In this document: piece after piece, positions 1 through 64,000 of the stretch
How positions within the stretch are numbered: position 1 is the stretch's first letter
Layout of the letters: every line of letters begins with the position of its first letter
Assembly: GCF_007826885.1 (NCBI RefSeq)
Contig: NZ_ML675581.1
Coordinates: 1 to 64,000, forward strand
Origin: Candidatus Nitrosocosmicus arcticus
GTDB taxonomy: Archaea; Thermoproteota; Nitrososphaeria; Nitrososphaerales; Nitrososphaeraceae
Length of the DNA stretch: 64,000 bases
Direction of reading: 5' to 3'
Translations under genes and position numbers: made by a program
The notes under the pieces: model-generated
Seen by the model: the letters and a program-made list of their open reading frames with translations, nothing else
Told to the model about the DNA's origin: nothing
The model's database searches: none

Positions 1-64
1 GGTGTAATTATCAAGCCTTCGGGCGAGATATTCAGCCTGCCATCACCAATAGCCCAACGCACCT
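1..64 (-). ncRNA. 5' end of a possible structured RNA running off the left edge
   Basis: Read on the minus strand, the first 64 bases are much richer in G and C than the sequence upstream. They can form short stems: a GGGC near the start can pair with a GCCC about 30 bases later. No reading frame is evident. An AT-rich TATA-like stretch lies on the minus strand at about 75-88, which puts a transcription start near 57-64, where the GC-rich part begins. This is what a stable RNA gene looks like in an AT-rich archaeon. SRP RNA is one candidate, but I could not match its hallmark loops, so the identity is open. The gene continues outside the window. Confidence 0.3.
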
Positions 65-381
65 GATCTGTAAATAAATAAAATTTACAAAAAACGACAA
101 GTAGGTAAAAAAAGCAAGTACCAAGTAGTAAGTATGTATGTAGTAATACATTATCTTGAAATTGCACTATACCACCGCATAACAAAACACAACATATACA
201 GTAACAATAACAACATATACACAAAAAATATGAACTACAACTTGCTATTTCATGCGTAAAGAATAGATTTATAATTATCTGAGTGAGTTTGATTATGTTT
301 AAGCAGCGTTCTATGATTTGTTTCTTCTATGAAATGTTATGATTGGATTTTCTTTCAGTTTGTGATAACAAACTGGTGAAT
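65..381. other. non-coding stretch, AT-rich
   Basis: About 315 bases without a convincing gene. It holds a TATA-like stretch for the minus-strand RNA near 75-88 and runs of A/T. I see no other structure. Confidence 0.5.
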
Positions 382-750
382 TCAAACTAACTTGCTATTT
401 GAAATCAATACTCGAGTTCTATTCTTCTGGATCGCTTCTTCGATAAATGTATTTACTGTCTCAATTGAATATAATCTCAAAATTTCAACTAATTTGGAAT
501 TCTTGTTCAATTCATAATTTTTAATTTTGCCTTTGTATTTATTTTCTATTACAATTTTGTTTTGAACTAATTGGGGAATGATTCTTTGTACCGTTCTTAG
601 AGGTATTTCACTAGATTTGCTTATTTCTGTAGTAGTAAAATTAAACTGCTGATTTATTATAAGAAAATCTATTACTCGTGCTATATTATTTCTGAAAATT
701 CTTTCCAGGGGTCTATTCCTTATGAGTGTTGATTCTGTGATTTCATCCAT
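382..750 (-). CDS. small winged helix-turn-helix regulator
   Basis: A 122-residue cytosolic protein with a winged-helix DNA-binding fold. The helix-turn-helix lies at about residues 38-62 (TTTEISKSSEIPLRTVQRI), the wing at 66-82 and a C-terminal helix at 85-110. This is the ArsR/MarR-like layout common in thaumarchaea. No ligand-binding cysteines are visible, so a metal-sensing role is not supported. The target genes are unknown. The gene is followed on the same strand by none of its own operon members; the acetyltransferase gene upstream on the minus strand ends 48 bases before its start. The ATG at 748-750 fits well. A regulator is nearly certain; the pathway cannot be told. Confidence 0.7.
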   Translation of the reverse strand: MDEITESTLIRNRPLERIFRNNIARVIDFLIINQQFNFTTTEISKSSEIPLRTVQRIIPQLVQNKIVIENKYKGKIKNYELNKNSKLVEILRLYSIETVNTFIEEAIQKNRTRVLISNSKLV

Positions 751-798
751 GTTATATACCCGTTTTAATAATATAAATTGTTTATGCCAAAACTGGCG

Positions 799-1242
799 CT
801 AGGGATCGAATCTTAACATTATTGCTTTCTTCTTAAATCCTATTTTCTCGTAAAATTTCGATACTTTTTCATCACAATCAAGAACTACTTTATAGCATCC
901 ACGTTCCCGTGATATGGTAATTAGTTTTTTTATTATCTCTTTTCCAACACCTCTACCTTCGTACCCTTTTCTAGTTGCTACATCTTCTATGTGCCCGACC
1001 TTACCTCCGTTATGGATGAATTTTTGTTCTATGAGTAACGTGGCCGTGCCAATGACTTCTCGACTCTTTGCATCTTCTGATATAATTATTATATAGTCCT
1101 TGTTTGTTATAATTTCTTTTATAATTTCTTTTTTTAACTCTTCATTAGTATTGATGCCGCCTATTGTGGATAAGTTTGAGAGGGTTTCAAAGAACCCATT
1201 ATCAAAATCATTCTCTTCAATTTCTCTTATTGTGAATGACAT
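799..1242 (-). CDS. GNAT acetyltransferase of the GNA1 (glucosamine-6-phosphate) type
   Basis: A GCN5-related N-acetyltransferase. The stretch GHIEDVATRKGYEGRGVGK, then GCYKVVLDCDEKVSKFYEK, follows the eukaryotic glucosamine-6-phosphate N-acetyltransferase signature closely: the acetyl-CoA loop is RGVGK, and GCYKVVLDC and FYEKIGF belong to the sugar site and dimer strand. The family makes GlcNAc-6-P from GlcN-6-P and acetyl-CoA for amino-sugar synthesis. An in-frame start exists at 1290, but I prefer Met at 1242 (MSFTIREIEEND), because the 16 residues upstream are basic and unlike the family, and because 147 residues is the usual size. The substrate is inferred from similarity alone. Confidence 0.75.
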   Translation of the reverse strand: MSFTIREIEENDFDNGFFETLSNLSTIGGINTNEELKKEIIKEIITNKDYIIIISEDAKSREVIGTATLLIEQKFIHNGGKVGHIEDVATRKGYEGRGVGKEIIKKLITISRERGCYKVVLDCDEKVSKFYEKIGFKKKAIMLRFDP

Positions 1243-1290
1243 GCGTCTAAAATTATTTTGGTATATTGTTAAATTAATCTTTATTCTCAA

Positions 1291-1700
1291 GTATTTGTTC
1301 TAAACACGAAAATTAGTTTGATACATACTAAAATTATATAAAATCTCTTCTCAGTGGGTGGTACATACAATTAATATCTATGCTCGTTTGATACCCGTCT
1401 TGATTGTTCTCGAGTCTTTTCGGGTATTTAGTATGTGCTCCAACTTCTAATCTTCATTATGCCCATATCTTGAGAAGGTCCTAGAGTTTTGAAATAAACA
1501 TTATCTGGGTAAATGGTATCCACTTGTTAAATGCACGTTACTATAGCTGACCTTGATTTTTCAAGGATAAACTTTGTACTATTAAAATTAAACTATCGAA
1601 TGTCTTTAGCTTATAATATTGTATAAAGAAATTACGAATTCTTTAGAAATGCTAATTAATATATTTCCTTTAATCAATTATTAGTGTAAAAATAATATCC
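1291..1700. other. intergenic region with two hairpins
   Basis: No gene is seen. Two inverted repeats are visible: ATACCCG at 1391-1397 with CGGGTAT at 1421-1427 (loop 23), and CCTTGA at 1551-1556 with TCAAGG at 1561-1566 (loop TTTT). Either may be a terminator or a leader structure. The promoter of the response-regulator operon must lie in the last 100 bases, but I cannot place it firmly. Confidence 0.4.
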
Positions 1701-2120
1701 ATGACGTCCGAAGTTGAAATTAACAATCCTTACAAGAATAAGATGGCTAGAATAATGGTAGTGGATGATGAAAAAGATATTCTTAGAATTATTAAGAGAG
1801 ATTTGGAAATAACAAATGAATTTCAGGTGGAAGTATTTTCGAGTGGACTTGATGCGTTGAGCTCATTTAAGAATCATGAATTAGGCTACTATGACGTAAT
1901 TATCACTGATATTAGAATGCCTAGAATGAATGGTTTTGAGTTGTATAGACATATCAAGGAAATGTGCCCTAATACCAAAATTGCCTTCATTACTGCGTTT
2001 GAAATAAACAGAGATGAATTTACAAAAGTTCTTCCTTCCATCGATGTTAAAGATTTTATTATTAAACCGATCGATATGAATGATTTAATTTATAAGATTA
2101 AATCTATGTTAGCAATTTAA
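1701..2120 (+). CDS. single-domain response regulator (CheY-like receiver)
   Basis: A 139-residue receiver domain without an output domain. The acidic pair is Asp22-Asp23 (VVDDE), the phospho-acceptor is Asp70 (ITDIRMPRMNGFE), the conserved Thr is Thr98 (FITAFE) and the Lys is Lys122 (IIKPID). All key residues are present, so phosphotransfer is expected. The histidine-kinase gene starts 38 bases after its stop, so the two form a two-component pair in one transcript. With no DNA-binding part it must act by protein contact or as a phosphate relay, as is common for archaeal receivers. The first 14 residues are an extension; a second Met at residue 15 is a possible start. Confidence 0.9.
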   Translation: MTSEVEINNPYKNKMARIMVVDDEKDILRIIKRDLEITNEFQVEVFSSGLDALSSFKNHELGYYDVIITDIRMPRMNGFELYRHIKEMCPNTKIAFITAFEINRDEFTKVLPSIDVKDFIIKPIDMNDLIYKIKSMLAI

Positions 2121-2158
2121 ATGGAACTTTCATATCAAAAATGTTAAACAGCTCATAA

Positions 2159-3979
2159 ATGATAAGTATAGTATCATCTAGAAATAATATTTTTTTGTTA
2201 ATTCTTGTAATTGGCGTAGGTATATCTTTGTCCATATTATCTTATCATTATTCTGGTCTAACAGCAGATCAAATTGGTGAAATTGCTTCTGGTGATATCA
2301 GGTCAAATGCTATAATCGAAACAGATGGTCTTTCTAAAACTCTGTTGCATATTATAGATCCAGTATCTACTAACCTCGAGATCTTATCTAAAATTGTAAA
2401 TTACAGCAATATAGATGGAACTGAAATAATTATGGATGAAGTCCAGAACTCAACAAAGTCATTGACGGAGGGATATTATTGGATAAATGAAGATGGTCGA
2501 ATAGTCTCAATAAGTAACGTTAACTCTAATATAATTGATTCGTACAGTAGTATTGATTTGAGTAATAGAGAGTATTTTGTTATCCCTAAAGAGACTCATA
2601 CTAGCTATTATAGTAGCGCAATAGAATCTATAGATAAAATTCCGCGACTTTATATTTCATATCCTATTATGGAAGAATCCACCGGAGAATCTGTGTTTAA
2701 AGGGGTTATCGTTGCATCAATCAAAATCCATGAATTAGGTCGTTTTTTACAAAGCGAGTTAGCACCTCAAGTAGCAGGCAATGTTGGATTAATGGATAAG
2801 AATGGTATTATTATTTATGGCAGTAATCCTTCGCTCATTGGAAAATATTATCTTGGAAAAGACTTTCAAGCCCTAGTGCCTGAGGAAATTAGAGGACCTT
2901 ATAATTCTCTTCTGGCTAAAGGTCTGCAAGGATCTGCCGGAGCAGAAGATCTAGTATTGCTTGGAGGAAACAAGACAACTATTACTTATCAACCCGTCTA
3001 CATAGGTGGAAAGTATTTGTGGACTTTGTTTGTAAGCTCTCCTCATCAATTAGCAGCTGAGGTGGGGTTTTTGATAAATAATCAGAAAAATTTTAGCACT
3101 TTAATGATCCTAATAATTGGAGCTGTAGCCTTGGGCATTGCGTTTTTGATCCTTTCCTGGAATAAACGACTGGAGTCGGCAGTAAATTCGAGAACTATCG
3201 AGCTAAAAGATGCAAATAATTCATTGATAAAATATAATAAGTTACTTGAATCGGCCAATGAAAAACTAAGCATTCATGATAAGATGCAAAAAGAATTCAT
3301 AAATATTGCTGCTCATGAATTGAGAACTCCCATAATGCCTATACTTGGGGATGCGATATTTCTTGAAAAGCAATTCGAAGAGGGAAAAGAAGAAGTCAAA
3401 GTTGACAGAGAACAAGTGAGTTCTATTATTAGAAACGCCAAACGCTTAAAGAGATTGGCATCAGATATTTTGGATATTACTAAGATCGAAAGTCAGTCCC
3501 TGAAGCTTAACAAAGAACGCTTTAATATTAAGGACATAATTTTATCATCCATCAGTGATATAAAAACCCAGTTATTAAGCAGTAATCCAGAACAGCTAGA
3601 AAATTTGAATATGGTATATGAACCTAAAGACATCTATGTATTTGCAGATAAAAATCGAATCACTCAGGTTATTTTCAACCTTCTGGGTAATTCTGTAAAG
3701 TTTACTGAAAAAGGGTCGATCGGCATCGATGTAAAAATCGATAGAGATGTGATAAAAAATATTGAAAATGTGATCGTCAGTATATGGGATACTGGACAAG
3801 GTATCGATCCTGATATACTTCCAAGATTGTTTACAAAATTTGCTTCCAAGTCTTTTGAAGGTACGGGTCTAGGCTTGTTTATATCAAAGAGTATTATTAA
3901 TTCTCATAATGGCAAGATCTGGGCAGTCAATAATCCTGATGGAGGCGCGACCTTTTATTTTAAAATACCTCTACAATGA
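2159..3979 (+). CDS. membrane histidine kinase with dCache-like extracellular sensor
   Basis: A 606-residue sensor kinase. A TM segment at about 9-29, a large extracellular domain of dCache type at about 30-310, and a second TM at 312-333 lead into a coiled-coil linker (ESAVNSRTIELKDANNSL). The HisKA domain carries His386 in FINIAAHELRTP. The HATPase domain has an N box near 499 (FNLLGNSVKF), a G1 box in DTGQGIDPD and a G2 box in GTGLGLFISK. No HAMP or PAS domain is seen between membrane and kinase. It should phosphorylate the receiver encoded just upstream. It resembles the kinase at 53.8-55.8 kb closely in the catalytic part (MQKEFINIAAHELRTP, DILPRLFTKFA), so the two are paralogs. The ligand is unknown. 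Confidence 0.9.
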   Translation: MISIVSSRNNIFLLILVIGVGISLSILSYHYSGLTADQIGEIASGDIRSNAIIETDGLSKTLLHIIDPVSTNLEILSKIVNYSNIDGTEIIMDEVQNSTKSLTEGYYWINEDGRIVSISNVNSNIIDSYSSIDLSNREYFVIPKETHTSYYSSAIESIDKIPRLYISYPIMEESTGESVFKGVIVASIKIHELGRFLQSELAPQVAGNVGLMDKNGIIIYGSNPSLIGKYYLGKDFQALVPEEIRGPYNSLLAKGLQGSAGAEDLVLLGGNKTTITYQPVYIGGKYLWTLFVSSPHQLAAEVGFLINNQKNFSTLMILIIGAVALGIAFLILSWNKRLESAVNSRTIELKDANNSLIKYNKLLESANEKLSIHDKMQKEFINIAAHELRTPIMPILGDAIFLEKQFEEGKEEVKVDREQVSSIIRNAKRLKRLASDILDITKIESQSLKLNKERFNIKDIILSSISDIKTQLLSSNPEQLENLNMVYEPKDIYVFADKNRITQVIFNLLGNSVKFTEKGSIGIDVKIDRDVIKNIENVIVSIWDTGQGIDPDILPRLFTKFASKSFEGTGLGLFISKSIINSHNGKIWAVNNPDGGATFYFKIPLQ

Positions 3980-4145
3980 ATTGATTGAGGATAAATTAGT
4001 GATGCCTTTTCAGATAATATATAATCCCCATTGATCTCAACTTTGAAAGTATAGTATTAGAATGGAAAAATGACTAACCCGCAAAGTAAAATGAAATAAA
4101 ATACAAATGCTTGATATAACGATGTTTAATATTTTTTTAATATTA

Positions 4146-4367
4146 TTATTGATTGTTTTCCGTTTCATGTTTTGTTTTTTTGTCTAATCTTTTATTCCAT
4201 AACTTACTTGCGACGAATAGCAAAACTATAGTTATTATCAGTGCTATTTCAAGAATTATTAAACTCATAATGGTAAGTGTCTCAAATATTTGAATCAATA
4301 CTATGCCCATTATATTTCCCGTAATTAATGCGATAAAAAAAATCTTTAGTATCTCCTTCCTTGTCAT
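4146..4367 (-). CDS. small two-TM membrane protein, unknown
   Basis: A 73-residue protein with two hydrophobic helices (about 7-25 and 32-55) and a basic, polar C-terminal tail (LWNKRLDKKTKHETENNQ). It has no recognisable motif. It stands alone between the kinase and the winged-helix protein, convergent with the kinase gene. Real-gene status rests on the clean membrane topology and a sensible positive-inside tail. Confidence 0.5.
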   Translation of the reverse strand: MTRKEILKIFFIALITGNIMGIVLIQIFETLTIMSLIILEIALIITIVLLFVASKLWNKRLDKKTKHETENNQ

Positions 4368-4506
4368 GCTGCGATTATTTCTCCATATAATAAAATTAAA
4401 TATATTTTTATTGAATTGATTTATTTACCTTGACTCAATAATTATTGAATTAATGTAGTCCATATTTGGAATCTATGGTACAAAATGTCAAACAAATTAT
4501 TTTTTA

Positions 4507-5097
4507 TTAAAAGCTATCAAAACCCCCACCATCAAAATCAAATCCTCCTCCTATGTCTCCGCCCTGCATGTCTACATTTTCTGTTGCTCCTGTTTCTGTG
4601 CCGGCTCCCGAATCAGATTCCGACCCCGTGGCACCGGTATCTCCTGTGTCTCCAGCCATTGAACTCTCCATTGGATTAAGGGCCATACCCATAAAAGACA
4701 TCAACGACATAAAGAACACCATATCCATAATTCCAGAGAAAATCAAAAATGGCATCCATGATCTGTTGTTTCCCATAAATGTTTGGAGTTGGGCTTTATC
4801 ACCTTGTGAATACCATTGCTGCGCCTGTCTCAATTTATTCTCTAGTTCCTGTTGTTTTGAAGTTAATACCTTTAAACCCGTGTCTGTTAATTTATATTGC
4901 ATTTTCTTCCCCAAGAAAAATATTTTCTTTTCAACTTTAATAACCAATCGTTGACTTTCTAATTCCTTAAGAACTGTCTCAACTTCTGATTTTGTAAGTT
5001 TGGTAAATTTCATGATTTTATCTAAAGTAGTAAAATTCTTATATATTGCATTAAGAACTATGAAATGTGTTGGACTATCGTTAAGATTGAATGACAT
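4507..5097 (-). CDS. winged-helix protein with one TM helix and acidic Gly-rich tail
   Basis: A 196-residue protein of unusual build. Residues 1-78 look like a winged-helix DNA-binding domain (MarR/ArsR-like: FTTLDKIMKFTKLTKSEVETVLKELESQ, then wing KVEKKIFFLGKK). Residues 79-108 form a Gln-rich helix, 115-138 a Met/Phe-rich TM helix, and 145-196 a low-complexity tail of Gly, Asp, Glu, Ser and Thr ending in FDFDGGGFDSF. A plausible reading is a membrane-tethered transcription factor whose tail lies outside or binds a partner. The plus strand carries a 133-codon open frame over the same bases, but the minus-strand protein has clear domain logic. The function is unknown. Confidence 0.75.
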   Translation of the reverse strand: MSFNLNDSPTHFIVLNAIYKNFTTLDKIMKFTKLTKSEVETVLKELESQRLVIKVEKKIFFLGKKMQYKLTDTGLKVLTSKQQELENKLRQAQQWYSQGDKAQLQTFMGNNRSWMPFLIFSGIMDMVFFMSLMSFMGMALNPMESSMAGDTGDTGATGSESDSGAGTETGATENVDMQGGDIGGGFDFDGGGFDSF

Positions 5098-5356
5098 ATT
5101 TATAAAATATGTAAAGTTATACTTAAATACTATTGTATTTTCTGCTATTCTACTAAATCGGTTTTGGTGATGAAAAAGGTGACATTTTAGTACCCAATCA
5201 TTTACAAAATTTAATTAGATGGAAATTTTTTTTGCATTTTAGATTTCAAGTCAACTGAAGAATCATTACTCCTAATAATCCTACGATCATTTCTATATCC
5301 TACGTCATTGATATCAATACTATCCTCTCCATACACTTTTTAACAAATATCCTATT

Positions 5357-6304
5357 ATGATAATTGAAATCATAACGAGAACCGAAGCATCAATAGAAAC
5401 TAGGAGGTTAAAAATAGTTGTAGTTATACTAACTGTTTATCTAGCGGTAGAAATCGCGGCTGGATATATCACCGGTAGTCTGGCGCTAATCGCTGATGCT
5501 CTGCACATGTTTGCCGATGTCTTCGGAATTTCGCTCGTTCTTGTGGCTTCCATGTTTAGTAAAAAACCTCCAACTCCTTTACATACCTACGGATTCTATA
5601 GGTCTGAAATTCTCTCCTCTCTTGCCAATTGCGTTATTCTATTATTGATATCAATCTTTATCATATTTGAAGCCTATCGACGTATTTTTGAACCTCACAA
5701 TATAGAAAGCTCCTTCATGCTGATCGTTGCTATAATGGGATTAATTGTAAATCTTTTTGGGCTTAGACTATTAAAAGGAACACATACGCATACGGATCAT
5801 GTATTTTCTGAATCAACCCCGGAACATAATAATTTAGGAAAGACTGATGCCCTTCATATTCAAGGCGCAAAGCTAGAATTATTTAGTGATCTTCTGGGAT
5901 CTGTTGCAATCATCATTGGAGCTGTTCTTATATTCTATACCAATTTTTATCTGATAGATTCTATAATTAGCTTTGGTCTTGCTCTGTTCATTATACCTCG
6001 TGTTTGGTATTTGTTTCAAAGATCGGTATCAATTTTGATGGAGAGTTCTCCTTCCAGTTTGTTGTATAAGGACATAAAGGATTCAATTCTACAGATAAGA
6101 GGTGTAACCGGAGTGTTTGATCTCCACATATGGAGTATAACATCCGGAAATATTGCATTATCTGCACATATAGTTATTTTTGATTCAACCAAATCACAAG
6201 AGATACTCCAAGAAATAAATTCACTCTTAGAAAAGAAATTTGGAATCTATCATACTACAATTCAGATCGAAAAATATCATATAGTTGATGATAGGGATCA
6301 TTAA
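5357..6304 (+). CDS. cation diffusion facilitator transporter (Zn-type, CzcD/ZnT-like)
   Basis: A 315-residue CDF exporter of divalent metal, with six TM helices and a cytosolic C-terminal domain of ferredoxin-like fold (from about residue 220). TM2 has the HxxxD metal pair His50/Asp54 (DALHMFAD). In TM5 the usual HxxxD reads ELFSD, so His is replaced by Glu. A short His-rich loop (GTHTHTDHVF) joins TM4 and TM5. TM2 and the loop point to zinc or a similar ion, while the TM5 Glu may change selectivity. The start at 5357 gives a 16-residue leader before TM1. A second, more divergent CDF gene lies at 36.2 kb. Confidence 0.88.
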   Translation: MIIEIITRTEASIETRRLKIVVVILTVYLAVEIAAGYITGSLALIADALHMFADVFGISLVLVASMFSKKPPTPLHTYGFYRSEILSSLANCVILLLISIFIIFEAYRRIFEPHNIESSFMLIVAIMGLIVNLFGLRLLKGTHTHTDHVFSESTPEHNNLGKTDALHIQGAKLELFSDLLGSVAIIIGAVLIFYTNFYLIDSIISFGLALFIIPRVWYLFQRSVSILMESSPSSLLYKDIKDSILQIRGVTGVFDLHIWSITSGNIALSAHIVIFDSTKSQEILQEINSLLEKKFGIYHTTIQIEKYHIVDDRDH

Positions 6305-6377
6305 ATGTTTTTTATTATTTTAACTTGAATTCGACTATAATGTCGTCATCAGTATTGGATAAAGTAGATATTTATGT

Positions 6378-6947
6378 ATGCAACCTGATCAATATTCGTC
6401 CTCAATGGTTTCTGAAATAACTATCGCGCTGGATCTCGATTCTGTTTTGGCCGATGTAATGCAAATCTGGTTAGAAGAATATAATGATATTTTCAATACT
6501 GACATAAAAAAACGAGATATATCTGATTGGCACATACATAACATATTACCAATAAGTATACAACAGATAACGGATTTATTTATAATGGTCTGGAAAAAAC
6601 GATGGCAGGATATACCTCCTACTAATAATGACATTTCAGATGTAATAAATCAATTGCAAGACAAGGGCTTTCGAATATCCATAATTACAAAGAGAGAGCG
6701 AGTTACGATGCCTTTTGTGGCTCATTGGCTCGATCTAAATAATATACCTTTCAATGACATTGTTTTCATTTTTGATGATGTGTCAAAGAGCCATTTTCCT
6801 TTCTTTCTATTGGTTGATGATTCTCCAATCAATGCGAAGGAAATTGTTGCTCCTAAACAGATAATAATTTTTGATCAGCCTTGGAATAAATCTTTAGTAT
6901 CTTATACAAGGATAAACAGATTGAATGAGCTAATTGACTTGGTATAG
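6378..6947 (+). CDS. HAD-superfamily 5'-nucleotidase-like phosphatase
   Basis: A 189-residue HAD phosphatase. Motif I is ALDLDSVLAD with nucleophile Asp19 and acid/base Asp21, motif II is near SIITKR, and the metal-binding motif is FLLVDDSPIN. Size and the DLDSVLAD form fit the small 5'(3')-deoxyribonucleotidase (NT5C-like) branch. It likely dephosphorylates a nucleotide or a similar small phosphate in the cytosol; the substrate cannot be read from the sequence. Met at residue 10 is an alternative start, just before the fold begins. It lies 73 bases after the CDF gene and may share its transcript. Confidence 0.75.
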   Translation: MQPDQYSSSMVSEITIALDLDSVLADVMQIWLEEYNDIFNTDIKKRDISDWHIHNILPISIQQITDLFIMVWKKRWQDIPPTNNDISDVINQLQDKGFRISIITKRERVTMPFVAHWLDLNNIPFNDIVFIFDDVSKSHFPFFLLVDDSPINAKEIVAPKQIIIFDQPWNKSLVSYTRINRLNELIDLV

Positions 6948-6972
6948 GAGTATAACGTTTGACCTTCACGTT

Positions 6973-7203
6973 CTATTTTATTCTACTATCCAATTCTATA
7001 AATAATCTATTTAAGGCTGATGATAGTCCGTTATAATGACAAAGGAAATTAAAACTTTCTTCCAATTTGTCTTTATCCGAAGTTGGTTTTCCCAAGTAAT
7101 CCAATTCTATATCTTCCAGATCTGTTTTCAAATAAATTACTATGGAAAATTTTTCGTCCTCATTGATATTACTTAATTTGTATTCTCTAAGCTCAATCTT
7201 CAT
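6973..7203 (-). CDS. hypothetical small protein
   Basis: A soluble protein of 76 residues if Met at 7203 (MKIELREYKLSNINEDEKFS) is the start; the open frame reaches back to 7269, but the added residues are basic and unlike a domain. It alternates beta-like and helical stretches with many acidic residues and has no known motif. It lies between the 5'-nucleotidase-like gene (convergent) and the PurF-like gene. I do not recognise it. Confidence 0.4.
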   Translation of the reverse strand: MKIELREYKLSNINEDEKFSIVIYLKTDLEDIELDYLGKPTSDKDKLEESFNFLCHYNGLSSALNRLFIELDSRIK

Positions 7204-7334
7204 TACCGTCCTCCCTTCGATCGCAAATTTATTCTTCTCTAGAATAACTTTCCTTCTATTCAAGATCAATAGTATTATAACACTATAATATCTAATTTAA
7301 TAAAGTTCTCTTTGTGGAGTGTATTATTGTCCAC

Positions 7335-8711
7335 TTATTTATAATCCAAAAATCGTATCCATTCGGGAAACCATAGCTGACTTTCGTGAACACCAATGCC
7401 TTTCGCCAGGATCTCCGGAGAGTTATAAAATACTGAATCAGCTCCTAATTCTAAGGCTATCTTCTTATTGAGATCGTCTATATAAGATATCTTGCCAACA
7501 TATTTTCTCCCAATAAGGTCTTTTTGTTGAGTATATAAACCGACTTGACGGCCATCAATGGTGGGAACGTAGCTAACAATTATGTCAATCTTATTTACAC
7601 CTGATTTTTTTAAATAGAAGACTGTTTCAATTATTGTACCTCCAGTTTGTATCGTACCTTGAACAGATAGAATGTTCTTGTCTTGAGTAAGTGGAGTAAT
7701 GATGAACTTAAGTGTTTTACCATTGGATAGTAATTTGTTCTTACTTACCTGTTCTGAATAATCTATCATTGGATCTGAATCATCATACCTATCTTTTATT
7801 ATTCCTTCAACCATTTCAAATTTTTTTCCATTATTTTTGAATCCTATGTTTAAGCCTAGAGCCATTGGTCTCGTATAATCTGGTTCCGCAAAGATCATGT
7901 CAGCATCTATGTTTTTTTTTGATAGATATTGTCCCTGAATGTTTCCAATATTCTTTCTTATAGAATAAATGCTCTTATTGTTAAAAATACTTGACACATG
8001 TGACTCGCGAATAAATTCGAATGGATCCATTAAGATTCTATTTTTGTCCAGTTGTGTCAGAATATCCATACCGTACTTGGAACTCAAACGAAGTAGCTGT
8101 CCTGGATTTATTTCTTTTAATTTTAAGTGAAAAATACTCTCGAGATAGTTCTCGGAAGTAACCATAAAAAATACTTCGTTTTCATCATTTCCCAGAAAGA
8201 GGGGTTTAAATCCTGTACTATTTCTAAAAACATAGATTTCGTTGTTAATATTTATTACGTAATTTCCCCTTAAATGCCTGTCCAAAAATTCAGCTGCTTT
8301 ATAAGGATCTTTTCGTGTCAGTAGGAGTTCTTTAAAAATGTAATGAATTTGCTCTAAGGGTTCAGAATTCCTGTTTCTTATTAACGGATGTGTTGTTAAT
8401 TTATCTAAATCTATAAAAAAACCATCCAGAGCAAAATTTATTCTCTCCATTCTTTTGGACTTTGGCTTTTTTTTTGAAAGATGTCCAACCGTAGTTTGCA
8501 TTGGATTGTTCAGCTGCGTTACGATTTTTTCATGGATGGTATCAAATGTTGGTAATGAGCCATATCCACTGGCCTCAAATTTACCTGAACTAATTTTCCA
8601 AACTGCCTTTCCACGGTGTTGGAGTAATTGCATTCCGCGAAATACTTGATAAATTATCTTTTCATTATTGACCTTCTCATCCAGTACACACACTGCAACT
8701 ATTCCACCCAT
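7335..8711 (-). CDS. PurF-like protein (amidophosphoribosyltransferase paralog), catalytic residues lost
   Basis: A 458-residue protein with the two-domain plan of glutamine PRPP amidotransferase. The N-terminal Ntn-glutaminase domain starts MGGIVAV with LLQHRGKAVWKIS, equivalent to MCGIVG and LQHRGQES in PurF, and the phosphoribosyltransferase domain fills the second half. Two key features are missing. The catalytic Cys right after the initiator Met is Gly, and the PRPP loop, VVDDSIVRGTT-like in PurF, reads SVQGTIQTGGTI without the Asp pair. I therefore expect neither glutaminase nor transferase activity. It may be a regulatory or structural relative. The start fits exactly, since the family begins with the nucleophile at position 2. 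The gene is divergent from ychF with about 125 bases between. Confidence 0.75.
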   Translation of the reverse strand: MGGIVAVCVLDEKVNNEKIIYQVFRGMQLLQHRGKAVWKISSGKFEASGYGSLPTFDTIHEKIVTQLNNPMQTTVGHLSKKKPKSKRMERINFALDGFFIDLDKLTTHPLIRNRNSEPLEQIHYIFKELLLTRKDPYKAAEFLDRHLRGNYVININNEIYVFRNSTGFKPLFLGNDENEVFFMVTSENYLESIFHLKLKEINPGQLLRLSSKYGMDILTQLDKNRILMDPFEFIRESHVSSIFNNKSIYSIRKNIGNIQGQYLSKKNIDADMIFAEPDYTRPMALGLNIGFKNNGKKFEMVEGIIKDRYDDSDPMIDYSEQVSKNKLLSNGKTLKFIITPLTQDKNILSVQGTIQTGGTIIETVFYLKKSGVNKIDIIVSYVPTIDGRQVGLYTQQKDLIGRKYVGKISYIDDLNKKIALELGADSVFYNSPEILAKGIGVHESQLWFPEWIRFLDYK

Positions 8712-8803
8712 TAAAATTCAGAATTGCTTTATCGTTAGAACGATAAAAATTTTGATATTTATCCATTTATTTGTTCTGATTATGTTGGTCCAAAATGCTA
8801 AGT

Positions 8804-8811
8804 AAATATAT
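8804..8811 (+). promoter_or_regulatory. TATA-like box of ychF
   Basis: AAATATAT lies about 28-35 bases before the TTG at 8839. This is the spacing expected for a leaderless or nearly leaderless archaeal transcript, and it supports the downstream start of ychF. Confidence 0.4.
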
Positions 8812-8838
8812 ATTCCATTGTCAACTAATCTTTTAAAA

Positions 8839-10038
8839 TTGATAATTGGCTTATTGGGTAAAGCAAATGTTGGTAAATCAACATTCTTTAATGCGGCTAC
8901 AGATTCATCAATACCAATTGCTAATTTTCCGTTCACTACTATTAATCCAAATATCGGTGTTGCATTTGTAAGGGTAAATTGCGTTTGTAAAGAGTTGGGT
9001 GTTTCGGATAATCCCATTACTTCTCAGTGTATTGGCGGAATAAGATATATCCCGATAAAACTAATAGATGTAGCAGGGCTAGTTCCCGGTGCACACTCCG
9101 GAAGAGGTTTAGGTAATAAATTTTTAGATGACGCTCGTCAGGCTGACGTTCTTATCCATGTGATAGATGTCTCAGGGTCTACCGACGAAGAAGGCAGACC
9201 AGTTAATCCGGGTGAAGGAAATCCACTTTTTGATTTGCAGTTCATTGAAGATGAATTTGATCTTTGGATACGTTCATTAATTTTGAGAGATTGGGACAAG
9301 ATAATAAGAGAAAGTGAAAATTTAAAACAAAGGATAGAAACTGTATTGTCTAATAGACTTTCTGGTCTATCAATTGGCGAACAATTGATCAGAAATTCCT
9401 TGGACCATATCCGTTTGATTAAGAAGCCCAGCGAATGGACTGAAGAAGATTTGCTCATATTAAGCAAACAAATACGAACACGTTCTAAACCAATTATTTT
9501 AGCAGCTAACAAAGCCGATATATCATCATCAGATATCAATATTGAAAAATTGAAGAAACTAGAAAGACCATTTTTTCCTACTGTATGCGAGGCTGAATTA
9601 TTGTTAAGAAGAGCTGCTCACAAAAATCTTATTTATTATTTGCCTGGAGATTCGAGTTTTGAAATCAAGCCGCATGAAACACTTTCCAACAAACAGAACG
9701 GGGCTTTGGAGGTTGTATCCAGCATACTACGCAAGTTCGGCTCGACAGGGATTCAGCAAGTAATAAACCATGCTTGTTTTGAAATATTGCAAAATATTGT
9801 AGTGTATCCAGTGGAGGATGAATATAAATTTACAGACAAAAAGGGGAATATCTTACCCGATGCAAGAATAATTTCCAATGACTCCACTGCCAAAGATTTG
9901 GCATATTTGATTCATAATGACTTGGGAAAAGGATTTCTCTATGCTATTGATGCAAGAACAAAACAACGAATTGGTGCTGAGCATGAACTGAAAAATGGCG
10001 ATATAATTAAGATAGTATCCACAACAAGTAGGAATTAA
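8839..10038 (+). CDS. ychF: YchF/OLA1-family ATPase-GTPase with TGS domain
   Basis: A P-loop NTPase of the Obg-HflX superfamily that acts with ribosomes. Walker A is GLLGKANVGKST, the G3 region is LIDVAGLVPGAHSGRGLG and the G4-like motif is AANKAD. The C-terminal TGS domain runs over the last 75 residues (VVYPVEDEYKFTDKKGN onward). I chose TTG at 8839 (reading M-IIGLLGKANVGKST), because archaeal YchF proteins begin only two to four residues before this motif and because a TATA-like box sits 30 bases upstream; TTG at 8818 is the alternative. It precedes kae1 by 3 bases and is surely co-transcribed with it. Confidence 0.92.
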   Translation: MIIGLLGKANVGKSTFFNAATDSSIPIANFPFTTINPNIGVAFVRVNCVCKELGVSDNPITSQCIGGIRYIPIKLIDVAGLVPGAHSGRGLGNKFLDDARQADVLIHVIDVSGSTDEEGRPVNPGEGNPLFDLQFIEDEFDLWIRSLILRDWDKIIRESENLKQRIETVLSNRLSGLSIGEQLIRNSLDHIRLIKKPSEWTEEDLLILSKQIRTRSKPIILAANKADISSSDINIEKLKKLERPFFPTVCEAELLLRRAAHKNLIYYLPGDSSFEIKPHETLSNKQNGALEVVSSILRKFGSTGIQQVINHACFEILQNIVVYPVEDEYKFTDKKGNILPDARIISNDSTAKDLAYLIHNDLGKGFLYAIDARTKQRIGAEHELKNGDIIKIVSTTSRN

Positions 10039-10041
10039 TGC

Positions 10042-11070
10042 ATGTTATGTTTAGGAATTGAAAGTACCGCCCATACATTCGGATGCTCTATAATAGAAAT
10101 TGGCAAAAATAGTGATGCTGGTAATGCAGATAAAGAGTTTATTATGTCAGAAGTACGTGATATTTATAAAGCATCAGCAGGATGGGGTATTCATCCCAGA
10201 GATGCATCTAAACATCATATCATGGTAGCTACAGACATCTTAAAAAAATGTCTAGAAGAAGCTGGGGTCGGTATTAAGGATATTGGTATTATTTCTTACT
10301 CTGCTGGTCCAGGATTGGGACCTTGTTTAAGAATAGGTGCTGTTGTTTCTCGATCATTGGCTTCTTTTCATAACATACCTCTAATTCCTGTAAATCACGC
10401 AGTAGGACATATAGAATTAGGAATTAAACTTACTGGATCTGAAAATCCATTAACATTATTGGTTTCTGGTGGACATACTATGTTACTTATTTACTATAAG
10501 AATAAATGGAGAATATTTGGGGAGACTTTGGATATTACGCTAGGACAGCTTTTTGATCAAGTGGGAAGAAAAATGGGCTTTTCATCCCCCTGTGGAAGCA
10601 AGATCGAAGAGGTATCTTATTTATCAAAGGGTCGAATGGTCTATCCACTCCCATATATTATAAAAGGGAATGACGTATCATTTTCGGGATTACTTAGTGC
10701 AGTTAAAACTTTGCTAAACGACAGCGATAATGATGTCCATGACATTTGTTTTTCATTACAAGAAACAGCATTTTCTATCATTGTGGAGGCTGTAGAACGT
10801 GCATTGGCCTTTACTGGTAATAAGGAATTTCTAATTGTTGGAGGTGTTTCTGCTAATAAGAGATTGTCCAACATGCTTGAAACAGCATGTGATATACATA
10901 ATTCTAATTTTAATTCTTGCCCCATGAGGTTTTGTGGAGATAACGGAGCACAGATAGCATGGACTGGCGCTCAGATGTACTTAAATAGTCCATCTAGTAG
11001 TGTTAAACCCGAAAATGCATCTGTTAATCAGTCTTGGAGACTGGATAGCGTACATATTCCATGGAGGTAA
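10042..11070 (+). CDS. kae1: Kae1/TsaD, tRNA N6-threonylcarbamoyladenosine synthase catalytic subunit
   Basis: The catalytic KEOPS subunit, which moves the threonylcarbamoyl group to A37 of ANN-decoding tRNAs. It is an ASKHA-fold protein of 342 residues starting MLCLGIESTAHTFG. The metal-binding His pair is in NHAVGHIE, the nucleotide-binding loop in LVSGGHT, and the C-terminal Asp in CGDNGAQIAWTG. Length and motifs are normal. The start ATG lies 3 bases after the ychF stop. Its kinase partner Bud32 is encoded 390 bases downstream on the same strand, separated by a convergent small gene; here the two are not fused. Confidence 0.95.
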   Translation: MLCLGIESTAHTFGCSIIEIGKNSDAGNADKEFIMSEVRDIYKASAGWGIHPRDASKHHIMVATDILKKCLEEAGVGIKDIGIISYSAGPGLGPCLRIGAVVSRSLASFHNIPLIPVNHAVGHIELGIKLTGSENPLTLLVSGGHTMLLIYYKNKWRIFGETLDITLGQLFDQVGRKMGFSSPCGSKIEEVSYLSKGRMVYPLPYIIKGNDVSFSGLLSAVKTLLNDSDNDVHDICFSLQETAFSIIVEAVERALAFTGNKEFLIVGGVSANKRLSNMLETACDIHNSNFNSCPMRFCGDNGAQIAWTGAQMYLNSPSSSVKPENASVNQSWRLDSVHIPWR

Positions 11071-11076
11071 CTAACT

Positions 11077-11421
11077 TCATAAATTACTTTTAGTTTGATT
11101 CTCCATCTGCAATTTAATTTCTTTTGCCCAGTTACCGGGATTTAAAACTCCAAACTTGTAGGTTTTATTACTATTATTTAGTTCTATCACCAATTTTTTG
11201 ATAATTCTTCCTTCAGATCTTGCTTGGGCAATGTCCTTCAATCCAAATTCTATTTTTTCACCGAGTAATTCTTTAGATAATGTTGCTATTCGTCCTTTGG
11301 TTTTTTCAAAGGCAAGTTTTCTATTTGTTAGAGTAAGAATTCCACTCTTCAATGTATCTTCCGAACAGTCTTCAAATAGAATATTTTTTTCATTATTTGA
11401 TGAATATGATGTTTTGTCCAT
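11077..11421 (-). CDS. small PH/GRAM-like domain protein, unknown role
   Basis: A 114-residue soluble protein. The run GILTLTNRKLAFEKTKG with the following short beta strands resembles bacterial PH/GRAM domains, where LTNRKLAF is typical of the second and third strands. It sits on the opposite strand between kae1 and bud32. No membrane segment is seen. The domain call is by pattern only; the function is unknown. Confidence 0.55.
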   Translation of the reverse strand: MDKTSYSSNNEKNILFEDCSEDTLKSGILTLTNRKLAFEKTKGRIATLSKELLGEKIEFGLKDIAQARSEGRIIKKLVIELNNSNKTYKFGVLNPGNWAKEIKLQMENQTKSNL

Positions 11422-11461
11422 AATTTTTAAAGTAATAACGTATTACTAAAATTATCTATTG

Positions 11462-12085
11462 ATGAACGATGGACTATTATTAAAAAAAGGCGCTGAATCA
11501 GAATTGTACCTCATTGATTGGTATGGTGCTCATGCTATTTCAAAGGTTCGAATTGCTAAAGAATATCGTAACCCTTCTATCGATATTCCATTGAGGAAAC
11601 GGCGGACAATTCATGAGGCTAATATTTTATCTCAAGTAAAGTTTTTTGGGATCAATACTCCTTTCATTTATTTTCTTGATATAAATAATTTTGAAATCAT
11701 AATGGAATACATTGAAGGAAATACGTTCAAAGACTTTTTTTCTCCCGATCTTTGTATAAATCTTGGGGAAATCGTTGGAACCCTTCATTGTAATAATGTA
11801 ATTCATGGCGATATTACCACATCCAATTTTATTATATCTTCAAAAGGAGACATTATTGTAATCGATTTTGGATTGGCTTTTTTTTCTGAACGATTTGAAG
11901 ACAAAGCTGCAGATATCCGGTTATTTAAAGAAATATTGTCTAGCTTCCATGTGGATGATTTTGATATATCTTATAAAAAATTCTATGATGGATATAAGAA
12001 AATATGTGGTAGTATAACGTCAAAAGTATTTAAAACAGTAGGTGAAATTGAAAAAAGAGGACGATATTCAAGATCTGAATTCTAA
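11462..12085 (+). CDS. bud32: Bud32 (KEOPS) atypical small kinase/ATPase
   Basis: A 207-residue RIO/piD261-type kinase. It has the short N-lobe Lys in HAISKVRIAKEYR, the hinge MEYIEGNTFKD, the catalytic HGDITTSNFI and the metal-binding DFGLAFFSE. The C-terminal basic tail EKRGRYSRSEF matches the family's conserved end. It supports Kae1 in t6A synthesis through ATP hydrolysis. A TTG stands directly before the ATG at 11462; the ATG is the natural start. Confidence 0.93.
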   Translation: MNDGLLLKKGAESELYLIDWYGAHAISKVRIAKEYRNPSIDIPLRKRRTIHEANILSQVKFFGINTPFIYFLDINNFEIIMEYIEGNTFKDFFSPDLCINLGEIVGTLHCNNVIHGDITTSNFIISSKGDIIVIDFGLAFFSERFEDKAADIRLFKEILSSFHVDDFDISYKKFYDGYKKICGSITSKVFKTVGEIEKRGRYSRSEF

Positions 12086-12118
12086 GATCGTGTGTAATTT
12101 TCTTATAATATTGAATAA

Positions 12119-12319
12119 CTATTGTATGACTTTTTTACACAATCCTTTTTCCTTATGTTGCACAAAATGATCTTGGCAAAAATCAGTTTCGCATTCATAG
12201 CAATGCCACCCGCATAAAGTATAACATACATTGCATTTTGAAATCGGTTTATTATAGTCAAATTCTTTAGTTTGTTTCACAATTCTTGGTTTTTGTATTC
12301 TTTTTTGCTGTTGCTTCAT
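12119..12319 (-). CDS. small zinc-binding protein, B-box/AN1-like
   Basis: A 66-residue protein from Met at 12319 (MKQQQKRIQKPR); the frame reaches 12349. It has a basic N-terminus and a compact cysteine/histidine cluster: CNVC, CGWHCYEC, FCQDH and a last H and C. The order of ligands is close to a B-box or AN1-type finger binding two zinc ions. It is likely a protein- or RNA-contact module. The gene is convergent with bud32. Confidence 0.6.
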   Translation of the reverse strand: MKQQQKRIQKPRIVKQTKEFDYNKPISKCNVCYTLCGWHCYECETDFCQDHFVQHKEKGLCKKVIQ

Positions 12320-12491
12320 ACATCTATCCTCTATTAAAGCGCAAAACATCGTAGTGATGTTTGAAAATTCTTCTCCAACTATGTGGATCTATCAACCTGT
12401 TTCATAAAATCAGAATGTTATTTAAGTTTTTCAAACGATAATTAAGGAATTTACTACCGCCATTGGATTGTAATTCATATTATTTCATAAA

Positions 12492-12614
12492 TGCGGGAGG
12501 TGGGATTCGAACCCACGAATCCCTAAGGAACAGGGTTGTAGGAAACTTCCAAGCTCATTCTAAGCCTCGCACAATTGCTGACCTGCGCCGTTGACCGGGC
12601 TTGGCAACCCCCGC
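12492..12614 (-). tRNA. tRNA-Leu (anticodon UAG proposed), two introns
   Basis: A class II tRNA on the minus strand, 122 bases plus discriminator A. The acceptor GCGGGGG pairs with CTCCCGC, the D arm is GCCAAGCCCGGTCAACGGC, the T arm is GTGGG-TTCGAAT-CCCAC, and there is a long variable arm (TTCCTTAGGGATTC). The anticodon arm is split. Removing 16 bases (12567-12582, site 29/30) and 22 bases (12537-12558, site 37/38) restores the stem CAGGG/CCCTG with loop CTTAGAA, hence anticodon UAG, and a mature length of 84 bases before the discriminator. The Leu identity is firm from the class II form and A73. The two-intron solution is my inference; a different single-intron solution gave no valid loop. 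Confidence 0.8.
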
Positions 12615-12774
12615 ATTACTTTGGACTACATTAAAGCCAAATTTATCTATTGTTAATATGAATCATGTTGAATTCTTTGATCGATGATCTTCCTTACGAG
12701 CCAGATTATTCATTTCTTTATCGTCTAAATAATTATTAGGATGGCGCAAATATTGTTTTAACGGGGGAGATGTT

Positions 12775-14202
12775 TTGACGGAGAAAAAACTATTTGGGAC
12801 AAACGGTATAAGGGGGATATTTGGAAAGGATCTGTCAATTGAGTTTTTGATAGATGTCGCTTTTTCTGTAGGGCATTTTTTTGAGAAGGGGCCAATCCTG
12901 TTGGGATATGATGGTCGTTCTTCTAGTTTTGCAATTCACAAGATTATCTCGGCTGCGTTGATGTCCATGGGTATCGATGTATATACTATGGGCTTGACGC
13001 CTACACCTTGTCTACAATTTACTGTCAAAAATTTAAGATTTTCCGGTGGAATTATGATTACGGCATCACACAATCCTAAGGAGTATAACGGAATAAAACC
13101 TGTTTCAAGCTATGGGTTTGAATTGTCTAGAGATGATGAAATAAAAATTGAGTCAATATATTATCAAAAAAAGTTCATGAGAGAATATTCTGCCCCCTTT
13201 GGGAACTTATTCAAATTGGATGTTTTGGAACAGTACATTGACAAGGTGCTTTCTTTTATAGATACTGACATCATTAGACGATCAAATCTTAAGATTATTA
13301 TGGATTGTGGTAATGGGGTCCAATCGTTAGTAGCTCCTTTGATAGGAAGAAAACTAGGATGTGAAGTGTTGATTATGAATGGCTATGTTGATCCAAATTT
13401 TTCTGCAAGGGGCTCCGAGCCAAAGATGGACAATTTAAGTAGTCTTACTGAAATGGTAAAAAAGACCACCTCTGATTTGGGTGTTGCATACGATGGGGAT
13501 GGTGATAGAAGCATTTTTTGTGATGAAAAGGGAATCATCCATTGGGGTGATAAAACAGGATCAATTCTATCCTATCATTTAATTAGAAATAAGAAAATGG
13601 ATACGACAATCGTATGCCCTGTTAATTCTTCACTAGTTATTTCAAAAATTGGTGAGTTATTTAAGAGAGATGTTTATTTTACTAAGGTTGGCAGCATTGA
13701 GGTTTCTTATGGCATGAAAAATACTAATTCTCTTATTGGATTTGAAGAAAATGGTGGTTTTTTTTATGGACCTCTGAATTTAGTTCGTGACGGAGCGATC
13801 ACCACAGCTTTGGTTTTAGAAATGATGAGCTATCATAAGCAGGAAAAACTGGGACAAAAAACAAATTGTGATGACATGTTATGGGATAGAAAATCATCTC
13901 TATCAGGTATTTTCTCTTTGCTTGACAATACATTTCAATATAAATCCAGCTTGAATTTGTCTAACAATAATTATATTCAACATGTTTTGGATGTATGTGC
14001 TGCACATGGATCTGTATATAAGATAGAAAGAATTGATGGGGTGAAAATATGGTTTGATGCTGAATCTTGGATAATGTTCAGACCTAGTGGTACAGAACCT
14101 CTGATTCGAATCTATGCTGAATCCAATGATAAAAGCTTACTGGATTCAAAAGTAAAGGAATACCTTAACTTAATAAATAAAATTCTGAACCCTGTTGATT
14201 GA
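12775..14202 (+). CDS. glmM: phosphoglucosamine/phosphohexose mutase (GlmM-like)
   Basis: An alpha-D-phosphohexomutase of 475 residues that moves phosphate between C6 and C1 of a hexosamine or hexose phosphate, feeding UDP-sugar synthesis. The active-site Ser is in TASHNPKEYNGIK, the metal loop is DGDGDRS, the sugar loop is GFEENGG, and the phosphate loop is RPSGTEPLIRIY. The N-terminus starts FGTNGIRG, as in GlmM. The start is TTG at 12775; a GGGGGAG Shine-Dalgarno sequence about 7 bases upstream decides it. The sugar (glucosamine or mannose/glucose) cannot be fixed from sequence, but GlmM is the closest form. Confidence 0.88.
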   Translation: MTEKKLFGTNGIRGIFGKDLSIEFLIDVAFSVGHFFEKGPILLGYDGRSSSFAIHKIISAALMSMGIDVYTMGLTPTPCLQFTVKNLRFSGGIMITASHNPKEYNGIKPVSSYGFELSRDDEIKIESIYYQKKFMREYSAPFGNLFKLDVLEQYIDKVLSFIDTDIIRRSNLKIIMDCGNGVQSLVAPLIGRKLGCEVLIMNGYVDPNFSARGSEPKMDNLSSLTEMVKKTTSDLGVAYDGDGDRSIFCDEKGIIHWGDKTGSILSYHLIRNKKMDTTIVCPVNSSLVISKIGELFKRDVYFTKVGSIEVSYGMKNTNSLIGFEENGGFFYGPLNLVRDGAITTALVLEMMSYHKQEKLGQKTNCDDMLWDRKSSLSGIFSLLDNTFQYKSSLNLSNNNYIQHVLDVCAAHGSVYKIERIDGVKIWFDAESWIMFRPSGTEPLIRIYAESNDKSLLDSKVKEYLNLINKILNPVD

Positions 14203-14230
14203 TACATGATAACATTTTTAATACTCTTTT

Positions 14231-14271
14231 TTATCATAAGAAAGAGTGGAAATGATCCCAATGGGTGATAA
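14231..14271 (+). promoter_or_regulatory. kink-turn-like element in the L7Ae leader, overlapping the Shine-Dalgarno
   Basis: The leader has the order ATGAT-CCC-AAT-GGG-TGAT at 14252-14269. CCC/GGG form a short stem. Outside it come a T·T pair, then A14255·G14267 and G14254·A14268, the tandem sheared G·A pairs of a box C/D-type kink-turn (RUGAU and UGA). The 3' arm GGTGAT is also complementary to the 16S rRNA tail and lies 8 bases before the ATG. TTATCA at 14231-14236 can instead pair with TGATAA at 14266-14271. L7Ae is the protein that binds this motif, so feedback control is expected. Confidence 0.55.
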
Positions 14272-14277
14272 TAAATT

Positions 14278-14658
<381 letters not shown>

Positions 14659-14677
14659 AACAGGTGTATTTTATTAA

Positions 14678-14890
14678 ATGAGCAAGACTGAGGAAAAGGT
14701 CATTCCTGCAGAAGTAATCCAAATCGTAGGTAGAACTGGTATCGCTGGAGAAGTAATTCAAGTTCGTGTAAGGATTTCTGAAGGAAAAGACAAAGGCAGG
14801 ATTCTAACTCGAAACGTTAAGGGGCCTGTTAGAATGAATGATATTTTAATGCTTAGAGAAACAGAACGCGAGGCAAGAAAAATAAAGTAA
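14678..14890 (+). CDS. rps28e: ribosomal protein S28e
   Basis: A 70-residue OB-fold protein of the small subunit, archaeal/eukaryotic only. Recognised from [32 protein letters not shown] and the basic end REAR. The length is normal. It is the second gene of the ribosomal cluster. Confidence 0.97.
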
Positions 14891-14926
14891 TGCTTAAAAT
14901 ATGGAGTTATTGTAGGTGGTTAAATA

Positions 14927-15139
14927 ATGAGTAAGAATGTTGCGTCGTTGCGAAAATGTTTTTTTTGTGGAAAGCATGTTGATACCGGTAAAGGGATAAT
15001 GCTGGTTAAAAACGATGGATCGATCCAATGGACTTGTTCATCAAAATGCAAAAAGAATCTTCGCGATTTGAAACGTGATCCACGGAAGTTTAAATGGACT
15101 GATAAATATATCAAAGGTGGAATCAGGAAGCAAAAGTGA
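14927..15139 (+). CDS. rpl24e: ribosomal protein L24e
   Basis: A 70-residue zinc-ribbon protein of the large subunit. The four zinc cysteines are in CFFCGKHV and CSSKCKKNL, and the basic body DLKRDPRKFKWTDKY is typical of the family. The stop is one base before the NDK start, so translation is likely coupled. Confidence 0.97.
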   Translation: MSKNVASLRKCFFCGKHVDTGKGIMLVKNDGSIQWTCSSKCKKNLRDLKRDPRKFKWTDKYIKGGIRKQK

Positions 15140-15140
15140 A

Positions 15141-15545
15141 ATGGGGGTAGAACAAACTCTAATACTTGTTAAACCAGATGCATTTAAAAGAAAATTGGTA
15201 GGAAAAATAATTCAACGTTTTGAAGAAAAGGGATTTGACATCAAACAACTAAAGACCTGTGATTTTACAGACGAAAAAGCTCAAGATTTTTATTCAATTC
15301 ATCAAAGTAAACCTTTTTTTAAAGAACTAGTTTCATTTGTTTGCTCTGGTACAGTCGTTGCATGTATTTTGGAAGGAAACAATGCAATTAGCACAGTTAG
15401 GATAATGATCGGACTTACAAAATCTTTTGATGCTGCTCCAGGAACAATAAGAGGCGATTTTGGTCTGGGAATAACTGATAATATTATTCATGCTTCCGAT
15501 TCGCATGAAAGCTTCATAAAAGAGTCATCCGTAGTATTTTTATAA
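15141..15545 (+). CDS. ndk: nucleoside diphosphate kinase
   Basis: Transfers the gamma phosphate between nucleoside triphosphates and diphosphates through a phospho-His. The family start is MGVEQTLILVKPDAFKR at 15141; the longer open frame from 15075 overlaps L24e and is not used. The catalytic His lies in NIIHASDSHES, and the nucleotide-binding GTIRGDFG is intact. Its length of 134 residues is a little short of 140-150 but complete. The aIF5B start codon follows its stop directly. Confidence 0.95.
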   Translation: MGVEQTLILVKPDAFKRKLVGKIIQRFEEKGFDIKQLKTCDFTDEKAQDFYSIHQSKPFFKELVSFVCSGTVVACILEGNNAISTVRIMIGLTKSFDAAPGTIRGDFGLGITDNIIHASDSHESFIKESSVVFL

Positions 15546-17330
15546 GTGCATCTACGTCAGCCTGTAGTAGTCGTTCTAGGTCATGTAGACTCTGGTAAAA
15601 CATCTTTACTAGATAAGATGAGGGGAACATTCGTTCAATCGCGAGAAGCTGGTGGTATTACTCAACACATCGGGGCAAGTTTTTTTCCAATAGAAATAAT
15701 TCAGAGTTTGACAGGTCCATTATTTAAGAAATTATTATCGCATGATCATGCTATTCCTGGATTACTGGTTATTGATACACCTGGACATGAGGTTTTTGCA
15801 AATTTAAGATTGAGGGGAGGATCAGCAGCAGATATAGCAATTGTTGTAGTTGATGTTAATAAGGGATTTGAACCCCAGACGATAGAGAGTATAAACATTT
15901 TAAAAAATAGGAAAGTGCCTTTTGTAGTGGCGATAAACAAAGTCGATCGTATTACAGGCTGGAAAAAAGGACTCACCAATTTCATTACCGAGGAAATCAA
16001 AGTTCAACCGAAGGAAGTTCAATTAGATCTTGATAATAAAACTTATAGTGTATTGGGATCTCTTTCACAATTAGGATTCAATTCAGAGGCTTTTTGGCGT
16101 GTTAAGGATTTTACAAAAGAGGTTGCATTAGTCCCAGTTAGCGCATCAAGCGGTGTTGGTATTCCTGAGCTTTTAACAGTCCTGATAGGACTGGCTCAAC
16201 AATTCATGATAAAAAAATTAGAAAGGCATGAAGGATCCGCTAAAGGGATTATTCTAGAAGTAAATGAAGAAGTTGGATTAGGACCTTCTGCTAATGTCAT
16301 TCTTTTAGACGGTATCATAAAACAAGGTGATTTGGTGGTAGTCGCAAAACGCAATTCTGTTATCGTGACTAGGATCAAATCGTTACTTTTACCAAAGCCA
16401 CTTGATGAAATGCGTGATCCACGGGATAAATTTCGTCATGTGGATATGGTAATTTCGGCTGCGGGATTAAAAATAACTTCCCCTGATTTAGATGGTGTAC
16501 TAGCTGGCAGTCCTTTGTATGGACTCGCCCCTACCGATGATGAAGCAAAAATAAAAAATCTAGTTGAATCAGAAGTAAAATCTGCGCTTATTAACACAGA
16601 CTCGAATGGTATTATTCTAAGATGCGACACTATTGGTTCGATTGAGGCAATTTCGGAAATGCTAAAAAAAGAGAACATCCCAATCCGTTCTGCAGACATC
16701 GGACAGATAAGTAGAAGAGATGTGATGACTGCATCTGCAGTTAAAGAAAAGGATAGATACCTGGGCATAATATTGGGCTTTAATGTCAAAGTTTTAGAAG
16801 ATGCAGAAAAAGAGTCATTTGAAAGGGATGTCAAGATCTTTAATGAAAAAGTCATTTATAATCTGGTGCGTAGCTATACCGACTGGGTATCTTATCAAAA
16901 GAATCATGAGGATTCTATCTTATTTAATGAAATATCTCCAATTTGTAAATTTGAATTTATGAAAGGCTATGTTTTTAGAAGAAGTGATCCTGCTGTGTTC
17001 GGTGCGGAAATTACCATAGGTAAAATGAAACAAAAAATGTCAATAATGAATCCTGAGGGAAAAAAAGTCGGAGTGATACATCAGATCCAGGATAAGGGTA
17101 AATCAATTGAAGAAGCTACTAGGGGAATGCAAGTAGCAGTATCAATTAATGGGCCTCAGATAGGTCGGCAAATTAACGAAGGTGATGTTTTTTATACTTT
17201 TCTGGATAGTAGGCAAGCCAAATTACTACTTAATCGTTTTAATAATAAATTAGATGAAGAAGAAAAAGTAATTTTGGATCATATTGTTACCTTAAGAAGA
17301 AAAATGGATCCTGCTTTTGGATACATATAG
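15546..17330 (+). CDS. infB: translation initiation factor aIF5B
   Basis: The archaeal initiation factor 5B GTPase (594 residues), which promotes subunit joining. G1 is GHVDSGKTSL, switch II is DTPGHEVFANLRLRGG, G4 is NKVD, then come a domain II beta barrel, domain III and the C-terminal domain IV barrel. It starts at GTG 15546, directly after the NDK stop (no gap), and reads MHLRQPVVVVLGHVD. The size fits archaeal aIF5B, which lacks the eukaryotic N-terminal extension. Confidence 0.95.
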   Translation: MHLRQPVVVVLGHVDSGKTSLLDKMRGTFVQSREAGGITQHIGASFFPIEIIQSLTGPLFKKLLSHDHAIPGLLVIDTPGHEVFANLRLRGGSAADIAIVVVDVNKGFEPQTIESINILKNRKVPFVVAINKVDRITGWKKGLTNFITEEIKVQPKEVQLDLDNKTYSVLGSLSQLGFNSEAFWRVKDFTKEVALVPVSASSGVGIPELLTVLIGLAQQFMIKKLERHEGSAKGIILEVNEEVGLGPSANVILLDGIIKQGDLVVVAKRNSVIVTRIKSLLLPKPLDEMRDPRDKFRHVDMVISAAGLKITSPDLDGVLAGSPLYGLAPTDDEAKIKNLVESEVKSALINTDSNGIILRCDTIGSIEAISEMLKKENIPIRSADIGQISRRDVMTASAVKEKDRYLGIILGFNVKVLEDAEKESFERDVKIFNEKVIYNLVRSYTDWVSYQKNHEDSILFNEISPICKFEFMKGYVFRRSDPAVFGAEITIGKMKQKMSIMNPEGKKVGVIHQIQDKGKSIEEATRGMQVAVSINGPQIGRQINEGDVFYTFLDSRQAKLLLNRFNNKLDEEEKVILDHIVTLRRKMDPAFGYI

Positions 17331-17392
17331 TAGATTCGTGTTTAATGTCATCTGATATTTATATAGCGTTAAATTTGTAAATAATGTAAACC

Positions 17393-17653
17393 ATGAATGA
17401 TTTTAATTTAATAGGAAAAATTTTCTTTGCTCCTAATACTTCTGATTCTGAATTAATCGAAAAAGCCAAACTAAGACTAAAAGAACATGGGATACCTGAA
17501 GGGATAATTGAAATTAATTATAATGTTCAAGAACTAAACGAAGGTGATTTATATATAAGTTATGATCCCCCCGATTTGATATTGAGAAAAGTATATGCCA
17601 AAACCCCAAGTGGTTTTATTAAAATGAAAAGTGTAAAATCTATCAAACTTTAA
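17393..17653 (+). CDS. hypothetical protein, 86 residues
   Basis: A soluble alpha/beta protein: helix (ELIEKAKLRLKEHG), a short turn (IPEGI), then beta strands (YISYDPPDLILRKVYAK, IKMKSVKSIKL). No motif is recognised. It follows aIF5B by 62 bases and may belong to that transcript. It ends 2 bases before the stop of the convergent hisS. Coding status is supported by codon use and amino-acid order. Confidence 0.55.
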   Translation: MNDFNLIGKIFFAPNTSDSELIEKAKLRLKEHGIPEGIIEINYNVQELNEGDLYISYDPPDLILRKVYAKTPSGFIKMKSVKSIKL

Positions 17654-17655
17654 AT

Positions 17656-18966
17656 TTATCTCAATCCTATTTCGACTAACTCATTAACTAGTTCATCAAA
17701 ATCCTTAGTTATGTTTACCTTTTTATCTATCTTCTGCAATGTATCTCTTAATATAACCTCACCACTTTTTTCTAAATTCTCTTTACCTAAGATTATGATT
17801 TTTTTACTCTTCTTATTTTCTGCTTCTGCAATTTGTTTTGAAAATGATCTTCCTAATAAGTCATAGTCAACCGGAAAATTGTTTCTCCTTAAATACGAGG
17901 CTAATCGTTCTACGTAGTCAAATATTTCGATAGAGTCATATACTACATAATTCAAATCTTCAAACTCATCATTTTGATCTTTCTTAAATATTCCTTGTTG
18001 TTTCATTGCCAAAACAATACGCTCAACCCCCCCAGCTGCCCCGATGGCTCCAGCTTCTTTTCTTCCAAAAGCATCGGTAAGTTTGTTATACCGACCACCT
18101 CCAACAAGAGATCCTAGGTTATTTCCTGTGTCTATTGCTTCAAAAACTAATCCTGAATAATAGTCTAAACCTCTTACGATGCCCAAATTTATCCGAATGT
18201 TATGTATTCCTTTATTTGATAACGACCTGTTGATTTTTTCTATCTCTTCCCAGCTCTTCAGTTTGAGCGATTTCATAGCACCGTCTAATTCCTTGAAACT
18301 GCCTTTTTTCTCTGCAAAATTAATCACTTTTTCTAAGACTTTGCTATCAATTCTTTCATCATATTCTATTAACACATTGTCTTTTCCCTTCTTTGGTATT
18401 TTGTCAATTGCTCTAAATATCTCAAATAGTTCTTCATCATTTGATATCTTGAGAATATTTTTGATATACTCTTCAATCAGATTTCTACTGCTAATATCAA
18501 TAAGTATATTTCTCAATCCAAGTTTTTGTAGAAAAATTGATGTAAATTCAATTATTTCAGTATCGGATTCTATTGTTGAAGGCCCGTATATTTCAATGTC
18601 CCATTGATGGAAAAATCTGTACCTTCCTGCTTGTGGCTCATCATATCTCCATACTCCCCCAAATGAGGCGATTTTTGTGGGAATCTTCAGATCTCGTCGT
18701 GATACAAAGTATCTTGTTAATCCTATGGTTAAATCAAATCTAAGAGCAATATTCCTGTTCCCTTTATCTACGAAATTGTAGATCTCCTTAGTTATGGAAG
18801 GGCCTGACTTTGCCTCGAGGGTAGATAATAATTCTAATGGAGATGGTTCCATCAACATAAAATTAAAAATTCTTGCAGATTCTATGAAAGCATTTCTTAT
18901 CACATTGATGTCCTTGTACTCGTCTGGCTCCAGATCTCTCATCCCTCTCGGCAGTTGAAATTTCAT
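17656..18966 (-). CDS. hisS: histidyl-tRNA synthetase
   Basis: A class II aminoacyl-tRNA synthetase of 436 residues. Motif 1 is at the start (LPRGMRDLEPDEY), motif 2 is the stretch RYDEPQAGRYRFFHQWDIEIYG, and the His-specific sequences are RGLDYYSGLVFEA and GGGRYNKLTDAFG. Motif 3 (GAAGGVERI) precedes the anticodon-binding domain at the C-terminus (LASYLRRNNFPVDYD...). It is complete and normal. The archease gene is divergent from it with 77 bases between. Confidence 0.96.
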   Translation of the reverse strand: MKFQLPRGMRDLEPDEYKDINVIRNAFIESARIFNFMLMEPSPLELLSTLEAKSGPSITKEIYNFVDKGNRNIALRFDLTIGLTRYFVSRRDLKIPTKIASFGGVWRYDEPQAGRYRFFHQWDIEIYGPSTIESDTEIIEFTSIFLQKLGLRNILIDISSRNLIEEYIKNILKISNDEELFEIFRAIDKIPKKGKDNVLIEYDERIDSKVLEKVINFAEKKGSFKELDGAMKSLKLKSWEEIEKINRSLSNKGIHNIRINLGIVRGLDYYSGLVFEAIDTGNNLGSLVGGGRYNKLTDAFGRKEAGAIGAAGGVERIVLAMKQQGIFKKDQNDEFEDLNYVVYDSIEIFDYVERLASYLRRNNFPVDYDLLGRSFSKQIAEAENKKSKKIIILGKENLEKSGEVILRDTLQKIDKKVNITKDFDELVNELVEIGLR

Positions 18967-19043
18967 TGTTGTTTAGACTGTCAATATTTTTTAAATTTAG
19001 ATTTTCCGGTTCATTATAATATCTATTAGTTTAATACGAGTGT

Positions 19044-19487
19044 ATGTTTCTTGACCATGTTGAATATCTGGACCATATGACTGATGCCTACCTACGTATC
19101 AGGGGTCAAACCATGAAGGAAGCTTTTGAATATTCGGCAATGGGCTTGGTTAATATCATGTATGATATAGAAAATATAGAGAAAAAGCAGCGGATTCCTA
19201 TTTTAGCAGAAGGCGAAGAGTTAGAGAATCTATTGTTTGAGTGGCTTGACAAAATCTTGTTGATGATGCTCATAGATAAAGTGGTTTTTTCAAAGTTTAA
19301 TATCGAAATTACCTTTGATAAAGCTTCTGATAAATACATTATTATTGGCTATGGGGAGGGTGAATTTGCCGATCTTAATAAACATGAACTTAAAGTAGAG
19401 ATTAAGGGGGTAACATATCATGAAATGAAAATACTCGATCATAAAGATACAAATGAAATCATAATTGAATATATAGTAGATTTATAG
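19044..19487 (+). CDS. archease, RtcB tRNA-ligase activating protein
   Basis: A 147-residue archease, the factor that lets RtcB ligate split and intron-containing tRNAs. Family features are the start FLDHVEYLDHMTDAYLRIRG (HTAD-like acidic metal site), the centre EWLDKILLMM and the C-terminal YHEMKI and IEYIVDL. The usual HTAD is DHMTDA here, so the metal ligands should be checked. It fits a genome whose tRNA genes carry introns. Confidence 0.85.
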   Translation: MFLDHVEYLDHMTDAYLRIRGQTMKEAFEYSAMGLVNIMYDIENIEKKQRIPILAEGEELENLLFEWLDKILLMMLIDKVVFSKFNIEITFDKASDKYIIIGYGEGEFADLNKHELKVEIKGVTYHEMKILDHKDTNEIIIEYIVDL

Positions 19488-19724
19488 CCTTTTATAATAA
19501 AAATATGTTTTATATATGCTCTTTCAATTCTAAAATTCATACGAGGATTAGAATGTTATTTCCTGTTTATGATAAATAATTAAGTCTGAATTTAATATTA
19601 ATACAAATATTATAATATTTATATTAATTTATCAATAAATTATGGTGCTTTTCGAGAAACTGGAAAAAGGAACGAGATACGATATTCTTAATTAATTTTT
19701 TGCGTAGTTACAGCGAATCATCAC

Positions 19725-19731
19725 TTTATAA
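19725..19731 (+). promoter_or_regulatory. TATA-like box of the candidate ncRNA
   Basis: TTTATAA lies 24-31 bases before the foot of the inverted-repeat structure, the distance from an archaeal TATA box to its start site. Confidence 0.35.
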
Positions 19732-19754
19732 GCGTTTTTTCATATAAATTTATT

Positions 19755-19830
19755 ATGGGTAGTTCATTATATGTCGGTGTGATGTGTCAGTTTATAACGC
19801 TGTCACACCAGAAACTAAAATAGTACCCAA
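19755..19830 (+). ncRNA. candidate structured non-coding RNA (nested hairpin)
   Basis: A nested inverted repeat. TGGGTA (19756-19761) pairs with TACCCA (19824-19829). Inside, on each side, are exactly 14 unpaired bases, then GGTGTGA (19776-19782) pairs with TCACACC (19803-19809), and inside it CAG pairs with CTG across a 9-base loop, leaving a 5-base bulge. A TATA box is positioned for a start at the foot of the outer stem. There is no reading frame. The class is unknown. Confidence 0.4.
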
Positions 19831-20286
19831 TATATTAATTCAGTTAATTTACTCTATAAATATAGATAAAATACATTTAAGGTTTTATCCCCAAACCCGC
19901 ACAACAGCAGTTTTTAATTAGATGTCGAAATTATTAGATATGCCAAACGAATCATTGAATTATGGCGAATATTATATTACAAGTTCCTTAGTCATAGTTT
20001 GAATCTACCCGACGTTACATTCTTTATAATCCGGTTAATTATTCTCAGATCTTGGTTTATCATATTTTAAAATAATTACTTAAAATAGCTCTAAATATTA
20101 AAGAAATATAAAAATTCTATCTATTGCAAAATATATAATACAATTTATTGAGATTTAGGTGTGTTTAGTTTTTTTATTCATGTATTCACATTTTCCTAGA
20201 AGTGTCATAAATTTTTTCCATAAATATACGATTCATGTGATCGTAAAGTCTTATATATCAAATATTAATATAGATTATCCGTAAAA

Positions 20287-20643
20287 ATGACTAACGAATC
20301 AGGATCTACCTCCTCATCTTCTAATACTATAGTAGAATTATCGGAAAATAATTTTGAGCACTTTATATCTAATAACAATATCGTTTTGGTCGATTTCTGG
20401 GCAACATGGTGTGGCCCTTGCCAATTTATGCTCCCGATATTTGATAAACTTTCCAAAAAATACACGGATAAAGTCAAATTCGGTAGATTAAACGTCGATG
20501 ACAATCAATCTATAGCAATGCGTCTTGAAGTGTATGCCATACCCACATTTGTAATGTTTGTAGGTGGTAACGCGGTAGATAGAGCAGTTGGTGCAGTAGG
20601 CGAAAAGGGTTTGGATAGTCTACTACAAAAAACCCAATCTTAG
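20287..20643 (+). CDS. trx: thioredoxin
   Basis: A 118-residue thioredoxin with the redox site WCGPC (Cys42 and Cys45) in VLVDFWATWCGPCQF and the cis-Pro in AIPTF. It has a Ser-rich N-terminus (GSTSSSSNT) with no signal peptide, so it acts in the cytosol. It reduces disulfides with a thioredoxin reductase. It stands alone, with gaps on both sides. Confidence 0.95.
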   Translation: MTNESGSTSSSSNTIVELSENNFEHFISNNNIVLVDFWATWCGPCQFMLPIFDKLSKKYTDKVKFGRLNVDDNQSIAMRLEVYAIPTFVMFVGGNAVDRAVGAVGEKGLDSLLQKTQS

Positions 20644-20805
20644 TAAATGGATTCAATCAATATGATTACCTAAGTTTTATTCCTAAATTTCGTATTTATA
20701 CAATAATATTGATTAGTGATAATTAACAGATATCTTGAGAACTTGTGATTAATTATTAGAAAGAATTTATTATTGACTTGATTTAGATATCCTGAGATAA
20801 AGTAT

Positions 20806-22524
20806 TTGACGGAAACTCTTTCTTACGATATACTTATAGTAGGATCTGGCCTGGCCGGACTCAGGGCTGCTATTACTGCAGCCTCGAAAAACAAGAATCT
20901 AAAAATTGCTGTTCTGTCAAAAGTTCAGGTAATGCGTTCTCATTCTGTATCTGCTGAAGGCGGCACAGCTGCTGTACTCTATGAAAACGAAGGTGATAAC
21001 ATAGAGTCGCACATATATGATACTATTAAAGGTAGCGATTTTTTAGCAGATCAAGATGTTGCAGAAAGGCTTGTAAACGCGGTTCCATCCGAAATAATAC
21101 AACTTGATAGATGGGGAATGCCGTGGTCGAGACGGGATAATGGAAGAATCGATCAACGGAAATTTGGTGGCTATTCTTTTCCAAGGGCTACTTATGCTCA
21201 GGATAAAGTGGGATTTTACGAGATGCAGACGCTCTATGATACATGTCTTAAATATGATAATATTTTTTTCTTTAATGAATGGTTCTGTACTTCCATCCTT
21301 CATGAAGGGAATACCTTTCAAGGATTTACTTGCATAGAGATGAAAAATGGCAATTTTATTAAGGTCGTTGCCCCCTCAGGCATAATTTGTACCGGAGGTG
21401 CAGGCAGAATTTATAGTTTCTCTACCTATGCTTATTCTTCTACTCCAGATGGTTTAGATATGGCATACCGTGCTGGTATGGCTTTAAAGGATATGGAATT
21501 TGTTCAATTCCATCCTACGGGTATTTTGCCATCCGGAATCTTGATTACTGAAGGTGCACGGGGAGAGGGGGGATATTTGATTAACTCTGAAGGTGAACGG
21601 TTTATGAAAAACTATGCAGGCGAAAAATTGGAACTTGCTCCAAGGGATGTGGTGTCTCGTTCTATGATAACTGAAATTCAGGCAGGGAGAGGATTTAAGC
21701 ATATTACGGGCGCAGATTGTCTTAAATTAGATCTAACTCATCTAGGTGCAGAAAGAATTAAAGAAAAACTTGCAGGAATCAGAGAAATTGGAATTAAATT
21801 TTCTGGGATAGACGTAATTGATGAACCTATCGAAGTAAGACCTGTGTGTCATTATATGATGGGTGGCATCCATTCTAATGTGGATGGTGCTACTGAATTT
21901 AATGGACTGTGGGTAGCCGGTGAAGCTTCATGTAATAGTACTCATGGAGCGAATCGATTGGGGGCAAATTCTACTTCTGAATGCCTAGTATGGGGTACTA
22001 TTACTGGAGAATTGGCTGCCAATCACGCGTTAAGTAAAAAGAATACCATTTCAAGTACAGATAATCATAAATTTTTGATGGAAGAAAAGAGAATCTATGA
22101 TGGGATATTTAGAGGTCGTGGAGATGCAAATCCTTATGAAATTAGAAAGAATCTGACTGATACCATGGATGAAAGATCTTATGTTTACAGAAATGAAAAT
22201 GATCTTATAGAGGGATTGAAAAGAATTCGTAGTCTTAAATCGTTAAGTTGGAAACACGTTGATGATCAAGCAAAAGAATACAATACAAATTTCATTAATG
22301 TAATGGAGATAGATTCCATGATGCGAGTTGCTGAAATAGTATTGATGGGTGCAATAAATAGACGCGAATCTAGAGGAGCTCATGCAAGAATTGATTATCC
22401 CAACCGCGATGATAATAACTTTTTAAAACATACTCTTGCATATTATAATGGTGACAGGGAACCTAGGATGGAATGGCATCCGGTCGTATTTACTCGATAT
22501 GCACCAGTGGAGAGAAAATACTAA
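20806..22524 (+). CDS. sdhA: succinate dehydrogenase flavoprotein subunit (SdhA)
   Basis: The catalytic subunit, with covalent FAD, that oxidises succinate to fumarate in the TCA cycle. The FAD-binding start is ILIVGSGLAGLRAAITAASK, the flavin-His region is RSHSVSAEGGTAAV, and the catalytic region is QFHPTGILPSGILITEGARGEGG. The C-terminal domain ends YYNGDREPRMEWHPV. The start is TTG at 20806; no ATG is close upstream in frame. It opens the operon sdhA-C-D-B, and sdhC starts directly at its stop. The succinate dehydrogenase/fumarate reductase family cannot be told apart from sequence alone; an aerobic role fits. Confidence 0.95.
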   Translation: MTETLSYDILIVGSGLAGLRAAITAASKNKNLKIAVLSKVQVMRSHSVSAEGGTAAVLYENEGDNIESHIYDTIKGSDFLADQDVAERLVNAVPSEIIQLDRWGMPWSRRDNGRIDQRKFGGYSFPRATYAQDKVGFYEMQTLYDTCLKYDNIFFFNEWFCTSILHEGNTFQGFTCIEMKNGNFIKVVAPSGIICTGGAGRIYSFSTYAYSSTPDGLDMAYRAGMALKDMEFVQFHPTGILPSGILITEGARGEGGYLINSEGERFMKNYAGEKLELAPRDVVSRSMITEIQAGRGFKHITGADCLKLDLTHLGAERIKEKLAGIREIGIKFSGIDVIDEPIEVRPVCHYMMGGIHSNVDGATEFNGLWVAGEASCNSTHGANRLGANSTSECLVWGTITGELAANHALSKKNTISSTDNHKFLMEEKRIYDGIFRGRGDANPYEIRKNLTDTMDERSYVYRNENDLIEGLKRIRSLKSLSWKHVDDQAKEYNTNFINVMEIDSMMRVAEIVLMGAINRRESRGAHARIDYPNRDDNNFLKHTLAYYNGDREPRMEWHPVVFTRYAPVERKY

Positions 22525-23010
22525 ATGGGTATAAAACCTAATGGTGAGGATAATTCTAGTACTGGTGACGACATTAGGCTCAAATCTGGACGTGAAGGAT
22601 TAATGGGCTGGTTGAACCCTACTAGATATGGTTGGGAAAGAGTATCTTATTGGTTGCAACGTTTAACGGGAGTCGGTTTATTAATTTACTTTATAGGACA
22701 TATCTATGAAACCAGCTCACTAGTAAATGGGATTAATGCTTGGAATAGTATGCTAGAGTTGACTCAGACAACAGGAGGCCACATATTTCTATTGTTGGTT
22801 ATAGGTGCAAGTACTTTTCATACAGTTAACGGATTACGACTTATTTTTACCGAGTCTGGAATAGGCATAGGTAGACCAGGACGACCGGATTATCCATATG
22901 ATGCAACTTCTTTGAATTATAAGCAAAAATCTGGTATATGGGTTGCCCTGTTATTAGCAACGATTGCCATGTTGTATGGTGGTATGGTTATGTTTGGAGA
23001 TGTGACCTAA
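22525..23010 (+). CDS. sdhC: succinate dehydrogenase cytochrome b subunit (SdhC-like)
   Basis: A membrane anchor of 161 residues. Residues 1-37 are hydrophilic, then three TM helices follow (about 40-60, 87-107 and 135-155). The start of TM1 (GWLNPTRYGWERVSYWLQRLTG) and the second helix (FHTVNGLRLIF) are the family signature; the His of FHTVNG is the likely heme ligand. It anchors SdhA/SdhB on the inner face and passes electrons to quinone. ATG follows the sdhA stop with no gap. Confidence 0.88.
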   Translation: MGIKPNGEDNSSTGDDIRLKSGREGLMGWLNPTRYGWERVSYWLQRLTGVGLLIYFIGHIYETSSLVNGINAWNSMLELTQTTGGHIFLLLVIGASTFHTVNGLRLIFTESGIGIGRPGRPDYPYDATSLNYKQKSGIWVALLLATIAMLYGGMVMFGDVT

Positions 23011-23070
23011 GATTGGACATGATAAATACCTTTAGCAGTTTGAAATTTTTTATGGAGCTGGAAATCTAGA

Positions 23071-23424
23071 ATGCCGTTATTAAAATTACGCGAAAGTCAG
23101 ATAATGAAAATTCAATATCTGACTGGGATATGTGCCGTATTCTTTGTAGCAATTCATATATTATTTAGACTCATTATGCCATTTGGCCAAAGTTTAGAAT
23201 TTCATAACGTAGTAGCTAATTATCATAACATATACTATGTCATACTATTGGAATTAATCCTTGTTTTCATCTCCATTCATGGATTTAACGGCTTGAGAGT
23301 TATTTTATTAGAACTCAAACAAAATCAATGGTGGGAGTCCACAATAACTATATTGGTGCTGGCCGCAATGATTGGTGTTATAATATATGGTACAAGAACG
23401 ATTATTATTGGGAGTCAATTATAA
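23071..23424 (+). CDS. sdhD: succinate dehydrogenase second membrane subunit (SdhD-like)
   Basis: A 117-residue protein with three TM helices. IHILFR in TM1 and SIHGFNGLRVILLE in TM2 mirror the FHTVNGLRLIF of SdhC, so the two anchors are related and may both bind heme. It completes the four-subunit complex. The gap of 60 bases to sdhC is short. Confidence 0.82.
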   Translation: MPLLKLRESQIMKIQYLTGICAVFFVAIHILFRLIMPFGQSLEFHNVVANYHNIYYVILLELILVFISIHGFNGLRVILLELKQNQWWESTITILVLAAMIGVIIYGTRTIIIGSQL

Positions 23425-23517
23425 TATGTATCAAGAAAATTTTATACCCTGCTCATCTTTTACACCAATTCTGATTGTTAAACTTGAATATGAAATAAAA
23501 AATATGTGTGGATAAAA

Positions 23518-24294
23518 ATGAGTGAAGAAACTAACAAAATAAAATTAAAAGTATACAGAACTAATTATAGCAAAGAAGAGTCTCCACATTATGACGAATT
23601 TGATGTGTCCGTAAAACGATGGACTACGGTTTTGGATGCACTGCTAGATGCCAAAAGTTATTCTGACAGTAGTTTAGGAATTAGATATTCATGTAGAATG
23701 GCTTCTTGCGGTTCATGCGGAATGAAAATAAATGGGAGGCCCCGATTAGCATGTTATACAAAAATATCTGAACTCAATGACCAAACAATAGTTTGTGATC
23801 CCCTACCTAATTTCCCAAGGATAAGAGACTTGGTCACAGATTTTACGGAATTCTTCGCTCATCATAAAAAGATCGAACCATTTATACACAATGAAAAGGT
23901 GCCAATAGATATTGCAAAAAAAGATGACTTGGTTGAATTTAAACAAACTCCAGAAGATGTAGACAAGTATTTACAATTCTCCTATTGTATTAAATGCGGT
24001 TTATGTTATTCTGCATGTCCTACAGTAGCAACGGATACAAAATTTCCAGGACCTCAGGCTTTATCTCAGGCATATCGATATACGGCAGACAATAGAGATT
24101 CTGGCGAGTCAACTAGATTCAACATAGTTGATGAGAGACACGGAATTTGGAGATGCCATTTTGCGGGATCTTGCAGTAATGTATGTCCTAAGGGGGTTGA
24201 CCCGGCCTTAGGAATTCAGCTTCTTAAGGGCCATCTGATCGGGATTACAAAAAATGATAAAAAAATTGCGACTCTAAGGTCAAAAGAGGAATAG
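23518..24294 (+). CDS. sdhB: succinate dehydrogenase iron-sulfur subunit (SdhB)
   Basis: The electron-transfer subunit. The 2Fe-2S site is CRMASCGSCGMKINGRPRLAC, the 4Fe-4S site is CIKCGLCYSACP, and the last cluster is in CHFAGSCSNVCPKGVDP. Start ATG 23518 (MSEETNKIKLKVYR) is more likely than the GTG at 23506, which adds only four residues. It is the last gene of the operon, about 94 bases after sdhD. Confidence 0.95.
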   Translation: MSEETNKIKLKVYRTNYSKEESPHYDEFDVSVKRWTTVLDALLDAKSYSDSSLGIRYSCRMASCGSCGMKINGRPRLACYTKISELNDQTIVCDPLPNFPRIRDLVTDFTEFFAHHKKIEPFIHNEKVPIDIAKKDDLVEFKQTPEDVDKYLQFSYCIKCGLCYSACPTVATDTKFPGPQALSQAYRYTADNRDSGESTRFNIVDERHGIWRCHFAGSCSNVCPKGVDPALGIQLLKGHLIGITKNDKKIATLRSKEE

Positions 24295-24325
24295 CAAAAA
24301 AATCATTGATTAATTAAACAATAGG

Positions 24326-24670
24326 CTATTTTTCATTCTTTTTCTCATCTTGTTGTTCTGAAGGTTTTTTACTTTCATTGACCTGCTTGTTTATCGCTTC
24401 TGCCATGAAATGGTTGCTTACATTCACTTTTACATCGTTGATCCCTTCAACTTTGAAAATGTTGTCTCTTACATCTTGTGCTATTTTAAATCCAAATACT
24501 GCTGGACAGAATGGACTTGTAAGATGTAAATCGACATCAACTTTTCCTTTATCGATGTCTACCTTGTCTATTAATTCTAACTCCATTATTGAAACTCCTA
24601 TTTCCGGGTCAACTATTTTTGTAAGTTCATCAAATATTAGACGTCTAGTTAGTTGTAAATCTTGAGACAT
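24326..24670 (-). CDS. DUF59/MIP18-family iron-sulfur assembly protein
   Basis: A small protein of the MIP18/PaaD/SufT family, which helps load Fe-S clusters. The family start ELTKIVDPEIGVSIMELELI and the Cys motif TSPFCPAVFG are clear. The C-terminus is charged and Lys/Glu-rich. Start Met at 24670 (MSQDLQL) is preferred to 24688. It lies next to the Fe-S-rich sdhB gene, convergent with it. Confidence 0.85.
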   Translation of the reverse strand: MSQDLQLTRRLIFDELTKIVDPEIGVSIMELELIDKVDIDKGKVDVDLHLTSPFCPAVFGFKIAQDVRDNIFKVEGINDVKVNVSNHFMAEAINKQVNESKKPSEQQDEKKNEK

Positions 24671-24781
24671 AATAACATATAATGTCATCTTCCCTATTTA
24701 TTAATTATTTACTAAATTGCAATATTTTTCGCCTCATTGATCTTATTATGTTAAAATATCTGATTAAATTAAAATTTTTGA

Positions 24782-26284
24782 ATGTATAGATCCAGGCCCA
24801 GCGGAAATTTGGATAACAAGGCTCTCTCATTTTTGTCCTCAATAGCCGAAGATGCTGACTTATTTTATTATGATATCTTGGGAAGTCAAGCTCACGTAAT
24901 AATGTTGTATGAAGTTGGTATTTTGGCTAAAAAAGAACTGGTCACTATTTTAAAAGGTATGGATCAATTATTGACTCATCCCGATTCTTTAAGCATCTAT
25001 GGTGATAGCGCTTCTGAAGACATCCATGAATTGGTGGAATCCTCTATTATAAGAATTACCGATATCAGTTCGGGTGGGAAAATGCATACCGCAAGATCGA
25101 GAAATGATCAAGTAATATTAGACATTAGAATGAAACTTCGAGATGATCTAAATCAAATTAGTGTCAATATAATATTATTAATAAAATCATTATTATTGCA
25201 GGCAAACAAAAATGTGGATTCCATAATGCCTATGTACACTCATTTACAACAGGCTCAATTGGGTGTTTTTTCTCATTATTTATTATCATATTGCTTTTCT
25301 TTAACCCGAGACTTCGAAAGATATTCAGAATCATATAATAGGATCAATTATTCTCCCCTTGGAGCTTGTGCTATCGGAGGGAGTAGTATGAACATCGATC
25401 GTGAAAGAGTGTCCTCCATGTTAGGTTTTTCAGATATTGTCTACAATAGTATAGATGCAACGAGTTCGCGAGATTCTTTGATAGAATTTTCTTCTGCTTC
25501 TCTTATTTGTATGCTAAACCTATGTAAGATAGCAGAGGATTTCATTGTTTGGTCTACATCTGAATTTGGTTTTGTATTATTGGATGATCAATTTAGCTCA
25601 TCCTCTTCTGTGATGCCACAAAAAAAGAATCCTGATCCTCTGGAACTTATTCGTGGGAAGACTGGTGTTTTACAGGGTATTTTTGTAGCAATTTCTACAA
25701 TTATGAAAGGGCTACCTTCAGGATATAGCAGAGATTTACAGGAGATAAAGCCTTTGTTGTGGAAAATTACTTCAATCATTGAAGAGTCTCTATCTATTAT
25801 GGTCGGTGTGATATCTACAATGAGTGTCGATAAAAACAAAATGTATGCAGAGTCATCTAAAAGCTACGCTATATCACTAGATATTGCAGAACAACTTATC
25901 CAAAAAGGGGAAATATCATTTAGGGAGTCCCACAAATTAATCGGTACTTTAGTAGATTATGCGGTAAAGAATGGAAATATCCCTCTGAATCTATTAAAAT
26001 TAAGTGATATATCTGAAGCATTAGGGCCGATTAACTGTTCGAATCCTGACCTAACCCCAGAAAAGATTCAAAGTATAATACACAGGATGACTCCAGAAAA
26101 TTCAATAGAATGTCGCACTACTAAAGGTTCTCCTAATAAAAATGAACAAAAAGAGATGATTTCATATATAACTACGAAAGTGAATAAATATGAGGAACTT
26201 CTTGAGGACCGTTCTGATAGATTAACGATTGCGAAAGACAAACTTAATTTGAAAATAAAAGAATTTATTGATGAAACTTCATAA
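24782..26284 (+). CDS. argH: argininosuccinate lyase
   Basis: Splits argininosuccinate to arginine and fumarate, the last step of arginine synthesis. It is a member of the fumarase/aspartase family with the signature SSVMPQKKNPDPLELIRGK near residue 275, the substrate-binding TARSRNDQVILDIRM, and THLQQAQ. Length (500) is slightly above the usual 460. The first residues MYRSRPSGN are the expected start. Confidence 0.95.
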   Translation: MYRSRPSGNLDNKALSFLSSIAEDADLFYYDILGSQAHVIMLYEVGILAKKELVTILKGMDQLLTHPDSLSIYGDSASEDIHELVESSIIRITDISSGGKMHTARSRNDQVILDIRMKLRDDLNQISVNIILLIKSLLLQANKNVDSIMPMYTHLQQAQLGVFSHYLLSYCFSLTRDFERYSESYNRINYSPLGACAIGGSSMNIDRERVSSMLGFSDIVYNSIDATSSRDSLIEFSSASLICMLNLCKIAEDFIVWSTSEFGFVLLDDQFSSSSSVMPQKKNPDPLELIRGKTGVLQGIFVAISTIMKGLPSGYSRDLQEIKPLLWKITSIIEESLSIMVGVISTMSVDKNKMYAESSKSYAISLDIAEQLIQKGEISFRESHKLIGTLVDYAVKNGNIPLNLLKLSDISEALGPINCSNPDLTPEKIQSIIHRMTPENSIECRTTKGSPNKNEQKEMISYITTKVNKYEELLEDRSDRLTIAKDKLNLKIKEFIDETS

Positions 26285-26352
26285 CGTTTTAATAAGAGAT
26301 TATTCTCTATTACTGAAAAATCTTAGATTTAAATTATCCCCTCGAATTACTT

Positions 26353-26682
26353 ATGTTGATGTCAGAAGTAGAATCACAACCTAATCAACAAAACAAAGAA
26401 AATAGCCCTACAAGAGATGCAATATACATCGGAAAAAAACCATTGATGGCTTATGTAACTTCAACACTTATTCAATTGGCAAATCAACCTTCTGTAACTA
26501 TTAAAGCGCGTGGTTTAAGCATTGGCCGAGCTGTAGATGTGTCACAAATTATACTAAAGAGAATGGAAAATGCTGGTTATGCTATTGGTGATATCATTAT
26601 AGGATCTGAAACCGTTCAAGCTGAGGATGGCCGAACAAGAAATGTTTCGACAATAGAAATTCAGGTAAAAAGAAATACTTAA
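26353..26682 (+). CDS. alba: Alba-family DNA/RNA-binding chromatin protein
   Basis: A 109-residue Alba protein, the basic chromatin and RNA binder of archaea. The core KKPLMAYVTSTLIQL, then IKARGLSIGRAVDVSQIILKR and IIIGSETV, fits. The Lys of the KKPLMAYV loop is the contact residue. The N-terminus is an unstructured, Gln/Asn-rich stretch of 20 residues. It stands 70 bases after argH. Confidence 0.93.
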   Translation: MLMSEVESQPNQQNKENSPTRDAIYIGKKPLMAYVTSTLIQLANQPSVTIKARGLSIGRAVDVSQIILKRMENAGYAIGDIIIGSETVQAEDGRTRNVSTIEIQVKRNT

Positions 26683-26715
26683 ATACCTGTAGTTTACCTT
26701 TTCTCATTTTGTGCT

Positions 26716-27366
26716 ATGGAAAAAAAAATTGCAGCGATATTTTTAGCACATATCAACCCTTTGACTGTTTCGCATGAGTCGATTATCCAGAATCTTTTAC
26801 AGAATTATAGTGTTTATATTTATCCGGTAAGGTTTCTAAAAGATGGGATAGAAGTAAATACACGAAGTTTCCCATTTTCATATGAAATTAGAAAACAAAT
26901 GATATTGGAATCCTTTAATTATCATAGAAACATTCATGTTCTTGGGGATTATGCTTTTCTTTCTCCTTATATACAATACTTTCCACCATTTGTATCCCCC
27001 GCATTTAAAAGATTAAAAAATAAGATAATTCTTAATGTCCGCGAGAATTCTTTTATAACCTACACTGGAGATAGAGCCGAACGGGTTTTGTTATCCCTCT
27101 TTGGTTTTAATCCGGTTAAAGCTAATAGACAAGTTATCTCATCGACGAATGTAAAAAATCTGTTATATAAATCGGTTTTATTCTCAGAGAATTTAACTCC
27201 GAATCTAGAATCAAAAAGTGATGAGTTGAAATGGCATGAATTTGTTTCTCCTAAGGTCGGTCAAGTGATAGAAGACAATTGGGAAACTATCATAAATTTT
27301 TCCAATACTAAGGACGAAACTATACGTGTTATAGGTATGAAATTCCCAAAAAATGGGTTTATTTAA
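26716..27366 (+). CDS. nucleotidyltransferase-like protein (NMNAT/cytidylyltransferase fold)
   Basis: A 216-residue protein with both hallmarks of the HxGH nucleotidyltransferase superfamily. It has AHINPLTVSHESII near the start, where the usual G-x-x-N-P-x-H-x-G-H is altered (the second His of TVSHE is kept), and RQVISSTNVKNLL near residue 145, equivalent to the ISSTxVR motif. Nicotinamide-nucleotide or another adenylyl/cytidylyl transfer is likely, with an altered first motif. It lies 33 bases after alba. Confidence 0.65.
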   Translation: MEKKIAAIFLAHINPLTVSHESIIQNLLQNYSVYIYPVRFLKDGIEVNTRSFPFSYEIRKQMILESFNYHRNIHVLGDYAFLSPYIQYFPPFVSPAFKRLKNKIILNVRENSFITYTGDRAERVLLSLFGFNPVKANRQVISSTNVKNLLYKSVLFSENLTPNLESKSDELKWHEFVSPKVGQVIEDNWETIINFSNTKDETIRVIGMKFPKNGFI

Positions 27367-27418
27367 ATTGATTACTATGGATTTAACACTTTTATAGAAG
27401 TAAAAAACTTGCAAATCT

Positions 27419-28336
27419 ATGAATACTAAGAATGCTGATTTTATTTGGTTTGACGGTGAACTCAAGTCATGGGATTCCGTTACCGTTCCTATTACGACTC
27501 ATGCATTACACTACGGAACGTCAGTCTTTGAGGGCATCAGGGGATACTCAAATGATCAAAATCTGTTTATTTTTAAACTTAAAGAGCATATGCAAAGATT
27601 ACTTCAGTCTGCAGAGGTCTATTCTATCAATTCAAATTATACTCTTTCTGAAATATGTACATCTACTGTTGAATTATTAAGGAAGAATAATATTAAAAAG
27701 TCTTGTTATATTAGACCCCTGTTATTTGTGGGGTTACATGGAATAGACCTTAATGTTACTAAACGCTCTCCTTCTCACCTAGCCATTATTGCTTTCCCTT
27801 TTAACAGATATTTTCCTGAAACTGGCATAAGAACATGCATTTCTTCATGGAGACGAATAAATGAGAACTCTACTCCACCAATGGCAAAAGCTGGAGGAAA
27901 TTATATGAATTCAGTGTTAGCTACTCAAGAGTGTAAAAGAAATGGGTATGATGAATCGATATTACTCGATTATCATGGAAATGTAAGTGAAGCACCAGGA
28001 GAAAATATTTTTTTAGTCCGAAATAATATGATTTATACTCCATCCATATCGGATTCTGTGCTTGAAGGGATAACCAGGGATACAGCTATCACCATAGCAA
28101 GGCATCTGGGTTATGATGTATGCGAGCGATCTATTACCCGCACAGAATTATACATTGCCGATGAAATCTTTGTTACTGGTACGGCAGCTGAAATCACTCC
28201 GATAATAAGTGTGGATAATCATGAAGTTGGAAACGGAACAGTTGGCGAACTTACAAAAAAAATCTCTGGCTACTACCAAAAAATAGTAGTATCTCAAATA
28301 CCAGATTTCACTACATGGGTTACTCCAGTATGGTAA
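27419..28336 (+). CDS. ilvE: branched-chain amino-acid aminotransferase
   Basis: A class IV PLP aminotransferase of 305 residues, the last step in Leu, Ile and Val synthesis. The start (FDGELKSWDSVTVPITTHALHYGTSVFEGIRGY) is typical. The PLP Lys is Lys157 in MAKAGGNYMNSVLATQE, with the signature GNVSEAPGENIFLV and SVLEGITRDTAI, and ITPIISVDNHEVGNG at the end. It follows the nucleotidyltransferase-like gene by 52 bases. Confidence 0.93.
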   Translation: MNTKNADFIWFDGELKSWDSVTVPITTHALHYGTSVFEGIRGYSNDQNLFIFKLKEHMQRLLQSAEVYSINSNYTLSEICTSTVELLRKNNIKKSCYIRPLLFVGLHGIDLNVTKRSPSHLAIIAFPFNRYFPETGIRTCISSWRRINENSTPPMAKAGGNYMNSVLATQECKRNGYDESILLDYHGNVSEAPGENIFLVRNNMIYTPSISDSVLEGITRDTAITIARHLGYDVCERSITRTELYIADEIFVTGTAAEITPIISVDNHEVGNGTVGELTKKISGYYQKIVVSQIPDFTTWVTPVW

Positions 28337-28387
28337 ATTCAATGTTATTAATTATAAAATTAAGAAAAAATAGTATGAATTTAGGAG

Positions 28388-29353
28388 ATGTGGAAACAAT
28401 TGGATAAAAAATCAATCAAAATTGCCGTAATTGGAACTGGCGGCTGGGGAAAGAACCACGTACGCGTATTAAACGATTTGGGGGTATTATCTGCAATATG
28501 TGATTCAGATGAGAATAGATCTCAAGCATTAGCAAAAAAATTTAAGATCACTAGCTATTCAACTGTTGAACAATTACTTGAAAAGGAAACTTCTCTTGAT
28601 GCATGTCTAGTATGTACTCCGACCAAAACACACTTTCCGATTGCGCAAGAAATTATTAAACATGGGATAAATGTTTTTGTAGAAAAACCATTATCTTTCT
28701 CATCAATTGAATGCGAAGAGCTTACAAAATTATCAAAACAGAACAATGTAATTTTAACCTCCGGATACATCGAACGTTTTAATCCTGCTGTACAAGATCT
28801 TAAGAAAATCATTGATGATAACACTTATGGGGAATTGTTAATGATGGAGTTTCATCGGGAAAATAGAATGCCCATGCATATAAAAGATGTAGGTATAATC
28901 TATGATACGTCAGTTCATGATATTGACACTGCTTTGTTCATTTTTGATAGTAAGCCAAATGTCGTTTTTGCTCGTGCAGGTAAGAAGTTTCATAATTCTG
29001 AAGATTTTGCAACAATAATGTTAGGTTTTCCCAATCAAAAAGTAGCAATAATTGCATCTAATTGGATTACTCCAAAAAAAGTTCGAAGATTTTCAGCTGT
29101 GTGTTCTGAGGGAACCATCACAGGCGACTTTATCACTCAAGAAATAAGAATAGATGATGAGAACCAAACACTTATTCCACGAAGGAATATCAGAGAGCCA
29201 CTAACCTTGGAACTAGAAAACTTTGTTAAATCTTTATCTGGGAATATTACCAAGTACTTGGTAACTCCTGAGGATGCAACCGCTGTAACAAAAATCGCTG
29301 AAGCAGCTTTAATATCGAGCAATACTGGGACACCTGTTTACCTTTCTTTCTGA
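28388..29353 (+). CDS. Gfo/Idh/MocA-family NAD(P)-dependent dehydrogenase
   Basis: A 321-residue sugar-type oxidoreductase with a Rossmann start IAVIGTGGWGKNHVRVLNDL, the conserved EKPLSFSS motif and a dimer domain after residue 125. Members oxidise a sugar or nucleotide sugar; WbpB, which oxidises UDP-GlcNAcA at C3, is one. The neighbour downstream is a hexapeptide acetyltransferase, as in Wbp-type operons, so a role in making an acetylated diamino-uronic sugar is a fair guess. The start ATG is just behind TTAGGAG, too close for a useful Shine-Dalgarno; a TTG at residue 5 is another option. Confidence 0.8.
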   Translation: MWKQLDKKSIKIAVIGTGGWGKNHVRVLNDLGVLSAICDSDENRSQALAKKFKITSYSTVEQLLEKETSLDACLVCTPTKTHFPIAQEIIKHGINVFVEKPLSFSSIECEELTKLSKQNNVILTSGYIERFNPAVQDLKKIIDDNTYGELLMMEFHRENRMPMHIKDVGIIYDTSVHDIDTALFIFDSKPNVVFARAGKKFHNSEDFATIMLGFPNQKVAIIASNWITPKKVRRFSAVCSEGTITGDFITQEIRIDDENQTLIPRRNIREPLTLELENFVKSLSGNITKYLVTPEDATAVTKIAEAALISSNTGTPVYLSF

Positions 29354-29406
29354 TATACCCTGTAAGCTAATAATATACACATTTTTGAAGGGCGTCTTGA
29401 ATTGTA

Positions 29407-29550
29407 ATGTTCTCCGATGAAGACAATATTTCGGTAACTAATAATACTTTCCTTGAAGGTAGTGATACTGCCCTATCTTTAGTCATTTTGTTTGCTAAAT
29501 TTGCTCACTCAGTTCCCGACCCTCATCTGACAGGTAAATTCGCATTTTAA
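29407..29550 (+). CDS. possible 47-residue small protein
   Basis: An ATG at 29407 opens 47 codons ending at TAA 29550, reading MFSDEDNISVTNNTFLEGSD and on to a hydrophobic centre. It lies between two co-directional sugar-modifying genes, and its codons look like those of the neighbours. No domain is recognised. It could be a remnant or chance. Confidence 0.25.
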   Translation: MFSDEDNISVTNNTFLEGSDTALSLVILFAKFAHSVPDPHLTGKFAF

Positions 29551-29593
29551 GTTAATTATAAATGGACTGGAATGGAAGTCTAATTGAATTAGA

Positions 29594-30088
29594 ATGTCTG
29601 AAAAAAAAGAAAGCTCTGTAATAAATTTCATTTCTCCTAAAGCAACGATTGGTGAAAATGTCAAAATATGGCATTTTGCGTATGTTGGGGATAATACCAT
29701 TATAGGTAATGATGTTATGATCGGCTCACTTACACACGTGGATTACAATGTTAAGATTGGAAATAACTGTAGGATAGAAGGTTCTGTATATATTCCACCA
29801 CTTACAGAAATTGGGAATAATGTTTTCATTGGGCCTGGGACTACATTTACCAATGATCCTTATCCTATGAGCAAAAGAATGGTTGGGGTGATCATTGAGG
29901 ATGGCGCAATCATTGGAGGTAGATCCATTATTAAGGCTGGCGTAACAATAGGTAAGAATAGTGTAATTGCAATGGCTGCTGTAGTAACCAAAGATATACC
30001 TCCAGATGTAGTAGTAATGGGACATCCAGCGAGGATAAAATATACCAGATCAGAATATGATGTAAAAAAAACCAATTGGGATGTTTAG
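29594..30088 (+). CDS. hexapeptide-repeat (LbH) acyltransferase
   Basis: A 164-residue left-handed beta-helix acetyltransferase. The hexapeptide repeats (ATIGENVKIWHFAYVGDNT, VMIGSLTHVDYNVKIGNN, VFIGPGTTFTND) and the end VVVMGHPARIKYTR are typical. The closest functional class is the UDP-2-acetamido-3-amino-glucuronate N-acetyltransferase (WbpD) or related sugar acetyltransferases. It should use acetyl-CoA on an amino sugar. Its partner is probably the Gfo/Idh dehydrogenase upstream. Confidence 0.82.
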   Translation: MSEKKESSVINFISPKATIGENVKIWHFAYVGDNTIIGNDVMIGSLTHVDYNVKIGNNCRIEGSVYIPPLTEIGNNVFIGPGTTFTNDPYPMSKRMVGVIIEDGAIIGGRSIIKAGVTIGKNSVIAMAAVVTKDIPPDVVVMGHPARIKYTRSEYDVKKTNWDV

Positions 30089-30262
30089 TATTTCCTTATA
30101 TTTCATTTTTCATACTCCTGGCAAATTCACGTCTTAAATTAGATCCTTTCTATGTGGAACATGATTTCATACATTCTGACGTAATATTGCACCTGGATGG
30201 CGAGAAAGAGAACAAATAGTACAGATCAATTAATATTTCATCCCTATTCAATTTTTCCGCAT

Positions 30263-30320
30263 AATGGTGATACTACATTTCCATTGTATTGAATGGTGAT
30301 ACTACATTTCCATTGTATTG
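30263..30320. repeat. 29-base perfect tandem duplication
   Basis: Two identical 29-base copies stand head to tail (30263-30291 and 30292-30320). On the minus strand the second copy, at 30292-30320, contains the last codons and the stop of the UDP-sugar-dehydrogenase-like gene. The first copy repeats those codons after the stop. Confidence 0.9.
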
Positions 30321-31504
30321 AAAGTAGAATTCGCCGCTACTATTATTAACTTGTAGTTTGGATGACGATGATTGATATTTTTTTCCATTCTGTCAATTAT
30401 TTTCTTATGATCTGCACTTGAACATGCAATTATGATGTTGTTAGTAGAATTGGGGATATAACTTTCAACGTCTTCGATTTCTACTTCTGCAATATAATCT
30501 CGTAGTTTTGATTCCAGTAATTCTCGAATAATTGTTTTATCTCCTCTTATTTCATGATTATCAATTGTCCAAAAAATAGTAACCTTTGTTCTACTGGCTT
30601 TTATCTCTCTGAACTTTAGTTGACTTCTTGTTTCGTCAACCAAGTTTTTTATGAATCCTTCAATCGACCTTATCGTTCCATTTACTACATAGCTTAAAGC
30701 AGGAGAGCTAGATATGGACAACCCAATAATCCGAAGATCGAACAAGCCATTTGCTATTTCATCAAAATATATTGACTCTACATTATTGTAAAAGATTTCT
30801 CGTCTATCTTCTTTTGATTTACCTAATTTTGAAATTTCATTGATGCACGTTAAATTTGAGTACTTGTTTATAATATCAATCGAATAGACCAATTCTGCTG
30901 ATGTTACATTTGATAGCTTGATGTTGTTTTGGATGTGATTGCTCTCATTAATCAAATCAAAAATGCTATTTAAAAATAAATTTTCATTTCTTTGTTGATG
31001 GGAACCCAATATTATATCAGACGTCTTGTCCGAGTTTATTGGATTATAATAATATGTGACATCTGTCCCAACCATCAAACCTGATTGATGCTCAATGAGT
31101 GTAATTATTTCATTATTGCCTCCAATACCTAATGGAACATTAATTACAATTACGGTATTTTTATTTAAATAGGTGATTATCTCTTTAAATTTTAAAATTA
31201 TTTCATTCTTTACATCTTGATTGACTTTTCTTATTCTAGGTGCAAAAAAGACTATTGGAGCATTACTAATTGCTTTGTCGAAAGGTTCTAAATTTAATAG
31301 TAATTCCTCCTCATTTAAGAAGTTAATATGCGGATATTCTTTTACAATTTCAGAAGTGAGAATAATTCCCAACCTAGAATTTTCATCAATAATAATTACT
31401 TTTGACTGTTTACGAAGTATCTTTTTTGCAATTTCGTATCCCTCGGTACTTAATCCATAAATGACAATATGCTTGTCCTTCGGATCGCTCTCTTCTACCT
31501 CCAT
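30302..31504 (-). CDS. divergent UDP-glucose/UDP-GlcNAc dehydrogenase-like protein
   Basis: A 400-residue protein. An N-terminal Rossmann-like domain (HIVIYGLSTEGYEIAKKIL, VIIIDENSRLG), then a helical bridge where TSAELVYSIDIINKYSNLTCINEISKL follows the conserved helix of UDP-sugar 6-dehydrogenases (SAELxKxxxNxYxxxxIxxxNE), and a C-terminal second nucleotide domain (IIIACSSADHKKI). The dehydrogenase Cys loop and the GxGxxG pattern are not clear, so it may not have the usual activity. It faces the acetyltransferase gene and ends near the 29-base tandem repeat. Confidence 0.5.
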   Translation of the reverse strand: MEVEESDPKDKHIVIYGLSTEGYEIAKKILRKQSKVIIIDENSRLGIILTSEIVKEYPHINFLNEEELLLNLEPFDKAISNAPIVFFAPRIRKVNQDVKNEIILKFKEIITYLNKNTVIVINVPLGIGGNNEIITLIEHQSGLMVGTDVTYYYNPINSDKTSDIILGSHQQRNENLFLNSIFDLINESNHIQNNIKLSNVTSAELVYSIDIINKYSNLTCINEISKLGKSKEDRREIFYNNVESIYFDEIANGLFDLRIIGLSISSSPALSYVVNGTIRSIEGFIKNLVDETRSQLKFREIKASRTKVTIFWTIDNHEIRGDKTIIRELLESKLRDYIAEVEIEDVESYIPNSTNNIIIACSSADHKKIIDRMEKNINHRHPNYKLIIVAANSTFNTMEM

Positions 31505-31736
31505 ATTTTCAATATTTTTACCATTATTATGAAATGTATAATTTGATAATTTTTCAGGTTCTTCACTAATACTGTCATTTGGTTTAGCTATCCTATCTGA
31601 AATTCTCTACTCCCCCAATACCTTAATTTTAAATTTCTTTATTTAGTTTTGGATTTATTGATTTTTATTGCAATTTCGACTAATTAACGACATTAAAAGC
31701 GAAAGAATTTTTTAATATTAAAGAATAATTCTAATT

Positions 31737-32852
31737 GTGAAGATTTGGTTTGACATTTTGACTCCTAAACAAATAATGTTTTTTAAGCCTGCGATTATCT
31801 TGTTGCAAAAACAGGGTTATGAGGTCTTATGTACATCACGAAATTATAGAGAAGCCAATGAATTGTCACGACTAATGGGGTTGAATCTTTTGATGATTGG
31901 TAACCATGGAGGATCAGATCTTTTTGATAAACTCTTTCAAAGTTCAAAGAGAATTATGGAACTGGCTAAAATAATTTCCAAGTTTTCTCCTAATTTAGTG
32001 ATCAGTTTTTCATCTCCTGAAGCCTCTAGAGTTTCTTTTGGTTTGGGAATAAATCACATTGGTTTCAATGATTCACCACATGCCGAAGCTGTTGCAAGAT
32101 TAACTATTCCGTTGTTGACAAAGTTATTTTCTCCATCTGCTATACCCATTTCCGCTTGGAAAAGATATGGTATATCCTCAAAGCAAATTATACGTTATAA
32201 AGGCTTAGATCCTGTAGCATGGTTGAGCCGAGACATTCATGAAACCACCTTCCGACCGCAAGGTCGGAAACGACCGCGGGTGGATAAAGATTTTGAATTC
32301 TTGAAAGAGTTAAAAATAGACCCCTCACGAAAATCTATCCTGATAAGACTTGAAGAATCAAAGGCTGCCTATATATCTAACAAGCATTTTCGAGTACGAC
32401 CATTAGATTTAGTAGATTATGTAGTAAACAATTTCGCTGCCAATAACAATATCATTATTCTATGTAGATATCCAGATCAAATCACAGAAATGTCTAAAAG
32501 ATTCAGAAATACAGCCATTGTATTGAGACAGGTTGTTGATGGAGTTAAACTTTTGAATAATATTGATATTTTTATTGGTGCAGGGGGCACAATGACTGCA
32601 GAGTCTGCACTACTAGGTAAACCCACTATCTCTATAGCCCCTATTCAGTTCTATATTGATGATTATTTAAAAAAAATTGGATTAGTCGTCCAAGCATCTA
32701 GCCCGGTTCAAATTGATAAATTATTGAAATCATTCTTAAATGACGAACAAAAATGCATTTTAATACGAAACCGTGCTACACGAATATTAAATAAAATGGA
32801 AGATCCAATTGAAAAACTCCTAACATATGTATCTACAATTAATAAAAAATAG
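31737..32852 (+). CDS. DUF354-family glycosyltransferase-like protein
   Basis: A 371-residue protein that begins MKIWFDILTPKQIMFFKP, the DUF354 signature, and has the GT-B-like two-lobe plan: EVLCTSRNYREANEL, SPEASRVSFGLGINHIGFNDSPHAEA and the C-terminal FIGAGGTMTAESALLGKPTI sugar-nucleotide site. It probably transfers or trims a sugar in surface-glycan synthesis. The start is GTG at 31737, which gives the standard first residues. A 20-base perfect hairpin lies inside the gene at 32250-32269 within a basic, Arg/Pro-rich loop. Confidence 0.8.
   Translation: MKIWFDILTPKQIMFFKPAIILLQKQGYEVLCTSRNYREANELSRLMGLNLLMIGNHGGSDLFDKLFQSSKRIMELAKIISKFSPNLVISFSSPEASRVSFGLGINHIGFNDSPHAEAVARLTIPLLTKLFSPSAIPISAWKRYGISSKQIIRYKGLDPVAWLSRDIHETTFRPQGRKRPRVDKDFEFLKELKIDPSRKSILIRLEESKAAYISNKHFRVRPLDLVDYVVNNFAANNNIIILCRYPDQITEMSKRFRNTAIVLRQVVDGVKLLNNIDIFIGAGGTMTAESALLGKPTISIAPIQFYIDDYLKKIGLVVQASSPVQIDKLLKSFLNDEQKCILIRNRATRILNKMEDPIEKLLTYVSTINKK
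32250..32269. repeat. perfect hairpin within the DUF354 gene
   Basis: TTCCGACC-GCAA-GGTCGGAA is a perfect 8-base-pair hairpin with a GCAA tetraloop. It codes for part of FRPQGRKRPRVDK, and a further GC-rich stretch (ACGACCGCGGG) follows. The base composition differs from the gene around it. Confidence 0.7.
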
Positions 32853-32900
32853 ATTCGTAAAATTAATAACGTCCGTACTTACAATATAAAAATGCCCGGA

Positions 32901-32989
32901 AGCCCGGTAGTATTACAAGTGCCGAGTGTAGTGGCCAAGCATAGAGGCCTTTGGAGCCTTTGACCCCAGTTCGAATCTGGGCCGGGCTA
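32901..32989 (+). tRNA. tRNA-Gln (UUG) with a 16-base intron near the D arm
   Basis: The acceptor AGCCCGG pairs with CCGGGCT, discriminator A. The T arm is CCCAG-TTCGAAT-CTGGG. The anticodon arm is GAGGC-CTTTGGA-GCCTT, which gives anticodon UUG at 32951-32953, hence Gln. The D arm GTGT-AGTGGCCAA-GCAT starts 18 bases after the acceptor instead of 2. Removing 16 bases (32910-32925, or one base earlier) leaves T8 A9 and a normal 73-base tRNA including the discriminator. It begins GT and ends CGA. The tRNA call is firm; the intron is inferred from length and pairing. Confidence 0.85.
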
Positions 32990-33305
32990 TTTTCTATGAT
33001 TAAGTAAATAAATACGTACTAAATTTCTATTTATTCTGCTGTCTTCTTGATAACTGCTAATAGATTTTTTGGTATAATTCAGAAATAAATCCATGAATTT
33101 ATTTCAAAACTACACAATGACCAAAATGACTAGATTAAAGAATTTTTCTCATTAGTAGGACATAACTTTAACTGGTGTTAATTTCTCTTAGTCAACATTT
33201 CATAGAACGGTCTCCCAAGCAATTCTGAAACCTATAGTTAGCAAAATCAATTGCCTCGACAAATACACCGTGATCATCTTTGTCTTAAAGGTATGTTTAT
33301 CTATC
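32990..33305. other. gene-free stretch between tRNA-Gln and the UBP zinc-finger gene
   Basis: About 315 bases, AT-rich. I see no reading frame, repeat or strong hairpin. Confidence 0.4.
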
Positions 33306-33572
33306 TTAACCATATGATTCATGTTCATAGCACCATTTCCAAGATTTTTTTGGTAATTCTAGTATGACCGGATGAGTATGATTCTCAAAGTGTTTCCTAG
33401 CATGAAGTCCAACTGATGAATCACAACAACCAACATGCCCACAAGTAAGACACATTCGTAATGCAACCCAGTTTGTTCCTTCATTTTGACATTCTTCGCA
33501 TCCTTTTGTGTTTGGGGTCAATTCATTTTTGTTAGATTTATCGATATGTTCACATTTTTGTGTCATGTACAA
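33306..33572 (-). CDS. UBP-type zinc-finger protein
   Basis: An 88-residue protein made of a single ZnF-UBP domain, as found in USPs and HDAC6. The zinc ligands are C-H in KCEHID, C-x-x-C in CEECQN, C-x-x-C in MCLTCGHVGCCDSSVGLHARKH and the final His residues (HFENHTHPVILEL). In eukaryotes the domain binds the C-terminal GlyGly of ubiquitin. In archaea it may bind a SAMP/Urm-like tail; this is inference. It is a stand-alone gene. Confidence 0.85.
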   Translation of the reverse strand: MYMTQKCEHIDKSNKNELTPNTKGCEECQNEGTNWVALRMCLTCGHVGCCDSSVGLHARKHFENHTHPVILELPKKSWKWCYEHESYG

Positions 33573-34158
33573 CTATGAATTTTAATGAATTTAAACATCA
33601 TTCGTCGAATCTCATTTTCTGAGAATTGAATTGAATTTAGACAGCGATAAACTTATGATCGATGTTTTTGCAGTATATAACTTGTAACACTGGATTTAAA
33701 TGGTTTCTAAAAGACAGATCAATACTTCACATCTCGATTTTGGTTGTAGACTTTAACCAGTTAACAGTTAACCAACTTCACCTTCCTTATGATACAACAG
33801 ATTTTAGATTCTTGAATACAAGAAATGTAGTGTTACTATTTGAAACTTATTTTTCTAGGTTCTAGACATAGTTTTGGAGAATTCTCTAGTCAAGAGGGAC
33901 TAAGGTTTATCTGATATTACAAATTAAGATAATAAAATTGTTTTTCCTTTTTTATAACCAGTTCAATTTCTATTTAGATGAATGAATGGATCAGCGAATG
34001 AATGCTATCCATAATGTCTTTTGAAATTCGGATTTTAGTTAATTTAATCTGGCCTGATTAAAACAGCTACAAATCGTTGAATTGGTGACCCTTAATCCTC
34101 ACTTGGACTTGACAAAGGTAATAGAGATTAAATAGTATGTTTGACATGTCATGATATT
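33573..34158. other. gene-free stretch before the KGG-repeat gene
   Basis: About 585 bases, AT-rich. A 67-codon open frame at 33662-33865 looks random. There is a short direct repeat AGTTAAC near 33760. Nothing else stands out. Confidence 0.45.
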
Positions 34159-34347
34159 ATGCCTCAAAATAACAATAAAAATGGTAATAATAGAGGTTTA
34201 GCATCAGCTAGCGAAGAAACTAGGACAAGAGTAGCAAGGGCGGGTGGAAAAGCCCAGCATGACGAAAGAGGATTACAAGCAGCTAGCGAAGAAACTAGGA
34301 CAAGAGTAGCAAGGGCAGGTGGAAAAGCATCACGTAAGAATACTTAA
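34159..34347 (+). CDS. KGG-repeat stress-type protein
   Basis: A 62-residue, basic, Gly-rich protein from ATG at 34159 (MPQNNNKNGNNRG); a TTG further upstream is less likely. It carries two copies of ASEETRTRVARAGGKA, the KGG motif of stress-induced small proteins (Con-10/GsiB-like). The two repeats are almost identical at the DNA level, which points to recent duplication. Members are thought to protect under desiccation or general stress; this is inference here. Confidence 0.72.
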   Translation: MPQNNNKNGNNRGLASASEETRTRVARAGGKAQHDERGLQAASEETRTRVARAGGKASRKNT

Positions 34348-34750
34348 TCCTTTTAATTGGGTTTATACCTTAATTTACTTTCCTTTTATTCGATGATTGG
34401 AATGTTCTTTTATATTGTGTAAAATATTGATATATTTTAAAATAACCGCAAAAATATTCGATAATTCACTCTGTTTAATACTTTTATGTTAAAGTTCTGA
34501 CCAAAGGTAATACTAGATGGAGAACTAAAATGAATTGCTTATTTTATTTTATACTTTTCCTCGTGTCTTTCAAATATGACGTTAAGTCTTAACCTGTTAA
34601 CTATCCGTTTGGCTATCTATCAAATTTACACATCTGATTTTTGAATCATTCTTGAAGATTGATTTATTACAAATTTTGAATAATCATGTCACTAAATCTT
34701 AGTAAATAGATGTAAGAAATAATTAGTAAATAAAATAAAAAAAATGGTGT
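34348..34750. other. gene-free stretch between convergent genes
   Basis: About 400 bases, AT-rich, between the ends of the KGG gene and the repeat-protein gene. No structure stands out. Confidence 0.45.
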
Positions 34751-35580
34751 TTATTGTTGTCCGACAGCGTTACTACCGGTATTATTTTGACTTTGTGTGT
34801 TTGCGTTATTTCCAGAACCAGAAGTGCTACCACCAGATGCTACACCACTACCTTGGTTAGAGGATTGTGATTGGCCTATACCTTGGTTAGCGCTGTTTCC
34901 ACCGCTACCACTACCGCCTTGTTGTGCTGCTGCATTATTTCCAGTGTTTGTTTGACTTTGTGTGTTTGCGTTATTTCCAGAACCAGAAGTGCTACCACCA
35001 GATGCTATACCACTACCTTGGTTAGAGGATTGTGATTGGCCTATACCTTGGTTAGCGCTGTTTCCACCGCTACCACTACCGCCTTGTTGTGCTGCTGCAT
35101 TATTTCCAGTGTTTGTTTGACTTTGTGTGTTTGCGTTATTTCCTGAATTAGTTGTGTTGCCGCCAGATACTACACCACTACCTTGGTTAGAGGATTGTGA
35201 TTGGCCTATACCTTGGTTAGCGCTGTTTCCACCGCTACCACTACCACCTTGTTGTCCGACAGCGTTACTACCGGTATTATTTTGACTTTGTGTGTTTGCG
35301 TTATTTCCAGAACCAGAAGTGCTACCACCAGATGCTACACCACTACCTTGGTTAGAGGATTGTGATTGGCCTATACCTTGGTTAGCGCTGTTTCCACCGC
35401 TACCACTACCGCCTTGTTGTGCTGCTGCATTATTTCCAGTGTTTGTTTGACTTTGTGTGTTTGCGTTATTTCCAGAACCAGAAGTGCTACCACCAGATGC
35501 TACACCACTACCTTGGTTAGAGGATTGTGATTGGCCTATTGCTTGGTTAGCTAAATTGCCACCGCTACCACTACCACCTT
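34751..35580. repeat. five 165-base tandem repeats in the secreted protein
   Basis: The motif CCTTGGTTAGCGCTG recurs at 34881, 35046, 35211 and 35376, with a related copy at 35541, a spacing of exactly 165 bases each time. The copies are nearly identical over most of their length, with variants such as TGSN in two units. The lack of drift suggests recent expansion or gene conversion. Confidence 0.9.
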
Positions 35581-36019
35581 GTTGTGCTAATGCGTTATTT
35601 CCACTGTTTGCTTGGTTTTGTGCATTCAAATTATTACACGAAACAAATGTTCCAGAACCTGATACACATAGAGCATTTTGATTAGAGGATTGTGCTTGAC
35701 CTATCCCTTGGTTAGCGCTGTTACCACCGTCATCATCATCGTCATCATCATCGTTGCCACCACTTTGTGCTGCTGCATTATTTCCACTGTTTGCTTGGTT
35801 TTGTGCATTCAAGTTGTTACATGAAAAAAGGGTGCCAGTACCAGATACACAAACACCGAGTTGGGTTGAGGATTGTGATTGGCCTATACCTTGGTTAGCT
35901 GAGTTAGTTGTAGCAAATACATTCATGGTCATTGAAATTGGACCTAAAAGTAATACGAATGATATTGCTAATACGGTTGAAGTCAGTAAAATTTTATTTA
36001 CATTAATGATATTATTCAT
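34751..36019 (-). CDS. secreted Asn/Gln/Ser/Gly repeat protein
   Basis: An exported, low-complexity protein. A signal peptide lies at the start from Met at 36019 (INVNKILLTSTVLAISFVLLL), followed by an N-terminal part with paired cysteines (LGVCVSGTGTLFSCNNLNAQ, two copies) and an acidic run (DDDDDDDD). The second half is a series of 55-residue repeats rich in N, Q, S and G (NQGIGQSQSSNQGSG, NNANTQSQTNTGNNAAAQQG). The pattern Q-T-N-T-G-N-N-A-A-A-Q recalls curlin-like beta-repeats; it may be a matrix or surface fibre. The start at 36055 adds 12 basic residues. The C-terminus has no anchor. Confidence 0.72.
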   Translation of the reverse strand: MNNIINVNKILLTSTVLAISFVLLLGPISMTMNVFATTNSANQGIGQSQSSTQLGVCVSGTGTLFSCNNLNAQNQANSGNNAAAQSGGNDDDDDDDDGGNSANQGIGQAQSSNQNALCVSGSGTFVSCNNLNAQNQANSGNNALAQQGGSGSGGNLANQAIGQSQSSNQGSGVASGGSTSGSGNNANTQSQTNTGNNAAAQQGGSGSGGNSANQGIGQSQSSNQGSGVASGGSTSGSGNNANTQSQNNTGSNAVGQQGGSGSGGNSANQGIGQSQSSNQGSGVVSGGNTTNSGNNANTQSQTNTGNNAAAQQGGSGSGGNSANQGIGQSQSSNQGSGIASGGSTSGSGNNANTQSQTNTGNNAAAQQGGSGSGGNSANQGIGQSQSSNQGSGVASGGSTSGSGNNANTQSQNNTGSNAVGQQ

Positions 36020-36227
36020 CCGTTCTTTATTACTACTAAAAGTATATAAACTCATTCATATAATTATCAAACCTAATAGTATTTTGTATCTGTTTTATGC
36101 AATATTCTACCATATATCAAGAACCAAATATTTCATTGGCCTTGGAATTCTGGTATTGAAACAAACTCCACTCAGAATCTTATTTAAACAAAAAAAATGA
36201 TTGTTGTAATTACTAACAAGATATATT

Positions 36228-37316
36228 TTATTTGGGGTTTTCATCTTGTCTGGTATTTCTATTCATATATGAAGGTCTTTTTAATTTTATATTTCTGAAC
36301 CGATCCATTCTAGTAGTTACTCGCGTCTCTGAAGCAGAATAGGGATGTGGTATTACTAAAACTCTTTCAATAGATGGAAATTGAGAACTAATCACCAACT
36401 GTATTTTTAAAGATAGCATTTCAACTTCTTCTAGTGATTCCTTTCCATCAACTGCTATGTGTATTTCTGCTTGGTCTATCATGCCTGAAGAGCGAAGTAG
36501 TACATCTCTTACAACTATCTTTTCATCGCTAAATTGTTCTGAAATTATGTTTTTTATTACTACTGTTAATTTGGGATTTTGCCAAGAGTCTATAAGAATC
36601 AAAGACGATTTTTTAAGAGATATATATGAAACTGAGAAGATATAGCCTGCTATTATCATTCCTCCTATTCCATCCATTTGTAAAAACCCAAATTGTGTTG
36701 CAACAAGTATACTAAAGAATCCAATGACAGAAGCTGATCCATCCTTAATTGAGTTTCTGGCATCTGTTTTTAACGAAAGCAGATTGTATTTGTTTGCGAT
36801 AATACGCATTTGAAATGCTCTGTGAAGGGATAATGCACTTGCTCCGGCTAGTACTGCCATAACTACATAAGGATGACTAATTTCGTGTGGATGGATTAAT
36901 GCCTGATAGGAATTATAAAATATAACCAGACCAATCGCAATCATTCCTATTGCAGCAATTAATGCTGTAAAACTCTCTACTTTATGATACCCAAAATGGA
37001 ATTTTTTATCCGCTGGTCTAAGTGCGATCCTTAGGCCTAGTAATACTATAAAAGATATTGCTGCATCTGATATCGAATCTATACCATCCGCGGTAGCAAC
37101 CACACTGCCACTGAGAATTCCTGTGACTATTTCTACAATACCTATAGCCAACAAAGTTACAACAGAAATCTTTGCAATCTTTTTGCCTGCTACGATTCCT
37201 TCTTGGACTAAATTGGGCGATTGCTGTGTTTTAGTGCCGTTTCTTATTAGATTTCCCTTGAGGTCAGCAAGTTCATCAGTAGATTTATTTTCTTTACTAT
37301 CTCCTACATCGTCCAA
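36228..37316 (-). CDS. cation diffusion facilitator transporter (DxxxD type)
   Basis: A 362-residue CDF transporter. After a hydrophilic N-terminus of 45 residues come six TM helices. TM2 has the metal pair DGIDSISDA (DxxxD) and TM5 DARNSIKDG. The DxxxD form of TM2 is that of Mn/Fe-type rather than Zn-type members, so iron or manganese is the first guess. The C-terminal ferredoxin-like domain holds no extra His cluster. Start TTG at 37316 is decided by the open frame only. Confidence 0.85.
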   Translation of the reverse strand: MDDVGDSKENKSTDELADLKGNLIRNGTKTQQSPNLVQEGIVAGKKIAKISVVTLLAIGIVEIVTGILSGSVVATADGIDSISDAAISFIVLLGLRIALRPADKKFHFGYHKVESFTALIAAIGMIAIGLVIFYNSYQALIHPHEISHPYVVMAVLAGASALSLHRAFQMRIIANKYNLLSLKTDARNSIKDGSASVIGFFSILVATQFGFLQMDGIGGMIIAGYIFSVSYISLKKSSLILIDSWQNPKLTVVIKNIISEQFSDEKIVVRDVLLRSSGMIDQAEIHIAVDGKESLEEVEMLSLKIQLVISSQFPSIERVLVIPHPYSASETRVTTRMDRFRNIKLKRPSYMNRNTRQDENPK

Positions 37317-37626
37317 ATTAATAATTTATTGTAGTACCTTGATTACACTATTTAAAATTTGCTGGCGAGTATATCTTTGTAAAAGTTTTACTGAATGTTT
37401 AATTAAAATTAGCAATTTATAATTAGAATATTACTAATCTTAAATTATTTTGAACGTTTTCTGTCAGTACTAAATAATATGAAGTTCATGCTATCATTGT
37501 ATGGTATTGGTAATATTGTTAATTCGGTTCACATTCGAATGGATGCTATCTTTAGGCTCCTATTGATGATATCCCTGCTGTTTCCTATGCACTACTTAGA
37601 TGAAATTCGTAGACGTTATTTTAAAA
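37317..37626. other. gene-free stretch between the CDF gene and tRNA-Pro
   Basis: About 310 bases. A 97-codon open frame runs through it into the tRNA and is discarded. It holds the promoter of the CDF gene on the minus strand; no clear TATA box could be fixed. Confidence 0.4.
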
Positions 37627-37700
37627 TGGGATCAGCCGGATTTGAACCGACGACCTCCAGCGCCCGAGGCTGGCATCATACCAAGCTAGACTATGATCCC
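37627..37700 (-). tRNA. tRNA-Pro (CGG)
   Basis: The acceptor GGGATCA pairs with TGATCCC, with discriminator A. The anticodon arm is CCAGC-CTCGGGC-GCTGG, giving anticodon CGG at 37664-37666. The T loop is TTCAAAT. No intron is present, in contrast to the other two tRNAs. Confidence 0.92.
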
Positions 37701-37795
37701 TTTCACCTATTTCCGTATTATCCTATATTATGTCTATGGCAAAAGTGTGTGAATACTGTTATCAGCTTTTAATCCTTTATTTATTAATTTTATGA

Positions 37796-39179
37796 TCAAA
37801 TAAAATCAAGGCCAATTTCATACTTACATGCTTCAATTAGTTTCTGGTCAAAGCATACTACTTGAGCATCCTTGTGGCCATCCTCCCGGTCGTTTTTCAA
37901 AATTCCTAGCTGGATAAGTTTATAAATTATTGAATAGCTTATGGGGAAAGCACCTGTAGCTCCTGGCGAATTGTAGTTTAATATATGAAGCATGTTATTT
38001 CTTAGCATAAATATTGGATTCATTACAAAATTACCACCGTTATCTATCAAGTTTGATCGAATTCCAGAGGTTCCACGAATTTTAAAGTCTCTATCTTCGA
38101 TAAGGGGAAGAAATTTTTTCACTCTATTTATCATATATTTTTTAGAAATACTACTTAATCCTTCTTTGTAGATTAAATTAAGCATCTCTCTGCTAAATAA
38201 CGTTCTATTTATTTTATTGTTTTTTCCCTTCATTAGTTTGTATATTTTAGGTAAAAATTCCTTTGTATTAACGATCTTGTTGTAGCCATATGGTGAAAAA
38301 ACCGGACAAGCATTGGGTCCTACTTCTCTGTTCCCGTTAGTCCTAATTATCCAGTGAGGATCCAGAAACGGAAATTGTTGGAATTCAGGTACTGAATAAA
38401 TGCTATGTTTTGTGAGTGTACTGTACTTTGATGGTGCTATCCAATATTCCCCTCTAAAAAAAAGGTCGCTATATTGATGGATTATTTTGGTCTTATCTAA
38501 CATATTAATCGAATTGCTTCCAGTGGCGTTGATCAGGAAATCACATTTGATTTCTTTTTTCGTATTTTCAAAAAGGTTAATATATTCTAGGATAATTTCA
38601 GGACTTGAATCAGTTCTATTTTTTATCTTTAGAACTTTAGATCGCGTTATGAAGGTTACTTGATGATTTTCACGGGATATCTGGGTTGCTAAACTTTGGG
38701 TAATTTGACCATAATTTACCGATGCATCTTTATAACATAAAATCGCTGACTTACATTTAAGATTGGGTTCAATAATTGATATTTCCTTTTCATCCATCAT
38801 CACAATTTCCTTTTCATCCAAGCCATTTTTTATTCCCCATTCCAAATGCAGCGAAAGTGTACTTAATGATTTATCATCATTTGCTACTTCAATTACCCCA
38901 TCCTCAACAAATAATATTTTGTTTACTTGACAATATCTTTTCCAAAAATCATAACCATACAAGGCAGCTTTGGCCCAAATTTTCTTCTTTTCAGGATTGT
39001 AGATAAAAGGTGCATGGACCTTGCCGGTATTCCTAGAACTAGTATGTAAACCTGCTTTTACTTCCTGCTCAATTATTGTTACCTTTGAGTTTGATAGGGA
39101 AGAAATTACATATGCTAAAGTTGTTCCTAGAATACCTGCACCAATAATTACGATATGGTTATTATTTATGGTTAGACAC
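37796..39179 (-). pseudogene. FAD-dependent oxidoreductase (L-2-hydroxyglutarate oxidase-like) with a disturbed start
   Basis: The frame codes for a full DAO-type flavoprotein. The FAD site is IVIIGAGILGTT at about 39120-39155 on the minus strand, then IIEQEVKAG, TGKVHAP, DFLINATGSNS and the C-terminal NSPGATGAFPISYSI. It is close to LhgO/GlcA-type L-2-hydroxy-acid oxidases. The frame is open back to a stop near 39248 but has no ATG, GTG or TTG before the FAD motif. A GTG at 39177-39179 with a GAGG upstream would read M-S-N-H-K and then IVIIG only if one base were removed in AAATAATAAC. I conclude a frameshift, a sequencing error or a non-standard start. It might still be functional; a start at TTG 38962 would delete the FAD site. 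Confidence 0.6.
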
Positions 39180-39204
39180 TCTTTCCTCTGTCCAGTATTA
39201 TTTT

Positions 39205-39552
39205 TTATACTCCCGTCATAGTTACCCTGCCCGTCATTAACGATTGGTTAATTTCATTTATTTCATGGCTCTTATGTTTTCTTCTTTCTATCACATACCC
39301 TGATGTAGAATGATAATATATTATCATGTCCGTAGGATAAAATGAAATTATTGAATGGTTGTCTGAATCCGATGCAAAATGTCGAAGATGAATATTTTCC
39401 CACTCAAAGAGTTTGTCTATATTGCCATCAAAATGGAACTTGCTTCCACAAGTACATTGAACATTTCTCCAACTCTCCTTAATATTTCTCAACCATTTGT
39501 CCTTTTTTGGCACTACTTCAACTTTTTCAATGTTATTCTTTTTATCCATCAT
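39205..39552 (-). CDS. hypothetical protein with a CxC motif
   Basis: About 115 residues from Met at 39552 (MDKKNNIEKVEVV); the open frame begins at 39606. It has a basic N-terminal part (KKDKWLRNIKESWRNV), then CTCGSKFHFDGNID, and a beta-rich C-terminus with several Tyr and His (MIIYYHSTSGYVIERR). There is one CxC pair but not enough ligands for a full zinc site. It ends about 30 bases before the oxidoreductase and likely shares its transcript. Confidence 0.5.
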   Translation of the reverse strand: MMDKKNNIEKVEVVPKKDKWLRNIKESWRNVQCTCGSKFHFDGNIDKLFEWENIHLRHFASDSDNHSIISFYPTDMIIYYHSTSGYVIERRKHKSHEINEINQSLMTGRVTMTGV

Positions 39553-39772
39553 TTTTGAATTATTAGATAGCTGCAAATCCTTTTTCTCCGCGCTCTTCAA
39601 ATACAATATATGATCTTCTTATTTTAAATCTGTTTACTTTTATGAACACCTGTTATCACATCTAATAGTTTTTGAATAGAGTCCCTCAATCTAATTGAGA
39701 AATATGATCTACTCTAAATACTATTTAGTGATTCAACGAAAAATCTATTTTTGATGTTTCATAAATAATTCT

Positions 39773-41770
39773 CTATATGGCGAATTTGCTGTTTTTCAAT
39801 GTTATCTTGGCTTTCGAATAGTCAAGACCATTCCACTCGATATGGAATCCCAGACATGTGAGTATATTAATATGTATTTTTTCAGGTATTTTTTTGGAAT
39901 CTAAAATATTACATGCTTCTCCCAGATTAATGACATTTTTTGTATCTTTCCGAATCTCTTCAATAAACTGCGTATTAAGAATATAATCATCAATCATTAG
40001 TAGTCGCTTTTTGGACAACTCACTTTCAAACATATACTTGAAATCATTATTCTTATCTATCAAATCCTTGAGGCTTACCTTTAAGAATGCGTCACCATCA
40101 GTGCATTCTTCCTTCAATAATTCGTCTAGTTTACCTAAATACATATAACTCATCTCAGAAATTCTCAATTCTTCAAAGAGTCTGATTACATTTTGAATGA
40201 TCTTATTCTGATTCTGTGTATTGAGAACATTACGACTTATGTAATTGTTTTCTATATCTTTTATATATTTTATTATCTCTTTAAATGAGATCTTTTCGTT
40301 TTTGTAAGAGGTTATCAACACATTCCTGTTATTTTTAATATCGGTTATCTTATTTTCTTCATTTAATTCGTATGACATCAAATTTTCAAGATTGATCACA
40401 AGGATCATGAAAAATTTTTCATCATGATTCTTGTTTTGTACTATTTCAAATATTTTAGATATTTTCCTTTCTAGGTATTCTTTTGTCCAGAAACCAATAA
40501 TCTCAACAAATATGCTTGTGTCAAATTTTGTCAGGATAAAATCTGGTATAAATGCAGTTTTTTGCTTTGTTATAATAGGTTCCGGTTCTCGTTCTATCGC
40601 CCATTCTGTTTTAAATAGTTCAAATTTTTGTAAGAATGTCTTTTCTATTTTACTATCAAAAAGCATTGGGACATTAGAATTATCCATGGAAATCTCGCTA
40701 TTGATTTCTTGGACGTCTATTTTGTTTCTATCCTTGGAATTATATTCATCATGAGATTTCTTGCTTATTGGCAAAGAATTTTTCCTTGATTCATTATACC
40801 GATAAACGGAATTTTCTAAGGATGTCTTAATCATTTTATCTGAAGGAAACGAATTTGGGTAGGATTTTTCAGAAATTTCAAATTCATAAACTAGTTTCTT
40901 CCCACTGTTTGTTACCCTGAGAATATCCGCCTGTATGTGCCATCTTTCTGATTTCATAATGGTGGGTAATATTTTTGATATCGCAACACCGTATCTGTCA
41001 GTCAATTTTATTACATTTAAGGCACCTTCAATGGAGCAAATTATTTTATTTTCTTTAGATTCCTGGGTTGTTTCATCTTCCATATCTAGCCAGTACATTA
41101 GACCGAGTCTTTTTACTTCCCTGAGTACTTCTTTCCATCGTGTTCCTAGATTTAGGTCCGATCCCAAACCTATTCTCACTTTTAGGCAACCAAAAAGCAA
41201 AGTTTGAATTAATGATATATTATAAAAGAGAAGTAACTTCTCGGCATTAATTGGTAAAAACGTATCCATCATCGTGTTTTCATCTAGATCAGACCACATC
41301 ACTTTTGATAACATCTCATTGGATATTCCTAGTTTATTAGATATTTTCTCAAGAATTGATTTCCTTGTTTGCTCAGTTAGGGCGGTATTTTGTCTGGCTG
41401 ATTCATCAAAAACACTTCTCCTAATTTCTATCGCAGTGAGATTTTTTAACAATTCGATTGTCTGATTTGAATAGTTATGATGAGGATTATTTGAGTGAAT
41501 TTGCGAAATGGATTTAAATGTACATCTTTTTTCTAAAATTGCAGCTAATCCTCTAATAAGCTTATAGTCTTTATAAGTTTGCTCCAGACCCTTTAGAGAC
41601 TGGCTTAACTTTTCTTTTATAAGGTTATGTTGATAGGAATATTCAAAAACTTGTATGACTTGTTTCGCTATCTCGATGTCTTTAGAGTTCTCTTCCAAAG
41701 AACATAAAATGGGATATATTTTATAATTTTTATGATCCAATTTACATCTGAGTAAATCTGAAGATATCAT
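39773..41770 (-). CDS. bax1: Bax1 nuclease (DUF790), partner of XPB
   Basis: A 665-residue Bax1-type protein. The middle carries the PD-(D/E)xK-like nuclease core: TAFIPDFILTKF followed by IFVEIIGFWTKEYLERK. The N-terminal part is helical and the C-terminal stretch ends KITLKNSKFAI. Bax1 binds XPB and supplies the nuclease of an archaeal nucleotide-excision step. It is downstream of xpb by 63 bases on the same strand, the classical arrangement. Confidence 0.85.
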   Translation of the reverse strand: MISSDLLRCKLDHKNYKIYPILCSLEENSKDIEIAKQVIQVFEYSYQHNLIKEKLSQSLKGLEQTYKDYKLIRGLAAILEKRCTFKSISQIHSNNPHHNYSNQTIELLKNLTAIEIRRSVFDESARQNTALTEQTRKSILEKISNKLGISNEMLSKVMWSDLDENTMMDTFLPINAEKLLLFYNISLIQTLLFGCLKVRIGLGSDLNLGTRWKEVLREVKRLGLMYWLDMEDETTQESKENKIICSIEGALNVIKLTDRYGVAISKILPTIMKSERWHIQADILRVTNSGKKLVYEFEISEKSYPNSFPSDKMIKTSLENSVYRYNESRKNSLPISKKSHDEYNSKDRNKIDVQEINSEISMDNSNVPMLFDSKIEKTFLQKFELFKTEWAIEREPEPIITKQKTAFIPDFILTKFDTSIFVEIIGFWTKEYLERKISKIFEIVQNKNHDEKFFMILVINLENLMSYELNEENKITDIKNNRNVLITSYKNEKISFKEIIKYIKDIENNYISRNVLNTQNQNKIIQNVIRLFEELRISEMSYMYLGKLDELLKEECTDGDAFLKVSLKDLIDKNNDFKYMFESELSKKRLLMIDDYILNTQFIEEIRKDTKNVINLGEACNILDSKKIPEKIHINILTCLGFHIEWNGLDYSKAKITLKNSKFAI

Positions 41771-41833
41771 TTTTTATTCACCAGCCATGTTCTGATCATA
41801 CTCAAATTAATAGATGATATTGTCATTTAGTAT

Positions 41834-43225
41834 TCATTGATCTGATTTATCTATTAATTGCTTTTTATTGTTTATCCCTTTGTTTCTTCTGTTGCTAGTG
41901 AAGATTTCACTTGTATCGGATGAAATTATTTCAATAAGATTAGCCACGTTTTCAACATCCATTTTAGGTCTGAGTAATCTTCCTAGTCGTTGAACAAATT
42001 CCCTTTTACTTCCTGTACCACTTAATATTATGCCCATGTTAGCATCAGGAACATCTGTTCCTTCATCCAAAACCTTGGTGGCGACTATAATTCTGTATAG
42101 TCCTTTCTTGAATTTTTCTAATATTTCATTCCTTTCTTCATTCTTTGTCTTATGTGTTATGACAGGAATCAAAAATCGGTCTGAAATACTATAAGCCAGT
42201 TTAGTATGAACCGTAAAAATGATTATTTTGTCCATAATGTGATGTTTTAAGATGTTTTCTAATTCTACAATTTTAGCATAGCTATTTAGGGCTATATCTA
42301 TAGCTTCATTTCTCAGAAGTAAAGCCTTTCTAAGATTGATATTGTTTGCAGATAGAATGATTAATTTTTCTAGTCTTATAGGATAAAAGATCTTAGATTC
42401 TTTTAATAACTGGTTATATTGAAAAATTTTTCGGTTATATTGTGATATTTCGTCTGGTAACATATTTACTTTTACTTTTTTCAACCTAAATTTGGCTAGA
42501 TGGTTAGCTTGAGATAATTCATAAAAATCTTTACTGAATACTATATTTCCTACTAATTTGTAAATATTCACATGTTTGCGATCTTCTCGCTCTATTGTTG
42601 CGGTTAAACCTAATCTATATGGAGAAATAAATTGTTCTCCAATCAATGAATATTTATCAGAAGCCAGATGATGAACTTCGTCGAATATTAAGAATTCAAA
42701 TTTGTTACCTAGATATGATGATTTTAAGTAAGCTGAATCATATGTTGTAATGGTAATACTTTTTATGTCTTCATTGCCTCCTCCAAGCTTGCCTATTTGG
42801 TTCTTCACCTTTAAGATATTTTCCATGGCTTCAAACCATTGTTCCATTAAATTTAATGTAGGAACTATTACAAGCGTTGAGGTATTAGTTTTCAATATCG
42901 CATTTAATGCAATTATTGTTTTGCCTGCACCAGTCGGTAGAATTATACATCCTTTCATATTATGTGTTATCCATCTTTTCAACGCTTCTTTTTGATAGTC
43001 CCTTAATTCCTTAGTGATACTGAATTGGTTCTTATTGAGCGGAATAATGTAGTCTTGTACTTTATCTATATAGTCAATTTTATTTCTTCTGAAATAATGA
43101 ATTATTTCTGGATAATAGATACCTAGAGCTCGATATTTATTAATTCTAGGGTCAAATACTGAATATGGTGTGTGAAAATCCCCATTTAATAGAATGGTGC
43201 CTTTATCATATATTAGCTCGGTCAA
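41834..43225 (-). CDS. xpb: XPB helicase (SF2)
   Basis: A 463-residue SF2 helicase of the archaeal XPB type, which unwinds DNA at damage. The N-terminal 75 residues form the damage-recognition domain. Walker A is ILPTGAGKTIIALNA, DEAH is IFDEVHHLASD, the RED motif is TATIEREDRKHVN, and the helicase-2 part has VATKVLDEGTDVP and GSGSKREFVQRLGRLLRPK-type sequence. All hallmarks of XPB are present. It forms an operon with bax1. Confidence 0.92.
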   Translation of the reverse strand: MTELIYDKGTILLNGDFHTPYSVFDPRINKYRALGIYYPEIIHYFRRNKIDYIDKVQDYIIPLNKNQFSITKELRDYQKEALKRWITHNMKGCIILPTGAGKTIIALNAILKTNTSTLVIVPTLNLMEQWFEAMENILKVKNQIGKLGGGNEDIKSITITTYDSAYLKSSYLGNKFEFLIFDEVHHLASDKYSLIGEQFISPYRLGLTATIEREDRKHVNIYKLVGNIVFSKDFYELSQANHLAKFRLKKVKVNMLPDEISQYNRKIFQYNQLLKESKIFYPIRLEKLIILSANNINLRKALLLRNEAIDIALNSYAKIVELENILKHHIMDKIIIFTVHTKLAYSISDRFLIPVITHKTKNEERNEILEKFKKGLYRIIVATKVLDEGTDVPDANMGIILSGTGSKREFVQRLGRLLRPKMDVENVANLIEIISSDTSEIFTSNRRNKGINNKKQLIDKSDQ

Positions 43226-43462
43226 AGCATTATTCTTATATGATATATCGAGAGGTTTTTTTATTTAAATCTATTTCCAATTTCCAATAGCCCAGGATCT
43301 ATATGTTTATGTCAATGGGGGCAATACCAGTCAATGTCTTGTTCTATCAAGTTTGAATTACCCCGACATTTCATTCCGCCCCATCTTCCATTTTGTATAT
43401 AAAAAACTTTTGGTATTTTATTCTAATTAATTAATGAATAGATAAAATTAAAAGGACAGTGA

Positions 43463-43816
43463 ATGAAATTATCATTGATTGTAAAAATGTCAGGTGACGA
43501 AAGATTATCACAATTTCTAAAAGAAGGTAAAGATTGGGAAAGAAAACCTACCACTATAGCCGGCGTTTTTTTATTTAAACTTCCTGAGTATCGTGGTAGA
43601 CCAGCATCCATAGCTATAGAAATTAACCCACTCAATTCAAATGGCACTCCAAGTAAAAAAAGAGGGATTGTAATCAAATCGCTGGAAGAACTAAATTCCA
43701 TCTTGGAATTAATTAGTAATTCTAAGGTTTCACAACTGGCACAATCTATTGATAGTGTTAACCCGGAAAGGAAGACCATGGTAAGGAGTGAATCAACTGA
43801 GGTATTTGAAATCTGA
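43463..43816 (+). CDS. conserved hypothetical protein, 117 residues
   Basis: A soluble protein. A short N-terminal helix (SGDERLSQFLKEGKDWERKP) is followed by a beta strand set (TIAGVFLFKLPEYRGRPASIAIEINP) and a long helix (SLEELNSILELISNSKVSQLAQS). It lies between the XPB/Bax1 operon (divergent) and the Hef-type gene, so a link to repair is possible but not shown. Met at 43463 or Met at 43487 may be the start. Confidence 0.6.
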   Translation: MKLSLIVKMSGDERLSQFLKEGKDWERKPTTIAGVFLFKLPEYRGRPASIAIEINPLNSNGTPSKKRGIVIKSLEELNSILELISNSKVSQLAQSIDSVNPERKTMVRSESTEVFEI

Positions 43817-43879
43817 ATATTGACAAATTCAGTCCTATACTACCATTACTAGCCCTTTCTGATATTTCATAATCTAACT

Positions 43880-46225
43880 TTGGTCAAGAACTATTTTACT
43901 CATCCTCTCTTAAGGGGTGAAATGATTGAGTATAGACAATACCAGCAGGACATTGTAAATAGGGCATTATACAAGAATTCATTAATTGTGATTCCAACTT
44001 CATTAGGAAAAACAATTGTTGCCTTATTAGTTTGTCTTGACATTTTACTTAACTGGAAAAAATCAAAGATCCTAATTCTTGCTCCTACTCGCCCATTGGT
44101 GTTCCAACATTTTGAATTATTCAAAATGAATACTCTGCTTTCAGGCCAATGCGTTGCGCTAACAGGAAAGATAGCACCAGAAATTAGAAAAACGATTTGG
44201 AAATCCTCTTCAATTAGGGTATACTTTGCTACACCCGAGTTAGTAAAGAATGATATCCAGGATAGTATACTTAAAAAAGATGAATTTTATTTAATAGTAT
44301 TTGATGAGGCCCAACGAGCCGTTAAGGACTATAGTTATACATCTATTTCTAAACAATTTTACAAAAATTCTGATCATGATAAACTCCCACTAGTCATAGG
44401 GTTATCTGCTAGCCCCGGAGCTAAAGAAGAAAAAATTAAAGAGATCTGTTCAAATCTGTTTATAGAGCAAATCATTGCCAAATCTGAACGAGATGATGAT
44501 GTGTTACCCTATGTTTTTGAAACCCACGTAGAACATTGCTCAATCGAGATGAATGATTATCATAAGGATCTATCCGCCTTGTTGAATTCCATGATTTACG
44601 ATAATATCAACTGGTTAATCAATAATCGTTTCATAAAAAAGAAGAAAGTTGAAAGTGTATATAGAAAGGATCTCTTGTCACTTGGGGACTATATAAAATC
44701 GAATTTAGATCCAAAAAATATGAACTTTTTCCTATTGACTGCATTAAAGTTTCAATCTTTATCCTTGATTTTGTTATACTGTCGTGATTTAGTTGAATCT
44801 CAAGGCAGCTTTACTCTAAAAAAATTTTTAGACAATGCTAAAGAGAACTCCGAAAGTAAAACTTATCAGGAACTATTTTTAGATTCACGAATAAAGGAAA
44901 TAATCAAAATATTAAAGGATCATGATAACGAGCCTCCCCCTAAATTAGAAAAGGTATTATCGGTAGTTAGTCAGTTCCTTGATTCGAGAGGAGATATAAA
45001 AACAGCCAAGGATTCGCTTAGGGATACTGATAATGTTACTACTAAGCAGAGTGATTCTGATTACGAAGACAAACAGATTCCTACTAATTATCAAAAAAAG
45101 ATTTTGATTTTTTCGCAATATCGTGATACGCTTGAAGAAATCACAACCTTTCTAAATGACAATGGTATATCTTGCAAGGGATTTTACGGTCAATCAAATA
45201 AAAATGGACAGAAAGGTCTCACTCAGGATAAACAATTATCTATTCTTGGTGATTTTAGACTTGGAAAATTCCCGGTACTTGTTGCTACGTCAGTTGCAGA
45301 GGAGGGGCTTAACATCCCAAATGTTGATCTTGTGCTGTTTTATGAACCTGTACCAAGCGAGATTAGGTTTATACAAAGAAAAGGAAGGACGGGTAGGTTT
45401 TCCAATGGAAAGGTGATCATTCTAATTTCTGAAGATTCTATCGATACAAAATATTTAGAGATCTCCAAAAGAAGAGTTAATAGAATGAAATCAAGTCTTC
45501 AGAATACAAACTTTACTTTGGAAAAATATGGCAAAAGAGCTTTCGAAAATCCAGATAAAATGCTTGAATCTGAACTCTTCTTTCTCTACGAAAAATCCAA
45601 AAAATGTTCTGAATTTGTAAAGGAAGATAATTACAACGAAAGTACTAATCCTATTTTGGACTCTATTTCTTCAAATTCTAATAAGAAAATTAAAGGCCTT
45701 ATGAAGAGATTGTCCTATCGTCATCGGAGTTCCAATGATTCAGAATTATCTGCATCTTTTACAAGAAAAAACTTGGAAGATCTTTATGAAATCTCTTTGA
45801 ATTTGGATAGAAAGAAAATAGTCGAGAGAGTTCAAAGACAAATTCATGACTTACTCGGAAAGGCTGGAAAAAATGGACTCGAAGTTTCATATCTAAATGA
45901 GGTAGTAGGCCTTGATCAAGAGATTATCAGAAAGGCCATAGAAAACCTGACCAAAATGAAACGAACTGTGTGGGTAAATAAGAATACAATTGCATTAATC
46001 GAATCTGTCAAGTTTCTGCCCGGCCATAAATACTCTATATCCATTGAAAAGATTGTGATGGGTAAAGCAATTGTAATTGTTAATGAAAAGTGGTATGCTT
46101 CCCTGAAACACCAAGATTACTTTGGTCCTAGGGCGTTATTAAAAAAAGGTAATACTTTCAATATTATTGGTGAAATGTATCGAAGTGCAGGAATACTTCA
46201 TTTGATTGTAAAAAAAATAATCTAG
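43880..46225 (+). CDS. hef: Hef/FANCM-type helicase without ERCC4 nuclease
   Basis: A 781-residue SF2 helicase. Motif I is IPTSLGKTIVALLVC, Ia is APTRPLVFQHF, II is FDEAQRAV (DEAQ rather than DEAH), and III is LSASPG. The long insert of Hef proteins follows, then motif IV (ILIFSQYRDTLEE), VATSVAEEGLNIPNVDLV and QRKGRTGR. In Euryarchaea the C-terminus would be the ERCC4 nuclease with a helix-hairpin-helix. Here residues 640-781 look like a winged helix and a beta-rich part instead. It should remodel forked DNA. Start TTG at 43880. Confidence 0.88.
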   Translation: MVKNYFTHPLLRGEMIEYRQYQQDIVNRALYKNSLIVIPTSLGKTIVALLVCLDILLNWKKSKILILAPTRPLVFQHFELFKMNTLLSGQCVALTGKIAPEIRKTIWKSSSIRVYFATPELVKNDIQDSILKKDEFYLIVFDEAQRAVKDYSYTSISKQFYKNSDHDKLPLVIGLSASPGAKEEKIKEICSNLFIEQIIAKSERDDDVLPYVFETHVEHCSIEMNDYHKDLSALLNSMIYDNINWLINNRFIKKKKVESVYRKDLLSLGDYIKSNLDPKNMNFFLLTALKFQSLSLILLYCRDLVESQGSFTLKKFLDNAKENSESKTYQELFLDSRIKEIIKILKDHDNEPPPKLEKVLSVVSQFLDSRGDIKTAKDSLRDTDNVTTKQSDSDYEDKQIPTNYQKKILIFSQYRDTLEEITTFLNDNGISCKGFYGQSNKNGQKGLTQDKQLSILGDFRLGKFPVLVATSVAEEGLNIPNVDLVLFYEPVPSEIRFIQRKGRTGRFSNGKVIILISEDSIDTKYLEISKRRVNRMKSSLQNTNFTLEKYGKRAFENPDKMLESELFFLYEKSKKCSEFVKEDNYNESTNPILDSISSNSNKKIKGLMKRLSYRHRSSNDSELSASFTRKNLEDLYEISLNLDRKKIVERVQRQIHDLLGKAGKNGLEVSYLNEVVGLDQEIIRKAIENLTKMKRTVWVNKNTIALIESVKFLPGHKYSISIEKIVMGKAIVIVNEKWYASLKHQDYFGPRALLKKGNTFNIIGEMYRSAGILHLIVKKII

Positions 46226-46304
46226 TTATTGATATAGTGTGATGCCAAAACCTATTCCCAATAGATAATCATATGACGAAGGGACGCCATTTGAATGATC
46301 GTGA

Positions 46305-47027
46305 TCACTGTCCACCAGAAACTCTTATAATTATGAAACCTAACATGAACCCCAATATGGCCCCAAATGTGGGAACCCATTTCCGTTCTTTATGTGCTTT
46401 TGGTATCATGTCATAATATAGCATGTAGAATATACCACCTGCAGATAGAGCAAGAATTATGGATATAATAAATTGCATCTCCTGCAAATAGAATAAACCC
46501 ACGAGTCCTAAGATTATAGGTATTATAGATACTATACCGATTGAACCTAGCGCTTTCTTTGGATTATTATTAAAAGCGGTCTTTCCTGTCATCATTTCTT
46601 TATATGATGCAATTCCTTCAGGAATATTTTGTATCCCTATGATGACAGCTAAAGCAGTTATCGGTGCTGCAGCGGCTATCGATGCACCAATTGCTAGAGA
46701 CTCCGGGATCGAATCTAATCCTATTCCTAGTAATATCCCTGCACCTCCACCCTTCTTTTCAGCAAGATAGTCTGCGATAGCGAATATTACTGCTCCCGAA
46801 GCAAATGAAATCATGGTTAAAACCAATCCTACATCTTTTTCTGCTTCCAAAACCATTTGAAAAATCGCTGCAGACATGAGTAGTCCAGCACCAAACGCAG
46901 TTAATGTTAGGATTTTTGATTCTGAAAACTGTACCTTATGCGATATTAACGCACCTATAAAGGATGTACACCCTGCAAACGCGGTTAGTGCAATGACCGT
47001 GATTACATTTGATATTTCTATAGTCAA
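46305..47027 (-). CDS. ZIP-family metal transporter
   Basis: A 240-residue membrane protein with about seven TM helices. TM4 has LDSIPESLAIG and TM5 IGIQNIPEGI, the paired metal-site motifs of ZIP (HSxPEG/HNxPEG), here with the first His replaced by Asp and Gln. It should bring zinc, iron or a similar metal into the cell. It stands alone. The selectivity is uncertain because of the two changes. Confidence 0.88.
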   Translation of the reverse strand: MTIEISNVITVIALTAFAGCTSFIGALISHKVQFSESKILTLTAFGAGLLMSAAIFQMVLEAEKDVGLVLTMISFASGAVIFAIADYLAEKKGGGAGILLGIGLDSIPESLAIGASIAAAAPITALAVIIGIQNIPEGIASYKEMMTGKTAFNNNPKKALGSIGIVSIIPIILGLVGLFYLQEMQFIISIILALSAGGIFYMLYYDMIPKAHKERKWVPTFGAILGFMLGFIIIRVSGGQ

Positions 47028-47417
47028 TGTGTTGGACTATTGGTATTAATTGTGAATCTAAAAATCTTTCTTTATTTTATTATGTCTTTTCTGATGGTCA
47101 ATTATCTATTTTTATTCCACTTATTGTTAATTTCATATTTTTTGAATAGGAAAGATTTTCTTAGCATGTAACTGGTTAAAATATCAATATTTAATGCCTA
47201 TATTTGTTAGATAATCCATAATTAAAAAAATATCATTATTTGCCATTGTGATTTCAAATACACCTGGTCATCTAACATCTCGCGGTTATTTCTTCGTCTC
47301 CTGTGGATTTATGATAATCTAAAATATGATGATTATATTAGTTAGATGGGACAATTATGAGATAGTTCATTAATATGTTCTCATATATATGGTATTTCTA
47401 TGAAAAAGCTTTAATCT
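47028..47417. other. gene-free stretch between ZIP and PAC2 genes
   Basis: About 390 bases, AT-rich. It holds the promoter of the ZIP gene; no other signal is visible. Confidence 0.45.
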
Positions 47418-48359
47418 TTATCCATACATCAATCGATGACTTGGAACGTTCCCATCCTCTGATCCGCCTCCTCCTCCAGCAGCACGTTGCTCTTGTTCTG
47501 CTTTGATAATTTGTTCTAATTGTTTCTTCAATTTTTGTCCTTGTTCTCTCAATTGACTTGTCTCGATCTTTAGTTTATTGTCATTTATAAAATTATTAAA
47601 AGATTCTATCAATAAGGAGGCGCCTTCAGGATCAGGAATTCCGCTTGAAGATGGAATAAGAATTGCAGCACACGGAATTTGATTAGATAAACAAGCAGAC
47701 AACAATCCGCCTGCAATACCACCTATGAATGTCGTATACTTCTTAGTTGAATCTTCAATCGCGTTCCTATTGAAATTACTTTGCGGGTTAGCTCCATCAT
47801 CAGAGGCAGATTCATCCTCACTTTCCTTGTCCTTTTTGACTTCAGTGACTGTAACTTTAGTTTCTTTATCAGTGTTCTGTTCCATATTCTCGCTTGCCAA
47901 TATCACTGTTTTTCTATCAGAATCGGGTATACCTTGAACAGGAATTCCATCTAAAACCATCACTTCTTCTATTGAATTTTTTATTGCCCAATCCATTACT
48001 GCATCAAGAACAAAATGTATACCATCCATCATTATAGGCGCTTCGCATACTAAAACGCAAACGTTTCCTTCTTTGTTTGCGTATAGCCTAAATGGATGTC
48101 TTAACTTCCCGTCAATAAATATTACTCCGGGAGATATGTAGTGAGATTCTACAAATGCAATCTGATACATTTCTAGTTTGTCAATTATATAGCTAGTACT
48201 TATCGACCCGACAAGCCCCGGACCTGGGAATCCAGCAATAAGAATTGTTCGGTCTTTTTTTAAGTTATTTAAGTCAGCAATAGTGATAATTTTTGTTGTA
48301 ATCGGAGTTGTGATTGCAGTTTCACTACTACCTGATAATGACGAAGACATAGAATTCAT
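47418..48359 (-). CDS. PAC2-family proteasome-assembly-chaperone-like protein
   Basis: A 313-residue PAC2-family protein. The core RTILIAGFPGPGLVGSIST, then HYISPGVIFIDGKLRHPFRLYAN and MVLDGIPVQGIPDS, is typical of archaeal homologues of proteasome assembly chaperones. A charged Glu/Asp/Ser-rich insert at about residues 165-205 and a Gln/Lys coiled coil with a Gly tail (EQRAAGGGGGSEDG) at the end are extra. It likely helps fold or load the 20S proteasome; the role is from family knowledge. Confidence 0.82.
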   Translation of the reverse strand: MNSMSSSLSGSSETAITTPITTKIITIADLNNLKKDRTILIAGFPGPGLVGSISTSYIIDKLEMYQIAFVESHYISPGVIFIDGKLRHPFRLYANKEGNVCVLVCEAPIMMDGIHFVLDAVMDWAIKNSIEEVMVLDGIPVQGIPDSDRKTVILASENMEQNTDKETKVTVTEVKKDKESEDESASDDGANPQSNFNRNAIEDSTKKYTTFIGGIAGGLLSACLSNQIPCAAILIPSSSGIPDPEGASLLIESFNNFINDNKLKIETSQLREQGQKLKKQLEQIIKAEQEQRAAGGGGGSEDGNVPSHRLMYG

Positions 48360-48857
48360 TAATTATCTATACCTCTCATATTTGCTTATTAATTAATATC
48401 GCTATTAATGGTTATAGCAAAACTTGATGCTAGGCACGGTCTCCTTCACAATTTCTGAAGTAGTTTTTTCTCCATTTCTTAGACGATCTAAAATGGAAAG
48501 TCTTGTCTTGTAGCGGCCGCCAAGCCTCTAAATAGCTTGGCTTTTAGAGATAATCGTTGAATATTAATTGATATCTTATCCCTCAATGATATGTTAATAT
48601 GTTAATTCTAGATTCCAAAACTTTCGGACTATCACATTCAATATCTTAAACAACTAATCTATTATACGTGAGACCAACCATGATGCAGTTAACATTGACC
48701 ATTCTATAGAGTCTAAAGACTAAATAATTAATATAAAGCAGTAAAATGATCCTCGTTCATGCGCTTTCCATCATGTATGAATGAACTTTTATTTATTCTA
48801 TAATTATTTATAGAAACTTATTTTAGTATGATTAAATCATAGTTAGGGAAACCTAAT
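48360..48857. other. gene-free stretch with a GC-rich hairpin
   Basis: About 500 bases. Near 48510-48550 a GCGGCCGC block, rare in this AT-rich DNA, is followed by GCCAAGC...GCTTGGC and by CTCTAAA...TTTAGAG, two overlapping, mutually exclusive stems. It may be a terminator, a small RNA or a remnant. A promoter for the next gene is likely after 48780. Confidence 0.45.
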
Positions 48858-49811
48858 TTGATAAGTATTAATGATTGTACTTGTCGTTTAAGTGGACAAG
48901 CATTTAAAGAAAGTGAGACGATAGATAGCAATAGTAAAGCTATCGTAATGACTGGAATTTTTGCCCTAATTTTAGGAGTAGGATTAGTTAGCTTAGATTA
49001 TGGATATAATAATAATATTATTGCCTTTGCTACAACAAGTAATAATTTACAAGCTCAACCTAATATAGACGCTAAATCTATTTATGATACTGGCACTGCC
49101 ATACTTGGGAAAAACGTTAAAAACCTTATAATATTGATACCAGATGAAGCGCACCATGGTAATGGAGAATCTAAGGAAAATAGATTTATTGAACAATCGT
49201 TTTTGCCCGAAGCAGCAATAATAAATAAAGGAACTCAAGTAATTTGGTTTAGTGGCGACGTAAGTCACGAACATACCATTATAATTAATAATGATAAAGG
49301 TCTTTTTGATAGCGGGACGTTACCTGAATTTTCTGCCTCTAACCCCATGGTGTTTAATACACTAGGGGATTTTGGATATATTAGTCCAAATATCGATCAG
49401 GAAGCGGTACAAAAAGGATTTGTTATGAAAGGAGATCTTAAAGTAATAGATCAACCAAACATCCTGAATTCAAGTGCTAATAAAGCAGTTATTGGATCAA
49501 ACACTCCCATTACCCCAATAAGTGAAGAAAGGCAGTCAACTAATACTCCATCTTCAGTTACATCTGATAGCAATATAGAAACTGTTGGAGTCTTTATGGT
49601 GCCAACTAAGGATGTTGACGAGTATGTACAGGATTTTAGAGATAAAGGACTTTCTATAGACAGTACATATTCATTTAAGGACCTCCGAGGATTAGCTAGA
49701 GATACGGGTTCAGAACAAACTCTATTGGTATGGACCGCAGATCCAAGTATTACAGTCGATACGGCAATTTCAGCGTTAAAAGAAATAGGGAATAAGTTAC
49801 CATACAAGTAA
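48858..49811 (+). CDS. membrane-anchored cupredoxin-like protein lacking the copper cysteine
   Basis: A 317-residue exported protein: cytosolic tail, TM at about 28-48, then a cupredoxin-type beta fold (IINKGTQVIWFSGDVSHEHTII to VMKGDLKVIDQ). The His in SHEHT is there, but the second half of the copper site (Cys, His) is missing: FGYISPNIDQEAVQKGF contains no Cys. The last 80 residues form a separate small domain (VGVFMVPTKDVDEYVQDF), followed by a Lys end. It starts at TTG. It is 21 bases before the multicopper oxidase gene, so both are in one transcript. Confidence 0.7.
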   Translation: MISINDCTCRLSGQAFKESETIDSNSKAIVMTGIFALILGVGLVSLDYGYNNNIIAFATTSNNLQAQPNIDAKSIYDTGTAILGKNVKNLIILIPDEAHHGNGESKENRFIEQSFLPEAAIINKGTQVIWFSGDVSHEHTIIINNDKGLFDSGTLPEFSASNPMVFNTLGDFGYISPNIDQEAVQKGFVMKGDLKVIDQPNILNSSANKAVIGSNTPITPISEERQSTNTPSSVTSDSNIETVGVFMVPTKDVDEYVQDFRDKGLSIDSTYSFKDLRGLARDTGSEQTLLVWTADPSITVDTAISALKEIGNKLPYK

Positions 49812-49832
49812 CTAAAGTTATAAATCAAGGTC

Positions 49833-51074
49833 GTGTTTATGCAAAATTCAATTTTTTTAATGATCTGGCTTGTTTTATTATCAATAGTGTTAAGTGTTTA
49901 TTTTGTTTCTTCTTATCACGGTACTGCTCTAGCAACTAATAAAAACAGTTTAGCAAGTTTTCAAAATCCAATCAGTATGGATTCAAAGATAAACTCTGTT
50001 TCTAATCTTAATTCTACTTCTCAAAGCAATTCATCTAACGATAGTTCTCTAGTTACTAACAATAATACAGATCAGAATTTAATCTCTACAGAGAACTATG
50101 ACAAACTCAAGAATTGTAATGAAGATACCGATAAGAAACCAACATCAAATGAATATTTAACTTATTTTAACTGTGGTCACGTATTACCAAACAATAGCAA
50201 TACCAAAGATAATCAAACAATCAGAGAGTTTACCTTATTTATTAAAGAAAATAGTTCAGTCCCAATTGTCAGTAATGGCCTGATATTTTCTCCATCATGG
50301 ACTTTTAATGAAACAATACCAGGTCCTACAATGAGAGTTACAGAAGGCGATATAGTAAAAATAAATGTATTGAATAGTAAAGAAAACAATCAGACACATT
50401 CACTCCATATGCATTCAATCCATCCTGCCGAAATGGATGGAGTAGAGGGACAAGGTGGATTTATTGAACCCGGACAGAATTTTACATATATCTTCAAAGC
50501 AGGTCCATATGGAATTTATCCTTATCATTGTCATTCATCTCCTATCGATCAGCATATTAACAAAGGTTTGTATGGTGCATTTATAATTGACCCTAAAATA
50601 CCAAGACCGAATATGACTGAAATGGTGATGATGATGAATGGATATGATTTGGATTATGAAAAAGAAGGTATTGGACCAAGCCGCATTCCAACCCCGGAGG
50701 AAGTGATAGAAGATTACATGCCTCAGGAATTTGAACATGGCAACGAGGTGTATACAGTAAATGGAAAAGCCTTTGATTATATGGAAAATCCCATTCAGAT
50801 ATATCAGAATACAAACTATAGGATATATCTACTTAACATGTTAGAGTTTGACCAAGTAAATTCATTTCACCTTCATGGAAATGTATTCAAATATTATCCC
50901 AGTGGAACTTCGATTGAACCCAGCTTTGTGAATGACATTTTAACTTTGAGTCAAGGAGATAGAGGAGTAGTAGAATTTAGTTACCCGTATACTGGGAACT
51001 TTATGTTTCACTCACACATAAATGAATTTTCAGATTTAGGGTGGATGGGATTATTTAATGTGGCAAAAAAATAA
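49833..51074 (+). CDS. two-domain multicopper oxidase
   Basis: A 413-residue secreted multicopper oxidase. An N-terminal signal/TM (LMIWLVLLSIVLSVYFVSS), a Ser/Asn-rich linker, then two cupredoxin domains. Copper ligands: HSLHMHSIHPAEM, YPYHCHSSPIDQH, NSFHLHGNVF and FMFHSHINEF. Type 1 and trinuclear sites are all there; the axial Met seems to be Leu (KGLYG). This could be a laccase-like copper, iron or manganese oxidase outside the cell. NirK can be excluded by the HCH motif placement only partly. The gene is close behind the cupredoxin-like gene. Confidence 0.85.
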   Translation: MFMQNSIFLMIWLVLLSIVLSVYFVSSYHGTALATNKNSLASFQNPISMDSKINSVSNLNSTSQSNSSNDSSLVTNNNTDQNLISTENYDKLKNCNEDTDKKPTSNEYLTYFNCGHVLPNNSNTKDNQTIREFTLFIKENSSVPIVSNGLIFSPSWTFNETIPGPTMRVTEGDIVKINVLNSKENNQTHSLHMHSIHPAEMDGVEGQGGFIEPGQNFTYIFKAGPYGIYPYHCHSSPIDQHINKGLYGAFIIDPKIPRPNMTEMVMMMNGYDLDYEKEGIGPSRIPTPEEVIEDYMPQEFEHGNEVYTVNGKAFDYMENPIQIYQNTNYRIYLLNMLEFDQVNSFHLHGNVFKYYPSGTSIEPSFVNDILTLSQGDRGVVEFSYPYTGNFMFHSHINEFSDLGWMGLFNVAKK

Positions 51075-51240
51075 GAATCAATTACATCTATGACTAGAAA
51101 TTATTATTAAGAATTGTTTATGGATTCATATGATAATTTGAAGTGATTAATCGATGGTTTTAGAATTAATAACAAAAAATGTTTAGTTGTACCTAACACT
51201 TAAAGAAGAGTAAATGTAACTAGACAGATTTGTTAGGAAA

Positions 51241-52456
51241 ATGACCTCCAAAGATAAATCCGTAGAAGATAAACCAAAGGGACTTCGTAATGTTCTTTAT
51301 TTAGGATTGGTCAGCTTCTTTACAGATTTTTCTACGGAGATGATTCTTGGAGTATTACCAACTTATCTAGTTAATAATTTGAGCGTATCTAAAGCTATTT
51401 TAGGAGCAATAGAAGGCTCCTCAGAACTAACAAGTTATGTATTTTGAATAATCTCAGGGTCTTTATCTGATAAGGTTAGAAAAAGAAAAATTTTAATATT
51501 AATAGGATATGGTTTGTCAACCATAAGTAAACCGTTTTTTGTAATTGCCAGTAGCTGGTATGATGCGTTTATTGTTCGAGCTATGGATAGAGTAGGTAAA
51601 GGAGTAAGAACCGCTCCACGTGATGCCTTGATAGCAGATTCAGTATCTGAATCGATTTCTGGAAAAGCCTTTGGAATTCATAGGACTATTGACCAAATGG
51701 GTGCAATAGCTGGACCTCTAGTTGCATTTGCAATACTTCAAGTTATGGATATACAGGCTACTTTTCTTTTGTCTCATACCAGGAACTATTGCAGTCATAA
51801 TCTTATTTTTCTTTGTAGAAGAAGTAGCGATAAGAAAACTTGCATCATCAACCATTTTTGGAAACTTACAAGTTTTGTTAAAAGAGACCAGACCATTTGT
51901 CGTACTTACAATTATTACAGGAGTATTTAGTCCAGGAGCGTTCAATTTTTCATTTATCCTGTTAAGAGCATCAGAATTAGGCGTAGATCAAAGGTTTATT
52001 CCAATAGTCTATGCAGTAATCAACGTATCTCACACCATAATGGGAATTCCCGCAGGTATCTTGGCTGATAAGATGGGAAAAGAAAAAGTTGTTTTGATAA
52101 GTTACGGTATTTTTGCTATATCTTCAATATTAGTGGTAGTATCAATTAACAATATGTCTTATGCTTATGTATTAGCCGGGGTATTTGGACTTTATGTTGG
52201 AATTTCTGAAACCGTTCAAAGAGCAATAATTCCCAGGTATGTTACCTCAGAATTAAGAGGAACATCTTATGGGCTATATAGTCTTGTAACTGGAGTATGT
52301 TTTTTTGCAAGTAACATAACTTTCGGATTCCTTTGGGATAATTATAGTATCTATATGGCAGTAACTTATAGCGCATCGTTATCTATTAGTGCAATTATAG
52401 GAATGACAGTCTTTATTAAAAGTTATACAGTAGCCAATAACAAAAATATCACATAA
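51241..52456 (+). pseudogene. MFS transporter, broken by a stop and a frameshift
   Basis: A major-facilitator-type exporter reads through in three pieces. The first (LRNVLYLGLVSFFTDFSTEM to SELTSYVF) ends at TGA 51445-51447. The frame then continues in phase (IISGSLSDKVRKRK) to about 51780, where a one-base shift moves the frame to LIPGTIAVIILFFFVEEV and on to the end at 52456. The N-terminal FTDFSTEM and DRVGKGVRTAPRD are MFS hallmarks. Either the gene is dead or the sequence has two errors. TGA as Sec is unlikely, because the position is a TM residue and no other sign is present. Confidence 0.8.
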
Positions 52457-52658
52457 TTAATTACACAATCTCCACCTCATGAATTGTAATGAAGCCATTG
52501 GCGCATAATCTGGTAATTACTAAATTAGTTGAGTTCGTTCATTGATAATATTGAAAAAGATTTTAACCTTAAAATGATATTTCTAAATAAACAAAAGTTA
52601 TGCTAATCTTACTATAAATAAACCTTAATACATTAAAACTAGATAAATAATAATAACC

Positions 52659-53771
52659 TTGTATATTAAGACCCTTGTTATACTTGCTATTACTATATTT
52701 GGACTGTCGGCGATATTCTCTTCTAATATATTCCTCATTAGTGCCGAGAATACTAAAATCCCTGAAAAACCAATAACAACTCCCTCACCAAACCAGACTA
52801 CATTAGAAACTGAAAAAAAACTGAAAATAGCTTTTCTAACGGATGGCTTATTTAGTGATGCGGGGTGGGGGGCGTTCGGATACAATGCAGCACAGGCAAT
52901 ACAGGGAAAATATTCCTATATCGTTGATCTTAAAGAAAACGTGCCTATTCCAAAGATAGAAGAAATATTAAGAGATCATGCCAAGGCAGGTTATGATTTG
53001 ATAATATCGCATGGTTTTGAATGGGGCGAGCCAGCAGTTATCGTAGGTAAAGATTATCCTGAAGTAAAGTTTGTAATTTTTACAGGACTTGTTAACTCTA
53101 GTAATGTTGCTTCAATCTATCCGATGCAACAAGAAGGAACATATGTATTAGGAGCACTTGCAGCAACTATGTCAAAAACAGGCATAATTGGTTTTGTGGG
53201 TGGAGAAAGATATCCTAACCTGGTTAATATTTATGAAGGATATAGACAAGGCGCACAGGATGTCAAGCCTACCGTAAAGATACTCGTCACTTATTTAGAT
53301 GATTGGGATAATTCCACCAAAGGAAAAAAAGCAGCCATTTCTCAAATAGACCAGGGGGCAGACATTCTATTACATGTGGCTGACACTTCTGGTCACGGTG
53401 TTATTGAAGCTGCACAAGAAAGAGGAATATACGCCTTTGGTGCAATCTCTGACCAGAATAAGTTAGCTCCTGACACTGTACTTACATCCTTTGTATTAGA
53501 TGTCGATAAAGCCTTTGATCAAGTTATTAAATTAGTCAAAACCGGTCATTTCAGTGGACAAATTTTTAAGCCAGGGCTAGAGTCAGAAAAGGGCGCCTTA
53601 GGGGATGGAATCGTGTATATAGCACCGTTCCATAACCTAGAATATACGGTTCCGGATAACGTTAAGTTATGGCTTGAACAGTTAAAAGAAGATATTATCA
53701 ACGACAAAATCAAAGTACCTGAAAGATATCCCAAGAACATTGAAAACTATACTGCTAATAACACAGGTTAA
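52659..53771 (+). CDS. BMP-family (PnrA/Med-like) periplasmic binding protein
   Basis: A 370-residue exported protein. A TM/signal at 5-27 and a linker (PITTPSPNQTT) precede a BMP-type ligand-binding domain: IAFLTDGLFSDAGWGAFGYNA, GYDLIISHGFEWGE, GIIGFVGGERYPNLVNIYEGYRQGA and DILLHVADTSGHGVIEAA. The family binds nucleosides or similar ligands. There is no lipobox cysteine and no ABC permease or ATPase gene nearby, but a sensor kinase starts 59 bases downstream. A role in sensing rather than import is the best reading. Start TTG 52659. Confidence 0.82.
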   Translation: MYIKTLVILAITIFGLSAIFSSNIFLISAENTKIPEKPITTPSPNQTTLETEKKLKIAFLTDGLFSDAGWGAFGYNAAQAIQGKYSYIVDLKENVPIPKIEEILRDHAKAGYDLIISHGFEWGEPAVIVGKDYPEVKFVIFTGLVNSSNVASIYPMQQEGTYVLGALAATMSKTGIIGFVGGERYPNLVNIYEGYRQGAQDVKPTVKILVTYLDDWDNSTKGKKAAISQIDQGADILLHVADTSGHGVIEAAQERGIYAFGAISDQNKLAPDTVLTSFVLDVDKAFDQVIKLVKTGHFSGQIFKPGLESEKGALGDGIVYIAPFHNLEYTVPDNVKLWLEQLKEDIINDKIKVPERYPKNIENYTANNTG

Positions 53772-53830
53772 TATCTTGACGAAGATCTATTTTTTAATCC
53801 TTCTAGCAATATTGAATCAGTGAAACAAAA

Positions 53831-55810
53831 TTGGGAAAGCCTTTTCTGTTTGTCAGAAAAAAAGAAATAATCATTGTTTCCATAATCCTGTTAATTGCTG
53901 GATCTTATTCCTTATTATTATTTCAACAAAGTATTGCAGAACAGAATATCAGAGATAGTCTTTTTCTATCTCATAGGAATAATCAGATAGAGATCACAAA
54001 GGGTGTTTCAGAACATTCTAGTTCCGATCTTCGATTGATAGGATCTATTCTTCAAGGCTTATCAGATTCTAATTATTTACAACAGGGAGAATTGTATGGC
54101 GATAGAGTTGGAAACCTAATAGAAGAACGATTTAATCAAATTAACAACATTAGTAAAGTCGATGGGCTTTTTATTGCTGATAAAAATAACATAATAACGT
54201 ATAATAAAGTAGCAGAAGGACAAAGAAGCTTTGTCAACATAAATATTTCACTTAGAGACTACGTGAATGAAACAAGGAGTACTTTAAACCCTGTATTTTC
54301 AAATGGTTTTAAAGGAATAGATGGCACATTTAAAATAGCATTAACTTATCCATTAATAAATAAAGACACTGAAGAATACCTCGGCATGGTCGGAGTGGAA
54401 ATACCATCTGTTGATTTCTTTGCACGATATGGAAATGTATATAATATCGATTCGCAATTTTTGGTAGCCTATGACAAAAATTCAAATTATATATCCACTC
54501 CTAGAACAAACTTTCTAGGGAAGAGCATATTTAGTGATGAAGTTCAACGCTTTTTCAATTTCAACGATATCCAAAACAAATATTATCAAAATGTTTTTTA
54601 TGATCGACTATTTGGCGGTTATGCCATATATGATTTTGGAACTGGAGAAAGATTAAATACGGGATATCCTGTTTCTGTGGATAAAAAATCCATATATTTT
54701 GTTTTCATAATTACACCTACAGCATCGGTTTACTCTGATATTAATGAGACTCTATTTGCAGAAAGATCAAAGTTTTTTTTATTGATTGCGGGAATTACTG
54801 CTGCAATTGTAATTTTGGTTCTATTTTTAGTAAAGCTGAATAGTATTTTGAATGAGCGAATCAAGAGAAGAACAAAAGATTTAGAAGAATCAAACAAACT
54901 ACTCAAAATAGCTAATGAGCAGCTTAATGTTCATGACAATATGCAGAAGGAATTTATCAATATAGCTGCCCATGAACTGAGGACACCTACGCAGGCTATA
55001 TCTGGAAATTTGGAATTGATAAAAATGACTTATGTTCCTTCACTTTTCCAAGCTTCGTCCACTGGGCAAAAAAATAATAATATTGACAAAGATTTTGAGA
55101 AATTATTCAAAGATAAGAACAGATTAAATGATTTTGCATTAGGACTTATCTCCACATATAGAAATGCACAAAGGCTTGAGAAACTTGTAAATAATATATT
55201 AGACATATCACGAATTGAAAGTAATCGACTAGAGTTACATAAAGAATCCTTTAATTTAAACGAAAAAATACAGAATGTGATTAAAGACGTCCATACTAAA
55301 ACGAACCTTAGTTCACATCATGCTAACTCCTCTACTCCCGTTGACATCGTTTTTGAACCACAAGAAGATCCTATTACTGTATTTGCGGATAAAATAAGGA
55401 TTTTTGAAGTTCTTTCAAACTTGATAAATAATGCAATCAAATTTTCAAATGGTAAACCCATCACTATTTCAGCTAAAACGTTTCAAAAAAATGAAATTGG
55501 TTCGATTAAAAGTAACCTTAATAGTAAACTAGTTGATATCGAAAATAGAAGAGAAAATAAAGATAAAAGGATGATGGTAGTAGTAGTATCAATTAGGGAT
55601 TTGGGAAAAGGCATTGACTCAGATATTCTACCCAGGTTGTTTACGAAGTTTGCTACAAAATCAGATCGGGGTACGGGATTAGGCCTGTATATAGCAAAAA
55701 GCATTATTGAAGCTCACGGTGGGAATATATGGGCTCAAAATAATTACGACGGTGATGATGGGGCAACTTTTTCATTTAGTTTGCCCATAGGTCATGGATT
55801 CAATAATTAA
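53831..55810 (+). CDS. membrane histidine kinase with dCache-like sensor
   Basis: A 659-residue kinase. TM1 is at 12-30 and TM2 at about 315-336, with a dCache-type extracellular domain between. The HisKA site is His381 in INIAAHELRTP. The ATPase has the N box NLINNAIKFSNG, the G1 motif DLGKGIDSDILPRLF and the G2 motif GTGLGLYIAKSI. There is an insert between HisKA helices. No receiver is encoded next to it, unlike its paralog at 2.2 kb. It likely takes its signal from the binding protein just upstream. Start TTG at 53831. Confidence 0.88.
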   Translation: MGKPFLFVRKKEIIIVSIILLIAGSYSLLLFQQSIAEQNIRDSLFLSHRNNQIEITKGVSEHSSSDLRLIGSILQGLSDSNYLQQGELYGDRVGNLIEERFNQINNISKVDGLFIADKNNIITYNKVAEGQRSFVNINISLRDYVNETRSTLNPVFSNGFKGIDGTFKIALTYPLINKDTEEYLGMVGVEIPSVDFFARYGNVYNIDSQFLVAYDKNSNYISTPRTNFLGKSIFSDEVQRFFNFNDIQNKYYQNVFYDRLFGGYAIYDFGTGERLNTGYPVSVDKKSIYFVFIITPTASVYSDINETLFAERSKFFLLIAGITAAIVILVLFLVKLNSILNERIKRRTKDLEESNKLLKIANEQLNVHDNMQKEFINIAAHELRTPTQAISGNLELIKMTYVPSLFQASSTGQKNNNIDKDFEKLFKDKNRLNDFALGLISTYRNAQRLEKLVNNILDISRIESNRLELHKESFNLNEKIQNVIKDVHTKTNLSSHHANSSTPVDIVFEPQEDPITVFADKIRIFEVLSNLINNAIKFSNGKPITISAKTFQKNEIGSIKSNLNSKLVDIENRRENKDKRMMVVVVSIRDLGKGIDSDILPRLFTKFATKSDRGTGLGLYIAKSIIEAHGGNIWAQNNYDGDDGATFSFSLPIGHGFNN

Positions 55811-56424
55811 TAATCGATGAGGAATAGCATGCTAGAAAACTATTCAGGATATTTTTATATTTAAATGCTATTAGAGAACTATCAAGGATTCTTAGTAGTA
55901 CTCAACCATCTCTAAGAATGTGAGATAAATTGCAAACAGAAATTATTTTATTTTCAAGAGTCCTAATAGTCCTAATAGGTATAGATTCGTGGACTCATAA
56001 CTTCTTATGAAGATTCGGTATCAGAAGGATTAGACACATCAAGTTAGGCTAGGAAGAAAACACTTACAGAATTTGGACTCGTAATATATCTATTACTAAA
56101 CCCCCGGAGCGCATGATATCTCTTATTGAATCTAAAATTGAAGAGATAATGGGGATGGTGATTCCTACTGTCCGTTTCCCAAAACTCAGAAAATAAGGTT
56201 TGATGCTATTTGTATATGGCTAGCCGGCCCAGAGTTGGGGAGTAAAGATCATAAAAAATTTATCTTTTTCAAAATTTTATCTATTTTTTTCAAATTTCAT
56301 AAAACTGATTACAAGTTTTATATGTTTAAAATCGCTTTATGTATTTGTTCATAAAATAATCCTTATATATCACCGTTCTGTTATGAGGATTTAGGTTACT
56401 AAAATTAAAAACCAGATGAAATAG
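55811..56424. other. gene-free stretch before kdpA
   Basis: About 615 bases. It has an imperfect direct repeat (AGAAAACTATTCAGGAT and AGAGAACTATCAAGGAT near 55830-55890) and TCCTAATAG twice at about 55960. A 50-codon open frame near 56070-56195 ends in PTVRFPKLRK and may be a gene remnant. The kdp promoter is at the end. Confidence 0.4.
56363..56370 (+). promoter_or_regulatory. TATA-like box of the kdp operon
   Basis: TTATATAT lies about 55-62 bases before the kdpA TTG. A start about 25 bases downstream of it would leave a leader of about 30 bases, which holds GAGGAT. Confidence 0.4.
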
Positions 56425-58059
56425 TTGGACACGACAATACTGTTTGGTGTTCTCATAGTAGGTACTATAGGTCTAGCAACCATTTTTGGTACATACCTTG
56501 CTAGAATGATAATCTTCGAAATGAGACCATTGGAAAAGACTCTGGCAAGGGTAGAAAGCGGATTTTACAGAGTAATTGGAATTAATGCTACTAAACAAAT
56601 GAGTTGGAAAGAGTATTTTCTTGCTTTATTTCTAACAAACATGGCAGTAGTTGCATTTATTATACTCATTTTGACATTTCAGAACCATTTACCATTATCC
56701 GAAGGTAAAGAGGGATTTTCATTTGACCTGGCGTTTAATACCGCAATCTCTTTTATCACAGATACAAATTTACAGCATTATGTTGGAGACCAGCAACTTT
56801 CCATAATTTCTCAGATGGTCGCGATAACATTTACTATGTTTATAGCCCCTGCATCAGGAATTGCAGCCGCATTTGCTTTCATTCGCTCATTTATAAGAAA
56901 AAATTACGGACTGGGAAATTTTTATGTAGATTTAACAAGAATAATTATAACATTATTGCTTCCAGTTGCGATCGTATCCGCGCTTGTTTTGATGGTTATT
57001 GGAGTTCCACAGACCCTTCAACCTTCTATAGAGACAAGCACACTAGAAGGGGTTGTGAATAGTAATTCATCAAATGCTCAAACAATCAATATGGGACCAA
57101 TTGCATCTATTGAATCAATAAAACTATTGGGCAGTAATGGTGGAGGATTCTTTGGATCTAACTCTGGACACCCGTTTGAAAATCCCACAGGGGTATCAAA
57201 TATGTATGAAATGTTCCTGATGCTTATCATCCCGCTTTCTTTTCCTATAGCGTATGCTCGATTAATGGGTAAGGGAAGAGGAATAGCAATTCTTGTAGCT
57301 ATGCTGATCGGTTTTGGAACCCTAATTGTTATAGCAACTAGCGTGGAAAGCGGACCATTGTTATTAGAAACCCGATTTGGAAGTTTTGGAAGTATTTTAT
57401 TTGATACTATATCTTTAAGCACAAACACCGGAGCAGCAAATTCTGCTTTAGCGGGAATGTCACCTGAAGCCACGACTTCATTTTTCCTAGCTATGTTTGT
57501 ACAGGCAATTCCAGGAGCAGTAGGAACAGGAATGATGATGATTATTATTTTCGTGCTTCTGACATTATTTCTAGTTGGACTAATGGTGGGAAAAACGCCC
57601 GAGTTTATGAGCATGAAAATAAGTCCCAAAGACATCAAATTCGCTGTCTATATTTTTCTATTGCATCCTGCGTTAATACTGATACCGACAGTTATAGCCA
57701 TGGGTACGGGAAATGCTCAAGCAATAGTAGGGGACCAAATGACTCCCATGGGATATACACAAACATTGTATGAATATACATCAGCAGCAGCTAACAACGG
57801 GTCGGATTACTTTGGTGCGTCAGCAGATACTCCATTTTGGAACTACTCTACTGGTATTGTAATGTTTCTTGGAAGATACTTACCATTGGCATTAATACTG
57901 GCGATAGCCGGGTCATTTACGGTGAAAGATAGAAAAGAAGTAATAGAACCAATCAAAACTCATGGTCCATTGTTCATAACTGTGCTAGTTACTGTTACGT
58001 TCTTACTTACTGCATTAACATTCTTTCCGTTCTTGTTATTAGGGCCATTTTCCATTTAG
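56425..58059 (+). CDS. kdpA: potassium-transporting ATPase subunit KdpA
   Basis: The K+ channel-like subunit of the high-affinity KdpFABC pump, with about ten TM helices (544 residues, normal). The start is TTG at 56425; the ORF has no closer ATG. The pore-loop regions are recognised, e.g. TAISFITDTNLQHYVG, KLLGSNGGGFFGSNSGHPFEN and STNTGAANSALAGMSPE. The gene leads kdpA-B-C and a small kdpF. Confidence 0.95.
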   Translation: MDTTILFGVLIVGTIGLATIFGTYLARMIIFEMRPLEKTLARVESGFYRVIGINATKQMSWKEYFLALFLTNMAVVAFIILILTFQNHLPLSEGKEGFSFDLAFNTAISFITDTNLQHYVGDQQLSIISQMVAITFTMFIAPASGIAAAFAFIRSFIRKNYGLGNFYVDLTRIIITLLLPVAIVSALVLMVIGVPQTLQPSIETSTLEGVVNSNSSNAQTINMGPIASIESIKLLGSNGGGFFGSNSGHPFENPTGVSNMYEMFLMLIIPLSFPIAYARLMGKGRGIAILVAMLIGFGTLIVIATSVESGPLLLETRFGSFGSILFDTISLSTNTGAANSALAGMSPEATTSFFLAMFVQAIPGAVGTGMMMIIIFVLLTLFLVGLMVGKTPEFMSMKISPKDIKFAVYIFLLHPALILIPTVIAMGTGNAQAIVGDQMTPMGYTQTLYEYTSAAANNGSDYFGASADTPFWNYSTGIVMFLGRYLPLALILAIAGSFTVKDRKEVIEPIKTHGPLFITVLVTVTFLLTALTFFPFLLLGPFSI

Positions 58060-58086
58060 GAGATTAAGGAGGTAAAATAACAAGAA

Positions 58087-60354
58087 ATGAATATATCAAA
58101 ATCAAAAAACAAAGAACGTAAAAACAATAATGGTAAAAACAATAACCATACAAGCAGTATAGTATCAGCCATTAATACTAAAGTAATACTGGATTCAATT
58201 AAAAAGCTGGACCCAAGGTACCTTGCAAAAAACAACCCTGTTATGTTCACTGTAGAATTGGGGTTTTTAGTTGTTCTTTTTGTGGCAATGTTCCCAAATA
58301 TCTCTGAAGCATTTGTTTCCCAAAGCCAGGTATTCTATATAGGAGCAGCAATTATTCTTATTCTCACTGTATGGTTTGCTACATTTTCAGAATCCCTTTC
58401 AGAAGCTCAGGCTAGGGCTCGCGTAGATTCGTTAAAGAAGCTGGAAAAGGAAGTGACTGCAAGAAAGTTAGAACATGGAAAAGAAGTAGTCATAAAATCA
58501 TCTCATCTTAAACCAGGTGATGAAGTAAAAGTATATGCTGGCGAACTAATTCCCAGGGATGGATTGGTGATAAGAGGAAAAACATTCATCGATGAATCCA
58601 TGATGACGGGTGAATCAAACCCTGTTTTTAAGGAAAAAGATGACCACGTAATCGGTGGAACCATAGTTACCAGTGATAGCCTCATAGTAGAAATAACTGC
58701 AGAAGCTGGAAAAAGCTATTTAGACGAAATGGTCGGCTTGATTGAAAATGCAACAAGACCTAAAACACAAAATGAAATAGCCTTGACCATTCTCTTGGCT
58801 GGTTTATCTATTATTTTTATTACCGTAATTGGAACTTTGTTGTTTTCTGCCTACTATTTAGGGTATAACATCGACATAGCTACTCTAGTAGCCCTATTAG
58901 TTGCACTTATGCCTACTACGATCGGAGGATTACTTCCAGCGATTGGTGTGGCAGGTATTACTAGGTTGGGTAAATATAAAATAATAGCAAAATCGGGCAA
59001 AGGAATTGAGGCAGCCGGAGATTGCGATATTCTCATCTTAGATAAAACAGGAACAATAACAGAAGGAAGCAGAAGTGCTATTGAATTTATTCCAATGGAA
59101 AAATATACAGAAGAAGATGTGGGCCAAGTAGCATATGCTGCTTCAATTCAAGATAATACTCATGAAGGAAAATCCATTGTAGACCTATCTGAGGAGAGAA
59201 AATACCTTCCACCAATGTTAGAAAAAATGATCTCTGCCAGATCCATCGAATTTACTGCAGAAACTAGAGTAAGTGGTATAGAATTCATTCCAAATAAAAT
59301 TGCTAAACTGGATAAAAACGATGAAGAAGAGCTACGAAATCTTGCAAAAACAGTTACAAGTCAACAAGAAGCAGAGTCGTCAACACTAGAGAATCTAGAA
59401 GATGTTATCGACAGGTCCAGTCATGGTAAAATACATGATATGTTACTAGACATGGAGAAAAACTCTTATGCAAATCCCGTAAGAATCTTAAAAGGTTCGG
59501 TGGACGTAATTATTGAATTAGCAAAGTCAAATCCTAGTGTAAATGCTGCCGAACTAAAATGGAAAGCTCAAGAAGTATCTAAAAAAGGAGAAACCCCATT
59601 AGCAATAGCGATTAACGACGAAGTAATAGGATTAGTGGTCTTAAAGGACAATCTCAAGGAAAATATTCGCCAAAAACTCGACGAAGTCCACGCTGCAGGA
59701 ATTACTACAATCATGATTACAGGAGATAATCAAATAACAGCTCAAGTCATAGCTCAAGAAGCAAATGTTAATCAGGTAATGGCAGAAGCCAAACCAACTG
59801 ACAAGCTTCAGAGAGTATTAGAAGAACAGCAAAAAGGCCATATTATAGGAATGGTTGGCGATGGAACAAATGATGCACCTGCACTTGCAAAAGCCGATAT
59901 CGGGTTAGCGATGAACAGTGGAACGGCTGCTGCAAAAGAAGCAGCAAACATGGTAGACCTTGATTCTGACCCTTCTAAAATACTCAAAGTAGTAAAACTA
60001 GGAAAACAGCTTTTGATGACTAGGGGTGCGATTACTACTTTTAGTATTGCAAATGATGCTGCAAAGTATTTCGCCATTCTTCCTTCAATGTTTGCAGAGG
60101 ATAATCCTAAGCTAGCAGCGTTAAATTTAATGCAACTACATAGCCCAGATACAGCAATTCTCTCTACACTAATTTTTAACGCTATAACAATTCCCGCACT
60201 TATTCCTCTTTCCTTAAGAGGAATAAAGTTCAAAGCTGAGCAAACACAACAGTTGTTTGTTAGAAATATCCTGATTTATGGATTAGGGGGCGCAGCATTA
60301 CCGTTTATAGGAATAAAGGCAATAGACATGTTACTTTCGACATTGATGAGGTAA
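58087..60354 (+). CDS. kdpB: potassium-transporting P-type ATPase subunit KdpB
   Basis: The ATP-hydrolysing subunit. The A-domain motif is DESMMTGESNPVF, the phosphorylation site is Asp319 in ILDKTGTITEGS, the P-domain end is GDGTNDAPALAKADIGLAM, and MPTTIGGLLPAIGVAG is the TM4 loop. It is longer (755 residues) than the usual about 680 for two reasons. The N-terminus has a Lys/Asn-rich extension (about 45 residues), and an insertion of roughly 60 acidic residues sits at about 400-464 in the N domain, between SGIEF and ILKGSVDVI. An AGGAGGT Shine-Dalgarno sequence lies upstream. Confidence 0.95.
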   Translation: MNISKSKNKERKNNNGKNNNHTSSIVSAINTKVILDSIKKLDPRYLAKNNPVMFTVELGFLVVLFVAMFPNISEAFVSQSQVFYIGAAIILILTVWFATFSESLSEAQARARVDSLKKLEKEVTARKLEHGKEVVIKSSHLKPGDEVKVYAGELIPRDGLVIRGKTFIDESMMTGESNPVFKEKDDHVIGGTIVTSDSLIVEITAEAGKSYLDEMVGLIENATRPKTQNEIALTILLAGLSIIFITVIGTLLFSAYYLGYNIDIATLVALLVALMPTTIGGLLPAIGVAGITRLGKYKIIAKSGKGIEAAGDCDILILDKTGTITEGSRSAIEFIPMEKYTEEDVGQVAYAASIQDNTHEGKSIVDLSEERKYLPPMLEKMISARSIEFTAETRVSGIEFIPNKIAKLDKNDEEELRNLAKTVTSQQEAESSTLENLEDVIDRSSHGKIHDMLLDMEKNSYANPVRILKGSVDVIIELAKSNPSVNAAELKWKAQEVSKKGETPLAIAINDEVIGLVVLKDNLKENIRQKLDEVHAAGITTIMITGDNQITAQVIAQEANVNQVMAEAKPTDKLQRVLEEQQKGHIIGMVGDGTNDAPALAKADIGLAMNSGTAAAKEAANMVDLDSDPSKILKVVKLGKQLLMTRGAITTFSIANDAAKYFAILPSMFAEDNPKLAALNLMQLHSPDTAILSTLIFNAITIPALIPLSLRGIKFKAEQTQQLFVRNILIYGLGGAALPFIGIKAIDMLLSTLMR

Positions 60355-60358
60355 AGGG

Positions 60359-60907
60359 GTGAATAAACAAATGGAAAAGAAAAACTATGAAAAAGAAAAC
60401 GATTTTAGCAGTACTAACGAAAAGCTAACAGCAGGGCTAGTACTATATAACCTGAAAACTGCAATTAGAGTTTTGGTTGTCATGGTGATAGTACTTGGAA
60501 TCGCCTATCCAGTCATTCTGACCCAAGTTGGACAGCTGACATTGCCTTTCCAATCCGGCGGCAGTATTGTGGAATTTAACGGAGAGAAAATAGGTTCAAA
60601 ATTGATCGCTCAGGAATTTGACTCCGCCAAGTTCTTTCACCCAAGGCCATCAAGTGATTCCGCTTCAACAGTAGATCCTCATATCACGCCCGAAGGAGCA
60701 TATGCTCAGATCAAAAACGTAAGTGAAGCTACGGGTATACATCAAAATACTCTGAGAACTTTGCTGAACCTAAACATCGAACAAAATAAGCTAACCAATG
60801 CAGTTTTCTTTGCTCCACAGTATGTAAATGTATTAGAAGTAAACATAGAGTTAGTAAATCAGTATCCCGAAGTCTACAATATGTCTAGAGTTTCTAACTC
60901 TAATTGA
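60359..60907 (+). CDS. kdpC: potassium-transporting ATPase subunit KdpC
   Basis: The small single-TM subunit (182 residues). TM at about 33-55 (VMVIVLGIAYPVILTQ), then GEKIGSKLIAQEFDSAKFFHPRPSS, the KdpC signature, and NVLEVNIELVNQYPE near the end. Start GTG 60359 follows the kdpB stop after 4 bases; ATG at 60371 is also possible. Confidence 0.93.
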   Translation: MNKQMEKKNYEKENDFSSTNEKLTAGLVLYNLKTAIRVLVVMVIVLGIAYPVILTQVGQLTLPFQSGGSIVEFNGEKIGSKLIAQEFDSAKFFHPRPSSDSASTVDPHITPEGAYAQIKNVSEATGIHQNTLRTLLNLNIEQNKLTNAVFFAPQYVNVLEVNIELVNQYPEVYNMSRVSNSN

Positions 60908-60947
60908 ATAAAATGAAAATAGGATGCGGAGAAGAGGTGATTTGTGA

Positions 60948-61037
60948 ATGGATGAAATAGTAATTGGTGCATTTGTTTCATTTCTAATAATATCGGTTAT
61001 CTCTTTAGGATACTCGTTGATAAAAGCAGAAAAATAA
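60948..61037 (+). CDS. kdpF: KdpF-like peptide, 29 residues
   Basis: An ATG at 60948 after GAGGTGA (spacing about 10) opens 29 codons: a short acidic start MDEIVIG, one TM helix (AFVSFLIISVISLGYSLI) and KAEK at the end. Size and topology match KdpF (about 29 residues, one TM, ending LINAE-like), the stabilising small subunit of the pump. Normally it precedes kdpA; here it lies behind kdpC. It is too short for normal gene finders. Confidence 0.7.
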   Translation: MDEIVIGAFVSFLIISVISLGYSLIKAEK

Positions 61038-61176
61038 TATCATACAGAACCGCATTAATATGAGGAATTATGACAGCAGGTAGATGAATAATTTAACCAT
61101 ACATGTAATTCGTAAACAGATTATTGATTGCTAAACTTCTACTTTTGTACCAATATATTTAAAATAAAAAAATAGA

Positions 61177-62319
61177 TTATTGGACCTTAATGTTTGTATC
61201 TTGGTATACCAAGAAGTTAAACAATAAAGGTTGTTCTTTGTTTGCTACTGGCCATGTGGTTGATTGAGCACCTTCTGGTTCTTCTATATCATCCATTGTT
61301 GCATCTCGTAGTTCTGGTATGGTTACTGCGTAGTCAATTGGTGGAGAATTATCCAGTGATTGGTCAGTTGCAAGTGGGGTAAATGACTGAGCTTCTTCTG
61401 CAGTGAGTGAACCAACACCTGGTAATTCAGTATCATCCGGGATGTTTACTGCAAATAGAAATACAAAGTTAGGTGACTGGGCTTCATCTCTTAAATCTTG
61501 GTAAAATGTTTGTTCATTCATTACGTGACCAACCATTACATGAGTAAATACATCTTCAGCTACTACGGTGTTATTTCCATTTGTAATATCAGCAACTTGA
61601 GCATGGCCATATAGGAACGCCAAGTTAGAAAGCTGAGGAACATCGGATCTATCTATGTTTGAGGCTCCATGTTGTATTTGGTCAAAACCTACATTATTTG
61701 TTAGTGCTGCAAATTGAGGTTGTTCTGTTGGTAGGGATGCAGTAGGGCTATTCCAGTTTACATCAGTTAATGTTATTTTGTATTCGTTGCCTGCGATTTG
61801 GTGTGGTCCATATGTTACTGGAGCCGTATACGTTGCCTCATAGCTTGTCATATTGTTTGTGTTTCCTTTTTCAAATGTACCTGTAAACTCAGCATTATCT
61901 CCAGCGGAAACTCCGCAGGTCAATGCATCAGCACAGTTAAAGTTGTCAAACGGAAATAGGCCACCAGGACCAAATACGTTGGATAATCCTGCTGCAGGCT
62001 CAAAAAGTGCGTTAGATGCTTCGACATTAATTAGAGTATCATTATCGTTTGGTTGAGGTAATGTACTTGTTTCTGCAGCATTGTCGTCGTCATTATCTTC
62101 AGATTGACCAAAGGCCAAATAACCATTACTATTTCCATTAACGTATAACATGTTTGAAGACATGAATACTACGGGTGCTATAACTAGAACAATCCCAATA
62201 AATAAAATTTTTGATACTTGTCTAAATTGTCTTTGTAAATGCTTACCATTACTACCGTTCTCAGGTATACTGGTATTGTCTATATGTTTACTACTACTGT
62301 TAGAGTATTTTTCTGACAT
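61177..62319 (-). CDS. exported protein of unknown function
   Basis: A 380-residue protein. The N-terminus has a cytosolic polar tail, a TM at about 37-55 (KILFIGIVLVIAPVVF) and an acidic low-complexity stretch (EDNDDDNAAETSTLPQPNDND). The rest is a beta-rich extracellular domain with one close Cys pair (NCADALTCG) and several stretches of polar residues. It does not match a family I know. The C-terminus is not anchored. The gene is convergent with the kdp operon. Confidence 0.6.
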   Translation of the reverse strand: MSEKYSNSSSKHIDNTSIPENGSNGKHLQRQFRQVSKILFIGIVLVIAPVVFMSSNMLYVNGNSNGYLAFGQSEDNDDDNAAETSTLPQPNDNDTLINVEASNALFEPAAGLSNVFGPGGLFPFDNFNCADALTCGVSAGDNAEFTGTFEKGNTNNMTSYEATYTAPVTYGPHQIAGNEYKITLTDVNWNSPTASLPTEQPQFAALTNNVGFDQIQHGASNIDRSDVPQLSNLAFLYGHAQVADITNGNNTVVAEDVFTHVMVGHVMNEQTFYQDLRDEAQSPNFVFLFAVNIPDDTELPGVGSLTAEEAQSFTPLATDQSLDNSPPIDYAVTIPELRDATMDDIEEPEGAQSTTWPVANKEQPLLFNFLVYQDTNIKVQ

Positions 62320-62494
62320 TACAGAATGGTATTAAAAAAATTATTTAAGAGAATTCCCAAATTATACCAAAATTACACCAGATTCTATTAAAAATCTAAC
62401 AATATTCTACAGAAAAAGGTTAGACAGAAGCCAAATATTAAATCTATGCTAATATACTTTTATCTTACATTATGAATAATAGTGTGTCTGGCGG

Positions 62495-62932
62495 TTGAAT
62501 TCGATTGATTCTGATTCTAATAATAAGAAAAAAGATAAAGATGATCGTAATGATGAGGGTAGAATCGACGGATCAAAATTCAACAATGCTGAGGAAGACG
62601 AGAATAAAAAGATCTCTATGAGCACAGATAAATCTGTTGATCCTCGATTTAAGAGACTGCTATGGTATTTGATAGCCAGTACTAGGGGTGGTGTGAATAG
62701 AGCTAAAATAATAAATTTCTTATCTGAAAGTCCCTCTAACGCTAACCAATTGTCTAATCAATTAAAACTTGATTATAAAACGATAGTTCATCATTTAGAT
62801 GTATTAAAAATAAACGGATTAATAATCACAGAAAATGAAGAATCCTATGGGGCAACATATTTCATTTCACCAATAATTGAAAAAAACTATTCGGCATTTA
62901 AAGAGATTATGGCCACAATTGGGAAAAAGTAA
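62495..62932 (+). CDS. winged-helix regulator with acidic N-terminus
   Basis: A 145-residue protein. Residues 1-48 are charged and unstructured (KKKDKDDRNDEGRIDG). Residues 50-140 form an ArsR-like winged helix: KRLLWYLIASTRGGVNRAKI, NANQLSNQLKLDYKTIVHHLDVLKI and the wing TENEESYGATYFIS. Start TTG 62495 is the best, as the ATG just upstream (62472) is stopped. A gene for a three-TM protein follows after 36 bases, and both are in one transcript. Confidence 0.72.
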   Translation: MNSIDSDSNNKKKDKDDRNDEGRIDGSKFNNAEEDENKKISMSTDKSVDPRFKRLLWYLIASTRGGVNRAKIINFLSESPSNANQLSNQLKLDYKTIVHHLDVLKINGLIITENEESYGATYFISPIIEKNYSAFKEIMATIGKK

Positions 62933-62968
62933 ATTAATCAATACTGTACTAGTAGGTTCAATAGACAT

Positions 62969-63268
62969 ATGGATTTCATGATTGCAGCAGCAATTGCGGC
63001 TCTCCTTAACATAGGATTACTCGGGACTATTATCATAATTTATGTCCAGAATATAAGACTGATAAAATCATATTTTACGTATGGTTTGATAACTATTGCA
63101 TCTGCATTTATGGTCCAAAATATTGTGATAGTTATCTTTTGGTTTAATCTTTATACGGCGGGACCTGCAATAAAAGCGGTCGTTGATGCAGCAGCTCCAT
63201 ACTTATTCATTATCAATCTAGCCCAAACGGTTGGGTTGGCGGTAATGGTGTGGATAAATACTAAATAA
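62969..63268 (+). CDS. small three-TM membrane protein
   Basis: A 99-residue integral membrane protein with three helices (about 4-27, 35-60 and 72-96). No motif is seen. It is likely expressed with the winged-helix protein upstream; such regulator/TM pairs occur repeatedly in thaumarchaeal genomes, so the TM protein may be a sensor for the regulator. This is inference. Confidence 0.6.
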   Translation: MDFMIAAAIAALLNIGLLGTIIIIYVQNIRLIKSYFTYGLITIASAFMVQNIVIVIFWFNLYTAGPAIKAVVDAAAPYLFIINLAQTVGLAVMVWINTK

Positions 63269-63510
63269 AGAAATCTTTAGAATGTAAAATGTCGTAATTT
63301 GTTATCACAATGATAAATTGAAAATATATCCTACATGTCTTTACAATACCAATTCTTTTAACTTCCTTTGATATCTTAATCATTCTAATTTCACATTTTT
63401 TCCGTACTCATTCGAACAGAACGAAATAAAGACTAGACTCAAATCCTCATTAAGAATTGGATCGAATTTGGGTATTCGCTTATATACTAGATGTGGCAAC
63501 CTTACGATGC

Positions 63511-63774
63511 ATGAATAATTTGAGTTTATTTGTAGTTTTGGGTATCGTAGCAGTAACAGCATCAATATTTGGTACACTGGTAACATCAGTCTTAGCTATG
63601 AGTCACGAGAAGATGTCAATGGGAATGGACAACATGTCAATGGGAATGGACAACATGTCAATGGGAATGGACAACATGTCAATGCCAATGGACAACATGG
63701 GTAACATGTCAATGTCAATGGACAATTCTACTGGTATGACCATGATGGACAATGCAACAATGGCAGCAAAGTAA
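63511..63774 (+). CDS. secreted methionine-rich repeat protein, possible copper binder
   Basis: From Met at 63511 (MNNLSLFVVLGIVAVTASIF) the protein has a signal peptide and then a Met/Asp-rich tail of repeats of MSMGMDN: four 21-base repeats at 63613-63696, then two looser ones. Such Mets motifs bind Cu(I) or Ag(I) in CopM- and CusF-like proteins. No Cys or His beyond SHEK is seen. The ORF opens at 63457, but the part before 63511 is not part of a signal peptide. Role: periplasmic-type copper buffering, from motif knowledge only. Confidence 0.7.
   Translation: MNNLSLFVVLGIVAVTASIFGTLVTSVLAMSHEKMSMGMDNMSMGMDNMSMGMDNMSMPMDNMGNMSMSMDNSTGMTMMDNATMAAK
63613..63696. repeat. four 21-base tandem repeats (Met-rich)
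   Basis: ATGTCAATGGGAATGGACAA plus C stands three times in perfect copies and once with GCC for GGG. The repeat unit codes for MSMGMDN. Confidence 0.92.
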
Positions 63775-63823
63775 AATTATTATGAACCAATAATAATTGT
63801 TATTTTTTCAAGCTAAATTATAG

Positions 63824-64000
63824 GATTATATTATTTATTGCCTATTACTCCTAGGACCACATATTTTTCATTATGTTCAAACAATCTACAATTGGAGTAA
63901 AGATTTGGTTGTTTGTTCAAACGGTAACATAATTTCAGATCCTGAAATCAAAGACTTCAAAACAAGGGGGGTCAAAATCATGGAACAGAGAATTAAAAAC
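63824..64000 (+). pseudogene. C-terminal fragment of a thioredoxin-reductase-like flavoprotein, edge of window
   Basis: From 63824 an open frame without a start reads DYIIYCLLLLGPHIFHYVQT, then WSKDLVVCSNGN and VKIMEQRIKN, and runs off the right edge. This resembles the second NAD-domain part of thioredoxin-reductase-like proteins (gphvfh... wskDvvvctnG ... gikv.e..i). The FAD-binding first half is absent: the Met-rich gene ends 50 bases upstream and a stop (TAG) lies directly before. It is therefore a truncated copy, or an unusual start. The call is from a short match only. Confidence 0.35.

Follow-up and report, generated by a model that had tools for sequence, protein, structure and literature searches.

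The tRNA-Gln(UUG) gene of Candidatus Nitrosocosmicus arcticus, a soil-dwelling, ammonia-oxidising archaeon, is interrupted by 16 bases which, judged by their sequence, are an archaeal bulge-helix-bulge (BHB) intron with predicted excision, and its leader carries a second copy of tRNA positions 2-7, i.e., of the gene's own 5′ acceptor strand. Comparison with orthologous genes and modelling of the precursors make us fairly confident that the two features belong together: the intron would be cut between tRNA positions 10 and 11, and the leader copy would act as a placeholder strand for the acceptor stem until splicing.

The interrupted gene and its BHB intron

The gene lies at positions 32901-32989 on the forward strand of the window, by which we mean the whole 64,000-nt stretch of DNA that was analysed; all features of the gene given below are on the same strand. 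Its acceptor stem is perfect (AGCCCGG, 32901-32907, paired with CCGGGCT, 32982-32988, and followed by the discriminator A at 32989), and both the anticodon TTG (UUG, 32951-32953) and the T arm (32965-32981) are in place. The original prediction had described this layout correctly, including the spacer from acceptor stem to D arm, which has 18 bases where 2 are expected. In the unspliced gene, the Rfam tRNA model matches only at model positions 9-63 (35.2 bits), and ARAGORN wrongly sets the 5′ end at 32920. With the 16 bases taken out, ARAGORN returns a flawless tRNA-Gln(ttg) cloverleaf of 73 nt, and the earlier interpretation of the insert as a 16-base intron thus holds. The possibility had also been raised that this gene might be silent beside a second, intact tRNA-Gln(UUG); a search of the whole genome (2.64 Mb, 98% complete) found no further tRNA-Gln, whether UUG or CUG, and the interrupted gene is the sole one detected. 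The genome also encodes two subunits of the splicing endonuclease EndA (PF01974, 100.9 and 74 bits), the ligase candidate RtcB, and RNase P RNA.

The precursor can be divided into a 5′ exon with tRNA positions 1-10 (AGCCCGGTAG, 32901-32910), of which 32901-32907 form the true 5′ acceptor strand, the 16-nt intron (TATTACAAGTGCCGAG, 32911-32926), and a 3′ exon with tRNA positions 11-73 (32927-32989). The putative BHB motif begins with CGGU (tRNA positions 5-8, 32905-32908), the 5′ strand of the central helix, followed by a 3-nt bulge made up of positions 9 and 10 and the first intron base (32909-32911), a very short inner helix within the intron (32912-32914 with 32918-32920), the 3′ strand of the central helix, GCCG (32921-32924), and a second 3-nt bulge consisting of the last two intron bases and position 11 (32925-32927). 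Both bulges read AG|T and contain the predicted cut sites. This geometry was compared across 113 orthologues with the insert (38 genera, 13 families), which share ancestry, so that counts among them are not independent. The central helix, 4 bp between the 5′ exon and the 3′ end of the intron, pairs in 451 of 452 cells, and its 3′-strand variants GCCG, ACCG, and GCUG all remain paired with CGGU. The inner helix is 91% paired when the bulges are kept at strictly 3 nt, compared to 33-67% if only its 5′ side is shifted (a joint shift of the two sides simply follows the same helix); in the genus to which the window belongs, it is very weak. No continuous outer exon-exon helix, as in the full hBHBh′ form, is evident among these genes, and the motif resembles the relaxed HBh′ form. 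The intron varies in length (14-68 nt) between exons that stay constant.

With AG repeated at either end, cuts at 8/9, 9/10, and 10/11 all yield an identical mature tRNA in the window gene and are not separable. The orthologues point to 10|11 as the most likely position, since only this cut gives both strict 3-nt bulges and the invariant G10 of intronless genes (G in 113/113). The positions originally proposed, 8/9 or 9/10, fit less well: both leave the bulges out of register, and with a cut at 9|10, position 10 would be A, G, T, or C among the relatives. A split or permuted tRNA was rejected, as 32901-32989 contains both exons as one contiguous gene in the standard order.

The duplicated acceptor strand in the leader

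One base upstream of the tRNA, the leader sequence GCCCGG (32894-32899) duplicates tRNA positions 2-7 and is complementary to 32982-32987; the 3′ acceptor strand CCGGGCT (32982-32988) is therefore the common partner of the leader copy and the true 5′ strand. All 113 intron genes, vs. 5 of 53 intronless ones, have in their leader 6 or more consecutive bases that are complementary to the 3′ acceptor strand, and the rule holds inside each of the five families that mix both types of genes (f9, f10, f13, f17, and f20). The copy itself pairs at all six positions in 111 of the 113 genes and at five in the remaining two; that of L154 (ATCCGG) pairs at 5/6. Changes in the copy are C-to-T and keep G-U pairing, except in two genes, and the information content of the copy columns (1.4-2.0 bits) exceeds that of the flanks (0.02-0.51 bits). 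The spacing between copy and tRNA is variable, at 0-13 nt, and reaches 18 nt in one bathyarchaeon. Outside the set of 113, a 7-base run within 20 nt was found in 16 further genes and a copy 18 nt away in one more; a 7-base leader run of this kind is absent from two bacterial sequences that matched by chance. Leader copies in L179 and L181 were seen by eye, outside the scripted count. Among the other tRNA genes of this genome, only 1 of 37, a tRNA-Met, has a run of 6. The idea that the upstream copy represents the mature 5′ end was rejected, as its position-1 base is neither conserved nor paired.

The spacing of promoter elements is shifted as well. Genes of the Nitrosopumilaceae-like family f9 have a conserved promoter-like element, the end of which lies 25-28 nt before the tRNA where the intron is present vs. 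20-23 nt where it is absent, i.e., 5-6 nt farther upstream in intron genes. Most genera in the family to which the window belongs have TTATAA or TTATTAA ~28-31 nt before the copy; no such element was found at this distance in the window's own genus. From this spacing, the leader copy probably lies at the very start of the transcript. The promoter element was dismissed as the cause of the copy, which is largely absent from intronless genes, whose element sits 5 nt nearer.

Retention of the copy over 13 families, with variable spacing and unconserved flanks, is difficult to reconcile with the alternative that the intron is an ordinary noncanonical BHB intron and the copy a functionless relic of a tandem duplication, e.g., one that arose in the event that created the intron. 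This explanation is unlikely, even if the copy, as a direct repeat adjoining the acceptor, has the form expected after a duplication, and a similar repeat exists in one intronless gene outside the intron set (L226, GGCCCGGTGG): nearly all intronless genes are devoid of it, its changes mostly preserve G-U pairing, and its effect on folding (see below) runs in the direction expected for a functional strand.

Covariation between copy and acceptor was also sought, but among 398 genomes of the phylum there is no intron gene with a changed acceptor position 6, in which compensation might be seen; intron-bearing acceptors are nearly invariant. Drifted acceptors (AGTCCTG, AGCCCGA, AGCCCTG, and AGCCCCG) occur in intronless tRNA-Gln genes (L163-L165, L152, L158, L112, L237-L246), and none was seen together with the intron. 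By sequence, the pattern looks as if the BHB motif pinned acceptor positions 5-8.

Several other tRNA loci of this genome deserve mention in their own right. A second interrupted tRNA is located in the window at 12492-12614 on the reverse strand; it is Leu-like, with acceptor strands GCGGGGG/CTCCCGC, a long variable arm, and an intron, and was missed by ARAGORN (Rfam, 31 bits). Elsewhere in the genome, tRNAs for Trp (in the anticodon region and T loop), Arg(CCT), and Asp and Glu (in the D arm) are apparently interrupted at noncanonical places (L063, L064, L067, L069), and none of these four has a leader copy of its own acceptor strand. A 63-nt copy of tRNA-Gly(CCC) (L061, contig C2:84359-84421) lacks ~12 bases of the anticodon arm and has both ends intact; it lies ~18 kb from the full tRNA-Gly(CCC) gene (L017, C2:65977-66051) and may be either a pseudogene or the scar of an integration. 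A tRNA-His(GTG)-like gene with a weak score and poor stems (L066, contig C3:110662-110734, 33 bits) is probably a degenerate or foreign tRNA copy. Apart from tRNAs, the window contains, at 34751-36055 on the reverse strand, an ORF of 434 aa with near-identical Gly/Ser/Asn/Gln-rich repeats after a hydrophobic N-terminal stretch.

A possible order of tRNA-Gln maturation

The central helix of the BHB motif would engage acceptor nucleotides 5-8 (CGGU) with the intron sequence GCCG. The motif and the native acceptor stem are mutually exclusive, because the BHB needs acceptor nucleotides 5-7. In the precursor, the leader copy GCCCGG could pair with the 3′ acceptor strand, whereby the rest of the tRNA would be held closed and the true strand left free for the BHB; the acceptor stem probably depends on the copy until splicing has taken place, since the true strand (CGGU, 5-8) is needed elsewhere. 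The splicing endonuclease would then cut at 10|11, the exons would be sealed, presumably by RtcB, the true 5′ strand would displace the leader copy, and RNase P would trim the leader last. If the leader serves as a placeholder strand, splicing should therefore be forced before 5′ trimming. What the sequences themselves show is the intron, the BHB geometry, the leader copy, its co-occurrence with the intron, and the shifted promoter spacing; the strand exchange, the processing order, and all other steps after transcription are inferred. That the processing geometry would be unusual had been a good hunch of the original prediction, which missed the upstream copy of the acceptor strand, the apparent solution.

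Each precursor was folded twice, with either the BHB helix or the native acceptor stem forced, which yields approximate energies. With the leader present, the BHB state wins in 82/113 genes (median -1.9 kcal/mol), compared to 9/113 with the leader barred (median +4.7 kcal/mol); in the other 31 of the 113 genes, the model prefers the native acceptor even with the leader. The unconstrained optimum of the window gene (-36.4 kcal/mol) is the swapped state (leader paired with the 3′ strand, true strand with the intron), vs. -31.5 kcal/mol for the native-acceptor state; this fold is near, though not exactly, a textbook BHB.

Pairing between the leader copy and the 3′ strand might instead serve mainly to block RNase P or to shield the 3′ end, with the BHB forming while the native acceptor is transiently opened. 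Bacterial RNase P is slowed when the leader of a precursor pairs with its 3′ RCCA end (PMC9433436), and in some basal lineages the copy is extended and pairs with the discriminator and the encoded CCA. Such a block leaves unexplained why the copy should accompany the 10/11 intron alone, the BHB of which makes use of the acceptor strand, and we regard it as somewhat less probable still than a duplication relic; it also overlaps the placeholder model and does not exclude it. A nonfunctional pseudogene disrupted by a random insertion, which would fit the merely partial tRNA detected by ARAGORN and Rfam in the unspliced gene, is scarcely credible for the only tRNA-Gln found in a genome that encodes splicing machinery, with exons that are conserved class-wide around inserts of 14 to 68 nt.

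Distribution, related systems, and implications

A survey of relatives, as originally suggested, found an insert at the same place in all 65 genomes of the family in which the tRNA-Gln gene was found, and it is therefore not a chance insertion. Class-wide, the exact intron pattern occurs in 103 of 400 sampled genomes and 38 of 82 genera, while the intronless form of tRNA-Gln was matched in 162 of the 400; within the clade, the position is thus not the rare one it had been taken for. A scan of a species-level genome collection showed that records labelled Bathyarchaeota and Brockarchaeota share this arrangement, including the leader copy, some with a CUG anticodon. In several other lineages, two or three introns are apparent in tRNA-Gln (L182-L187, L218, L220-L222, L309, L327), located at 10/11, at the junction of D stem and anticodon stem, in the anticodon region, and, in one case, in the T arm.

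Noncanonical introns in Thaumarchaeota are already known, as stated in the accessible text of PMC8450103, and noncanonical intron positions in archaeal tRNAs have been reviewed (PMC4090602); 10/11 is not among the positions named in the accessible text of that review, where the list ends in “etc.”, and may be recorded elsewhere, e.g., in figures or supplements. As far as these two sources could be consulted, the introns they describe share with the present one BHB-type splice sites away from 37/38, a two-subunit endonuclease, and a short length, whereas here the acceptor strand is taken up by the motif and duplicated in the leader. In split and permuted archaeal tRNAs (PMC3218864, PMC4090602), leader sequences likewise form helices beside the splice site; these join separate or reversed halves, whereas the present gene has contiguous exons in the standard order and a leader that stands in for the acceptor strand. 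The bacterial system of PMC9433436 also involves pairing between a 5′ leader and the precursor's 3′ end, but this pairing extends the acceptor stem, while here the 5′ strand is replaced and the replacement is tied to an intron. No account of a leader duplicate of the acceptor strand was found in the openly readable text of the literature searched.

For genome annotation, a leader duplicate of the acceptor strand can serve as a flag for a nearby intron. The arrangement shows how a tRNA gene can accommodate an intron whose splice motif takes up the acceptor strand itself, namely with a spare strand in the leader. The predicted order, splicing before 5′ trimming, in the sole detected tRNA-Gln is the opposite of that reported for Methanopyrus kandleri, in which both ends are trimmed before the intron is removed (PMC3695527), and it therefore provides a sharp test. 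On balance, though with less confidence than for the individual gene, we favour the view that an obligatory exchange of acceptor strands governs tRNA-Gln maturation over a large part of the Nitrososphaeria, Bathyarchaeota, and Brockarchaeota: the leader duplicate would form a surrogate acceptor stem, the true strand would be lent to the splice site, and splicing would precede and license cleavage by RNase P.
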